49,808 nucleotides of DNA from contig PTJY01000008.1 of NCBI GenBank assembly GCA_002937505.1, forward strand, positions 1 through 49,808, written 5' to 3'. Origin of the DNA: Alphaproteobacteria bacterium MarineAlpha12_Bin1. GTDB lineage: Bacteria; Pseudomonadota; Alphaproteobacteria; UBA6615. The translations under genes and the position numbers were made by a program. Below the pieces are notes generated by a model. The model saw only the letters and a list, made by a program, of their open reading frames with translations, made no database searches and was not told the DNA's origin. Below, piece after piece: positions 1 to 49,808 of the stretch (its first letter is position 1; every line of letters begins with the position of its first letter).

Positions 1-193
<193 letters not shown>

Positions 194-301
194 GTAGGTT
201 GTCCGTCGGGATGCAGAATTCCTAGGCAATCTATGGGTCGCGCGTACAGCGGCAAGTATCGACAGCACATTTCTTGATTTAAAAGTTAATATTTGGTTAT
301 T

Positions 302-318
302 GATCTCCTATGGAGGTC
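302..318 (+). other. Hairpin in the 23S-5S spacer
   Basis: A 7-bp stem (302-308 with 312-318, one G:U pair, 3-base loop) lies midway between 23S and 5S. It may be part of the processing structure of the rRNA precursor. Nothing else was seen in the 180-base spacer, and it holds no tRNA. Confidence 0.4.
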
Positions 319-358
319 AGCAGTTAGTTATGCAGCGTTAAGTGAATATGAAATCTTT

Positions 359-504
359 TCGTGGGTTTTGATGACCTGGTGGCTATAGCTAGGGAGTAAC
401 ACCCGATCCCATTCCGAACTCGGTCGTGAAGGCCCTATGCGCCGATGGTACTTCGTCTTAAGGCGCGGGAGAGTAGGTCGTTGCCAGGTCTTCTAAGCCC
501 ACGA
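359..504 (+). other. Pre-5S rRNA processing stem
   Basis: Bases 359-365 (TCGTGGG) are the exact complement of 498-504 (CCCACGA), flanking the 5S gene just outside its own terminal helix. Together with the 5S terminal stem they would form an extended helix around 5S, the type of double-stranded region cleaved by endoribonucleases during rRNA maturation. The role is inferred from position and pairing only. Confidence 0.55.
374..489 (+). rRNA. rrf: 5S ribosomal RNA
   Basis: A complete 5S rRNA of about 115 bases. The terminal stem pairs CCTGG near 375 with CCAGG near 484. The internal conserved sequence CCCGATCCCATTCCGAACTC and the GATGGTA / GGGAGAGTAGGTC segments are typical. It follows 23S by about 180 bases and precedes the initiator tRNA by about 110 bases. 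The exact ends may differ by one or two bases. Confidence 0.95.
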
Positions 505-601
505 CTGGTTATACAAGATAAATCAGTTCACTTTGTGTTTGCTACATTTGTAACCTATTATGATGAAAACTCTTACTTGAATTCGTTTATTGTCTGATTG
601 A

Positions 602-680
<79 letters not shown>

Positions 681-790
681 CATACTAGCCAGGTTTGACT
701 TTTTATCAGAAATACATGAACTTTATTCATTTATTACAGAAAATATCGTAACAATTCTAACTTCTATGTTTGTAATTGGAGGGTTTATAT

Positions 791-1165
791 ATGGAAAGCG
801 CCGCAATTAAGTCATTCTCTGATCCCGACGAATCTAAAACACCACCCAAAACCAATGCAGCGACTGTAAAACTTGGCGACATAGCTATTACAAAAGTAGA
901 GCTAGAACCAGGATGGAAGTGGTCCGAATGCGTTAAACCATTGGTTGGTGGAAATAGTTGCCAGGCAGGACACGTAGGTGTAGTGGTGCAGGGAAGCATT
1001 CACGTTGTTCAAGACGACGGCACGGAAGTAAGAGCTAACGTAGGTGATGCTTACTATTTTGGTCCTGGCCATGATGGCTGGATAGTGGGTGAAGAGACAT
1101 TTATTGGCTATGAGTTTTCACAAGACAGTAAAGATTTTGGCCCGTGGAAGACTGCTGAGAGATAA
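791..1165 (+). CDS. Small single-domain cupin protein
   Basis: A 124-residue cupin. An N-terminal strand region with E-P-G-W-K-W-S-E near residues 39-46 is followed by the cupin core, with H61 and a second-motif histidine (H94) in G-P-G-H-D-G-W. The usual paired histidines of motif 1 are not all present, so metal binding is uncertain. This type of protein is common in bacteria and mostly of unknown function. The ATG at 791 is chosen over an in-frame TTG at 776 because GGAGGG at 778-783 sits seven bases upstream of it. The next gene begins 15 bases after the stop, so the two are probably cotranscribed. Confidence 0.8.
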   Translation: MESAAIKSFSDPDESKTPPKTNAATVKLGDIAITKVELEPGWKWSECVKPLVGGNSCQAGHVGVVVQGSIHVVQDDGTEVRANVGDAYYFGPGHDGWIVGEETFIGYEFSQDSKDFGPWKTAER

Positions 1166-1180
1166 TATAAATAAAGCTCT

Positions 1181-2209
1181 ATGGTTAATCAGAGAATAGC
1201 TATTGTGGGTGCCGGAGCTAATGGCGCAGCCTTTGGGGCAGACATGGTGCGCGCTGGTTTGGATGTCACGTTTATTGACCAGTGGCCTGATCATGTTAAA
1301 GCAATGAAATCAAACGGCATACAAGTTAATATGCCAGCAGGTACTGAAATAACACCAGTACGCGCCCTGCATATGTGTGAGGTGGCGACTCTTAATGAAT
1401 ATTTTGACATCATAGTGATCTGCGTTAAGGCTTATGATACGCGTTGGGCATGTGAATTAATTAAACCTTTAGTATCTAATAATGGATTAGTTGTCGGTCT
1501 TCAAAATGGAATGACCATGGATGATATCGCTTCAATAATGGGAGCAGAGCGTACTATTGGTGCTGTGATAGAGGTGGCAGCCTACATGTCAGAACCTGGG
1601 ATAATAGGAAGGCAAACTGGTCCCGCTGGGACTTGGTTTGGTGTTGGGGCATACGATGAAACAACACTGGGTCGTGAGAAAGAAATAGCTGATATTCTTG
1701 CTCATGCAGGAGCAGTAGAGATTAGAGACGATATTAGATCAGCAAAATGGATGAAGTTAATTGTTAATGCTTCAGAGTTTCTGCCTTCTTCTATTCTCAA
1801 TTTACCGCTAGCCGATGCAGTTAAATTACCTGGCATCCATGATGTTATGAAGGCAGCAGGACGAGAGGCAGTACGAACGGGATTGGATCTAGGTTATAAT
1901 CTTGTTCCTATTTTTGGTGATAAACAAGTTGAAGAAAATGATCCCGATCATTATGCATCGGCTCTTCTTGACGCTGTTTTGAGTAAATGGACACTGCCAG
2001 ATACTAAAGTAACTACCTTACAGGATTGGACTAAAGGTAGGAAGGCAGAGGTTGACGATATAAATGGTCTCGTTGTTAGCGAACAGGAAAAACTTGGCGG
2101 TGAAGCGACAGTAAATAAACGTTTGGTTGAAATCGCTCACCAAATCGAGAGCGGGGAACTAAATCCCGATCCATCGCATGCTGATCTATTAAGGTCACTA
2201 ATAAACTAG
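1181..2209 (+). CDS. Ketopantoate reductase (ApbA/PanE) family oxidoreductase
   Basis: A 342-residue NAD(P)-dependent reductase. The N-terminus has the Rossmann glycine motif G-A-G-A-N-G-A near residues 10-16, followed by V-C-V-K/L-Q-N-G-M elements of the ApbA fold. The C-terminal helical domain contains S-A-K-W-M-K-L, which supplies the family lysine, near residues 186-192. True PanE makes pantoate for coenzyme A. At 342 residues this is longer than PanE (about 300), and the cupin neighbour does not point to pantothenate synthesis, so it may be a paralogue acting on another 2-oxo acid. The family call is firm and the substrate is unknown. Confidence 0.85.
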   Translation: MVNQRIAIVGAGANGAAFGADMVRAGLDVTFIDQWPDHVKAMKSNGIQVNMPAGTEITPVRALHMCEVATLNEYFDIIVICVKAYDTRWACELIKPLVSNNGLVVGLQNGMTMDDIASIMGAERTIGAVIEVAAYMSEPGIIGRQTGPAGTWFGVGAYDETTLGREKEIADILAHAGAVEIRDDIRSAKWMKLIVNASEFLPSSILNLPLADAVKLPGIHDVMKAAGREAVRTGLDLGYNLVPIFGDKQVEENDPDHYASALLDAVLSKWTLPDTKVTTLQDWTKGRKAEVDDINGLVVSEQEKLGGEATVNKRLVEIAHQIESGELNPDPSHADLLRSLIN

Positions 2210-2306
2210 TCTAAAGGACATCGAAAAGTAGAAGATTTTAGATTATAATTGGCAAACGCAGCATTTTGTTATTTGACGGGCTGTAAATTTAAATCAATTT
2301 CGAAAC

Positions 2307-3947
2307 TTACGAGACCATGTCGCGTTCTCTCAAAAGACGTCGTTGAATTTTCCCAGTTGTTGTCATTGGTAACTCGTTCACGAATTCTATCGATCTTGGA
2401 TATTCGTGGGCTGCTAGTCGACTCTTAACATAATTTTGAATTTCTAGGGCAAGCTCATCAGATGGTTCATTGTTCTCTTTGAGAATAATAAACGCTTTGA
2501 CTAATTCGCCACGAGCCTCATCGGGTACGCCTATAACTGCAGACATGGCAATTGCTGGATGACTTAGCAACGAATTCTCAACTTCAGCTGGTCCTATCCG
2601 GTAACCTGCTGAGTTTATAACATCATCTGCGCGTCCGACAAAATATATCCAACCTTCGTCGTCCATGGTAGCCTTGTCTCCTGTGTCTAGCCAATAATCA
2701 TCATTATGGTCAGATAAGAATTTTTCTTTTGTAGATTCGGGGTTATTCCAGTATTTGAGAAACATAACTGGATCAGGAGATTTTACACATATAGTTCCTA
2801 ACTCACCTGAAGAAACTAGTTTACCCGTTTCGTCCAATATACCAATTGTATGCCCAGGAACTGCGCGCCCCATAGAACCGTTTGGAGGGGTCATTATTGG
2901 AGCACAACATCCCACGATCATATTACATTCGGTTTGTCCATAACCTTCATTTATTGTCACACCTAACTGTTCACGACCCCAATCGATAAGTGATGTTCCT
3001 AAGGCCTCTCCACCAGAGAACATGGAGCGTAAATTGTAGTTCCAACGTTTTCGGGGTTCGTGAATTTGGCACATAACTTTAAGTGCAGATGGAGGAATAA
3101 AAGCATTGCGTACCCCGTAATGATCCATCAAGTGATATGTCTCTTCGGGATCAAAGCGACCTGGCGGGTTAACTACCTGCGGAATGCCGTGATATAAAGC
3201 TGGCATTGCTGAATCCATTAAGGCTCCTATCCATGCCCAGTCTGCTGGTGTCCACATAATATCACCGGGTTGGGGCATAAATTCTAATACAAAATCAAAA
3301 CCAGGGATGTGTCCGATCATGGTTCGATGCGGTAACAAAGCGCCCTTTGGATTACCCGTCGTTCCGGATGTGTATATGAGAAGTGCTGGATCGCTATTGT
3401 CTGTAACGACTGGCGTGAAGCTATCTTTTGCGCGCTCCATTTCAGTGTATAAATCATGGACATCATGATTTCCGCATTTAGACTGACCATCGATAGAAAG
3501 TATAAACTTTATTTCAGGCAGAGAATCTTGAATTTCTGAAAGTTTATTACAGCCAGTTTGATTTGTTATAATAACACTCGCTCCACTGTCAGAAAGCCGG
3601 TGTTCAAGTGCGTCTGGTCCAAATAACAAGGCAAGAGGCATAGCGATAAGTCCTGCGCGATAGGAGGCTATGTGGGCAATTAAAGTCTCGGATGCTTGAG
3701 GCAGAAGTATGGCTACTCTGTCTCCTTTTGAAAGTCCAGCTGCTAAGAGTAGGTTAGCTAATCGGTTAGATTGTTTTTTAAGATCGCCAAATGTATATTC
3801 GACACGGCTCCCATTTTCTTGAGGAACAATCAATGCAGTTGAGTTTTGGTCTTGACTGTCACAAATTGAGACACCCATATTAAACTTTGTGGGAACATTC
3901 CATTGCCATTCAGAACAGGCTAGGGGGTAACTGCTAGCTTTCTTCAC
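2307..3947 (-). CDS. AMP-dependent acyl-CoA synthetase
   Basis: A 546-residue member of the ANL superfamily that would activate a carboxylic acid to its CoA thioester via an acyl-adenylate. Visible motifs are the P-loop Y-T-S-G-T-T-G-N-P-K-G, the adenine-binding N-E-G-Y-G-Q-T-E, the hinge G-R-A-D-D-V-I and the C-terminal catalytic lysine in M-T-T-T-G-K-I-Q-R. The overall pattern resembles acetyl-CoA/medium-chain acyl-CoA synthetases. It faces the preceding plus-strand gene convergently. Downstream minus-strand genes encode a serine hydrolase and an acyl-CoA dehydrogenase, suggesting an acyl-CoA catabolic context. The acyl substrate cannot be read from sequence. Confidence 0.9.
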   Translation of the reverse strand: MKKASSYPLACSEWQWNVPTKFNMGVSICDSQDQNSTALIVPQENGSRVEYTFGDLKKQSNRLANLLLAAGLSKGDRVAILLPQASETLIAHIASYRAGLIAMPLALLFGPDALEHRLSDSGASVIITNQTGCNKLSEIQDSLPEIKFILSIDGQSKCGNHDVHDLYTEMERAKDSFTPVVTDNSDPALLIYTSGTTGNPKGALLPHRTMIGHIPGFDFVLEFMPQPGDIMWTPADWAWIGALMDSAMPALYHGIPQVVNPPGRFDPEETYHLMDHYGVRNAFIPPSALKVMCQIHEPRKRWNYNLRSMFSGGEALGTSLIDWGREQLGVTINEGYGQTECNMIVGCCAPIMTPPNGSMGRAVPGHTIGILDETGKLVSSGELGTICVKSPDPVMFLKYWNNPESTKEKFLSDHNDDYWLDTGDKATMDDEGWIYFVGRADDVINSAGYRIGPAEVENSLLSHPAIAMSAVIGVPDEARGELVKAFIILKENNEPSDELALEIQNYVKSRLAAHEYPRSIEFVNELPMTTTGKIQRRLLRERDMVS

Positions 3948-4184
3948 GTGATATCCATTAATTGTGTCAGCTATAAATAGTATATTAATTTTAAATAATA
4001 ACTAAAGTGCCTTTATGGGTCTTGTAAAATGTATTGCTCGATGTGCTTTCTGTAATAGCGGTGACAGGTTTTATGGCCGGCAAAGGTACTGATGTTTTAG
4101 CTGGGTGCGGTATCTTGGTCGCTTGGAGCCTCTCCTGGTCCCCTTGATTTTTTGGTCTATTAAGCTTTTTGTTGAAATATAAGC

Positions 4185-5354
4185 TTATATATCACATTCA
4201 CTGATTGCATTAACGATTGTCTCAGTCCGAATGCCTCTTCCGCGTTTTTCGCTCTGATAGTTAGACACAAAACATCCTGCCACCCTTTTTGAGGGTGATG
4301 CAAAAGCCCTCGCACCTCCAGATCCTAAATGACCAAATGCATCAGGTGATGATGTAAAAAGTGGCATTCCGTCTGGTGGGGTTTTCATAAAACCCATTGC
4401 CATTGCCATAGGCCTATTGATCAGTCCTTCATTCATGTCGGACCATTGTGTCTCAACTGCTCGGGCGATCCCCTCAGAAGAAATCAGTCGCACACCATCA
4501 ATTTCTCCGCCCTCAACTAGGCAAGCATAGATTTTTGCCATTCCTCTTGCTTCTCCAAAACCTCCGAATGATGGAACACCAGCAGTTCGAAAACGCTTTG
4601 TGTTTTGCTCGGAAGGGCCAAAATTAGTTGGGAAGGCATTCCATGCTGCAGCTGCGGGTGAGTCTGGGTCCTGTCCAGCAGCATGAATAGCATCAGCGGG
4701 GTTTGGTATAATATCAGCACAGAGTTTTAGGGAATTATCAGGCACTCCAAGATAATACTTGGCACCTAAAGGTTGCGTAATATTTTCAGAAACGAAGTCC
4801 TGAATGCTTTTGTTGCTTACTCGTTTTACGATCTCTCCGGCTATAAAACCTATGTTTACAGAGTTATAAGCTCCTTTAGTTTCGATATCCCAAGCTGGAG
4901 CTTGGTTTTCTATAGCTCTAGCCATTGCTTCGGGCTTATATATATCCCCCGGTTTTGCTCCTTTATTGGACCAAACACCGCACCAGTGAGATAAAAAGTG
5001 TCGAACTTTAATATTTTCTTTACCCATTTTAGCAAAATCTGGCCAGTATTCGGCTATTGGTGATTCTAGGTCAACTTTTCCCTGATCAGCTAGGATGTGT
5101 ACTGCTAGGGAACTTATTGATTTGGCAACAGAGTACATAAGACACAATGTGTTTTCTTGCCATAAACGCGTTCTTTCTTCGTCCATAAAACCACCCCATA
5201 AATCCACCACTTTTTTACCTTTGTGATAGATGCATACAGCGCTCCCTATTTCGGCATGCGTAGAGAAATTTTCAATTAGGGCTTGTTTCACTGGTTCGAA
5301 TGTCTCGATACATTCGCCTTTTAGTATTATTTTATCTTTATTTGTAGAGTTCAT
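4185..5354 (-). CDS. Serine hydrolase of the beta-lactamase/esterase fold
   Basis: A 389-residue class C beta-lactamase-like protein. The catalytic S-x-x-K motif is S75-V-A-K78, and the second motif is Y163-N-S/V-N within G-A-Y-N-S-V-N-I-G-F. A late F-G-H-L-G-S-G-G segment matches the third (H/K-x-G) motif. Proteins of this length and layout are usually esterases (EstB-like, or LACTB-related) rather than antibiotic-degrading lactamases. There is no obvious signal peptide, which argues for a cytoplasmic esterase. It lies between an acyl-CoA synthetase and an acyl-CoA dehydrogenase gene on the same strand, so it may release an acid that these process. That link is inference. Confidence 0.85.
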   Translation of the reverse strand: MNSTNKDKIILKGECIETFEPVKQALIENFSTHAEIGSAVCIYHKGKKVVDLWGGFMDEERTRLWQENTLCLMYSVAKSISSLAVHILADQGKVDLESPIAEYWPDFAKMGKENIKVRHFLSHWCGVWSNKGAKPGDIYKPEAMARAIENQAPAWDIETKGAYNSVNIGFIAGEIVKRVSNKSIQDFVSENITQPLGAKYYLGVPDNSLKLCADIIPNPADAIHAAGQDPDSPAAAAWNAFPTNFGPSEQNTKRFRTAGVPSFGGFGEARGMAKIYACLVEGGEIDGVRLISSEGIARAVETQWSDMNEGLINRPMAMAMGFMKTPPDGMPLFTSSPDAFGHLGSGGARAFASPSKRVAGCFVSNYQSEKRGRGIRTETIVNAISECDI

Positions 5355-5412
5355 AATTTTCCTAATAATTAATTCGAATAAAAAGGCTTGTTTAATTTAT
5401 TACATTGTTCAA

Positions 5413-6564
5413 TCAGAAGGATCTTGGCAATCCTAGGACATGTTCAGCGATATAGGAGAGAATTAAATTGGTTGAAATCGGGGCTATCTGATAAAGTCTA
5501 GTTTCTCTAAATTTTCTTTCTACGTCATATTCTTTTGCAAACCCGTAACCTCCGAAAGTCTGTATACACATATTTGCTGCATCCCATGAGGCCTCTGAGG
5601 CTAGAAGTTTTGCTATATTAGCCTCAGCCCCACAGGGTTCTCCCAAATCAAAAAGATTTGCAGCCCGGGTGCTCATAAGTGAAGCTGCTTCAGTTTGCGC
5701 GTAAGAGCGAGCTATAGGAAACTGAATACCTTGGTTTTGACCGATTGGCCTGTTAAAGACATTACGCTCGTTCGCATAGTTTGTGGCTTTTTCTATGAAC
5801 CAGCGAGCATCACCGACACATTCTGCTGATATGAGAATTCTTTCAGCATTCATTCCATCTAATATGTATTTAAACCCCTCTCCCTCTACCCCGATTAAGT
5901 TTTCAACCGGTATTACCAAATCATCAAAAAAAACTTCTGTGGTCGCGTGATTTATCATTGTTTTTATAGGCTTTATTGTGAGTCCAGCATTCATAGAGGA
6001 TTTCATATCAACTAAGAAAACTGATAATCCCTGATGTCGACGCTCTACCTGATCGATAGGAGTCGTCCTTGCTAGTAGTAACATTAGATCTGAGTGCTCG
6101 GCTCTAGACGTCCATACTTTTTGTCCATTTACTATATATTCGTTGCCATTTTTTTTTGCAGTGGTGGACAGGCTAGCTGTATCAGTGCCACTACTAGGCT
6201 CAGTTACTCCAAATGCTTGCAGCCTTATCTCGCCAGTAGCAATTTTTGGTAAATATTTATCCTTTTGAGTTAGGCTACCATGTCTAAGCAAGGTTCCCAT
6301 AATATACATTTGTGCGTGGCATGCAGCAGCGTTTCCTCCACTCAGGTGTATTTCTTCCAATATTGCACTCGCAGCGGCTATGCCGAGCCCACTGCCCCCA
6401 TATTCCTCAGGAATTAAAGCTCCTAAGAATCCAGATTTTGTCATGGCAGAAACAAATTCTTTTGGGTACGCTGCTTTTTCATCGAGCTCTTGCCAATATT
6501 CGGATGAGAACCCTGTACATAGTGATCTAACTGATGATCTAATGTCGCTATATCTGTTATTCAT
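5413..6564 (-). CDS. Acyl-CoA dehydrogenase family protein (atypical active site)
   Basis: A 383-residue flavoprotein of the acyl-CoA dehydrogenase family. Visible elements are G-V-T-E-P-S-S-G-T-D in the middle beta domain, R-P-I-G-Q-N-Q in the C-terminal helical domain and F-G-G-Y-G-F near residue 340. The segment where medium-chain dehydrogenases carry Y-E-G-T with the catalytic glutamate reads L-Y-Q-I-A-P-I-S-T-N, so that glutamate is missing. Some relatives place the base elsewhere, so activity is not excluded. The gene is divergent from the quinone oxidoreductase at 6765. Substrate unknown. Confidence 0.88.
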   Translation of the reverse strand: MNNRYSDIRSSVRSLCTGFSSEYWQELDEKAAYPKEFVSAMTKSGFLGALIPEEYGGSGLGIAAASAILEEIHLSGGNAAACHAQMYIMGTLLRHGSLTQKDKYLPKIATGEIRLQAFGVTEPSSGTDTASLSTTAKKNGNEYIVNGQKVWTSRAEHSDLMLLLARTTPIDQVERRHQGLSVFLVDMKSSMNAGLTIKPIKTMINHATTEVFFDDLVIPVENLIGVEGEGFKYILDGMNAERILISAECVGDARWFIEKATNYANERNVFNRPIGQNQGIQFPIARSYAQTEAASLMSTRAANLFDLGEPCGAEANIAKLLASEASWDAANMCIQTFGGYGFAKEYDVERKFRETRLYQIAPISTNLILSYIAEHVLGLPRSF

Positions 6565-6764
6565 TTCATCGTCACTGTTTAAAAAAAGTTTTCTTATTAC
6601 AAGGTATTGTTCTTACACATCAGATAAAAAACAATTTATAACATCTTATAATGTTTGTTCCTATCATGGTATTGAGATTTCATGCCATTAGTAATTAATA
6701 CATGAATCAAAAGCTTTTATTCGCGGTACGTTTTGAATGATAATTTTGATCGGAGTGTAAATAA

Positions 6765-7757
6765 ATGAAGGCCATACAATTTTCTAAACCTGGTTCTCCA
6801 GAGGTGCTTTGTTATGTCGAACTTCCATTACCTTTAATTTCAGAAGATGAAATGCTCGTGAGATCTCATCATATCGGAGTTTGCATTCCAGATACATTAA
6901 TAAGGTCGGGCATTTATCCATGGGCTCCTCCATTGCCTACGGTTCCTGGCATTGAGGCAAGTGGAATAGTCGAAAAAGTAGGTAAAAATATTCGAAAGTT
7001 TTCTGTTGGTGATCAAGTAATTGTTTCGGCTAGAGAGAAGCCAGAAAGATGTGGTTGTTACGCAGAATTTATCAGTGCTAAAGAAAACGAAGTGTACCCT
7101 GTTCCCAGTGGTGCAAGTATGGAGGCAGCCGCATGTCTTGCTAATTATCAAGTAGCCTATCAGATGCTGCATAAAGGAGCTCGGATAGCTGAAGGTGATA
7201 CGATTCTGGTTTATGGAGCTGCGGGGGGTGTTGGGAGTGCTTCTGTAGAGTTGGCTAGATTAAATGGGTTAAATGTTATTGGAGTAGCAAGCGATGATGA
7301 AAAACTAAGTTTTATAAAAGAAATTGGAGCACATTTCACTATAGATAGACGAGATCAAGAAATTGGTGAGGCTGTGATGGAAATTACAGATGGTAATGGA
7401 GTAGATTTAATACTCGATCCTATAGGTGGTGTAAAATTCCTTGAAAGGTTAAGTTTTCTAGCTCCTATGGGGCTTCTCTTGTGTTATGGAAGACTGGAAG
7501 GATATCCAGAAGGGGATCTTCTTAAAGAGATGGTTCGGACCATGGGTAGAAGTCCTGCCGTTCGGAATTTTAGCATGCACTCATTTGACAATCAGCCGGA
7601 AAAACGGATAGAGGCTATGAACTCTCTTATAGCTTTATTATCTTTAAATAAAATCAGTCCACGAATATATAGTAAATTACCGCTTTCAGAAGCAGCAGAG
7701 GCTCATCAATTATTAGAGAGCGGTAAAGCAATAGGTAAGATTATTTTACAGCCCTAA
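6765..7757 (+). CDS. Zinc-independent MDR-family quinone oxidoreductase
   Basis: A 330-residue member of the medium-chain dehydrogenase/reductase family. The cofactor site A-A-G-G-V-G-S-A near residues 156-163 matches the NADPH-binding motif of quinone oxidoreductases such as QorA. The structural-zinc cysteine cluster of alcohol dehydrogenases is not present. It would carry out NADPH-dependent reduction of a quinone or an activated double bond, possibly an enoyl compound given the surrounding acyl-CoA genes. GGAG lies about 10 bases before the ATG. It ends 20 bases before the convergent acyl-CoA dehydrogenase gene. Confidence 0.85.
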   Translation: MKAIQFSKPGSPEVLCYVELPLPLISEDEMLVRSHHIGVCIPDTLIRSGIYPWAPPLPTVPGIEASGIVEKVGKNIRKFSVGDQVIVSAREKPERCGCYAEFISAKENEVYPVPSGASMEAAACLANYQVAYQMLHKGARIAEGDTILVYGAAGGVGSASVELARLNGLNVIGVASDDEKLSFIKEIGAHFTIDRRDQEIGEAVMEITDGNGVDLILDPIGGVKFLERLSFLAPMGLLLCYGRLEGYPEGDLLKEMVRTMGRSPAVRNFSMHSFDNQPEKRIEAMNSLIALLSLNKISPRIYSKLPLSEAAEAHQLLESGKAIGKIILQP

Positions 7758-7777
7758 TTGAAAAGAAATTTCCTTAA

Positions 7778-8992
7778 CTAATAGTTTTCGGTCAGAAGAG
7801 GTTTGCTTTTGCGTTTGAAGCCACAGAGAGCCTCTGTAATTCTGTATCTACTTGGAAAAGGAAAAGAGATATGTTTTTGGACATGAGCATCACGCACATA
7901 TTTTTCTATTGGCATTCCCTTGGTCACACCCATTCCACCAAAAATTTCCATTCCCTGTTCCGTTAAGCGTTGAACTGCAGAACCCGTAAACGCTGTTGCC
8001 ATCATTTCATATGGTTGCCAATCTGCGCTTCCGTCTTCAAATGCTTCAGGATGGTCTTTGGCCCACGCAGCAGTCCATATTAAACGTCTAGCTGCTTCTA
8101 AGTTTGTTGCCATATCAGCTAAGAACAGACCTACTGCTTGGTGCTGAACTATTGGTTTTCCACCAGATATTCTCTCTTGTGCGAACTTGAGTGATTCTTC
8201 TAGTGTTGCTCGACCTAGACCCAATGTTAAAGCTGCTATCGTAACATGTGTGCCCATGTCAGTGCGTCCTTCAGGAGAGGGGCCTAATATGCGACCGGGA
8301 GGTACCCTTACATCACTAAAAAAGATTTCGGCATTATCACCTATACGTCTGCCAATTTTTTCCATCGGATGCCTCACTAAGCCAGGTGAATCACCTTCCA
8401 CAAGAAAAGCTTTAGGCCCTTGTTCGGTTTGTGCCATCACAACTAGAAGTTTAGCCAAATATCCTACAGTTTGGTAATTCTTTGCCCCATTAATCAGCCA
8501 AGATCCATCAGGTTGTTCTACCGCTTTTGTTTTGAATCGAACATTAGGTGGAGTGTCGGTAAAGTAATCAAAACCAAGGTCCGTATCTGGCTCGTGGATT
8601 GCTACAGTTGTAAAGTATGTGTCATCTTCAATGAACTTTGGTATAAAATAATCTCTCTGTTCTTGTGTCATCCTTAATTCGAACCAATCACGAGCTCTTC
8701 TCGCAGTAAGCATGTAATAATAAGCTGTTCCAATGTCCCCTGCAGCCAACTCTTCTGCAACGACGCAGGCAGTCAAGTGATCAGAGGCCCCAGCACCTCC
8801 ATTTTCTTCTTGCAACACGAATGTTCGAAATCCCAGCTGTGATCCTTTTTTAAGCACGTCCCATGGAATTCGATCCTCCCAGTTGGGTTTTGCATCTAGT
8901 TCTAATGCTATTGGCTTAATTTCGTTCTCAGCAAAATCACGAGCTAGTTTTTGGAATGCGCGCTGCTCTTCATTTAGTCGGATGTCTAGCAT
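7778..8992 (-). CDS. Acyl-CoA dehydrogenase family protein
   Basis: A 404-residue acyl-CoA dehydrogenase-fold protein. The N-terminal helical domain carries the F-A-x-x-E-I-K-P pattern near residues 20-28. The central region has A-I-H-E-P-D-T-D-L-G where typical members show V-T-E-P-x-x-G-S-D. The C-terminal domain has F-G-G-M-G-V-T-K-G. As in the dehydrogenase at 5413, the final helix (R-D-A-H-V-Q-K-H-I-S-F) has no Y-E-G-T, so the canonical catalytic glutamate is absent. It may be a dehydrogenase with a displaced base or a related flavoenzyme with different chemistry. Confidence 0.85.
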   Translation of the reverse strand: MLDIRLNEEQRAFQKLARDFAENEIKPIALELDAKPNWEDRIPWDVLKKGSQLGFRTFVLQEENGGAGASDHLTACVVAEELAAGDIGTAYYYMLTARRARDWFELRMTQEQRDYFIPKFIEDDTYFTTVAIHEPDTDLGFDYFTDTPPNVRFKTKAVEQPDGSWLINGAKNYQTVGYLAKLLVVMAQTEQGPKAFLVEGDSPGLVRHPMEKIGRRIGDNAEIFFSDVRVPPGRILGPSPEGRTDMGTHVTIAALTLGLGRATLEESLKFAQERISGGKPIVQHQAVGLFLADMATNLEAARRLIWTAAWAKDHPEAFEDGSADWQPYEMMATAFTGSAVQRLTEQGMEIFGGMGVTKGMPIEKYVRDAHVQKHISFPFPSRYRITEALCGFKRKSKPLLTENY

Positions 8993-9323
8993 AACCTTCA
9001 GATCCCCCTCACGAAAAACTTAACAGGTTTTACGACCTGCATTGATCATCATCTTGACTTGTAGTTAACTATCTGTTTCCTAAATCGTTATGTCAACGGA
9101 TACAATTTTAGATTATCTAAATGGCGCGTTCATAACAAAAAGAAGCTAGTGATAGTAAAGACGAACTGAATTTGTTATCTTTTGATTTTAAAAAGAACAA
9201 CAGTTACTTTTTTCGAAGTTTATAAGTGAATATGAGCCAAGTAGCATGAAAAAAGGTTTTTAATAATTTAACTGGCTTGTTTGAATGACTAGAGTAACAA
9301 CGAAAACTAAAAAGGATTAACCC
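8993..9323. other. 331-base divergent intergenic region
   Basis: AT-rich sequence between the divergent acyl-CoA dehydrogenase and TRAP transporter genes; no protein or RNA gene recognised. A small inverted repeat, CAGGT (9024-9028) and ACCTG (9035-9039), sits about 32 bases upstream of the dehydrogenase start and could be an operator half-site pair or a leader hairpin. The region must hold promoters in both directions, but I see no convincing -35/-10 pair. Confidence 0.5.
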
Positions 9324-10325
9324 ATGAAAACATTGAAATATATAGCCTTGGGAGCGGCTGCTATAGGGGCAATTTCTTTAGCAAGCATCACCAGTCCAAG
9401 TATGGCTTCAGAACGAACCTTTATATCCATTGGCACTGGAGGACCAACCGGTGTTTATTTTGTAGTAGGAAATTCTGTTTGTAGAATGGTTCACAAAGAA
9501 GCTGCTGAGGGCCGAAAATCAGGCCGAAAGCATGGAATTAGATGCGCTGCACCTTCAACAGGTGGGTCCAATTATAATATAGGACAGATTGGAGCAGGGG
9601 AACTTGATTTCGGAGTAGCCCAATCTGATTGGCAGTTTCATGCTTCAAATGGAAGTAGTAAATGGAAAGGAAAAAAACAAACTAAACTAAGAGCTGTATT
9701 TTCTGTTCATCCTGAACCATTCCATATTATCGTTGGTAAAAACTCTGGTATAACAAGTTGGGGCGATTTAAAGGGTAAAAGGGTTAATATAGGTAATCCT
9801 GGGTCAGGCCAACGCGGAACTATGGAGGTGCTGATGGCAGCTCATGGGATTTCAACCTCGGATTTTAAGATTGCTACGGAACTCACTTCCTCAGAACAGT
9901 CCAAGGCACTTTGTGATGGAAAAATTGATGCATATGGGTACACAGTAGGTGTGCCGAATGCTGGAGTAGCAATTGCTACTGACGGATGTGGAGCTAAAAT
10001 AATTAATCTTAATTCAAAAGTAGAAGCAGGACTTGTTAACTCAAACCCATTCTATGCCTTTGCTACTATCAAAAAAGGCACCTACCAGACTACCACCAAG
10101 GATGTTACCACTTTTGGGGTAAAGGCCACTTTTGTTAGTAGTACTGACACTAGTGCAGATGTCGTATACGAAGTGGTTCGTGCAGTTTTTGAAAACCTTG
10201 ATTCCTTTCGTAAGTTGCATCCAGCTTTCGCACACTTAAGCCCTAAACAAATGATAAGTGATGGTCTTAGCGCTCCTCTTCATGATGGGGCTCTTCGTTA
10301 CTATAAGGAGAAGGGATGGAAGTAG
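9324..10325 (+). CDS. TAXI-family TRAP transporter substrate-binding protein
   Basis: A 333-residue periplasmic binding protein. Residues 1-28 form a signal peptide (basic start, hydrophobic core, probable cleavage after S-M-A). The mature part begins with the TAXI-family pattern I-S-I-G-T-G-G-P-T-G-V-Y-F, followed by V-A-Q-S-D-W-Q near residue 100. TAXI proteins deliver small carboxylates or amino acids to a fused TRAP membrane component, and the next gene encodes exactly that. AAGGA lies about 6 bases before the start. A strong hairpin separates it from the permease gene, so the binding protein is probably made in excess. Ligand unknown. Confidence 0.95.
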   Translation: MKTLKYIALGAAAIGAISLASITSPSMASERTFISIGTGGPTGVYFVVGNSVCRMVHKEAAEGRKSGRKHGIRCAAPSTGGSNYNIGQIGAGELDFGVAQSDWQFHASNGSSKWKGKKQTKLRAVFSVHPEPFHIIVGKNSGITSWGDLKGKRVNIGNPGSGQRGTMEVLMAAHGISTSDFKIATELTSSEQSKALCDGKIDAYGYTVGVPNAGVAIATDGCGAKIINLNSKVEAGLVNSNPFYAFATIKKGTYQTTTKDVTTFGVKATFVSSTDTSADVVYEVVRAVFENLDSFRKLHPAFAHLSPKQMISDGLSAPLHDGALRYYKEKGWK

Positions 10326-10348
10326 AATAAGATTTATCTAGTTTTCAT

Positions 10349-10390
10349 AACAGCTGGTGACTAACTGCGTCACCAGCTGTTTTTGTTTTA
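10349..10390 (+). terminator. Intra-operon hairpin terminator/attenuator
   Basis: A perfect 12-bp stem (10350-10361 ACAGCTGGTGAC with 10369-10380), extendable by one A:T pair, with a 7-base loop and followed by TTTTGTTTT. This is a textbook intrinsic terminator. It lies between the TRAP binding-protein stop (10325) and the permease start (10404). Partial read-through would give more binding protein than permease, and the stem would also protect the upstream mRNA 3' end. Confidence 0.9.
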
Positions 10391-10403
10391 GGGTACTTAT
10401 TCA

Positions 10404-12740
10404 ATGACACAGAAATTTGATGAGGTGGGTGTTTCGGAACGGCAATTAAGAGGATTTTACGCCTGGTTAGTTACGTTGGTGGCTCTATCTTGGTGTTTAT
10501 TTCAGCTGTGGATAGCATCACCGCTGCCATTCATTTTTGGATGGGGTATTCTAATTGATGTGCCCAAACGATCGATACATTTATGTTTCGCTCTGTTGTT
10601 GGCCTATTTGCTCTTTGGAGCTCGAAGGAATGTTCGTAATCATCATGTTCCGTCATTAGATTTTTTGCTAGGTCTTTTAGCAGTTGGTTGTACTCTTTAT
10701 ATCCCATTTTTTTATAAAGCGTTGGTTGAGCGACAAGGTATACTATTAGATTTATCATTGTTTGGGTTTATTTTTCCAGTTGAAGCACTAATTGGTGGCT
10801 GTGGAATTCTCTTATTGTTAGAAGCAACTCGTCGATCACTAGGCCTGCCATTGGTGATCGTGGCATCGGTTTTTTTGGTTTACTCTGTCTTTGGTCAATC
10901 AATGCCCGAACTGATTTCACACAAAGGTATGTCTCTAGAGCGACTGATAGGTTATCACTGGTTGGGTGGAGAGGCCATTTTTGGAATTCCTCTAGATGTT
11001 TCCGTTAGTTTTGTCTTCCTATTTGTTTTATTTGGTGCGCTACTGGAGCGAGCAGGTGCTGGCAAGTACTTCCTAGACCTCGCATTTGCTATGGTTGGTC
11101 GATATAGAGGAGGGCCGGCAAAAGCTGCAATACTTGCTTCGGGTATGACTGGAGCCATATCTGGTTCTTCGATAGCTAATGTTGTTACAACTGGAACGTT
11201 TACAATTCCGGTGATGCGTAAAATAGGGCTTCCCGCTGTTAAGGCTGGAGCTATAGAAGTTGCAGCGTCTACTAACGGTCAGCTAATGCCTCCAATTATG
11301 GGTGCTGCAGCCTTTATAATGGCTGAGTATATAGGGATAGGGTATTTTGCCGTTGTTAAGGCAGCTATCATTCCTGCGTTAATAAGCTATCTGGCGTTGC
11401 TGTATATTTCTCATTTGGAGTCATTAAAGCTAGGCCTTAAGGGGCTTCCAAGATCAGATATTCCACACTTATGGAGAACCTTTATCGGAGGCATCCATTT
11501 TCTTGTTCCTATTATCGTACTTATTTATCTTCTAATGTTTAAACGCTGGACGCCAGGTAGTGCAGTATTTTACTCGATCTTATTTCTTATGCTTACGATT
11601 TTAGTTCAAAGCGTTGTTTTTAATCTCAGACAAAAAGTAAATACCTTTGAAGCAGTTAAGAGAGGTTTTGCTGATATTTTGTCAGGAATGATTTCTGGAA
11701 CAAGAAATATGGTAACTATAGGCGTTGCTGTTGCATCAGCTGGCATAATAGTTGGAGCAGTATCTTCAACGGGCTTAAATAATGCGATGGTAGGTTTGGT
11801 AGAGGCAGTTGCCGGTAATAACATATATCTGTTACTTGGCCTAACTGCCTTACTTTGTTTGGTGCTGGGGATAGGATTACCAACAACAGCTAATTATTTA
11901 GTTGTTGCGTCTTTGTTGGCAGGTGTTTTAGTTGAACTTGGTAGTGCTTCTGGTCTTGTTCTGCCATTAATAGCTGTTCATTTATTTGTATTTTATTTTG
12001 GACTTATGGCGGATGATACACCTCCAGTTTGTCTTGCCGCTTATGCGGCTTCGGCTATTTCTCGAGCTGATCCGCTGAAAACGGGCGTACAAGCATTCAC
12101 TTATGATATGAGGACAGCAATTTTACCTTTCATATTTATTTTTAACCCTCAACTTCTTCTAATAAACGTAGATAATTGGTGGCATATTATAACTATTTTT
12201 TTTATTGCCCTAGTTGCAATACTTTGTTTTAGCTCGGCGACGCAAGGGTGGATGTTGGTTAGATTGCGTTGGTATGAAATCCTTGGCTTAATTTTGATTA
12301 CTTGGATGCTTTTTCTTCCCAACTCAGCGATGAACCGGATATATCCCGAATTTGCACCGGCCAGTCTCGATGAATTTTCAGAAGGTGATTTAGACTTAAA
12401 ACAGAATCAAAAATTACGGATACATATAACACGAGAAACAAATTATGGAGATCGCTATAAGCTTTATGTTTTTGAAGGAAATAAGATTCATGAAGGTGCT
12501 AAATCACTGGGTTTAAAACTAGAACCTGAACAGGATCGATTTGTTGTTGCAGGCTTGGATTTCATGGGGCCCGCTGAAAAAGTGGGAATTAATTTCTTTG
12601 ACTATGTTACTAGTGTTGACATTGAACAAATCAACAGGCCTGCAAAGGAACTAGTTTATATACCTGCTTTTTTATTGCTAATACTAATTATTTTAGGCCA
12701 AGTTAGACGTTTAAGAGTTTCGGGTCGTCAGGCTAAATAA
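10404..12740 (+). CDS. TRAP transporter fused permease (4TM/12TM) with C-terminal DUF3394
   Basis: A 778-residue integral membrane protein joining the small and large TRAP permease subunits, as is usual for TAXI systems. Many hydrophobic segments run from residue 20 to about 630. The large-subunit core has G-A-I-S-G-S-S-I-A-N near residues 250-259, N-G-Q-L-M-P-P-I-M-G soon after and L-G-I-G-L-P-T-T-A-N-Y near residue 490. From about residue 625 the sequence changes to a soluble segment flanked by hydrophobic stretches, matching the DUF3394 extension. It would import the ligand of the upstream binding protein using an ion gradient. Confidence 0.93.
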   Translation: MTQKFDEVGVSERQLRGFYAWLVTLVALSWCLFQLWIASPLPFIFGWGILIDVPKRSIHLCFALLLAYLLFGARRNVRNHHVPSLDFLLGLLAVGCTLYIPFFYKALVERQGILLDLSLFGFIFPVEALIGGCGILLLLEATRRSLGLPLVIVASVFLVYSVFGQSMPELISHKGMSLERLIGYHWLGGEAIFGIPLDVSVSFVFLFVLFGALLERAGAGKYFLDLAFAMVGRYRGGPAKAAILASGMTGAISGSSIANVVTTGTFTIPVMRKIGLPAVKAGAIEVAASTNGQLMPPIMGAAAFIMAEYIGIGYFAVVKAAIIPALISYLALLYISHLESLKLGLKGLPRSDIPHLWRTFIGGIHFLVPIIVLIYLLMFKRWTPGSAVFYSILFLMLTILVQSVVFNLRQKVNTFEAVKRGFADILSGMISGTRNMVTIGVAVASAGIIVGAVSSTGLNNAMVGLVEAVAGNNIYLLLGLTALLCLVLGIGLPTTANYLVVASLLAGVLVELGSASGLVLPLIAVHLFVFYFGLMADDTPPVCLAAYAASAISRADPLKTGVQAFTYDMRTAILPFIFIFNPQLLLINVDNWWHIITIFFIALVAILCFSSATQGWMLVRLRWYEILGLILITWMLFLPNSAMNRIYPEFAPASLDEFSEGDLDLKQNQKLRIHITRETNYGDRYKLYVFEGNKIHEGAKSLGLKLEPEQDRFVVAGLDFMGPAEKVGINFFDYVTSVDIEQINRPAKELVYIPAFLLLILIILGQVRRLRVSGRQAK

Positions 12741-12790
12741 ACGATTCGATTTTAAGGAAAAATCTCGCTTTAAACCAATCGTTCAAAAGT

Positions 12791-13651
12791 TTATGTTTTG
12801 GGTGTTCTAAATCGCAGAAAACATATAAAAATTAGTGAAGTGGCAAACATTATTAAACTATATGTGGCCGCAGGTATCATTACTGGGCTAGAACCCATTA
12901 ATAGAGTCGCCACAGCTATAGCTAAAGTGCCGTTCTGTAGACCACACTCAATAGATATAGCTATTTTCTGTTTGTATTTTGTGGATAAAGCGGATGCAAC
13001 TAAATAGGCGATAATCATCATTATAATGTTGAGTGCAAATGTTACTGCTCCGGCTTCAGCGAAGTATTCAACAATATTGTAGCGTTGCTGGTAAATAGCG
13101 CCTGCTAGAACTAACACAAACAATATAGCTGATATAAAACGTGTTGATCTTTCAATAGTTGCCACAAATTTATCGGCAAATTTTCTCAATAAAACACCTG
13201 CAATAACTGGTATTGTAACGATTAAAAAGATGCTAATTGCTATCCCAGTTACCGAAATCGAGTTAGCATTAGGTTTATCTATTAAATGATTGTATGAAAT
13301 TCCAACAATTAGAGGTATTGATATGACACTTAATAGGCTAATTACAGCTGTTAATGAAACTGATAGGGCAACATCTCCTCTGGCAAACAACGTTAAAATG
13401 TTGGATGTAACTCCTCCCGGGGCAGCAGCGATAATCATTACACCAAGAGCTATTTCTGGTCGCAATTCCCAGACGCTAATTAGAAAAAAAGCGACTAGTG
13501 GCAACAGAAATAATTGACATAGAACTCCAACGGCAAAGTCCTTAGGCATCTTTATAATTCTTGTAAAATCGGCAAATGTCAGACCTAAACCCAAAGAAAG
13601 CATAATGAATGCTAGTGCTAGCGGAAGGACGATATCAGTCATTATTCCCAT
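12791..13651 (-). CDS. Bile acid:sodium symporter (BASS) family transporter
   Basis: A 286-residue protein with about nine or ten hydrophobic segments. The N-terminal M-L-S-L-G-L-G-L and central A-A-A-P-G-G-V-T-S-N motifs are characteristic of the BASS/SBF fold. E-C-G-L-Q-N-G-T-L-A near residue 235 supplies a conserved crossover segment with the family's polar residues. Members import organic anions such as bile acids, pyruvate or 2-oxo acids with sodium. It faces the TRAP permease gene convergently with a 50-base gap. Substrate unknown. Confidence 0.88.
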   Translation of the reverse strand: MGIMTDIVLPLALAFIMLSLGLGLTFADFTRIIKMPKDFAVGVLCQLFLLPLVAFFLISVWELRPEIALGVMIIAAAPGGVTSNILTLFARGDVALSVSLTAVISLLSVISIPLIVGISYNHLIDKPNANSISVTGIAISIFLIVTIPVIAGVLLRKFADKFVATIERSTRFISAILFVLVLAGAIYQQRYNIVEYFAEAGAVTFALNIIMMIIAYLVASALSTKYKQKIAISIECGLQNGTLAIAVATLLMGSSPVMIPAATYSLIMFATSLIFICFLRFRTPKT

Positions 13652-13836
13652 TAGGGCTCTCCAAATTTAAAATGAGAAAAAAATTATGTAACTAAATATA
13701 TAGACATGTGATTTGAACTGCTATTTCAAAAAAATTGTTTAGGTGCGGATACCAAGTTCCGATCACAATTGGTTGATCTATTATTTTTGAATTATATTCA
13801 AGTTTTATACGCTAAATCTATTTGTTTTTTATAAAT

Positions 13837-14280
13837 TTAATCTTTCATCATTTCTATTTGTCTCATTGGCATAGCGTCGATTATCTCAAATAGCAATGAA
13901 TTTGGTATAGCTTTAAGGGATCTATGTTTTTCTGAGCCGTCTTTTCCTATAAGGACCACTAAATATTTATCAGGATTGCTAGGGAACGTTTTAATTAACT
14001 CTGATGCATTAACTTCATGAGTTAACTTACCGTTTATCTTTACTTTAAGATCAGGGTTGATTTCAATAAACAAAAGATCTCGCTCAGCCCATTGTCTAGT
14101 TGCTCTCTCATAGTTTTTGTTTTGCGTGTTTGATGCACTGGACTCCAATTTTGATGCAAAAGATATTACCACCCTGTTTTTCCACAACACCTCTTCTAGG
14201 AAAGAGGGAGAATGATTTGCTTTGGACGTGCCTATCATCATTATAAATATTAAAAAAATTAAGAATTTAATATCAAACAT
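13837..14280 (-). CDS. DUF4174-family exported protein
   Basis: A 147-residue protein with an N-terminal signal peptide (hydrophobic residues 5-17, probable cleavage after S-K-A near residue 21). The mature part shows the DUF4174 pattern: W-K-N-R-V-V-I-S-F-A near the start, a central strand R-D-L-L-F-I-E-I, then V-V-L-I-G-K-D-G followed by the C-terminal D-A-M-P-M-R-Q-I-E-M. The family is common in alphaproteobacteria and has a thioredoxin-like outline without redox cysteines; its function is unknown. No neighbour suggests a role. Confidence 0.8.
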   Translation of the reverse strand: MFDIKFLIFLIFIMMIGTSKANHSPSFLEEVLWKNRVVISFASKLESSASNTQNKNYERATRQWAERDLLFIEINPDLKVKINGKLTHEVNASELIKTFPSNPDKYLVVLIGKDGSEKHRSLKAIPNSLLFEIIDAMPMRQIEMMKD

Positions 14281-14434
14281 CGACAGTTTCTTTTCTGTAT
14301 TATTGAGGCGTTTTGTTGGCAGTTATAGATGTCCTTTTAAAATTAAATCCTACTTAGAGAGATTAGAGCAGACATTCCTTGCCGTTTAAGTTTCAATTAA
14401 CTTCAAGAAAAGTTAGAAGTTGATAATTAGGATG

Positions 14435-15601
14435 TCAACTTTTAGATCGGTAACTCTCCAGCTCAGCCCTGCGAACTATTGCCCAACGATATTGATCAGG
14501 CCAAAGTTCAAAAGGGTTATCAACATTCATATGATCAGCAGCATGCACCGTCCAAAATGGATCGTGCATTAGTTCTCTTCCCAATGCAATTAGGTCAGCT
14601 CTTTGATTTTGTAGTATATCCTCTGCTTGTTCGGGATATATAATTCGACCAACAGCCATAGTTAAAACGTCTACTTCGTTCCGTATTTTGTTAGAATAGG
14701 GGACCTGGAATCCCAGTGGTCGGTCACTGGATGACTTCATCGGTGTGCCATCGTCATTAGTTCTAAAAGCTGGTGCGCTAGTTATGCCTCCCGCAGAACA
14801 ATCGATTACATCAACTCCTCTTTTTTTGAGCTCTTTTGATAAAATGATTGAATCTTCTATTTCCCACCCATTTCCATCTACTGCGGATATTCTAAAAAAT
14901 AGAGGTAAGTTATCAGGCCAGTTTGTTCGAACGGCTTCTGTGACTTCAAGAGCAAAACGCATTCTTCCTTTTAGATCTCCGCCATACTGATCATTTCTTA
15001 AGTTAGTAATTTTAGATAAAAAGCTGTGTATGAGATAGCCATGTGCCCCGTGAATTTCTAAGACCTTAAATCCTGCTCTAGCTGCTCGATGTGCGCTAGA
15101 AGCAAAGGACAAGATTACCTCATTAATCTCTTCTTCACTAAGTGCTAATGGTGTATGCCAGCCTTCACCAAGAGGTAGCTCGCTTGGGGCTACAGTCATC
15201 CATCCAGATCCACTCCAAGTTTCCATATTGTCATTTATTGGAACTCCGCCTGCCCATGGAGGGGTAGCAGAACCTTTTCGTCCCGCGTGAGCGATTTGGA
15301 TGCCGGGAACAGACCCCATGGAGCTAATAAATTCGGTGATAGGAGCTAATGCATCAGCCTGCTCATCGGTCCAAATTCCGAGACATCCAGGAGTGATCCT
15401 TCCTCTAGATTCTACGGCAGTAGCCTCGGTAAATACCAGTCCCACTCCTCCTCGTGCAAAGGTGCTAAGATGAGCAAACTGCCAGTTTGAAGCAACTCCT
15501 TCTATGGCTGAGTACATGCAGAGAGGAGAAAGAACAACTCTATTTCTTAATACCACTTCGCGGATTTTCAGGGGTGCAAAGAGTAATGTTTTACTTATCA
15601 T
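14435..15601 (-). CDS. Old Yellow Enzyme family NADH:flavin oxidoreductase (YqjM-like)
   Basis: A 388-residue TIM-barrel FMN enzyme. L-S-P-L-C-M-Y at residues 24-30 places C28 where YqjM-type ene-reductases have their flavin-tuning cysteine. Q-I-A-H-A-G-R-K-G near residue 100, E-I-H-G-A-H-G-Y-L near residue 185 and the phosphate-binding A-L-G-R-E-L near residue 350 complete the pattern. It would reduce activated C=C bonds using NAD(P)H, or act as a dienoyl or xenobiotic reductase. The ATG at 15601 begins M-I-S-K-T. It is divergent from the cupredoxin-like gene. Confidence 0.92.
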   Translation of the reverse strand: MISKTLLFAPLKIREVVLRNRVVLSPLCMYSAIEGVASNWQFAHLSTFARGGVGLVFTEATAVESRGRITPGCLGIWTDEQADALAPITEFISSMGSVPGIQIAHAGRKGSATPPWAGGVPINDNMETWSGSGWMTVAPSELPLGEGWHTPLALSEEEINEVILSFASSAHRAARAGFKVLEIHGAHGYLIHSFLSKITNLRNDQYGGDLKGRMRFALEVTEAVRTNWPDNLPLFFRISAVDGNGWEIEDSIILSKELKKRGVDVIDCSAGGITSAPAFRTNDDGTPMKSSSDRPLGFQVPYSNKIRNEVDVLTMAVGRIIYPEQAEDILQNQRADLIALGRELMHDPFWTVHAADHMNVDNPFELWPDQYRWAIVRRAELESYRSKS

Positions 15602-15746
15602 GACTAATAAATATTTTCATATCATTTAAAATTATAGTGGCAATAGGCCGCAGAAATATATTTTAAAATAAATAATGGTAATTTTATACTAGAAAATAAT
15701 TAAACCACCAATATTACTTTGCAGCGAGGTTGTTGAGATAGACAAA

Positions 15747-16136
15747 ATGCATAACTTAAAAAAAATTCCAGTTATCTTCTTTTGTTATTTTTCCTTTATA
15801 TTTTTAATGGTTCCGACTTCTTTTTCGAGTGGAAATCAGATCTTTAATATCGAAATCGTGAATCAGATTGCTACAGGCGCAAAGGTAGAAAAATCTGGTG
15901 GTTTAGGAGTTATTCGAGTTAGCAAGGGTGATCTTGTAAAAATATATTGGAAAAGTGATCAAAAAACTGATCTCCATTTGCATGGTTATAATATTAAAAC
16001 AAAATTATCGGCTACGGGTAACTCATTAATGGTTATAGAAGCGAAAGCTACTGGAAGATTTTCTATAGAGGCTCATGGCTTTGGTGATAGCCATAAACAT
16101 AAAACACTAATATATTTAGAAGTCTTGCCTCGTTAA
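15747..16136 (+). CDS. Exported cupredoxin-like small protein
   Basis: A 129-residue protein with a signal peptide (hydrophobic residues 8-24, cleavage near S-F-S-S) and a compact beta-rich mature domain. Histidines cluster in D-L-H-L-H-G-Y (H77, H79) and in I-E-A-H-G-F-G-D-S-H-K-H (H110, H116, H118), ending in Y-L-E-V. This resembles cupredoxin-fold proteins without the classical blue-copper cysteine, so metal binding is plausible but not shown. The gene ends 38 bases before the fenitrothion-hydrolase-like membrane protein gene, indicating an operon and perhaps a joint function at the periplasmic face. Confidence 0.65.
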   Translation: MHNLKKIPVIFFCYFSFIFLMVPTSFSSGNQIFNIEIVNQIATGAKVEKSGGLGVIRVSKGDLVKIYWKSDQKTDLHLHGYNIKTKLSATGNSLMVIEAKATGRFSIEAHGFGDSHKHKTLIYLEVLPR

Positions 16137-16174
16137 TTTTCTGGATATCACAATTATTAGGTAATTAATAAAAT

Positions 16175-17773
16175 ATGATACGACATTTAGTTTTACTTGC
16201 TTTGGCCTCTTCTTTATTTTTTAGCTTAAATATGCAGCCGGTTGAAGCTCATGCTTTTGCGCAAAGATATGATTTGCCAATTCCATTATGGCTTTATTTG
16301 CTTGCCGCTGGTCTAACAGTGTTTGTCTCTTTCTTTGTGATAGTTATTTTTGTAACTAAACACGAAAAAAATGATGGCCCCATTATCGAACTGCTGGATA
16401 ACGGGGTAGGCCGTGTATTTGTTAATCCCTATTTTTTGAGTTTACTGCGTTTTTCATCGGTCATGTTTTTTTTGTTGGCTATATCTGCAGGTCTATTTGG
16501 TGTTCAAAATATAGAAAAAAACTTACTTCCTACAACGGTTTGGGTTATTTGGTGGGTTGGTTTTGCTTTTTTAAGCGCCATTATTGGTGATTTATGGTAC
16601 CTATTAAACCCTTGGCGGATAATCGCTGAATGGGTGTCTACTGCTTTTCCCAAATTAAGAAATCACAACACTAGAGACAGATTTAGTTTTCAATTCAGCA
16701 ACCATATTTGGTTCGCAGTTGTGATATTTATAGGCTTTGCTTGGGCTGAACTTGTTTGGCCAGATAGGGCTGTTCCAAAGAGTTTAGCAATTGCTGTAAC
16801 GCTATATAGTTTGATCACTTGGATCGGTATGTACTTTATGGGAATTGACAATTGGCTTCGTCGAGGAGAGGCCTTTACAATTCTATACGGCTTGTTTGCG
16901 AGATTTTCTCGTACCGAACTAGTGGTTATCAGTTCTGATTACTGTTCAATATGTAATTCATCTGACTGCCATGGAAATATAGGAGGGACTTGTACTGACT
17001 GTTACTCCTGTTTTCGAAGGTCAAAAGCTAAGCATCGAAGAATTTTTTTGCGTCCTTATGGTGCCGGACTGTTAAACAGCGGGCCCGTGACTATCTCGAC
17101 AATGGTGTTCGTTATACTCGTTCTTTCTACTGTTAGTTTTGATGGCTTTGCAGATACACCCACTTGGCAACTAATTTTTTCTAGTCTACTTAAGTTTCCA
17201 ATAATAACAAATCTAACCGAATTTTTAGACTTGAATAATTCCATCACAATTATTTCGACGATAGGAATTGCGGCTACTCCAATTATCTTTTTTCTGATTT
17301 ATTTTTTCTTTTGTTCTATTGTTTCAGTTATTGTTAGAAGCGCTGATAAAGGCCATTTGCCGAGTGACTCGAAGCAATTAAGAACAATAGATATTGCCTG
17401 TGTTTTTGTTTTCACGTTGGTACCTATAGCGATAGCCTATCATCTGGCACACTTTTTAAGTTTTTTATTAATATACGGTCAACAAATCATACCTCTTATT
17501 TCGGACCCGTTTGGTTATGGATGGAATCTTCTAGGAACTGCTACATATGAAGTTGACATAGCGATAGTTGGGGCTGAGTTTGCATGGTATACTGCAGTTT
17601 TAGCCATCGTTGTTGGACATGTTGTAGCCGTGTACTTGTCACATATTATGGCTCTTCGAGTTTTTTCTAGTAGAGAAATTGCAATTCGTACTCAATATCC
17701 GCTTCTTGTTTTAATGATATTTTATACAGTTATGAGCTTGTGGATTTTAGCGCAGCCAATAGTTGAGCTCTAA
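16175..17773 (+). CDS. Fenitrothion-hydrolase-like (FedA/B-type) polytopic membrane protein
   Basis: A 532-residue protein with an N-terminal signal/anchor segment and about ten further hydrophobic segments. The sequence after V-E-A at residues 23-25 starts H-A-F-A-Q-R-Y-D-L-P-I-P-L-W, a signature I associate with proteins annotated as fenitrothion hydrolase. Later matches include L-R-P-Y-G-A-G-L-L and Y-H-L-A-H-F-L-S-F-L-L. Cleavage after A25 would leave an N-terminal histidine. A loop at residues 257-279 has six cysteines (C257, C260, C265, C273, C276, C279). The physiological role of the family is unclear. It probably forms an operon with the preceding cupredoxin-like gene. Confidence 0.7.
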   Translation: MIRHLVLLALASSLFFSLNMQPVEAHAFAQRYDLPIPLWLYLLAAGLTVFVSFFVIVIFVTKHEKNDGPIIELLDNGVGRVFVNPYFLSLLRFSSVMFFLLAISAGLFGVQNIEKNLLPTTVWVIWWVGFAFLSAIIGDLWYLLNPWRIIAEWVSTAFPKLRNHNTRDRFSFQFSNHIWFAVVIFIGFAWAELVWPDRAVPKSLAIAVTLYSLITWIGMYFMGIDNWLRRGEAFTILYGLFARFSRTELVVISSDYCSICNSSDCHGNIGGTCTDCYSCFRRSKAKHRRIFLRPYGAGLLNSGPVTISTMVFVILVLSTVSFDGFADTPTWQLIFSSLLKFPIITNLTEFLDLNNSITIISTIGIAATPIIFFLIYFFFCSIVSVIVRSADKGHLPSDSKQLRTIDIACVFVFTLVPIAIAYHLAHFLSFLLIYGQQIIPLISDPFGYGWNLLGTATYEVDIAIVGAEFAWYTAVLAIVVGHVVAVYLSHIMALRVFSSREIAIRTQYPLLVLMIFYTVMSLWILAQPIVEL

Positions 17774-17808
17774 CTTAGAATTAATCAAAAACTTTAAGGC
17801 TTCGTATA

Positions 17809-18693
17809 ATGACTGATATAGCTGATCTACCTTTTTCTCCACGGATAGATAGAACATATCCAGAACCGAAATTAAAGCTTCCGTCGGGGGCTTGTGATTG
17901 TCACTTTCATTTTATCGGACCACAAAATCAATTTCCCCTGGCTCCTGATAGGCCCTTTGGTCATCTACAGTTTGAGGACACATCATTCGGAGATTGGGAG
18001 CTAATGCAGAAAGGTCTTGGTTTATCGAGAGGTCTACATGTTCAATCGATGATGTATGGTCGAAACTATGAACTACCACTTCATGCAGCATGCCGCTATC
18101 CAGATCGTATAAAAACAGTTGTAATTATGCCATGGCCTGAGATAACTGACCGTGAGTTAGGTATTCTCACTGACTCTGGTGTTGTTGGAGTCCGTATTTC
18201 ATGGATGACTGAAAGTCAAGTCAACCATAAGATGATCGACAGATTGCACGATTTTGGCTGGGCTATGCATTATTTAATACCTATGGCTGAGTTGAATAAA
18301 GAGTGGGAAGATATGATTTTACATTCACCAGGGAACTTTGTTTTAGAACATAATGGGGTGCCACCAGTTGAAAAGGGAGCTGAGAGTGAAGAATTTAATT
18401 TTGTGCTAAGATGCCTAGAAACAGATCGCTGCTGGGTAAAGCTGTCTCCACGATTTTCTGCCCAAGAAGATTTTCCATTTGATGACACTGATCCATTTGT
18501 CCATAAATTGGTTGAGTTGGCTCCTCATCGTCTCCTATGGGGTTCAGATTGGCCTCATCCACAATATTTTAAGCCAATGCCAAACGATGTTTCTTTATTG
18601 GATATGATGTTAAGCTGGGTTCCAGATGCTGAAACTCGTAAAATGATATTTGTAACAAACCCTGAAGAGCTATTTGGATTTACTTCTTCGTAA
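17809..18693 (+). CDS. Amidohydrolase 2 family protein (PDC-hydrolase-like)
   Basis: A 294-residue TIM-barrel metal-dependent hydrolase. The N-terminal strand motif A-C-D-C-H-F-H-F near residues 28-35 gives the H-x-H pair, and L-L-W-G-S-D-W-P-H-P near residue 243 gives the late aspartate. This layout matches the amidohydrolase-related 2 family containing 2-pyrone-4,6-dicarboxylate lactonase (LigI) and related lactonases and decarboxylases. It starts 35 bases after the membrane protein gene and is followed by a GST, consistent with breakdown of an aromatic or lactone compound. The precise substrate is not evident. Confidence 0.85.
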   Translation: MTDIADLPFSPRIDRTYPEPKLKLPSGACDCHFHFIGPQNQFPLAPDRPFGHLQFEDTSFGDWELMQKGLGLSRGLHVQSMMYGRNYELPLHAACRYPDRIKTVVIMPWPEITDRELGILTDSGVVGVRISWMTESQVNHKMIDRLHDFGWAMHYLIPMAELNKEWEDMILHSPGNFVLEHNGVPPVEKGAESEEFNFVLRCLETDRCWVKLSPRFSAQEDFPFDDTDPFVHKLVELAPHRLLWGSDWPHPQYFKPMPNDVSLLDMMLSWVPDAETRKMIFVTNPEELFGFTSS

Positions 18694-18738
18694 AGAACAA
18701 AACTTCATTCAAAGTGACGAAAATTAGAGGATAGTATT

Positions 18739-19350
18739 ATGAAAATATTTCATGTCCCCAATACACGGTCGGTCAGGATAATTTGGTTGTTTGAAGAGTT
18801 ACAACTTCCGTATGAGTTGGAGGTTTTGAAGTTTGGAAGTCCAGAAATGCGAAGTGCTGAGTATCGTAAAGTTCATCCTATGGGTCGTGTTCCTGTGTTA
18901 ATAGATGGCGAAATTAAAGTTTTTGAGTCTGGAGCTATTGTTCAGTACGTGCTTGCTAAATATGGAGCTGGAGAATTATCACCCGAGACGTCTAGTAAAA
19001 ATTTTGCCACTTATCTTCAATGGTTTCACTACGCTGAGGGTATGATTATGCCTCCAGTTAATACTCTGGTTGTGGAGACCAGGATTTTGTCTCAAGAGAG
19101 AAGAAATCAAGTAAATGTTGATAGAGCAATGAAGTTATTAACAAATATGCTAGTCGCTGTTGACGATCACCTTCACGATAAGGAGTACTTGGCAGGAGAG
19201 TTTTCTGGTGCAGATATTATGACCGGACATGCATGCATTGTTTCGTCACATTTGGGAGCCGAAATTTCTGATAAACCAAATTTAATGTCTTATATTGAAC
19301 GTTTAAAATCTAGACCTGCATTGCAGAAGGCTTTCCCTGAAATAATTTAG
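18739..19350 (+). CDS. Glutathione S-transferase family protein
   Basis: A 203-residue protein with an N-terminal thioredoxin-fold domain. V-P-N-T-R-S-V-R near residues 6-13 sits where the catalytic Ser or Tyr loop lies, M-G-R-V-P-V-L gives the cis-proline, and F-E-S-G-A-I-V-Q-Y the glutathione gamma-glutamyl site. An all-helical C-terminal domain follows. It would conjugate glutathione to, or isomerise, an electrophilic intermediate. GAGGAT stands about 10 bases before the ATG. It is separated from the amidohydrolase gene by 45 bases and probably belongs to the same transcript. Confidence 0.9.
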   Translation: MKIFHVPNTRSVRIIWLFEELQLPYELEVLKFGSPEMRSAEYRKVHPMGRVPVLIDGEIKVFESGAIVQYVLAKYGAGELSPETSSKNFATYLQWFHYAEGMIMPPVNTLVVETRILSQERRNQVNVDRAMKLLTNMLVAVDDHLHDKEYLAGEFSGADIMTGHACIVSSHLGAEISDKPNLMSYIERLKSRPALQKAFPEII

Positions 19351-19528
19351 AATCGTTTCTAGTTTTCTGAGCTACGAAAGTACCTTAATACAGGGCTTTG
19401 TTAAACTTGTAGTAAAAGAATATCTTGCTTGTCGGATTTGATGTTAATAAATTTTCTTCGTCATTAAATATATAAATTTAGCTCTGATTTTTTCATTATA
19501 GTATTGTTCAACTTTTAAGGATCAATTA

Positions 19529-20506
19529 ATGAAAACCCGCATTACAGAACTTTTAAATATCGAGCATCCTATTATACAAGGAGGCATGCACTATGTTGGC
19601 TATGCAGAGCTTGCAGCTGCGGTTTCCAATGCAGGAGGGTTGGGAATAATAACAGCTCTCACACAACCGTCTCCAAGTGATTTATCTAAGGAGATCAGTA
19701 GATGTAAAGATATGACGAATAAACCATTTGGTGTAAACCTTACAATTTTACCCACCTTTAAAGATCCCGATTACCCCGGATATGTAAAAGCGATAATTGA
19801 AGGTGGTGTGACCGTAGTTGAAACAGCAGGCCGCAACCCACAGGAAATACTACCTTACCTTCACGAAGCGGGCGTTAAGGTAATTCATAAATGTACTTCA
19901 ATTCGTCACTCACTAAAGGCTCAGTCAATAGGTTGTGATGCTGTTTCGGTAGATGGTTTTGAGTGTGGAGGTCACCCAGGAGAAGATGACATTCCTAATA
20001 TGATACTACTTCCACGGGCAGCAGACGAATTGGAAATTCCTTTTGTTGCTTCAGGTGGGATGGCGGACGCTCGTTCTCTTGTTAGTTCTTTAGCTATGGG
20101 AGCAGATGGGATGAATATGGGCACACGTTTTATGGCAACAAAAGAGGCTCCTATTCATGAAAAAGTTAAGCAGGCCATTTTAGAGGCTACAGAGTTAGAT
20201 ACAAGATTAATTATGAGGCCTCTTCGTAATACTGAACGTGTCTTAACTAATGTGGCCGTAGAACGACTTTTGGAAAAGGAGAGAGAACTAGGTGCTGACC
20301 TAAATATAAATGACCTAACAGAAGAAGTTATGGGTGTTTATCCACGGGTGATGATTGACGGAGACATGGATGCTGGAGCTTGGTCTTGTGGTATGGTTGC
20401 CGGCCTAATTCATGACATCCCTAGCTGTGAAGAGCTTATAAACAGAATCATGGCTGAAGCTGATAGTTTGATTAAAAACAGGCTTAATGGGTTTGTAGTG
20501 GACTAA
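19529..20506 (+). CDS. Nitronate monooxygenase family FMN enzyme
   Basis: A 325-residue TIM-barrel flavoprotein of the nitronate monooxygenase (2-nitropropane dioxygenase) family. It begins with the family pattern I-E-H-P-I-I-Q-G-G-M near residues 11-20. V-D-G-F-E-C-G-G-H-P-G-E-D-D near residue 145 contains the conserved histidine, and F-V-A-S-G-G-M-A-D-A leads to the phosphate site M-G-T-R-F-M near residue 195. Members oxidise nitronates or act as general NAD(P)H:FMN oxidoreductases. A 178-base gap separates it from the GST, so it may have its own promoter. AAGGA lies about 8 bases before the ATG. Confidence 0.88.
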   Translation: MKTRITELLNIEHPIIQGGMHYVGYAELAAAVSNAGGLGIITALTQPSPSDLSKEISRCKDMTNKPFGVNLTILPTFKDPDYPGYVKAIIEGGVTVVETAGRNPQEILPYLHEAGVKVIHKCTSIRHSLKAQSIGCDAVSVDGFECGGHPGEDDIPNMILLPRAADELEIPFVASGGMADARSLVSSLAMGADGMNMGTRFMATKEAPIHEKVKQAILEATELDTRLIMRPLRNTERVLTNVAVERLLEKERELGADLNINDLTEEVMGVYPRVMIDGDMDAGAWSCGMVAGLIHDIPSCEELINRIMAEADSLIKNRLNGFVVD

Positions 20507-20589
20507 TATATTACTTCACTAAAAGGTTAAACTAGAGAAATGATTTCAGCTTATTTTTGAAATTTTTGACGCTTTTCACATGAGGTTTA

Positions 20590-22290
20590 ATGCATTCTTT
20601 ATTTGATTATATAATAGTGGGAGGAGGGTCGGCTGGATGCGTTTTAGCTAATAGACTTTCTGCTAATCCTAAAAATAAAGTGCTTTTAATTGAGGCAGGG
20701 ATAGATACTGCCCCTGATGCCGAGCCAGAAGATGTTTTAGATACGTACCCTGTGTCATATTATAACCCAGATTATGCTTGGCCTAATCTTACTGCACATA
20801 TCAAGCTTAAAAATACTTCCAAAGATCTTCCCGTTCGTCAGGCCCGTATACTTGGAGGTGGTTCTTCGTTAATGGGCATGGTTGCGCTAAGAGGTTTGCC
20901 TGATGATTATAATGGGTGGCGTGATATGGGGGCAGATGGTTGGAGCTGGCAAGATGTTCTACCCTATTTTTGTAAGTTAGAAAATGACGTTGATTTTCAA
21001 GGAGAGTTGCATGGTGATGGAGGGCCGGTACCGATCAGACGTCTACCTCCTAGTGAATGGCCACCCCTTCTTAATGCTATTAAAGAGTATTGTGACGCAC
21101 ATCAAATTAGTTATGTGCAAGATTTCAATAGCGATTTCCGAGATGGTTTTGGAGTTTTGCCAACTAGTAAATTTTCAAATAAACGAGCATCAAGTGCTAT
21201 TTGTTATTTGAATTCCCAGGTTCGACAGAGATTAAACTTAAAAATTATCACTCAAGCAAATGTAAACAATTTGATTTTTGGGGATCCGAGTAACGGCAAA
21301 CGTGTAACGGGTGTTAAAGTAAACATCAATAAACAAGTTCAAGAATACACCGGGAGGGAGGTAATTCTATCATCGGGAGCCCTGAAATCTCCTGTTCTTC
21401 TTCTTAGATCGGGTATCGGGCCGGCAGTAGAATTAAGTTCAGTAGGGGTTGATATAGTTTCTAACTTGAAAGGAGTAGGTAGCAACCTGCAAAATCATCA
21501 GATTTTATATTTAGTAGCTCATATGCAGAAAGAGGCCAGCCATCGATCTCGCCCACGTCTTCACACAATGGCTACATTGCGATACTCCTCTATGATAAAA
21601 GGTTGCCCTGTGAGTGATATGTATATTTCAGTAGTTGGAATGTCTGGATGGCATGCGCTGGGAAGGAGATTGAGTTCACTTACACCAGCCGTTTTGCAGC
21701 CGTATTCCAGAGGAAAAATAAGTCTACGTAGTTCGAATATAGCTGAGCGTGCTCTTATTGAATTTGATTTTCAATCGGATAAGCGAGATTTAGTTCGTCT
21801 TTCCGGCGCTGTTAGGCGCGCTTCGGAAATTCTTTTGTCATCTCAGGTTAGGGATCTTTGGTGTCATGCTTTCCCAGTAATGCGTGCCGATAGAATGCGA
21901 CATTTTAATGAGGTCACCAGATATAACAAATTTAGAGCAAATATTATCGCAAAACTTCTAGACACTATTCCCTCGTTGGGCAGGCCGATTGTAGGGGCTC
22001 TATCAAAGCCTGGTATTGATATTACTAAACTTATTTCCGATGATCAGTTGCTTAATGACTTTGTCTCTGAAAGTGTGACCGGGATGGCACATCATGTGGG
22101 GACCTGTCGAATGGGGTCAACTTCAGACGAGATGGCGGTTGTGGATTCTAATGCTAGAGTAAAAGGTGTTATAGGCTTAAGGGTTATTGATGCCTCTATT
22201 ATGCCTAGAATACCCCGAGGAAATACAAATATACCCACTCTCATGCTCGCAGAGAAATTGGCTGATAGTATAATTAAAGAGAAATATTAA
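20590..22290 (+). CDS. GMC family oxidoreductase
   Basis: A 566-residue FAD enzyme of the glucose-methanol-choline family. The FAD dinucleotide motif G-G-G-S-A-G-C begins at residue 11. A-R-I-L-G-G-G-S-S-L-M-G near residue 90 is GMC signature 1 and S-S-G-A-L-K-S-P near residue 258 is signature 2. The C-terminal catalytic region has A-H-H-V-G-T-C-R-M-G near residue 500 and R-G-N-T-N-I-P-T-L near residue 548. It would oxidise an alcohol to an aldehyde. GAGG lies 4 bases before the ATG. It is followed 18 bases later by a cupin gene. Confidence 0.93.
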   Translation: MHSLFDYIIVGGGSAGCVLANRLSANPKNKVLLIEAGIDTAPDAEPEDVLDTYPVSYYNPDYAWPNLTAHIKLKNTSKDLPVRQARILGGGSSLMGMVALRGLPDDYNGWRDMGADGWSWQDVLPYFCKLENDVDFQGELHGDGGPVPIRRLPPSEWPPLLNAIKEYCDAHQISYVQDFNSDFRDGFGVLPTSKFSNKRASSAICYLNSQVRQRLNLKIITQANVNNLIFGDPSNGKRVTGVKVNINKQVQEYTGREVILSSGALKSPVLLLRSGIGPAVELSSVGVDIVSNLKGVGSNLQNHQILYLVAHMQKEASHRSRPRLHTMATLRYSSMIKGCPVSDMYISVVGMSGWHALGRRLSSLTPAVLQPYSRGKISLRSSNIAERALIEFDFQSDKRDLVRLSGAVRRASEILLSSQVRDLWCHAFPVMRADRMRHFNEVTRYNKFRANIIAKLLDTIPSLGRPIVGALSKPGIDITKLISDDQLLNDFVSESVTGMAHHVGTCRMGSTSDEMAVVDSNARVKGVIGLRVIDASIMPRIPRGNTNIPTLMLAEKLADSIIKEKY

Positions 22291-22308
22291 TTATTTAGGA
22301 TCAAAAAT

Positions 22309-22683
22309 ATGAAGATTTTTAATGCTCATAAGGTAGGTAAGTTTTCTGATGAAAATCCAAATGACGAATTTTCTGAGATAGCAGAAGACGGCTATGTTAG
22401 GACGAGAGTAGTTAGTAACGATTATTGTTCTATCTCTGTTGCATCTTTTCGCGATGGTCAAATTAAAGAAAAACCCCATCGGCATCCAAACGCAGCAGAG
22501 ATTTATTACGTATTAGAGGGTAAGGGGTTAGCCACTGATGCTAATGGGAATGAGAAGTTAGTCGGCCCAGGAGAGATTATTTATTTTGATGCAGGCGAAT
22601 TTCACAACATACACGCTGCACCAGGTCATGATTGTAAGTATTACAGGGTACAGGCAGGAAAAGATCGACATGTAGAAGATTGA
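22309..22683 (+). CDS. Single-domain metal-binding cupin
   Basis: A 124-residue cupin with a good metal site: H57, H59 and E64 in K-P-H-R-H-P-N-A-A-E (motif 1) and H99 in G-E-F-H-N-I-H (motif 2). Such proteins can be dioxygenases, isomerases or small-molecule sensors. AGGA is about 8 bases upstream of the ATG. It is tightly spaced after the GMC oxidoreductase gene and before the TPR/oxygenase fusion, so the three are likely cotranscribed. Specific function unknown. Confidence 0.85.
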   Translation: MKIFNAHKVGKFSDENPNDEFSEIAEDGYVRTRVVSNDYCSISVASFRDGQIKEKPHRHPNAAEIYYVLEGKGLATDANGNEKLVGPGEIIYFDAGEFHNIHAAPGHDCKYYRVQAGKDRHVED

Positions 22684-22715
22684 AAAATTACTTTTTGAAG
22701 ATGATAAAATAAGAC

Positions 22716-24377
22716 ATGAACAAACAAGACAAAGAATTTACGATTAACGAAGCTTTGAATATAGCTGTTGAGCATCACAATGCTGGGCGGTTATCTGAGG
22801 CTGACAATATTTACCGATCGGTCTTAAATAAGTTGCCTAACCAACCTATTGCTCTGAATCTAAGTGGTCTAATACTCCATCAAACAGGCAAAACTGAAGC
22901 AGCTATTAATCAGATTAAAAAAGCGATAACGTCCGATCCTAAGTATGCGCATGCTTACAATAACCTAGGCACTATTTTTATGGATTTAAATCGATTTGAA
23001 GAAGCAGCTCAGAACTTTAATGCTGCGACGGATATAGATCCAAATTATGCCTTAGCTTCTAATAACCTTGGTAACGCTCATTTTAAACTGGGAAATAATG
23101 AGGAGGCGGCTAAGCATTATCAAAAGACCATTTCTTTAGACCCCAAATACTCTGGGGCATTTAGTAATCTAGGCGCAGTATTGATCACACAAGGGAAATG
23201 GAAAGAGGCTTACGATTGCTTTTTAAAAGCTCTGAAAGTTCTTCCCGATAATGCTGATGTATTAAGTAATTTGGGTGTTGTTTTAGTCGAGCTTGGTCGC
23301 TTGGAGGAGGCCGCAGAAAATTACAAACAAGCTTTATCGATTAACCCCAATCATACTGATGCAATGAGTAATTATGCTATACTTTTAAATAATCTTGGTA
23401 ATAAAGAATTAGCACTTTCATTTTTTTCTAAAAGATTAGAGCTCGTGAGGGGTGAATATACAGCAAATCTAGACCTACCAGAGTTCAAATATATCACTAG
23501 ATCAAAAATAAAGCATGATATCGAGCAGTTCAATTTTTTACAGAGCACCTACGAGAAAAATACAAGTTTTGGACAACTTGCAGCAGTATATTCTAAACTT
23601 GAGAATGAAATTAGATGGCCAACTAGTGACGCTGAGAGGGTTCTTCTTTCAAAGGATCAGAAAGAACTAATAAAAAGTAGTTATAACCGATTAGTACATG
23701 TGGCTGATGCTGAGGAAATATCAGGCGGTGCTTTGAATAAAAACTTGGATGTAGAGGCCATTACTCGGAGTTATTTTGAGAATAAACCAGGGATGACTTT
23801 TTTTGATGATTTTTTAAATGATCTTGCGCTTAAGAAATTGCGTAGATTCCTGATGGAAAGTACGATTTGGTTTGATTTTGGCTATGCCGGGGGCTATTTG
23901 GGAGCAATGTATAAAGATGGTATGGCTTGTCCGCTCCTTTTGCAGATAGCAGATGAATTAAGCCAAACCTTTCCAGGAATAATAAAAAAACATCATTTAA
24001 CACAGATGTGGGCCTATAAATATGACAGTCAGCTTACGGGCATCAAGAATCATGCTGATGGCGCTGCAGTTAACGTAAATTTTTGGATTACTCCCAACTC
24101 AGCCAATCTAGATGACCAATCAGGGGGATTAATTATTCATAAAGCAGAGGCTCCATTAGATTGGGGCTTTAGAAAATTTAATAGAGATGAAAATTTAATA
24201 GAGCAGTTTCTGGAAGATAGTCAAGCTGGAGAGCTTAAAGTCCCTTATGCTGAGAATAGAATGATTCTATTTAACTCAAATCTTTTTCATAAAACAGATA
24301 ATATAAGATTTAGGACAGGTTATGAAAATCGTCGTGTTAACGTAACAATGCTCTTTGGAAACCGTTTGAGAAAGTAA
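22716..24377 (+). CDS. TPR protein fused to a 2-oxoglutarate/Fe(II) oxygenase-like domain
   Basis: A 553-residue two-part protein. Residues 10-245 form about six to seven tetratricopeptide repeats, with the N-N-L-G-x-x-F/L and I-D-P-N-Y-A-x-A spacing clearly visible. Residues about 360-550 form a double-stranded beta-helix domain with an apparent iron site H446-A-D448 and H525 (N-L-F-H-K-T-D), and a basic residue (R539 or R540) placed to bind 2-oxoglutarate. This resembles bacterial TPR-linked prolyl/asparaginyl hydroxylase-like proteins. The repeats presumably present a protein or glycan-linked substrate. No signal peptide is seen. The target is unknown. Confidence 0.8.
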   Translation: MNKQDKEFTINEALNIAVEHHNAGRLSEADNIYRSVLNKLPNQPIALNLSGLILHQTGKTEAAINQIKKAITSDPKYAHAYNNLGTIFMDLNRFEEAAQNFNAATDIDPNYALASNNLGNAHFKLGNNEEAAKHYQKTISLDPKYSGAFSNLGAVLITQGKWKEAYDCFLKALKVLPDNADVLSNLGVVLVELGRLEEAAENYKQALSINPNHTDAMSNYAILLNNLGNKELALSFFSKRLELVRGEYTANLDLPEFKYITRSKIKHDIEQFNFLQSTYEKNTSFGQLAAVYSKLENEIRWPTSDAERVLLSKDQKELIKSSYNRLVHVADAEEISGGALNKNLDVEAITRSYFENKPGMTFFDDFLNDLALKKLRRFLMESTIWFDFGYAGGYLGAMYKDGMACPLLLQIADELSQTFPGIIKKHHLTQMWAYKYDSQLTGIKNHADGAAVNVNFWITPNSANLDDQSGGLIIHKAEAPLDWGFRKFNRDENLIEQFLEDSQAGELKVPYAENRMILFNSNLFHKTDNIRFRTGYENRRVNVTMLFGNRLRK

Positions 24378-24420
24378 GGAATAAAGACAATTTATCATCA
24401 AGGGTTTGAATATCGTCGTT

Positions 24421-24942
24421 TTAGTTTTTTTCAGGCAAAGACCTATAATTACCTTTGTAGTATATAATAGCTGATTGATCTTGATTTATCAGTAAATCAA
24501 TTACCTGGCCTATCACAATAGAAACACTTTTTCTTTCAATGACCTCTTCAACCATGCAGTCCATGGCCATAACTGCAGAATTGTAGATTGGTGCACCAGA
24601 GCTCATAATTGTCCATAATTTAGGGTCGAAACGTTCCGCACCTTTCAAATCCCCTTTGCCTGCGAACGAGTTAACTAATTCTTCGGTCCCCAATGGTAAA
24701 ATATTAATTGCAAAATGATTAGATTCTAATATTGCTTTCAAAGCAGAAGTCTTCTTTTCAATAGAAACTAACATGGTTGGTGGTGTAGCAGTGACATGGG
24801 CTGTTGATAATGCAAGAAACCCTGCGGAACCATTTTCACCATTCGCAGTTACTAGTGTTATTCCGGAAGGCCTGTGTCCTATGGCATTCCAAAAGGTTGA
24901 TATATCAATGTTGTCTCTTTTTTTTCTGATAATTGATCCCAT
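24421..24942 (-). CDS. Flavin reductase domain protein (putative monooxygenase reductase)
   Basis: A 173-residue flavin reductase-like (FMN-binding split-barrel) protein. The N-terminus shows G-H-R-P-S-G-I-T-L-V-T-A and then L-S-T-A-H-V-T-A-T-P-P, with F-A-I-N-I-L in the middle, as in HpaC/NtaB-type reductases. These supply reduced FMN to two-component monooxygenases. It is divergent from an NtaA/DmoA-type monooxygenase gene 177 bases away, a natural partner. The ATG at 24942 begins M-G-S-I-I-R-K. Partnership is inferred from family and position. Confidence 0.88.
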   Translation of the reverse strand: MGSIIRKKRDNIDISTFWNAIGHRPSGITLVTANGENGSAGFLALSTAHVTATPPTMLVSIEKKTSALKAILESNHFAINILPLGTEELVNSFAGKGDLKGAERFDPKLWTIMSSGAPIYNSAVMAMDCMVEEVIERKSVSIVIGQVIDLLINQDQSAIIYYKGNYRSLPEKN

Positions 24943-25119
24943 AAAATGTATATTAGCTCCAAAATTTTTTTCAAATTAACTAAAAAAACCACCTTAAAAA
25001 TCATTTTTTATCAAAATACAAAATTCTCGAAACAGTTTTTTATTTTTGATAATTATTACTTTAAACTAAAACAGAAAATGGTTAAGAAAATAAACTCGAT
25101 TAATAGGTTTTAGATTTAG

Positions 25120-26448
25120 ATGAATACTAAACGTCAGCTTCACCTTGGTGCTTTTATGAGACCAGCTACGATTCATACAGGTAGTTGGCGTTATCCAAAC
25201 TCGTATCCAGATGCAAACTTTAACTTTAAATATATTAAAAAATTTGCTCAGTATCTTGAAAAAGCAAAGTTTGATGCTTTCTTTATGGCCGATCATTTAG
25301 CTCTGCTAAACATGCCCATCGATGCCTTAAAAAGAAGTGCTACTCCTACTTCTTTCGAACCATTTACTTTGTTGTCTGCCTTGGCTTCGGTGACTTCAAA
25401 TATAGGATTGGTTGCTACTGGCTCTACCACATATGATGAGCCATTCCATATTGCCCGTAGGTTTGCCTCATTAGACCATATCAGTGAAGGAAGAGCTGGC
25501 TGGAATATAGTGACTACATCAAATCCTGATGCATCATTGAATTTTGGATTAGATGAGGCTCTAGAACATAGTGATCGTTATGCGAGAGCAAAAGAGTTTT
25601 ATAGTGTGGTTACGGGTCTTTGGGACAGTTGGGCAGAAAATGCATTTTTACAGGATCCTAAAAAAGGAATTTATTTTGATCCACAAAAGCTTCATGTTTT
25701 AGATCATAAGGGTAAGTACTTTTCAGTGCGAGGGCCTTTAAATATAGCTAGACCGGTTCAGGGGTGGCCCTTAATTGTTCAAGCAGGTTCATCAGATGCC
25801 GGACGCCAATTAGCAGCTGAAACAGCAGAAGCAGTCTTTACATCCCACTCAGATATTAACTCGGCCAGATCATTTTATTCGGATGTAAAAAATCGAGCAA
25901 AGAGAATTGGTAGAAATCCCGAGAATATTAAAATTCTACCAGCTTGTTTTGTTGTTGTGGCAGACACAATGGAGGAGGCCTTAAAAAGACGGAAGGAGCT
26001 GGATGGTCTGGTTCACTTAGACAGTGCTATAGCATCCTTATCTATAGCCTTAGGTCATGATGCATCTTTGTTTGATCTTGACAAACCGCTTCCTGAAGTT
26101 CCTGAGAGTAATGCGAGCAAAAGTGGCAGAGATAGAGCAATTGCCATGGCAAGAAAAGATAATTTGTCAGTAAGAGAATTGGCTCAGAGATTAGGTGGGT
26201 ATTCTGGAGCTGCAATGGTCGGTACTCCCAAATCAATAGCTAATGAGATGGAATTATGGCTCGGGTCTGCAGCTAGCGATGGGTTTACCATTATGTTCTC
26301 TCATTTGCCGGGAGGGCTGATAGATTTTTGTGACCAAGTTATACCTGAATTACAACGCAGGGAACTTTTCCGTAAGGACTATGAAGGGAAAACATTAAGA
26401 GATAACTTAGGTCTCCCTCGTCCAAAAAACCAGTTTTTTCCGGAGTAA
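25120..26448 (+). CDS. LLM-class flavin monooxygenase, NtaA/DmoA type
   Basis: A 442-residue luciferase-like TIM-barrel enzyme. The start L-H-L-G-A-F-M-R-P and the segment A-K-F-D-A-F-F-M-A-D-H-L near residues 49-60 are typical of the nitrilotriacetate / dimethylsulfide monooxygenase branch. E-G-R-A-G-W-N-I-V-T-T near residue 124 and P-L-I-V-Q-A-G-S-S-D-A-G near residue 220 are the branch's core signatures. It would use FMNH2 and O2 to cleave C-N or C-S bonds or oxidise a heterocycle. A flavin reductase gene is divergent from it, and downstream come amidase, bicupin and peroxiredoxin genes on the same strand. Confidence 0.9.
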   Translation: MNTKRQLHLGAFMRPATIHTGSWRYPNSYPDANFNFKYIKKFAQYLEKAKFDAFFMADHLALLNMPIDALKRSATPTSFEPFTLLSALASVTSNIGLVATGSTTYDEPFHIARRFASLDHISEGRAGWNIVTTSNPDASLNFGLDEALEHSDRYARAKEFYSVVTGLWDSWAENAFLQDPKKGIYFDPQKLHVLDHKGKYFSVRGPLNIARPVQGWPLIVQAGSSDAGRQLAAETAEAVFTSHSDINSARSFYSDVKNRAKRIGRNPENIKILPACFVVVADTMEEALKRRKELDGLVHLDSAIASLSIALGHDASLFDLDKPLPEVPESNASKSGRDRAIAMARKDNLSVRELAQRLGGYSGAAMVGTPKSIANEMELWLGSAASDGFTIMFSHLPGGLIDFCDQVIPELQRRELFRKDYEGKTLRDNLGLPRPKNQFFPE

Positions 26449-26521
26449 GAAGTTAGATAACGTGTGTTGCTTTGAAGAGAATATTTTAGTGAGTATTGAA
26501 ACTTAGAGAAAGGTTGCAACT

Positions 26522-28849
26522 ATGAGTCATCAAAATAATACAGGATCCTTTCAAATCGAAGAGGCGACGATTAGCGAGCTTCATGAAGCTATCAAGACGG
26601 GAAAAACGAATTGTGTTGAAATTGTTCAGTCCTACATAAATCGTTCTAAAGCTTATAATGGTGTGTCAAGTATGTTGGTTACTGAGGACGGAGCAACAAT
26701 ATCTGATCCCGTCGGTGTTGTTAGGGCTGGTGAAGCTATTCGTTTTCCAACTAGGACTATTCCGGTTACTGATGTCTTGCCCGATTTTGAGAAATATAAA
26801 GGTCTACCGTTAGAATTTGGTCGTATGGAGAAAACGGCATCGGATCCCTCAGTCGAACAACAATTTGGGATGATTGCAGGGATACCTGATGCTGGTCAAG
26901 TCAATGCACTCGCTACACTTAACATAAGAGGTGAGAGGTCAGTCACATGCCATGGTGACTATGACCGCCATCCATCTGAAGGACCATTGCCAGAAGGTGC
27001 CCCACCAGTTTGCGAGGTTTTTCGTCATTTCCCTGATGCCCTAGAAAGAGCAGCAGAATTAGATTCTGAATATGGGACAAATCCTGACTTAGAGGCAATG
27101 CCTATGTATGGGGTAACTTTTTCATTTAAGGATCCTTTTGACACAAAAGACATGAGATCAACAGGAGGAGGTGATGCCGATTACGATATAGACTTTCCTT
27201 CACGCGATCATGTTTTAGTTGATCAATTACGTCAAAAGGGGGCAATTATCTTTGCTAAGGCTATTAACACTGAATATAATGGACGTGCGGGAGATCCAGG
27301 TGGTGGTAAGAACCATCCTGAAAAAGTTCTTCCTTCTACGCTTGGTTATCAACGAAGCACCTGGGGAGGGAATCCGTCTAACCCATATGATACAACAAGA
27401 GCGGCTTCCTTAGGTTCTAGCTCAGGTTCGGCTGTTTCAGTTAGTGCCAATTTAGTTATGGCAAGTCTGGGAGAAGAAACAAGAGCATCTTGTAGAGGGC
27501 CATCAAATCACAATTCTGTTGCTTTAATTTTGCCTCATAAGTCTATGTTGGGGTTTGATGGTGGGGCAATAGGTGCAGATATATATTGTGATAGAAGTGG
27601 TGTTCATTGTAGATCTATAATTGACTGTGCCAAAGTACTCGATGCATTAAAAGATCCTGAGGAAGGTTATTATGATCCGCGCGATCCGTTCACTACCGTT
27701 CCACGATCTAGCGTTATAGATACCCCATTTTCTCAGCATGTACATAGTTCGGGCAGTAAAAACGAGCTGCACAATATTCGGCTGGGAGTCATTCGGGAAT
27801 CTATGGTTTACCCAGAAGGTTCAAAAACTGAAGAACCAATCATAAATGCTGCTATAACTGAAATAAATGAAATATTAAGAGGTCATCTAGGGGCTACTTT
27901 AGTAGAATCATCTGATCCTCTTTGGGAAGCTGACGCAGAAGTAGAATCTATGAAAACAGATTTTCGTCGTGCATTAGCGAAACTAGTCCCGGTTTTTATG
28001 CCTGACCTTTTATTTCGACTAGATAATGGAGGTGAACCGGTCTTTAAAGATTTTGCTTCTGCTATAATCCCCACCGAATTTATGCCCGGCATAATTTTTG
28101 GAGAAGGAGATATGAAACCTATAGATTACATGGTTGAAATGGCTGAGGGTCGTATCTCTCCTCCATCTAATCTTGATATAGCGACTATTCAACATCAGGA
28201 GATGGCTATGGCCTTTCGGTTTCATATACCTCAGTACCTATCTCGTCGATCTGACGACTGGGCTGAGTTAGGCTTTACAGAAACTTTACGCGATTTTTCA
28301 ACACTTAATAGTCGATCTAAATTTTGGGGAGATGATCAGCGGGCATCATTTAAGAATTGGGAAGAAGTTTCTGATCCAAGGAATCCCCATGGCTCAAGAC
28401 AAGGTGTAAATGAGCGTATAATGTTACGAGAATTACTTAGAAGAGTTGATATGATGGTTATTTTGGAGAACCATCTTGATGCTTTGGTAAGGCTTCATAC
28501 GCCTTGGCCTCCAGGAATTATAGGAGGTCCTCCTCAGTATGGTGTCGAACATAATTTAAGGCCGGAAACATTTAATGGCCCTAACGCTGGGCTAACAGAA
28601 ATACTCATTCCTGCTGGTTATGTAAAAACTGTTTATGATCCGGTGTATACATTGAGTGAAGACGGAACTCGTTATTTATCCACCGCATCTAATCTTCCTA
28701 CTACTATAAAAGATCCTGGGCTCCCCTTTTCTCTAGTGTTTCGTGCTGAGCCCGGTAAGGAGGACATATTATTAAGTATATCATCAGCTTACGAAGCGGC
28801 TTCCAAAAGAAGGGTTCCTCCCCCTGATTTTGGTCAATTATCCGTGTAG
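26522..28849 (+). CDS. Large amidase-signature family hydrolase
   Basis: A 775-residue amidase-signature protein, much longer than the usual 450-550. The catalytic lysine is K203 in V-T-F-S-F-K-D-P-F-D. The Gly/Ser-rich loop L-G-S-S-S-G-S-A at residues 297-304 supplies the cis-serine (S301), and the nucleophile aligns to S323 in E-E-T-R-A-S-C-R-G-P. Typical members read T-G-G-S-I-R there, so the oxyanion-hole glycines are replaced by R-A. Extra length lies in the first 190 residues and the C-terminal third. It would hydrolyse an amide or related bond in the cytoplasm. GAGAAAGG precedes the ATG, and a bicupin gene follows after 28 bases. Confidence 0.82.
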   Translation: MSHQNNTGSFQIEEATISELHEAIKTGKTNCVEIVQSYINRSKAYNGVSSMLVTEDGATISDPVGVVRAGEAIRFPTRTIPVTDVLPDFEKYKGLPLEFGRMEKTASDPSVEQQFGMIAGIPDAGQVNALATLNIRGERSVTCHGDYDRHPSEGPLPEGAPPVCEVFRHFPDALERAAELDSEYGTNPDLEAMPMYGVTFSFKDPFDTKDMRSTGGGDADYDIDFPSRDHVLVDQLRQKGAIIFAKAINTEYNGRAGDPGGGKNHPEKVLPSTLGYQRSTWGGNPSNPYDTTRAASLGSSSGSAVSVSANLVMASLGEETRASCRGPSNHNSVALILPHKSMLGFDGGAIGADIYCDRSGVHCRSIIDCAKVLDALKDPEEGYYDPRDPFTTVPRSSVIDTPFSQHVHSSGSKNELHNIRLGVIRESMVYPEGSKTEEPIINAAITEINEILRGHLGATLVESSDPLWEADAEVESMKTDFRRALAKLVPVFMPDLLFRLDNGGEPVFKDFASAIIPTEFMPGIIFGEGDMKPIDYMVEMAEGRISPPSNLDIATIQHQEMAMAFRFHIPQYLSRRSDDWAELGFTETLRDFSTLNSRSKFWGDDQRASFKNWEEVSDPRNPHGSRQGVNERIMLRELLRRVDMMVILENHLDALVRLHTPWPPGIIGGPPQYGVEHNLRPETFNGPNAGLTEILIPAGYVKTVYDPVYTLSEDGTRYLSTASNLPTTIKDPGLPFSLVFRAEPGKEDILLSISSAYEAASKRRVPPPDFGQLSV

Positions 28850-28877
28850 AATCTTACTAATTTGTTTGGAGGTAGAC

Positions 28878-29705
28878 ATGCCAGTAATTGTTAGAGGGTT
28901 GGAATTAGAGTCGAGAGAATTAAATTTGGGAGTTACCAGCCAATCCATTTTATCGTCTGATGTTACTGGGTCTAATAATGTTTCACTAGACCTTATTACC
29001 TTAAACTCAAACGCTAAATATTCTCTTAGTTTAGAAAAGGATTCTATAGGCTGGTTACAAGTATTACAGGGGTCAGGTGTTTTTGATGGATATGATATAA
29101 GATTGTCCTCTAATGAAGTAGTTTCTTTACCTTTGGGTTTTCGGGGAGACTTTACGGCTAGTTCGGACCAGACGAAACTGCTTTTAGCATTTGTACCGGA
29201 GGCTGAACGCTTTGATAAAAATATAGATTCAATTCCTACTGGCTTGAAAACAACAGACTGGTCAAACGAACCGGTTTTAAAATCAGAGCATGATGAAAGA
29301 ACAAGAATCTATTTGGCCACCCGAACTCTGTCAGGGACGGAAGCTTATCGATGTGAAATGATTCGATATCCCATCGGGACCTCTGCCCCTGACCATCACC
29401 ATGAAGGAGCTGAGCATTTTCAATATGTTCTCAAAGGGACAGGGACTGCAATGCTTGATGGCAAACCTTGTGACTTAATAAAGGGTGATGCACTTTATAA
29501 TTTTGATCATGAAGTACATTCATTCCGCAATAATGGATCAGAAGAGTTTATTTTTGTTGAGTTTTTTGTGCCGGGAGGATGCAAAACAGTATGGGCGCCA
29601 AATGCCAATGTGTGCGCGTGGCTTCCTACAGGAAAAGACATTCATGGCCGTCCGCCATCCCGAGATATCGCATATCATGTTCATGGAGAAGATAAAGACA
29701 TTTGA
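28878..29705 (+). CDS. Bicupin protein
   Basis: A 275-residue protein made of two cupin barrels. The N-terminal barrel (to about residue 110) lacks metal-binding histidines. The C-terminal one has a rich site, H163-H164-H165-E166 with H170 in P-D-H-H-H-E-G-A-E-H and H201/H204 in the second motif. Proteins of this type include ureidoglycine aminohydrolase-like and dioxygenase-like enzymes, which would fit beside an amidase. The ATG at 28878 is chosen because GGAGGT at 28868-28873 lies just upstream; an earlier in-frame start would overlap the amidase. It ends 64 bases before the selenoprotein gene. Confidence 0.8.
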   Translation: MPVIVRGLELESRELNLGVTSQSILSSDVTGSNNVSLDLITLNSNAKYSLSLEKDSIGWLQVLQGSGVFDGYDIRLSSNEVVSLPLGFRGDFTASSDQTKLLLAFVPEAERFDKNIDSIPTGLKTTDWSNEPVLKSEHDERTRIYLATRTLSGTEAYRCEMIRYPIGTSAPDHHHEGAEHFQYVLKGTGTAMLDGKPCDLIKGDALYNFDHEVHSFRNNGSEEFIFVEFFVPGGCKTVWAPNANVCAWLPTGKDIHGRPPSRDIAYHVHGEDKDI

Positions 29706-29769
29706 TAATTTCATAAAAGTCATATAATTAGATTGTTTTATAACAACGAATAGCTTTTTAGGAGCACTA

Positions 29770-30240
29770 ATGACCGATAAACTTGGTATAGGGGATACCT
29801 TTCCAGATCTGCAACTGAACCTTGTGGATGGTCAAGACCTGACTATTCCATCTGATCTAAATTCACCCTACAAAGTTATACTTTTTTATAGAGGTCATTG
29901 GTGACCATATTGTCGCCGTCAGTTGGACGGTTTTTCTGGTATTAAAAAACAGTTGGATGATATAGGTGTTCAGATAGTAGCTGCTAGTGTTGATCCCATT
30001 GAAAAGGCTCAAGAGGTTGCTGATTTGCTTAATTTTCCTATAGGGTTTGGTGTTACTAGGGAGATGGCTGATACTATAGGATCTTGGTGGGAAGAACGTC
30101 GTCAAATTATTCAGCCTTCAGAGTTTATTATTGGGGAAGGCAATAAGGTTATAGCCTCGAGCTATAGTGATGGCCCCTTGGGTCGGATGGATGCTGCAGA
30201 CATAATCAAGCTAATCACTTTCTTTGAAAGCAAAAAATAA
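29770..30240 (+). CDS. Peroxiredoxin-like (AhpC/TSA fold) selenoprotein, UGA at codon 45
   Basis: A 156-residue thioredoxin-fold protein reading through an in-frame TGA at 29902-29904. The N-terminal half (G-D-T-F-P-D-L-Q-L at residues 8-16, V-I-L-F-Y-R-G-H-W at 36-44) and C-terminal half lie in one frame on either side, so this is not a frameshift. The TGA falls where Prx-like relatives have the first cysteine of W-C-P-Y-C, giving U45-P-Y-C48. TGA ends several intact neighbouring genes, so it is not a reassigned tryptophan codon. The ATG at 29770 follows AGGAG. It would reduce peroxides or disulfides. Standard calling would report only the C-terminal piece from about 29923. The alternatives are a nonsense mutation or a base error. 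Confidence 0.87.
29902..29931 (+). promoter_or_regulatory. Putative bacterial SECIS element
   Basis: Starting 11 bases after the TGA (29902-29904) is a stem CCGTC (29916-29920) / GACGG (29926-29930) with loop AGTTG, extendable by a G:U pair (29915:29931). Known bacterial SECIS elements have a short apical stem at this distance and a G among the first loop bases; as I recall, E. coli fdhF also has 11 bases between UGA and its upper stem. Here G is the second loop base. The stem is GC-rich while its surroundings are AT-rich. SelB binding is inferred. Confidence 0.75.
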
Positions 30241-30299
30241 ATTATTAAACCCTTAAAAGTCTAATTTTTGTGGCGTTTAAAGTAAAAAATTATAAATAC

Positions 30300-32636
30300 T
30301 TATTTTTCAGCATCTTTGATGGCTTTCCAAATCTTTTCAGAAGTGGCTGGCATGTCTAGATGACGAATCCCCAGTGGAAGTAAAGCATTACAAACAGCGT
30401 TCATCACTGCTGGCAAGGCGCCAACTGTTCCTGCTTCTCCAGCGCCTTTGAAGCCAAATGGATTATTAGTTGAGGGCACTTCATGGGACAGCACTTCCAG
30501 GGATGGAAAATCCATTGCGCGAGGCATAGTATAATCCATAAATGAACCAGTCAGTAATTGGCCATTTTGGGAATCATAAACGACTTTTTCCATCAAAGCT
30601 TGACCCGCTCCCTGGGCTACTCCGCCATGGACTTGTCCTTTAACTAGCATAGGATTTAGCATCCTGCCGACGTCATCAACGACAACGTACTTAACTAATT
30701 CAACAACGCCAGTTTCTCGCTCAATTTCTACTTCACAGACATGGCAACCATTGGGAAATGTGGCCCCTGGAGGTATTGTTATAGCTGTTTCATTTAGACC
30801 AATTTCTATATTTTTGGGCAACATATCTAATCTATATGAAGCTCTTGCAACATCAATTAAATGCAATGCTCGATCCGTTCCATCTACAATAAATGATCCA
30901 TCCAGAAAACTTATATCTTCTTCGGCAGTTTCTAATAAGTGTGCAGCAATTTTCGAGGCTTTCTTAATAATTTTGTCTGCGGCACTTTTCACAGCCGCCC
31001 CGCCAACGGCTATAGATCTAGATCCAAATGTGCCTTTGCCATGGGGAACTATATCTGTGTCGCCATAGATGAGATTAATTTGATTAAATTCCAACCCTAA
31101 GATTTCCGTTATAATTTGTCTAAATGCTGTTTCGTGCCCTTGTCCATGTGAATGAGTGCCTAACGCTAGCGTAAGTCCTCCATCACTTTCAAAACGAATT
31201 GAAGCACTTTCTTCCATCGGTTTTGGATGTGGTCCGCCAGCTATCTCTATAACAGAGGCGAAACCGATCCCAAGTAACTTTCCTTTCGATGCTGATGTGG
31301 ATTTTCGTTTAGCTATATTTTTATAATCAGCAGCCTCTATAGCTTTGTCCATCACTGTCTCAAACTCACCAGTATCATAAGTAAAAACAAAACCAGTATT
31401 ATAAGGTAAGCTATCTTTAGAGATAATGTTTCTTCTTCTTAAATCTATAGGGTCGTATCCAATATCGGTTGCTGCGACTTCAATCAATCTTTCTAATACA
31501 TATGACGCTTCTGGCCTACCTGCTCCCCTATAGGGCGCAGTTGGGCTAGTATGAGTATATACTCCGCTTACCTCTGCAAATATGTGTGGGGTTGTATATA
31601 CACCTGATAATCCACCCAAGTTATTAGTTGGGGAATGAGGACCAAAGTAGTTCAGGTAACCGCCTAAATTAGCTTTTGTACTAACCTTTAGCCCCATAAA
31701 CCTTCCATCTTTATCTAGGGCTAAGCTTGCTTTGGTGACGTTATCTCTAGCATGAAAGTCTGAAGCTAATGATTCAGTGCGTGTGGCAATCCAGCGAACA
31801 GGGCGGCCCACTCTTTTTGAAGCCCAAAGCACCAAGGCATGTTCTGAAAAAGGGAGGCCTCGCATACCAAATCCTCCTCCCATATCTGGTGATATTACTT
31901 TTAAGTGTGATTCAGGTATTTTTAATATATTACTAGCTAACTCGGTCCTTACTCGATGAGGAGACTGCATTCCAGCGTATAAAGTATAGCGTTCTGTCCC
32001 TCTGTCATAAAATCCAATAGCCCCTCTTGGTTCCATAGTGTTAGCTGAAACACGACTAATAATTAGGTCTAGAGAAATAATATGACTAGCTTCAGAGAAT
32101 GCTTTATCTACTTCAAATTCATTGCCAATTTTGTAATAGAAGCTTTCGTTATTTTCTAAACTATTCCATACCTGGGCTGCTCCTGTAGTTAATGCAGCGC
32201 CTGTGTCTGTTATAGATTGCAATATTTCATATTCAACTTCTATATTCTCAGCTGCGTCCATTGCATTATTTAAAGTTTCTGCTACTACAACGGCAATTGG
32301 GGCTCCGACCATGTTTATTGAGTCACTTGCAAGGACAGGAAAATCTGTTTCGAGCATTGAAGATCCATTTCGCTGTTTACGTTTGACGCTACAAGTAAAT
32401 TTCCCCAAATTATCTGAAGCAGCATCATTGGCGGTTAGGACCTCTAGTACGCCTGCCATAGATAACGATTTTGTAGTATCAATACTTACTAATTTTGCTG
32501 CCGCATGTGGCGATCTCACTACAAACAGATGCGCTGCACCGGCAACTAACCTATCATCAGTATAATTACCAAATCCTTGCAATAGCTTTCGATCTTCAAC
32601 TCTTGGAACTGGTTGTCCGATCCCATATTCTCGCAT
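30300..32636 (-). CDS. Xanthine dehydrogenase/CoxL-type molybdopterin-binding subunit
   Basis: A 778-residue large subunit of the molybdenum hydroxylase family. It starts with G-Q-P-V-P-R-V-E-D-R-K-L-L near residues 7-19. The molybdenum-site loop reads P-Y-R-G-A-G-R at 368-374, the 'form II' type rather than the A-Y-x-C-S-F-R of true CO dehydrogenase. D-M-G-G-G-F-G-M-R at residues 251-259 is a cofactor loop, and the catalytic glutamate is E734 in G-A-G-E-A-G. It would hydroxylate a heterocycle or aldehyde with water. The FAD and 2Fe-2S subunit genes that normally accompany it are absent from this window. It is convergent with the selenoprotein gene. Confidence 0.92.
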   Translation of the reverse strand: MREYGIGQPVPRVEDRKLLQGFGNYTDDRLVAGAAHLFVVRSPHAAAKLVSIDTTKSLSMAGVLEVLTANDAASDNLGKFTCSVKRKQRNGSSMLETDFPVLASDSINMVGAPIAVVVAETLNNAMDAAENIEVEYEILQSITDTGAALTTGAAQVWNSLENNESFYYKIGNEFEVDKAFSEASHIISLDLIISRVSANTMEPRGAIGFYDRGTERYTLYAGMQSPHRVRTELASNILKIPESHLKVISPDMGGGFGMRGLPFSEHALVLWASKRVGRPVRWIATRTESLASDFHARDNVTKASLALDKDGRFMGLKVSTKANLGGYLNYFGPHSPTNNLGGLSGVYTTPHIFAEVSGVYTHTSPTAPYRGAGRPEASYVLERLIEVAATDIGYDPIDLRRRNIISKDSLPYNTGFVFTYDTGEFETVMDKAIEAADYKNIAKRKSTSASKGKLLGIGFASVIEIAGGPHPKPMEESASIRFESDGGLTLALGTHSHGQGHETAFRQIITEILGLEFNQINLIYGDTDIVPHGKGTFGSRSIAVGGAAVKSAADKIIKKASKIAAHLLETAEEDISFLDGSFIVDGTDRALHLIDVARASYRLDMLPKNIEIGLNETAITIPPGATFPNGCHVCEVEIERETGVVELVKYVVVDDVGRMLNPMLVKGQVHGGVAQGAGQALMEKVVYDSQNGQLLTGSFMDYTMPRAMDFPSLEVLSHEVPSTNNPFGFKGAGEAGTVGALPAVMNAVCNALLPLGIRHLDMPATSEKIWKAIKDAEK

Positions 32637-32825
32637 GCCGTTATTTCCCTAAAAACTAATTATGTAATGAACTTTGTAATGATTTTTAACATTATTGTCT
32701 TATCTTTGTAGTATTAATTAGGTAATTGATTAAATCATAAATTGACATATTTCACGTTTATAGTTGCCATGAGTTAGAACTGTTGTATTAATTTACGAGA
32801 AATTAGTTCTATGGAAGGATGCGAT

Positions 32826-34235
32826 ATGCGTCGAACCCGAAATGTCAAAGTCGTTGCTACACTTGGTCCTGCAAGTAGAACTCCAGATATTATACATAGT
32901 CTGTTTATAGCTGGAGCAGATGTTTTTCGTCTGAACATGAGCCATGGGAACCATGAAGATATGGCTGAATATCACAGTGCCATTCGGAAGATAGAAAAAA
33001 ACTTGGGGCGTCCGATAGGTATTTTAGCAGATTTACAGGGCCCAAAACTCCGTATTGGATGTATTAAGGACAACATCATTTTGAAGGAGGGATGTGATTT
33101 TTACCTTGATCTAATTGACGATACTGGTGATGAGCAGAGGGTATGTTTTCCACATGAGGAAATATTTGAAACACTACAAGAGGGAATGTTGTTACTTATT
33201 GATGATGGAAAAATACGATTAGAAATAAAAGAGGTTTCCCCTGATCGATTACATACGGTAATAAAAAATGGAGGACCTATTGCATCTAATAAGGGCGTGA
33301 ATGTACCTGACGCGATACTTCCTGTGAGAGCTTTATCGGAAAAAGATAAAATTGATATAGAGTTTTGTATGCGACTTGGAGTTGACTGGGTTGCTTTATC
33401 CTTTGTTCAAAGAGCTGAAGATATTATTGAGGCACGAGATATTATTGGAGATAGAGCTTGGATAATGGCCAAAATGGAAAGGCCATTAGCTATGGATCAT
33501 TTGAACGAAATAATCAAAGAGAGTGACGGTATTATGGTTGCTAGGGGTGATTTGGGCGTTGAGTTACCGATTGAAAAAGTGCCTGGGTTACAAAAATCAA
33601 TCGTTGGGGCCTGTAGGGAAGCTGGCAAACCAGTTGTAGTTGCTACTCAGATGTTAGAGTCTATGGTAGATTCTTCTGGGCCAACGAGAGCTGAAGTGTC
33701 TGATGTAGCCACAGCTGTTTTTGAAGGAGTTGACGCAGTAATGCTCTCGTCAGAATCTGCTGTAGGAAACTATCCTGCTGAATCTGTCGCGATGATGAAT
33801 AGTGTGGCTAATTCTGTGCAGAACGATTCTCATTATCGTTCTTTTATTGAAAGAGCTTCGACTTTACCGGAAACAACAAGCGCGGATGCAATTACAAGAG
33901 CTGCTAGGCAAGTTGCAGAGACCATAAAAGCGTCATCAATAATCTGCTATACCAATTCTGGCTCCACGGCCCTTCGTGCGTCAAGGGAGCGTCCAGATGT
34001 TCCTATTTTGGTTTTGACCCCAAGGCGAGATACTGCTCGTCGAATGGCAATAGTTTGGGGGGTCCATTGTGTTGAGACAGAAGATGCGAGTAGTTTTCGT
34101 GATATGGTTGACAAGGCAACGTCGATTGCTAGAAGTGAAGAAATTGCTATCGATGGAAGCCAAGTTGTAATAACCGCAGGTGTACCATTTGGAACTCCGG
34201 GTGGCACTAATATTCTACGAATTGCCACTATATAA
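32826..34235 (+). CDS. pyk: Pyruvate kinase
   Basis: A 469-residue pyruvate kinase converting PEP and ADP to pyruvate and ATP. Visible signatures are V-A-T-L-G-P-A-S near the start, F-R-L-N-M-S-H-G, L-Q-G-P-K-L-R, the active-site segment I-M-A-K-M-E-R-P (the family has I-x-K-I-E), M-V-A-R-G-D-L-G-V-E-L and V-A-T-Q-M-L-E-S-M. The second ATG (32826) is preferred over 32811 because GGAAGGA lies six bases upstream of it and family members start M-R-R-T-R. It is divergent from the CoxL-type gene and convergent with the MFS gene. Confidence 0.96.
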   Translation: MRRTRNVKVVATLGPASRTPDIIHSLFIAGADVFRLNMSHGNHEDMAEYHSAIRKIEKNLGRPIGILADLQGPKLRIGCIKDNIILKEGCDFYLDLIDDTGDEQRVCFPHEEIFETLQEGMLLLIDDGKIRLEIKEVSPDRLHTVIKNGGPIASNKGVNVPDAILPVRALSEKDKIDIEFCMRLGVDWVALSFVQRAEDIIEARDIIGDRAWIMAKMERPLAMDHLNEIIKESDGIMVARGDLGVELPIEKVPGLQKSIVGACREAGKPVVVATQMLESMVDSSGPTRAEVSDVATAVFEGVDAVMLSSESAVGNYPAESVAMMNSVANSVQNDSHYRSFIERASTLPETTSADAITRAARQVAETIKASSIICYTNSGSTALRASRERPDVPILVLTPRRDTARRMAIVWGVHCVETEDASSFRDMVDKATSIARSEEIAIDGSQVVITAGVPFGTPGGTNILRIATI

Positions 34236-34258
34236 AATTAAACAGTAATTTTTATAAA

Positions 34259-35434
34259 TTACTTGTGTTTCTTTATAAAAAAACAAAACCCAACAAAAGC
34301 TAAAAATGAGGCAACACAAATTTGAATTGCTAAGGGATACGGATTATCTGAGGGCAACATTCCAGCTATCTGGGCGAATCCCGCTCCGATAGACATTTGA
34401 ATGAATATCAATAGACCTGAGGCTGATCCCGCTACGGCAGGGTTTACACTGACACCTCCTGCTTGCGCGTTAGGCATTGAAAGGCCATGGCAGACAGCCA
34501 TCAAAGTACCGGGTCCAAACAGGGCCCACGGTGATACAAATCCTGTAAATAATAAAAGTGGGATAGACAGGCCAGATAAAAAGCTTATTCCACTGGCAAA
34601 AGTGATCATCTTATCGATCCCCAGTTTAGGCGTTAAGCGTGTGCTCAAAAATGTACCTATTAAAAAACCGGTCATAATTAGCATTATAAAAAAGCCGAAG
34701 TGAGAAGGAGGCCTACCAAACAAATTTTGCATCAAAAAGGGTAATCCCCCCGAAAAGGTCATGAATAGCCCAACTCCAAAACTGGCATATATCGTGTAAG
34801 CTAAAAAAGATGGATTTTTAAGAAGAATAGGAAATGCCGTGCTCATTTCTCGAAAAAAGTTTCGGTTTGGATTTAGTTTATGGGTCTCTTTATATCCACA
34901 TATAACGAAAGTTAGCGATATTATTCCCGCAAGAATTGTGAAAACAAAAACTGATCGCCATTCAAAAATCTCTGATAGAAACGCTCCTATTAATGGAACA
35001 AATATAGGTGCTAAGATTATCATGGACATCATTTGACCAATAATCTTAGCAGAATCTTCTCTGCTAAAAATATCTCTGACTATTGCTCTACTTATGACCA
35101 TGCCTGCGGCCCCGCCAGCGGCTTGTATTACTCTTCCTATAATTAGAATTTGAATAGTAGGAGACCAAAAACATAAACAACTACCTAAAAGAAAAGCTGT
35201 TAAGCCAAAAAGTACAACAGGCCTTCTACCGAAACGGTCAGCGGCGGGCCCATATGCTATCGTTGAGATGGCCATAGCGAATAGGCCTAATGACAGCGTT
35301 AGTTGGCTTGTGCCGCTGCTTGTACTGAAAGTGCGTTCTATTTCAGGTAATATTGGTAAGAGAATATGAATGGAAATTGGCGCCAGGCCAGCCATTAGTG
35401 CTAATAAAGCAACAAACCTCGCGTTTTGAAACAT
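34259..35434 (-). CDS. Bcr/CflA-like MFS drug-resistance transporter
   Basis: A 391-residue major facilitator with about twelve hydrophobic segments. The loop 2-3 motif G-P-A-A-D-R-F-G-R-R-P near residues 62-72 and the motif C-like R-V-I-Q-A-A-G-G-A-A-G near residue 108 identify the DHA1 group. The start (I-S-I-H-I-L-L-P-I-L-P) resembles Bcr/CflA exporters. It would export a drug or metabolite against protons. It is convergent with pyruvate kinase (23-base gap) and divergent from PEP carboxykinase. Substrate unknown. Confidence 0.88.
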   Translation of the reverse strand: MFQNARFVALLALMAGLAPISIHILLPILPEIERTFSTSSGTSQLTLSLGLFAMAISTIAYGPAADRFGRRPVVLFGLTAFLLGSCLCFWSPTIQILIIGRVIQAAGGAAGMVISRAIVRDIFSREDSAKIIGQMMSMIILAPIFVPLIGAFLSEIFEWRSVFVFTILAGIISLTFVICGYKETHKLNPNRNFFREMSTAFPILLKNPSFLAYTIYASFGVGLFMTFSGGLPFLMQNLFGRPPSHFGFFIMLIMTGFLIGTFLSTRLTPKLGIDKMITFASGISFLSGLSIPLLLFTGFVSPWALFGPGTLMAVCHGLSMPNAQAGGVSVNPAVAGSASGLLIFIQMSIGAGFAQIAGMLPSDNPYPLAIQICVASFLAFVGFCFFIKKHK

Positions 35435-35525
35435 AAATTTCCAGCTTTTTGATTAAGATGATATAGAAAAAATATTTTTTTATATTTTTTTAAAAAACCA
35501 CGGGACTGAATGATAAAACGCTGTG

Positions 35526-35531
35526 TATAAT
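35526..35531 (+). promoter_or_regulatory. Possible -10 box upstream of PEPCK
   Basis: A perfect TATAAT lies in the 275-base divergent region between the MFS and PEPCK genes. The sequence about 17 bases before it (GACTGA) is a poor -35 match, and it would give a leader of roughly 170 bases, so this is tentative. No operator or other gene was recognised in this intergenic region. Confidence 0.25.
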
Positions 35532-35709
35532 GTATGTTTTATATATTTTATAGACGATTTATGTTTATTTAGGTCAACAAATTAATAATTCTTATTAAAA
35601 AATAAATTGAACTATTCACATAAAACCACACAATTAGTTAGTTGTTTGGTTTTTATTTTTTGGTAAATTGTATTTAACCGTCTTATGATGGTTAAAGAGG
35701 ACTGGTAAT

Positions 35710-37518
35710 ATGGTTGATTTTTTCGAACCCTCAAATGTCGGTACTGACAACATTCGGCTCATTAACTGGGTCGACGAGATGGTTAAGCTTGCTAAACCTG
35801 ATAGTGTATATTGGTGCGATGGATCTAAAGAAGAATATGATGAATTAAGCGCTCTTATGGTTAAGAATGGTACTTTGATGCCTCTGAACCCAGAGAAACG
35901 TCCTGGATGTTTTCTTGCCCGGTCAGACCCTAATGATGTTGCTCGTGTAGAAAATCGCACATTTATCTGTTCCCGTAATGAAATTGATGCAGGGCCCACT
36001 AATAATTGGGTGGAACCTGATCAAATGCTTTCCACTCTGAGAGAACTATTTGACGGAGCAATGCGTGGAAGAAGAATGTATGTAGTTCCTTTCAGCATGG
36101 GGCCACTGGGTTCTCATATATCTCATATTGGGGTGCAGTTAACTGATTCACCATATGTAGCTATGAGCATGAGGGTCATGACCCGTATGGGACAGCCAGC
36201 ACTTAATGTCTTAGGGAAAGACGGGATTTTTGTGCCGTGTATGCACTCTGTAGGAGCACCTCTTCAACCAGGTGAGAAAGATAAGCCATGGCCTTGTAAT
36301 GATACAAAGTACATAGTTCATTTTCCTGAAGAGAGATCGATTTGGTCATTTGGTAGTGGATATGGGGGTAATGCTTTATTAGGAAAAAAATGTTTTTCGT
36401 TGCGCATAGCTTCTGTAATGGCTCGTGATGAAGGGTGGCTAGCTGAGCATATGCTGATATTAGGGCTAGAATCTCCTCGAGGAGAAAAAACCTATGTTGC
36501 TGCGGCTTTTCCAAGCGCCTGCGGCAAGACAAATTTAGCTATGCTTATACCCCCAGAGGGTTATGAAGGTTGGAAAGTCAGCACTGTAGGCGATGATATT
36601 GCCTGGATTAAACCTGGAGATGATGGTCGGCTATACGCAATTAATCCTGAGGCAGGGTACTTTGGTGTCGTGCCTGGAACATCTACGAAAACAAACCCTA
36701 ATGCAATGAAGATGTTGGAACGAGATACTATTTTTACTAATGTGGCTTTAACTGATGATGGCGATGTATGGTGGGAAGGAAAAGATGGCGAAGTCCCCTA
36801 CCATTTAATAGATTGGAAAGGTAATGACTGGAATCCAGAAGTAAGCGGTTTGGCCTCTCATCCTAACGCTCGTTTCACATGTGCTACAAGCCAATGTCCC
36901 TCAGCAGACCCTGCTTGGGATGATCCAAATGGAGTTCCAATAAGTGCCTTCATTTTTGGAGGTAGGTTAAGTAATACATTTCCTTTGGTTTACGAAGCTA
37001 GAGATTGGTCCCATGGAGTTTATATGGCATCAACAATGGGCTCTGAAGCTACCGCGGCTGCAGATAATCAAGCTGCGATACGTCGTGATCCAATGGCGAT
37101 GCTTCCTTTCTGTGGGTACAATATGGCTGACTACTGGGCTCATTGGTTAGATCTTGGAAATAATCTTGAAAATGCTCCTAAAATATTTCGTGTTAATTGG
37201 TTTCGTAAAGATTCCGAAGGGAACTTTATTTGGCCAGGTTTTGGAGAAAACATGAGAGTTTTGGAGTGGATCGTTGATCGAATCAATGGCCATAATGATG
37301 CAAATGATACCCCTATTGGATGGATGCCCAATTATGATGATTTAAACTGGAAAGGGCTTGATTTTTCTCCAGATTTGTTCAGTGAAATAATGACCATTGA
37401 TACGGCTGATGCGATGCTAGAGGCTGAGGCTCAGAAAGATTTATTTGATGAGTTTGGAGATCGTCTACCCCAAGAGTTAGAGCAACAAAGGCAACACCTT
37501 AAGGAGCGTTTGTCATAA
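35710..37518 (+). CDS. pckG: Phosphoenolpyruvate carboxykinase (GTP)
   Basis: A 602-residue GTP-dependent PEPCK interconverting oxaloacetate and PEP, the entry step of gluconeogenesis. The P-loop with the GTP-class active cysteine is [11 protein letters not shown] at 265-275 (C271, K273). P-F-S-M-G-P-L-G-S near residue 127 and [10 protein letters not shown] near residue 457 are further family motifs. The length (about 600) also separates it from the ATP enzyme (about 530). GAGG precedes the ATG by about 9 bases. Many cultured alphaproteobacteria use the ATP-type enzyme instead, so the class is of some taxonomic interest. Confidence 0.96.
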
Positions 37519-37562
37519 AACTTTGAAGTAGTCATGAAAATCTATTATTTAGGCGTTTTAGG

Positions 37563-38474
37563 ATGACAAAATCAAAAATAACAAAAGAAGATGTCTATTT
37601 TTATAGTGATGGCTACAAAATTTCTGCCCATCTATATAGACCGGAAAATATAGAATCTAAAAAAGGAATGTTACCCGCAGTTGTTTGTCTCACCGGTTAC
37701 ACCGGGCGAAAAAATGTCGCAACTATTGATATTCCGATGCGTTTGGCGAGAGAAGGCTTTGTGACTCTAGCTCCGGACTACAGGGGATATGGAGAAGCCG
37801 AAGGTGAGCGTGGCCGTCATAGACCATTAGAGCAAGCACAAAATACGTATGATGCAGTTACTTTTCTTGAAACAGTTAGTGGAGTGGATTCTGATAGAAT
37901 TGGTGTTTATGGATCTAGCTTTGGAGCTGCTAATGCCGTCTGGGCGGCGGCTTTTGATGAGCGCATGAAAGTTGTTGTTTCGGCAGTTGGTGTACATGAT
38001 GGCGAAAGATGGCTTCGCTCTGTTAGATCTGCCTACGATTGGTATAACTTTCGAGATTCTGTAAAAGAGGAGGCTAGAAACAGGGTGTTGTCTGGTGCAA
38101 AAAAAATGATTTACAGATATGACATCTATCCGAATGATCCTGATGCAGTTGAAAAGCCGATAATGAACGTCGAAGAACACGGAGCTGAGGACGTAACCCA
38201 TGTAGATATGGAAAGTGTAGAGGCATGTTTTCGATATAAGCCCGATTGGGTGGTAGACCGTATATCTCCTCGGCCTGTTTTATTTTTTGCCGCAGAATAT
38301 GATACCATTGTACCACCTGAAGAGATAACACAGACTTACGAAAAATGTGGATTACCAAAAAAATTAGTCTATTTAAAAGGCGCAAGACATAACCATGTTT
38401 ATGAGTTTTCGAATTCCGAATACTTCGAGCAGGTAGCTTCGGAGACTACAAATTGGTTCAGAGATTATTTGTAG
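37563..38474 (+). CDS. Alpha/beta hydrolase (dienelactone hydrolase-like)
   Basis: A 303-residue alpha/beta hydrolase. The nucleophile elbow is G117-S-S119-F-G121, so S119 is the likely nucleophile. The oxyanion region V-C-L-T-G-Y-T-G near residues 41-48 precedes it, and D-Y-R-G-Y-G-E follows at residues 72-78. The C-terminal aspartate lies in F-A-A-E-Y-D-T-I-V-P-P and the histidine in G-A-R-H-N-H-V. It would hydrolyse an ester or lactone in the cytoplasm; no signal peptide is seen. It lies 44 bases after the PEPCK gene and may be read through from it. Substrate unknown. Confidence 0.85.
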   Translation: MTKSKITKEDVYFYSDGYKISAHLYRPENIESKKGMLPAVVCLTGYTGRKNVATIDIPMRLAREGFVTLAPDYRGYGEAEGERGRHRPLEQAQNTYDAVTFLETVSGVDSDRIGVYGSSFGAANAVWAAAFDERMKVVVSAVGVHDGERWLRSVRSAYDWYNFRDSVKEEARNRVLSGAKKMIYRYDIYPNDPDAVEKPIMNVEEHGAEDVTHVDMESVEACFRYKPDWVVDRISPRPVLFFAAEYDTIVPPEEITQTYEKCGLPKKLVYLKGARHNHVYEFSNSEYFEQVASETTNWFRDYL

Positions 38475-38589
38475 GCTATCAATTAATTGATTCAAAGAGT
38501 ACACTTTTATTTACAATTTTTTCTTAATGGATAGATAAACTATATTCATAATATAATAAGAGTAATTTTTAATTGGGAGGAAGTAACTA

Positions 38590-39603
38590 ATGTTTAAGAC
38601 GAAAGCGTGGTTTGTGGCCGCCATGGTCACAGTTATAGCTTCAGCTTACAGCTATTCATCAAATGCTAAAGAGTTAGTGGTTGCTGCAGCAAGTAATCCA
38701 GGAGGCCTAGCAGTATTTGTGGCTCAGGATAAAGGGTTTTTTGCTAAAAACGGGGTGGATGTAAAAGTTGAAATACGAAATACCGGTTCGGCTTTGTCAA
38801 AAGGTCTGAGAGCAGGAGAATTTGATTTTGCACCTGCCGCTTTCACAAACTTACCGGCTGCTTTAGAGAGAGGTTTGAATGTACGGGGTATAGTAGGGTA
38901 CGTTGGGGCAGCTTACGAAAAGATGACTGCTGACAAAGTTGTTGCTCTTATTGCCTCAAAAGCGTCTGGAATTAATAGCGTTTCTGATCTGAAGGGTAAA
39001 AAAGTAGGAGTTACGTTTGGTTCCACTGCAGATGCGTGGTTACTTCAGGCCTTGAAAGAAGTTAACTTAACTAGAAATGATTTAGAAAGAGTTAATACTC
39101 GACCGCCAAGTTTGGTCTCAGTGTTAGATACAGGTGGAGTTGACGCGATTGTTGGTTGGGAGCCGTTTAACTATAGAGCGCTCAAGAAAATTCCAGGATC
39201 TAAAATTGTAAAACGTGGCGGGGATTTAGTTTGTTTTTGCGCTTATTTACACGGTAACCCAGACCGTGTTTATAAAGATGAGGCTGCAACACAGAAGTTT
39301 GTAGATTCTATTGCTGAAGCAGCTGCATATGTGCGAAATCCTGCCAATCGTAATGAAGTTGCAGAGATAGGTACTCGCTTTGTTAATATGACCAAAGAAG
39401 AAGTACTTAGTGGTCTTGATTTTTGGGTTTATGATCCACGTATTGGTGCTAACACGGCCAAAGCATTTAGCGGTGCGGTGGACTTGTTGATAGAACAAAA
39501 GAAGATGAAGAAAAAATACGACCCTGCTAAATACTTAGAGACTAAGTTTATTCTTTCAACAATGAAACGTCACCCTGAGTGGTTTGCTGATTTAGGTAAG
39601 TAA
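38590..39603 (+). CDS. ABC transporter substrate-binding protein (SsuA/TauA/ThiY type)
   Basis: A 337-residue periplasmic binding protein with a signal peptide (residues 1-26, cleavage after S-N-A). The mature start [13 protein letters not shown] and the segment [16 protein letters not shown] are typical of the sulfonate/taurine/nitrate/thiamine-precursor group. It is followed by an ATPase and two permeases of the same group. GGGAGG lies about 8 bases before the ATG. A terminator-like hairpin separates it from the ATPase gene. The ligand cannot be assigned; several members bind pyrimidines, sulfonates or aromatics. Confidence 0.92.
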
Positions 39604-39648
39604 ATATATAAAACTTTGTCTGTTTTTAGGTTATACATTTGATGTCAA

Positions 39649-39683
39649 GACGGGCGCAGTTTATTCTGCGCCCGTCAATTTTT
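39649..39683 (+). terminator. Intra-operon hairpin terminator/attenuator
   Basis: A perfect 11-bp GC-rich stem (39649-39659 GACGGGCGCAG with 39666-39676) and a 6-base loop, followed by AATTTTT. It stands between the binding-protein stop (39603) and the ATPase start (39695), the same position as the hairpin in the TRAP operon at 10349. Partial termination or 3'-end protection would raise binding-protein output relative to the membrane parts. Confidence 0.88.
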
Positions 39684-39694
39684 ACGGAAAAAAT

Positions 39695-40492
39695 ATGTCT
39701 GTTGAAGCGAAGCTAATAATAAAAGATCTCACACATTACTACCCTGATGAATATACAGGTGAGTCAGTACATGCACTGGAAAATATCAATCTTCAGGTCT
39801 ATGAGAACGAGTTTGTGGCGATAGTGGGACCTAGCGGTTGTGGCAAGACGACTTTATTAAATATCGTTGCTGGATTGCTGCCATACCGCCAAGGAATAGC
39901 AACCGTTGACGGTATCGATATTAGTGGACCTGGTCCAGATCGTGGAGTAGTTTTTCAGGAACATGCAATTCTTCCGTGGCGCACTGTTTCTAAGAATATA
40001 GGGCATGGGTTAGAGTTACAGCGGTTGCCGAAAACAGAAATTTCACGACGAGTACATGAGTATATAGATCTTGTTGGATTGACTGGCTTTGAAGATCGCT
40101 ATCCTCATGAATTATCGGGGGGAATGAAGCAACGCGTGGCTGTTGCACGAACTTTATGCGCAGACCCTGTTATTATGCTAATGGATGAACCGTTTGCCGC
40201 TGTAGATGCTCAAACTAGGATCACATTACAGGACGAGCTTAATCGTATTGTTATGGCGACGCGTAAGACGGTCTTATTCATAACACACTCTGTAGAAGAA
40301 GCGGCGTTTTTGGGTGATAGATGCATTGTATTTTCACGCCGCCCCGGTCAGATAAAAACGGAGATAAAAATACAAATACCTCGAGAAGAGAGAGTTTGGA
40401 AAGACATGTCATCAAACCCAATTTTTACAGATGCTAGGGATGAAATCCTTCGATTGGTGCGGCAAGAGGTAACAAGTGATGACGAGCAATAA
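39695..40492 (+). CDS. ABC transporter ATP-binding protein (SsuB/TauB type)
   Basis: A 265-residue ABC ATPase. Walker A is G45-P-S-G-C-G-K-T52, the Q-loop glutamine is Q88 (V-F-Q-E-H), the signature is L-S-G-G-M-K-Q at 140-146 and Walker B ends M-D-E-P with D164/E165, followed by the H-loop in I-T-H-S-V. The overall pattern is that of SsuB/TauB/NrtD. It overlaps the next permease gene by 17 bases. It would power uptake of the ligand bound by the preceding periplasmic protein. Confidence 0.95.
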
Positions 40493-41294
40493 TAATGTTG
40501 TGAGTTTTAGACATAAACTTAAAAAATTTACTACCGATGGTGCAGGTAGATTAATTATTTTTTTGATTGGGTCTATAATACTCTGGGCTTTCATTTCCCT
40601 TTTTATAATAGAAAGACCAGATAGATACCTTCCATCACCAATGGCAGTAATACTTTCGTCATTGGATATGCTCTACAAGGGATCACTTATTAGCTTTTAT
40701 TCTGATACCTTAGGCCGACTGGTTTTTGGTGGGATAGTTGGCATTTTAATAGGAATACCTATTGGCTTGGCCTTGGGTTTAAATAGAACCATAGCTGACA
40801 TGTTCTACCCTCTGATGAATTTTTTTCAGTCTGTCTCTGGTATAGCTATATTTCCAGTAGTTGTTATTTGGTTTGGTAATAGCGACACCACTGTTATGAT
40901 TGTTATTTTATATACAAGTTTTTTCCCAATTGCGTTTAACGTGCTCTCAGGAGTTCGATCAGTACCTGTCAGGTATATCCAAGCAGCTAGGACGCTTGGT
41001 GCTTCCAGACTACAGATAATTCGCGATGTTTTATTGCCTGGTGCTATGCCTTCTATAGCAGTTGGCACCCGTTTGTCAGTTGGGTTTGCTTGGAGAGCTG
41101 TTATTGCTGGAGAAATGTTAGCTGGCCGACCAGGGTTAGGAAACATGATATTCTCTGGTCAGGAACTTGATAATACAGCTCAGATTCTACTTGGTATGGT
41201 GATGATTGGAGTGACATGGATAGTATTAGATCATTACCTGCTTAGGCCACTAGAGGCTGATACCATCGAACGATGGGGGCTGGTGCAGAGATGA
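40476..41294 (+). CDS. ABC transporter permease 1 (SsuC/TauC type)
   Basis: A 272-residue permease with about six hydrophobic segments. The coupling (EAA-type) loop reads Q-A-A-R-T-L-G-A-S near residue 170 and is followed by [10 protein letters not shown], typical of the BPD transporter inner-membrane component of sulfonate/taurine systems. The start overlaps the ATPase gene and the stop overlaps the second permease start in an ATGA arrangement, which indicates translational coupling. Confidence 0.93.
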
Positions 41295-42151
41295 TTACAT
41301 ACAATAGATTATCTATTGCTCTTCAGAAGAGATTTGGTCGTCAACGTCTGCGTCGTATGATTCTTGGATCAATTCCCTTTATTGTTTTGATTTTCCTTTG
41401 GGAGTTAAATACTCATTTTGGTTGGTATGACCCAATTGAAATTCCGCCTATATCTGCTATGTGGGAAGCTATATTTTGGTTGCAGTCTGATTGTCCAGGG
41501 TTTGTTGCAGCGATTGAAGGTCACAACGACTGCAACCTATCAAATAATATAATATCCTCAATTGGTCGAGTGATTTTAGCTGCTGCGGTGGGGATTCCTC
41601 TTGGCGTTGCATTTGGTGTTCTGGCCGGTATTAATCGAGTGCTTTCTGGCTATCTTGAACCTGTCGGAATTTTTATGAACTCAGTTTCGGGGATTGCCTG
41701 GATCCCTCTTGCAATTGTTTGGTTTGGAGTAGGCTGGGAAACAACACTTTTTATTATGTTGAACACCATCTTTTGGTTAATATTTTTTAACACGATGATG
41801 GGTGTAAGAGCTGTTCCACGAGTCTTAGTACAGGGCGTCCAAACTTTAGGCGGCTCACGTTGGGATACTATCCGACATGTATACATTCCAGGGGCTTTAC
41901 CATCAATTATTACAGGGATGCGCATGTCTCTGGGATTCGGCTGGCGCGCCTTAATAGCTGCAGAAATGATAGGAGGTGATAGTGGACTTGGTTTTATGAT
42001 TTTTGTTTCAGCAGTTGAATTTAAATCGGAAGAAGTTTTCCTTGGGGTAATACTTATCTCAATCATTTATCTTATATCTGATCGATGGTTATTGGTGCCG
42101 CTTGAAAAGTGGACAGTCGAGCGCTGGGGATTAGTATGGAAACCGACTTGA
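41291..42151 (+). CDS. ABC transporter permease 2 (SsuC/TauC type)
   Basis: A 286-residue permease paralogous to the preceding one. The coupling loop reads Q-G-V-Q-T-L-G-G-S near residue 180, then Y-I-P-G-A-L-P-S-I. The ATG at 41291 is chosen because it forms an ATGA overlap with the upstream stop; an in-frame ATG at 41273 is possible. It has a longer periplasmic segment near residues 55-85 (W-L-Q-S-D-C-P-G-F-V and two further cysteines) absent from permease 1. Having two permease genes rather than one suggests a heterodimeric channel. Confidence 0.92.
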   Translation: MITYNRLSIALQKRFGRQRLRRMILGSIPFIVLIFLWELNTHFGWYDPIEIPPISAMWEAIFWLQSDCPGFVAAIEGHNDCNLSNNIISSIGRVILAAAVGIPLGVAFGVLAGINRVLSGYLEPVGIFMNSVSGIAWIPLAIVWFGVGWETTLFIMLNTIFWLIFFNTMMGVRAVPRVLVQGVQTLGGSRWDTIRHVYIPGALPSIITGMRMSLGFGWRALIAAEMIGGDSGLGFMIFVSAVEFKSEEVFLGVILISIIYLISDRWLLVPLEKWTVERWGLVWKPT

Positions 42152-42152
42152 T

Positions 42153-42530
42153 ATGAAAAACCAGGAACTAGACGAAGTCTTACCACAGCCTTATCGAAGA
42201 TCATGGTATAAGCGTCGTGATATACTATTTGTTTTTTTTGTGAGCCTTTTATGGCTGGCCAGCCATGTTTATGGTCAGGTTACAGGGCCGGCACGTATTT
42301 CTGAAGCTTTGTCTCAGGCTTTGGATAAAAACCCAAAAAATGTAGATTTGTTAATCACTTCCAATTTTCCCCCTGAACGATTTCATTCAAATGTTTACAA
42401 TACAATTGGCGTTCAAAGGGGCACTAAGGGAAAAACAACACTTTTGGTAAGGGTTTCACCATCAAATGTAAGATGGATTTCACGTAAATATTGGGTAGAC
42501 CAAATAGATCTAGCGGTGACTAAAAAATAA
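42153..42530 (+). CDS. Hypothetical single-pass protein at the end of the ABC operon
   Basis: A 125-residue protein I do not recognise. A basic N-terminal segment (Y-R-R-S-W-Y-K-R-R near residues 14-22) is followed by one hydrophobic segment at about 25-42, then a soluble region rich in polar residues to the end, so it is probably anchored with its bulk in the periplasm. It starts two bases after the permease 2 stop, which ties it strongly to the transporter. It could be an accessory subunit. No domain assigned. Confidence 0.7.
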   Translation: MKNQELDEVLPQPYRRSWYKRRDILFVFFVSLLWLASHVYGQVTGPARISEALSQALDKNPKNVDLLITSNFPPERFHSNVYNTIGVQRGTKGKTTLLVRVSPSNVRWISRKYWVDQIDLAVTKK

Positions 42531-42533
42531 GCA

Positions 42534-42562
42534 ATCAAACATATAAATTTTTTATGTTTGAT
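42534..42562. terminator. Convergent hairpin terminator
   Basis: A perfect 10-bp stem, ATCAAACATA (42534-42543) with TATGTTTGAT (42553-42562), and a 9-base T-rich loop. It lies between the ABC operon stop (42530) and the stop of the minus-strand NTF2-like gene, which it touches. Read on the minus strand it is followed by a T-rich run, so it probably ends both transcripts. Confidence 0.7.
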
Positions 42563-43146
42563 CAAATCCAATTTTTCATTTTAGAGATTAGTGCCTCAAA
42601 TTCTGGCCCCGAAGAGCCCGGCATGTCAGTTTTTACGTCTAAGCCAGCATTGGTTTGCAGGTAAGCGAGGTGACAATATCCTTCGGGAAATTTAGCCAAG
42701 ATGTTTTTATCGAGAATAACTGTTTTAGATGTATCGACTGGATCGAGCCGATCTTTTTCGTATACACCTTGTCGGAAAACTAAACCCCATTTTTCATCCC
42801 GTTTTTCGAAGAGATCAACGAATTGTATTGTGCAGATAACATCACAAATTACATTGTGTATTTTCGCTCTTTGCCCAATTGTGGCTCTTGTTTGCGCTGT
42901 TGCTCTATTGTGAACTACATTTATTGAACTTCCTCCTAATACATGTTGAGCTCTGATGCCTTTTTCGTGTGATTCTTGTGCTTGTTTAATAAAGTCATTT
43001 ACTGGCCCTTGGAACATTGTAGCAGACATCACACCATCATCATGCCAAAGCGAACGAAACTCCTTCCAGTTGGCAGTATCACGCCAGATCGCCCAGTTCT
43101 CAATCATTTCTCTCAATATTAGGCGTTCATAAAATTCTGTGTCCAT
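42562..43146 (-). CDS. SnoaL/NTF2-like domain protein
   Basis: A 194-residue protein whose first 130 residues match the NTF2-like fold (I-L-R-E-M-I-E-N-W-A near the start, then W-K-E-F-R-S-L-W-H-D-D-G-V-M). Such domains occur in small hydratases, isomerases and beta subunits of ring-hydroxylating dioxygenases. The C-terminal 60 residues are an extension rich in Gly, Pro and Ser. The ATG at 43146 is preferred over the GTG at 43152 because AAGG then lies eight bases upstream. It is divergent from the SDR gene. Function unknown. Confidence 0.75.
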   Translation of the reverse strand: MDTEFYERLILREMIENWAIWRDTANWKEFRSLWHDDGVMSATMFQGPVNDFIKQAQESHEKGIRAQHVLGGSSINVVHNRATAQTRATIGQRAKIHNVICDVICTIQFVDLFEKRDEKWGLVFRQGVYEKDRLDPVDTSKTVILDKNILAKFPEGYCHLAYLQTNAGLDVKTDMPGSSGPEFEALISKMKNWI

Positions 43147-43295
43147 TCTCACTACCTTTTTAGTTTAACTATTATAAAACAATTATTACTCGTTCTTGCT
43201 TTAGGTAAGGATTTACCATCTGTAATTTTTCTTATGAAGTTAAGGACAATACACTTTTTAATCCAATAGATATTTATTTATATAAAAGCCTTATA

Positions 43296-43318
43296 GTTTT
43301 TTAACGAAATTAAAAAAC
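43296..43318. repeat. Inverted repeat in the SDR leader
   Basis: A perfect 9-bp inverted repeat, GTTTTTTAA and TTAAAAAAC around a CGAAA loop, ends 25 bases before the SDR start codon in the 196-base divergent region. It could be a regulator site or an mRNA hairpin; in such AT-rich sequence a chance origin is also possible. Confidence 0.35.
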
Positions 43319-43342
43319 ATCATAACTGAAGGAGTTTTAATT

Positions 43343-44152
43343 ATGGGGTCTAGCAGTAAAGGGTTGACCGATTTGTTTGATATTTCCGATAGGTCTGTAT
43401 TAATCATAGGTGGTTGTGGAGCTTTTGGATCTGCTTCGGCAAAAGCACTTGCATCTGCAGGGTGCAAATTGACTCTAGCTGATCGAGGAAAGCAGAAACT
43501 CAATAAGGTTTCTACAGAGATCAAAGCGTTAGGGGGAGAAGTCACTACAATAAATATTTGGCCCGATACAGAATCCAACGCCGAAACTATCATAAGAAGT
43601 GCAGTGAATAACTATGGGACCTTAGACTTGATGCTAGTGACTTTAGGAACAAATAGTGTAGCCCACATAGAAGGACAAAACTTTAATGACTGGAGAAATG
43701 TAATGACAGCAAATTTAGATTATTACTGGCTTGCCTGTCAGGCAGCTGGTCGTCAATTTGCTAAGCAAACAAAATCAAAAAACAGAAATAAAATTGTTGT
43801 AATGTCTTCAACACGGGGAAGACATGGGTTACCTAATGGTTATTCGAGTTACTGTGCCTCTAAATCTGGTTTAGATGGAATGGTAAGAGCGTTGGCTTGC
43901 GAGTGGGGTAGTAAGGGTATTAATATAAACGCTATTGGTCCTACAGTATTTCCCTCTTCTTTATCAGACTGGATGTTTTCCGATAAAGAACCGGGAAAAT
44001 CAGCCAGAGAGAGAATGTTAGATCGAGTCCCTATAGGACGTTTAAGTAGCACAGACGATTTGATAGGGGGCCTTATTTATTTGTTATCATCTGCTTCTGA
44101 TTATGTAACAGGTCAGACCATATATATTGATGGTGGGTATACAGCAAATTGA
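43343..44152 (+). CDS. SDR family oxidoreductase
   Basis: A 269-residue short-chain dehydrogenase/reductase. The cofactor motif is G-G-C-G-A-F-G near residues 23-29, the active site is Y170-C-A-S-K174 with serines at 155/156 in V-V-M-S-S-T-R-G, and the end G-Q-T-I-Y-I-D-G-G-Y is standard. It would oxidise or reduce a hydroxyl/keto group with NAD(P). AAGGAG lies about 9 bases before the ATG. The next gene is a metabolite exporter 100 bases on. Substrate unknown. Confidence 0.92.
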   Translation: MGSSSKGLTDLFDISDRSVLIIGGCGAFGSASAKALASAGCKLTLADRGKQKLNKVSTEIKALGGEVTTINIWPDTESNAETIIRSAVNNYGTLDLMLVTLGTNSVAHIEGQNFNDWRNVMTANLDYYWLACQAAGRQFAKQTKSKNRNKIVVMSSTRGRHGLPNGYSSYCASKSGLDGMVRALACEWGSKGININAIGPTVFPSSLSDWMFSDKEPGKSARERMLDRVPIGRLSSTDDLIGGLIYLLSSASDYVTGQTIYIDGGYTAN

Positions 44153-44252
44153 ATTTTTAGCCTATTATCAGCCATAATTTGATTAGTTTGATTATTGATA
44201 TGCAAATTAATTAGTTTACTAAAGGTGAACAACCCTTGAAAAAAGATACTTA

Positions 44253-45188
44253 ATGGCTCAATCCATCAAAGGACCTGGAACAGCGTCGGGAAATTTGCGT
44301 GGCACAGGATGGATGCTTTTGACAGGTATTTTATTCGTTGGGGTCACAGGGCTTGTTCGTGCTTTGGGAACGGACATGAATCCTATTCAGGCAGCTTTTA
44401 TCCGTTATGGATTTGGATTTGTCCTAATGATACCACTTTTATTAAAAATAGACGTTATTTTTCCTCCAATTAAAGTGCTTCGACTCCATATCTATAGAGG
44501 GTTATTGCATGGTGTGGGTGTTACTTTGTGGTTTTTCTCAATGGCTCGTATACCTATTGCAGAAGTCACTGCTCTGGGCTTTACGGCTCCTATATTTACT
44601 ACAGTTGGTGCTGCACTATTTCTAGGTGAAAAATTGCGAGCTCGTCGTATTGGTGCAGTTCTAATTGGGTTTGGAGGAACTCTAATTATACTTAGGCCAG
44701 GATTTGAAACAGTAAGCATTGGCGCTTTAGCTCAGGTTGCAGCAGCTCCAGTATTTGCTGGTTCATTTTTGATAGCTAAAAAATTAACTGAAACTGAATC
44801 GAGCGCTTCAATTGTCGGTTTTTTATCTATAGTGGTTACCCTGGTTCTTTTACCTCCAGCATTAATGGTGTGGCGAACCCCAACAGGAATGGAATTAATC
44901 CTACTGTTTTTTGTTGCTGCTCTGGCAACGGCAGGACATGTTACCTTAACCAAGGCGTTTCAATGTGCTGAAATCACAGTGACCCAACCTGCTCAATTTC
45001 TTCAACTAGTTTGGGCAACATTATTAGGACTTTTGGTGTTTGGTGAACAACCTGTGCTATGGACGTGGGTCGGCGGTGCTATTATTGTTGCTAGTGCTAC
45101 TTATATTGCTCATAGGGAAACACGAATAAAAGATAAATCAAACTTGATGGATGCCAAGATTGTGGCTGAATCAGAACCACGTCGTTAA
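44253..45188 (+). CDS. EamA (DMT) family transporter
   Basis: A 311-residue protein with ten hydrophobic segments in two EamA repeats. R-Y-G-F-G-F near residue 49 and A-L-G-F-T-A-P-I-F-T-T near residue 106 are typical of the first repeat, and T-V-T-Q-P-A-Q-F-L-Q-L-V-W near residue 238 of the second. It has a long polar C-terminal tail from about residue 288. Members export amino acids or other metabolites. It starts 100 bases after the SDR gene, and no strong ribosome-binding site is seen. Confidence 0.9.
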   Translation: MAQSIKGPGTASGNLRGTGWMLLTGILFVGVTGLVRALGTDMNPIQAAFIRYGFGFVLMIPLLLKIDVIFPPIKVLRLHIYRGLLHGVGVTLWFFSMARIPIAEVTALGFTAPIFTTVGAALFLGEKLRARRIGAVLIGFGGTLIILRPGFETVSIGALAQVAAAPVFAGSFLIAKKLTETESSASIVGFLSIVVTLVLLPPALMVWRTPTGMELILLFFVAALATAGHVTLTKAFQCAEITVTQPAQFLQLVWATLLGLLVFGEQPVLWTWVGGAIIVASATYIAHRETRIKDKSNLMDAKIVAESEPRR

Positions 45189-45225
45189 TGGATAGTGATT
45201 ACAGAATAAGAAACGGTGAAAAACT

Positions 45226-45858
45226 ATGGAAATTCTAGAACTTAAAATTAATGGTTTTGTAAATGGGGAACGTATTCCTCAGAAATTTGCTTTTGGGGTG
45301 CCAACCGATGAAGAATTGTTCACTTTTGGTCCTAACATTAGTCCAGCGCTTAGTTGGAGTGAAGGCCCTGAAGGCACAATGTCATATGCGGTCATTATGC
45401 ATGATGCAAGTGTTCCAACTGTATTTGACGATGCAAACCAAGAGGGAAAAACAATTTCTGCAGATCTTCCGAGAATGGATTTCTATCATTGGGTGTTGGT
45501 TGATGTGCCGAAAACAATTACAGAGCTTGTCGAAGGGGCTGAATCTAACTCAGTTGTTGCTAAGGGCAAGCCAATTGGAAAATCGGACTATGGCATTCGT
45601 GGAGCCAATGATTTTGGAATGTTTATGGCTTCAAATGAAGATATGGCGGGAGATTATGGTGGTTATGATGGCCCTGCCCCACCGTGGAACGATGAAATAC
45701 TTCATGAATATCACTTCAACGTTTTCTCATTAGATGTTGAGACACTCGGTTTAGGAGGAGCCTTTAGTGGTAAAGACGCTGTCGCTGCTATGGAGGGTCA
45801 TGTCCTGGCGAAGGGAAATATAATAGGACTTTATACTCTGAACCCTTTATTAATTTAA
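45226..45858 (+). CDS. YbhB/YbcL-type PEBP family protein
   Basis: A 210-residue phosphatidylethanolamine-binding-protein fold. The ligand-site pattern is visible as N-I-S-P-A-L-S-W near residues 38-45, the acidic D-A-S-V-P after Y-A-V-I-M-H, and Y-H-W-V-L-V-D-V-P near residue 86. A later P-P-W-N-D-E segment matches the usual P-P-x-G-x-x-H region only loosely. The function of bacterial members is poorly known. There is no signal peptide. The gene's last nine bases overlap the end of the convergent ligase gene. Confidence 0.85.
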   Translation: MEILELKINGFVNGERIPQKFAFGVPTDEELFTFGPNISPALSWSEGPEGTMSYAVIMHDASVPTVFDDANQEGKTISADLPRMDFYHWVLVDVPKTITELVEGAESNSVVAKGKPIGKSDYGIRGANDFGMFMASNEDMAGDYGGYDGPAPPWNDEILHEYHFNVFSLDVETLGLGGAFSGKDAVAAMEGHVLAKGNIIGLYTLNPLLI

Positions 45859-47199
45859 TTTTTGAGCGTTTTTATAGTCAACTAATTTTGATTTATATTC
45901 GCTTCTGTCAAGCGTTAAGTAAGGTACAAGCGATACTTTTGATTTGAAGACCAGTTTTTCGCGTATAGCTGTTTCAATTGCAACTTGTAGATTTTTATAT
46001 TCTTTTCGTCCTTGGTTAAGTTCGACTAATATTGGAAGCGGAGGGGACTGCTTTACACCATTTTGACTAGGCCTAATAGATATTAGGCCACTTACTTCTG
46101 GACAAAAATCACTTACTACCTCGCGAACTGCGCTTGGAAAAACATTAACCCCTCTAACAATCAGCATATCGTCAGTTCTACCAATGCAGCGAATTCGAAT
46201 TCCTGTTCTTCCGCTTCCTACTGGCTTGGTATAGACTATAACGTGGTCTCTACTTCGAAAACGCAAGAGTGGTGCGGCTTCATGTCTAAGATGCGTGTAT
46301 ACGAGTTCTCCTGTAGCCCCATCTTCTATGGGAACAATTTTCTCACTTTTGGGGTCTATTAATTCTACATGAACAAAATCTTGTGCACAAAAGTGCATGC
46401 CCAATTGTTCTTCCGCTTCTCCCCAGATTGATATTGAAATATCACCTATACCCATTACTTCATGAACTTTTGCTCTGTAGAGATTTTCTAGCTGTGATCT
46501 AAGAGATTTTTCGGCAGCTCCTGGCTCTCCTCCACAAATGAGTGTTTTTAACCCACATTCAGAAGGATCAACCCCAAGCCGTTTAGCTGTCTCAGCTATG
46601 TAAAGCAAAAAAGAAGGTGTGCCAGGAATAGCATCAGGTTGAAAACGATTAAGGGCCCTAACTAATCTTTCTGTGTTTCCCGTTCCTATTGGAATTATAT
46701 TTACGCCAAGAGATTGAAGTGATTCTCCTACTGCTCCTGCCACAAAGGGCCCCGAATTGTAGGTTGTTAAGACTCTGTGATTTTTAAGTATGCCAGCGGC
46801 CGTATAACTTCTATGTGATGTTATAATCCAATTTTTTAGGTCGTTTTGAGTTAGAGGAATATACATAGGAACGCCAGAGGTGCCGCTCGTAGAATATATC
46901 CTTGCTATATTTTCTAAAGGGGCCGCACAATGGGACCCTAAAGGGGCTTCTTCAGCCTGACTTTTTCTCAACTCATCTTTAGTGCTTAGTGGTACATTAT
47001 TTAAGTTATTTAGACCACCCACGCTCTTAGCATTCTTGAAACCAGCTTTATTAAGCTTGTTTTTATAAAACCTTGAATTTTCGAACAAATAAATAACCTG
47101 CTTTCTAAAAGCAGATTCATCCAATAACCTTTGTTTACTGCGGCTTCGTGTTTCGACCTCGGGGTCATATATTTTTGTATAATTGTTAGCCACCGTCAT
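45850..47199 (-). CDS. PaaK-like AMP-binding ligase
   Basis: A 449-residue adenylate-forming enzyme of the phenylacetate-CoA ligase type. Motifs include Y-S-T-S-G-T-S-G-V-P near residue 103, C-G-G-E-P-G-A-A near residue 220, H-E-V-M-G-I-G-D-I in the adenine site and I-R-C-I-G-R-T-D-D-M-L near residue 350. It would activate a carboxylic acid to an acyl-CoA at the cost of ATP to AMP. The ATG at 47199 is chosen; an in-frame TTG at 47220 would lengthen the overlap with the upstream gene. It overlaps the citryl-CoA-lyase-like gene by 14 bases, a sign of tight coupling. Confidence 0.85.
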   Translation of the reverse strand: MTVANNYTKIYDPEVETRSRSKQRLLDESAFRKQVIYLFENSRFYKNKLNKAGFKNAKSVGGLNNLNNVPLSTKDELRKSQAEEAPLGSHCAAPLENIARIYSTSGTSGVPMYIPLTQNDLKNWIITSHRSYTAAGILKNHRVLTTYNSGPFVAGAVGESLQSLGVNIIPIGTGNTERLVRALNRFQPDAIPGTPSFLLYIAETAKRLGVDPSECGLKTLICGGEPGAAEKSLRSQLENLYRAKVHEVMGIGDISISIWGEAEEQLGMHFCAQDFVHVELIDPKSEKIVPIEDGATGELVYTHLRHEAAPLLRFRSRDHVIVYTKPVGSGRTGIRIRCIGRTDDMLIVRGVNVFPSAVREVVSDFCPEVSGLISIRPSQNGVKQSPPLPILVELNQGRKEYKNLQVAIETAIREKLVFKSKVSLVPYLTLDRSEYKSKLVDYKNAQKLN

Positions 47200-47968
47200 A
47201 CTCAATCGGATCGGAACCAAAATGAGACATCATAAATCCTATAGGTCTTTCTTTTTCTTCATTTAAGTGACCAATTAATCCAAGGGTACGTGAGAGAATA
47301 GGTATTCCTCTAACTGCTCCTTTGGGAACGTCAAGGTCCAGTAAAACAGCGGCCATTGGGCCAGTTAAATTCATAGGTAGTGGTTTTTCCCAAACCTCTT
47401 CAATTATAGGTGGAAACTTTTTTAACAGATCTACATATTTTCCGCTTGCTTTTCGACTGTCCGCGAGTTCTAAAACTCGCTGAGCCCGAGGATCAACTGG
47501 ATGGTGGATAGGATGACCAAAACCCGGAATAAACCTTCCAGTATTTTTGAATTCATTTACTACATTTAAAGTAGCATCTTCCAATGAAACGTCTTTTTCT
47601 TCGACTATTTTGAGTGTTTGATCAAGCATATCAGCTACTTGTTCCGCGCTGCCGAGTATAACTGACCCGACACCTAAAATACCTGCGGCAACTGCAGCTT
47701 GTAGCGCTTCTGGTGCTGCGGCTAAAGTCATGCGCGCTGCTTGGACGCTCGGAACTAAACCATGTTCGGCTAGAGCAACGATAAGCAGATCAATAAAAAA
47801 AGCTTGGTTTTTAGTGGGTACTTTCCCGGTCAAATGAAAGAAAAAAAATTCAGCGATAGAAACGTTTCCCATTAATTCATTGCATAAATCTTTACCTCGT
47901 ATGGTTATTGATGATGCATCTGATTTTTCAATTGCCGATTTGGTTTCGCCCTTTTTCCCAATTAGCAT
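47186..47968 (-). CDS. Citryl-CoA lyase-like protein (citrate synthase fold)
   Basis: A 260-residue protein resembling the C-terminal citrate-synthase-like domain of ATP-citrate lyase and stand-alone citryl-CoA lyases. H69 in A-L-A-E-H-G-L matches the first catalytic histidine and H152 in G-F-G-H-P-I the second. Where the catalytic aspartate is expected (N-V-D-G in ATP-citrate lyase) I read N-L-T-G, with T202 in its place. It would cleave or form a citryl-CoA-like 3-hydroxy-3-carboxyacyl-CoA. It is the first gene of a two-gene unit with the PaaK-like ligase. The substrate need not be citrate. Confidence 0.8.
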   Translation of the reverse strand: MLIGKKGETKSAIEKSDASSITIRGKDLCNELMGNVSIAEFFFFHLTGKVPTKNQAFFIDLLIVALAEHGLVPSVQAARMTLAAAPEALQAAVAAGILGVGSVILGSAEQVADMLDQTLKIVEEKDVSLEDATLNVVNEFKNTGRFIPGFGHPIHHPVDPRAQRVLELADSRKASGKYVDLLKKFPPIIEEVWEKPLPMNLTGPMAAVLLDLDVPKGAVRGIPILSRTLGLIGHLNEEKERPIGFMMSHFGSDPIEYDGG

Positions 47969-48105
47969 TATACTTGCCTTTCGCTATTAAATTTCTAGCT
48001 TCTACCATAAAATTAAAACACCTTAAGGCACTAATTATAGACGTATATATAGTTTCTGAGAACATCATAGGACTAAACAATCTAGCTTTTAAATAATTCT
48101 ACTTA

Positions 48106-48136
48106 TTGACAGGCAATAGAGTGTCGCGTTTAGAAT
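48106..48136 (+). promoter_or_regulatory. Possible sigma-70 promoter for the LLM gene
   Basis: A perfect -35 box TTGACA (48106-48111) is followed 19 bases later by TAGAAT (48131-48136), a five-of-six -10 match. The spacing is slightly long. It lies in the 233-base divergent region, 65 bases upstream of the LLM oxidoreductase start. Nothing else was recognised in that region. Confidence 0.4.
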
Positions 48137-48201
48137 AGTAATGATAAGATGTTTTTTGTAATAAATAATTATGTTGGCAACAGATAGAGGAGTTCCTTTC
48201 A

Positions 48202-49317
48202 ATGGATTATGGAATGTTTTCGATGCCCCTACGGCCCCCCGGAGGAAATGTCACTAAGGAATATCATCAAGATATTGAAACCTTCGTTTTAGGAGACCAA
48301 CTCGGGTATAGTGAGGGATGGATGGGTGAGCATTTTACCATTCCCTGGGAACCAGTTCCTGCATCTGACCTATTTTGTGCGAGCGTTTTTGCGAAGACTG
48401 AACAAATCCGATTGGGCACTGGTGTTTCGTTACTCCCGATGCATGATCCCCGCCTTGTGGCGTTGCGAATTGCCTACCTAGATCACTTGTCTAAAGGCCG
48501 GTTGAACTTTGGTATTGGAGCCGGAGGAGCGCCGACTGATTTTCATTTTTGGGATATAGATTACAAAGAAGGTGAACACAGGGCTAGGATGCGTGAGTCA
48601 ATAGAGGTTATAAAACGTTTATGGACTGAAGAAGAGCCATTTGAACATAAAGGAAAATTTTGGCAATTTAGTGTTCCAGAGCCCATGATGCAGGTTCCGC
48701 TTTACCATCATATTAGACCTTACCAGGACCCATACCCTCCTATAGCAGTTGCGGGTCTGCATAAAGCATCGGAATCATTAGTTACAGCGGGAGAACAAGG
48801 TTGGATACCAATGAGTATTAATTATCTTCCCGCAGTAAATTTAATTACTCACTGGGAAGCTGTGTGTGAAGGGGCAAAAAAAGCTGGAAGACCTGTTCCT
48901 AATAGAAGTAGTTGGCGAATTGCAAGAGAAGTTTTTGTAGGAAAGACTGATCAGGAAGCTCGTGATGCCGTACTTAATGGACCTATTGCGGCAGCTTACA
49001 CAAATTATATGTACAATGTTTTGCGATCTTTGGGCGCAGTTGATTTATATAAAGACGACCCTGATATGCCAGATGAGGCGCTAACAGCTGAATATGTTTG
49101 TGATAAAATCTGGGTTGTGGGAAGTCCTGACACGGTCGCTGAAAAATTAGAAAAGCTCTATAACGATGTGGGTGGATTCGGAACTGTTTTACAGATTCAG
49201 TACACATATGAACCATTTCAATCCTGGCGAGATAACATGCAACTTTTTGCCCAAGAGGTTATGCCAGCTCTAAAACACTTGGCACCAGATGATTCATCTG
49301 CTGTTGCTGCTCAATAG
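48202..49317 (+). CDS. LLM-class flavin-dependent oxidoreductase
   Basis: A 371-residue luciferase-like TIM-barrel enzyme. G-W-M-G-E-H-F-T near residues 40-47, L-G-T-G-V-S-L-L-P near residue 73 and R-L-N-F-G-I-G-A-G-G near residue 106 are family hallmarks. A late segment V-V-G-S-P-D-T-V-A-E-K near residue 310 binds the flavin phosphate. It belongs to the alkanal monooxygenase-like branch and differs from the NtaA/DmoA-type enzyme at 25120. GAGGAG lies about 8 bases before the ATG. It is followed by an isopenicillin-N-synthase-type oxygenase gene 37 bases later. Substrate unknown. Confidence 0.9.
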   Translation: MDYGMFSMPLRPPGGNVTKEYHQDIETFVLGDQLGYSEGWMGEHFTIPWEPVPASDLFCASVFAKTEQIRLGTGVSLLPMHDPRLVALRIAYLDHLSKGRLNFGIGAGGAPTDFHFWDIDYKEGEHRARMRESIEVIKRLWTEEEPFEHKGKFWQFSVPEPMMQVPLYHHIRPYQDPYPPIAVAGLHKASESLVTAGEQGWIPMSINYLPAVNLITHWEAVCEGAKKAGRPVPNRSSWRIAREVFVGKTDQEARDAVLNGPIAAAYTNYMYNVLRSLGAVDLYKDDPDMPDEALTAEYVCDKIWVVGSPDTVAEKLEKLYNDVGGFGTVLQIQYTYEPFQSWRDNMQLFAQEVMPALKHLAPDDSSAVAAQ

Positions 49318-49354
49318 CTATTCTTCTAAGCGTTTATGTTAGGGAGCGCTTGTC

Positions 49355-49808
49355 TTGTCTTTTGATGATTATGTTAATTGTTCAGTTTCTACGAGTGTTA
49401 AGGATTGTATAGGGAATGAAACGATACCCGTCATTGATGTCGGTAAGTATCTAAGTGGAGATATTGAAGCCCGAGAACAGTTTGCAGTTGATTTGCGTGC
49501 CATACAGGAAAGTTTAGGGTTTTTTGTAATTGTAAATCATGGTGTAGAGCAATCCCTGATAGACCATAGTTTTGAAGAAGTGGCTAAGCTCTTCGCACTG
49601 CCACTTGATATAAAAATGAAATATCAGGTTGGTTATCACCATATAGGATACATTCCTGATCGCGCTAGCATGGTTCGTCCACATGACTCAGCTATAGACG
49701 AAGACCACGATAATACAAGCGCAGATATCAATGAGGGATGGGCATTTATGCGAGAGAGGAATAGTGATGACCCTAAGGTCATTGCTAATGTGCGTCATCG
49801 TGGGCTGA
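49355..49808 (+). CDS. Isopenicillin N synthase-family 2OG-Fe(II) oxygenase (5' part)
   Basis: The first 151 codons of an oxygenase that runs out of the window. I-P-V-I-D-V-G-K-Y near residue 30, then E-S-L-G-F-F-V-I-V-N-H-G-V near residue 56 and F-A-L-P-L-D-I-K-M-K-Y form the N-terminal domain of the isopenicillin N synthase / ACC oxidase family. The iron ligands would lie beyond the window. The start is taken as TTG at 49355 because AGGGAG (49341-49346) is eight bases upstream and no ATG fits. It lies 37 bases after the LLM gene, likely in one transcript. Confidence 0.85.
   Translation, partial: MSFDDYVNCSVSTSVKDCIGNETIPVIDVGKYLSGDIEAREQFAVDLRAIQESLGFFVIVNHGVEQSLIDHSFEEVAKLFALPLDIKMKYQVGYHHIGYIPDRASMVRPHDSAIDEDHDNTSADINEGWAFMRERNSDDPKVIANVRHRGL

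Follow-up and report, generated by a model that had tools for sequence, protein, structure and literature searches.

Classical peroxiredoxins are recognised by a PxxxT/SxxC motif together with a catalytic Arg. A selenocysteine (Sec)-containing protein termed Prx-like was described in the Sargasso Sea selenoproteome in 2005 (PMC1088965). Table 2 of the GOS selenoproteome of 2008 lists Prx-like 1, with 225 sequences, the pfam00578 domain and a UxxC motif (PMC2398784), and the entries for this protein in reviews of 2022 and 2026 give a Prx-like thiol:disulfide oxidoreductase of PF00578 with UxxC or UxxU (PMC9312934, PMC13188914). We read these three names, Prx-like, Prx-like 1 and Prx-like thiol:disulfide oxidoreductase, as designating one family; further papers were also drawn on (PMC5029168, PMC9402790, PMC8124441). 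The gene described here belongs to this published Prx-like UxxC kind, to which it is likened through the published descriptions rather than the published sequences (22 or 225). It lies in a 49,808-nucleotide stretch of DNA (hereafter the window) from Alphaproteobacteria bacterium MarineAlpha12_Bin1, and it shows both features of Prx-like 1, i.e., the pfam00578 domain and UxxC in place of TxxU.

The gene occupies positions 29770..30240 of the window on the + strand, as supported by its translation, an AhpC-TSA match, homologues with the same TGA and a structure model. An earlier interpretation made from the DNA letters alone (the sequence-only reading) had described this frame as open save for a TGA at codon 45, and translation bore this out: with TGA read as U, the 156-residue product contains a single U, at codon 45 (29902..29904, +), and the terminal stop is TAA. 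The active site of the read-through protein is W-U-P-Y-C, in which Cys48 (29911..29913, +) is the second residue of U-x-x-C. An AGGAG at 29760..29764 (+), read directly from the sequence 5' of the ATG at 29770, is a probable ribosome binding site; no match to a promoter consensus was found at 29600-30350, and this consensus says little for this organism. The Pfam AhpC-TSA match (E = 1.3e-19; 70.8 bits against a cut-off of 26) covers residues 7-128 and so extends to either side of the TGA. PF08534 also matches the read-through protein (41.7 bits), and no NCBIfam model reaches its own cut-off on it. The sole open reading frame of at least 60 amino acids listed in the frame of 29770 is one of 105 amino acids from TTG 29923, which suggests that standard annotation would truncate or split the gene. 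The upstream cupin gene, which runs from ATG 28878 (or TTG 28830) to 29705, has TGA as its stop; judging from this one neighbour, TGA is therefore still in use as a stop, in keeping with the standard code that had been proposed.

Homologues were compared in three overlapping sets (family, genome collection and class), whose counts are not additive. In the family, 17 of 24 genomes contain a homologue, and 16 of the 17 homologues carry exactly one TGA, which alignment places in the same column as codon 45 in every case; the remaining homologue (30% identity) has no TGA and has Cys in the aligned column. An order-wide search amounted to the same 24 genomes. Scanning the genome collection yielded 47 loci, comprising 34 with TGA, 12 with Cys and one fragment without the site; one of the two scan patterns included the Cys codon (LFYRGHWC), so the Cys:Sec ratio among these loci is no census. 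The class (385 genomes) gave 24 matches: 21 carrying a single TGA (46-99% identity, counting the window's own gene) and three without TGA (30-34% identity). The TGA codon was read directly in each of the 16 TGA loci from outside the family. Codon 45 had been taken for a Cys/Sec position, and homologues indeed carry TGA or Cys in this column. The same codon recurs in related genomes, in homologues with 46-88% identity, and does so more often than chance would allow (16/17 family homologues; 34/46 collection loci that span the site); its presence in other genomes answers the worry that the TGA is a sequencing error.

The 34 TGA loci of the collection are labelled Alphaproteobacteria or relatives, except for one labelled plain Proteobacteria and three Burkholderiales. 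The 12 Cys loci comprise six Chloroflexota, two Gammaproteobacteria (L071 and L083, the latter Stagnimonas), and one each from Thermomicrobiales, Actinomycetota, Bacteroidota and another bacterium. We built a maximum-likelihood tree of 47 rows (the window, 34 Sec and 12 Cys), masking the site as X in Sec rows and omitting L078. The tree needs one Sec/Cys state change; a branch with 99/98 support separates the Sec rows from the others, and no Cys form lies inside the Sec clade; several Cys rows are long-branched and their order is unsure, and a single change gives no direction of gain or loss. The Burkholderiales-labelled loci (L053, L054 and L055) carry the same Sec gene inside this mostly alphaproteobacterial clade, which may reflect lateral transfer or mis-assigned bins. 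A search of 50,697 phage records gave one weak match (30.4% identity over 57% of the query), and a plasmid search gave 17 matching records, all below 60% identity (8 among the matches listed).

The sequence-only reading had pointed to selA, selB, selD and tRNA-Sec as genes to look for, and all four were found above their curated cut-offs in the window's genome, which comprises 12 contigs and 2.34 Mb (completeness 100). They lie on contig C5: selA at 169091-170452 (591.9 bits), selB at 170473-172347 (464.4 bits), tRNA-Sec at 175053-175144 (72.1 bits; anticodon TCA by ARAGORN) and selD at 176385-177290 (284.8 bits). Because the selB, selD and tRNA-Sec models also hit other genes weakly below their cut-offs, only matches above cut-off were counted. 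In the family, selA was above cut-off in 16/16 genomes with the TGA gene and in 4/7 genomes without a homologue. Across the class, where 56 of 385 genomes have selA above cut-off, it was present in 21/21 genomes with the TGA gene versus 35/364 others (Fisher 6e-20, with relatedness ignored), and in none of the three genomes whose homologue has no TGA.

Downstream of the UGA, a candidate bacterial SECIS hairpin (29915..29931, +) consists of a 6-bp stem (GCCGUC/GACGGU) closed by the loop AGUUG. The bacterial SECIS model given in the legend of Fig. 2 of PMC13188914 has an apical loop of 3-9 nt and a stem of 4-16 bp; the same source asks for a G in the first two loop positions, a distance of 16-37 nt from the UGA and an MFE of no more than -7.5. 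The hairpin agrees with this description, with a 5-nt loop, a G at loop position 2, 6 bp and a UGA-to-loop distance of 16 nt. The region has a folding energy of -9.2 over the 38 nt after the UGA and -12.4 over 61 nt, the latter not unusual in itself (z -0.82; 37/200 shuffles fold equally well). Together with the T-run that follows it, the window's hairpin also looks like a terminator.

Comparative evidence for the helix came from the alignment. Among 32 distinct sequences, 94.8% of stem cells are paired, against at most 59.9% for slid helices, and both-sided changes occur at two pairs in 14 cells (G-C to A-U in five sequences, U-A to A-U or G-U in nine). Three measures (paired cells, cells changed on both sides and covariation score) were not equalled in any of 500 shuffles; two others do not exceed shuffles, namely how many pairs show a both-sided change (286/500 shuffles as high) and how many pair types occur (479/500), and one inner pair is missing in 10/32 distinct sequences. 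RNAalifold, unprompted, recovered the same helix. Codon choice was compared in 34 genes, taken from the window and 33 Sec loci, with the incomplete L070 omitted. Codons 49 (CGC), 51 (CAG) and 52 (TTR) are fixed in all 34, at positions where 6, 2 and 6 codons are possible, and the spacer codons 46-48 vary at third positions in the same genes. Codons 46-54 are more conserved than the rest of the gene, a weak result (p = 0.034) since the spacer codons are included. When codons 46-58 were randomised synonymously using the codon usage of the same genes, the mean number of stem pairs was 4.21 of 6 (maximum 4.84) versus 5.69 observed, and none of 2000 randomisations reached the observed value. Cys forms have 0-4 of the six pairs (12 loci, 14 sites, two loci having a second copy). 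Of the 16 TGA loci from outside the family, 14 use CGC as codon 49 (L098 and L100 have another codon); ten have a sequence new to the alignment, of which eight form six pairs and two (L088 and L098) form five. The proposal of a Prx-like UxxC selenoprotein is thus supported by the machinery, the conserved TGA, the covarying SECIS and the co-occurrence with selA.

Sec decoding of UGA 45 is about as certain as sequence allows, and other accounts of the in-frame TGA fare poorly against it. A lone sequence with an in-frame TGA would look the same if the gene were a pseudogene, i.e., a Cys form interrupted by a nonsense mutation, but the same TGA in 16/17 family homologues, 34/46 collection loci with the site and 21/24 class matches, the conservation of the protein past the TGA and the constraint on synonymous sites make this extremely improbable. 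A sequencing error at a true TGT or TGC can be discounted to the same degree: our reasoning here is on assembly sequence rather than raw reads, yet TGA stands in 34 records and is accompanied by the hairpin, which is weaker or absent in Cys forms (0-4/6 pairs). Genome-wide reassignment of TGA to Trp or Cys has nothing in its favour besides the in-frame TGA itself and is the least credible of these accounts, given that the adjacent upstream gene stops at TGA, that tRNA-Sec and selA, selB and selD are present, and that the TGA is accompanied by a SECIS hairpin. It is very unlikely, if less so than the preceding accounts, that the hairpin is an intrinsic terminator by which the gene is attenuated rather than recoded. 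A scan did flag 29915-29931 plus the T-run as terminator-like; however, the five-T run occurs in the window and L038 only, the other 33 rows have at most four T (e.g., L048 and L049), and most rows run on as TTCGCA, TATGCA and similar strings yet keep the hairpin.

The protein model speaks to what the enzyme might do. AlphaFold2, run with Cys for Sec and 32 sequences, gave a mean pLDDT of 95.3 and a pTM of 0.91, and both model and structure comparison indicate a peroxiredoxin fold. The nearest solved structure is Bcp4 (3hjp; Foldseek E 1e-12, TM 0.84; VIA Z 20.7, rmsd 2.2 over 152 residues), followed by BcpB (5epf; VIA Z 20.0); the best PDB match by sequence is StoA, a thiol-disulfide oxidoreductase (9.5e-6). 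No variation is seen at columns 45 and 48 of the 32-sequence alignment A4 (all Cys, with Sec written as C), and Cys48, which the sequence-only reading had noted as kept, is invariant in alignment A1 as well. Pro116 (30115..30117, +) aligns with the Pro of the IPT stretch of StoA (3erw) and is replaced by Ala or Ser in 5/8 Cys homologues of A4, so any argument from this residue is limited to the Sec clade and does not extend to the wider family. When the protein was aligned with the genome's own two TxxU peroxiredoxins, their Thr, Sec, Pro and Arg columns were found to hold Sec45, C48, R41 and P116, respectively. The PxxxT/SxxC motif and catalytic Arg are accordingly absent from the gene, which has R41, U45, C48 and P116 where P, T, Sec and R would stand. 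Codon 45 therefore corresponds to the Thr of classical peroxiredoxins and not to their peroxidatic Cys, whose column is taken by C48, a point that goes beyond the sequence-only reading.

We favour, with a probability of roughly 80%, a peroxiredoxin-fold selenoprotein with Sec at UGA 45 that would act as a thioredoxin-like thiol/disulfide reductase or as a two-residue atypical peroxidase. SelA, SelB, tRNA-Sec and SelD would decode UGA 45 as Sec via the hairpin just downstream, a step for which the sequence provides support. The Sec45 selenolate would then be the nucleophile, and its target either a disulfide or an oxidant such as a hydroperoxide; attack by Cys48 would form an intramolecular Se-S bond, which thioredoxin or another dithiol would reduce. 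The protein would in that case be a reductase built on a peroxiredoxin scaffold rather than a classical peroxiredoxin with its peroxidatic residue in PxxxTxxC. The U-x-x-C plus Pro arrangement resembles that of thioredoxin-like reductases, and the presence of Sec in the Thr column and of R and P in the Pro and Arg columns suggests that thioredoxin-like UxxC chemistry is likelier than that of a classical peroxidase. A strict Sec-dependent peroxidase, in which Sec45 reacts with a hydroperoxide to give a selenenic acid that Cys48 resolves, is partly compatible with the favoured reading and deserves consideration as a possible but less probable alternative. The AhpC-TSA domain and the closest folds by PDB match, which are true peroxiredoxins (Bcp4 and BcpB), argue for it, whereas the lack of the PxxxT/SxxCp signature and of Arg in its column, and the location of position 45 in the Thr column, argue against it.

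In several relatives, the gene lies near the sel genes. The fetched flanks of the 34 Sec loci contain selA in nine and selD in six, 11 loci altogether, and tRNA-Sec is in the flank of 7/32 Sec loci scanned (L042 and L070 left out); many Sec loci are short, so these counts are lower bounds. The gene order in L041 and L046 is selA, selB, ..., a cupin-like gene, a small hydrophobic protein on the opposite strand, the Prx-like gene, a small cupin-like gene, ..., tRNA-Sec, selD and a PrdB-like gene, where selB (e.g., 4011-5921 in L046 and 3712-5634 in L041) and the cupin and hydrophobic reading frames near the gene were identified by eye. In L046, L047 and L053, the PrdB-like gene contains a single TGA, within a PVUPxC motif; in L041, it is split over two frames. 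The sel locus of the window's genome retains the cupin-like gene, the small protein, tRNA-Sec, selD and the PrdB-like gene, with no Prx-like gene, and the sole copy of the Prx-like UxxC gene in this genome is on contig C11. There, the genes 3' of it encode a Mo-dehydrogenase, pyruvate kinase, a transporter and PEP carboxykinase, and L038 and L048 share these genes; the cupin on the 5' side is adjacent to the gene in L038 and ~9 kb off in L048. These differing surroundings indicate that the gene has changed place between lineages. We also tested whether the window's upstream cupin is linked to the cupin of the sel locus, and found no support (best pair E 0.009, 28% over 65 columns).

In the sel locus of some relatives, the gene has selA/selB on one side and tRNA-Sec/selD on the other, with the PrdB-like gene, TGA-bearing in L046 and L047, a few kb away. 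A speculative and rather unlikely reading is that the protein is an enzyme with an obligate need for Sec and a role in selenium handling itself; it could be the dedicated reductant of the PrdB-like partner or of a selenium compound that feeds SelD. The lack of any Cys form in the Sec clade would be in keeping with a function that needs Sec outright, as opposed to one where Sec simply improves on Cys.

Other genes of this genome also carry in-frame TGA codons. AhpC-TSA gave ten matches, eight of them above cut-off, and three of the genes have one internal TGA: the gene at 29770-30240 and two probable Sec peroxiredoxins with the TGA in TPGU (TxxU), L106 (C10:30834-31217) and L107 (C4:11526-11888). 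One of these two passes the cut-off of the NCBIfam thioredoxin-dependent thiol peroxidase model and the other fails it. A possible hairpin of modest energy lies 3' of each of their TGA motifs. Beside selD, a PrdB/GrdB-like gene on contig C5 (L020:15432-16664, - strand) has one in-frame TGA, in a UxxC motif; its protein scores 118 bits with TIGR04483, below the cut-off of 300, and is above cut-off for PF07355. A formate-dehydrogenase-like gene (C6:310184-312265) has no in-frame stop and is below its family cut-off, and the genome yielded no Sec formate dehydrogenase belonging to that family.

Together, these data restore a gene that would be broken up in standard annotation; they also make a bacterial Sec case on several independent sequence-level lines, namely the machinery, the conserved TGA and the covarying SECIS, to which the lack of the hairpin in Cys homologues and the co-occurrence with selA can be added. 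In the open-access literature, we did not find the Sec-only clade, the SECIS covariation or the place at the sel locus in relatives in print, and found no paper that pairs the string UPYC with a selenoprotein. Profile likeness to other redox proteins is weak and far below cut-off for the SelL-related redox protein (NF040769; 21.8 bits, cut-off 120), ResA (25.1 bits, cut-off 170) and StoA (29 bits, cut-off 210), the last of which has a CxxC-type pair and the Pro column in common with the UxxC gene. The closest likeness is to the published Prx-like UxxC proteins, which, in the passages that describe them, have the same kind of domain, UxxC for TxxU, a bacterial SECIS and an origin in marine samples. 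As this kind is already known, the gain is a better-resolved member of it. The TxxU Sec peroxiredoxins (BCP/PrxQ type) share the domain family, the in-frame TGA and the genome with the UxxC gene, but their TGA encodes the peroxidatic residue of P-x-x-x-T-x-x-U and their Arg is kept, whereas in the UxxC gene the predicted Sec falls in the Thr column, the peroxidatic column is occupied by C48, and R and P stand in the P and R columns. Sec is thus predicted at two positions of one fold (TxxU and UxxC) within a single genome, which makes it possible to compare directly how Sec acts at the one and at the other.
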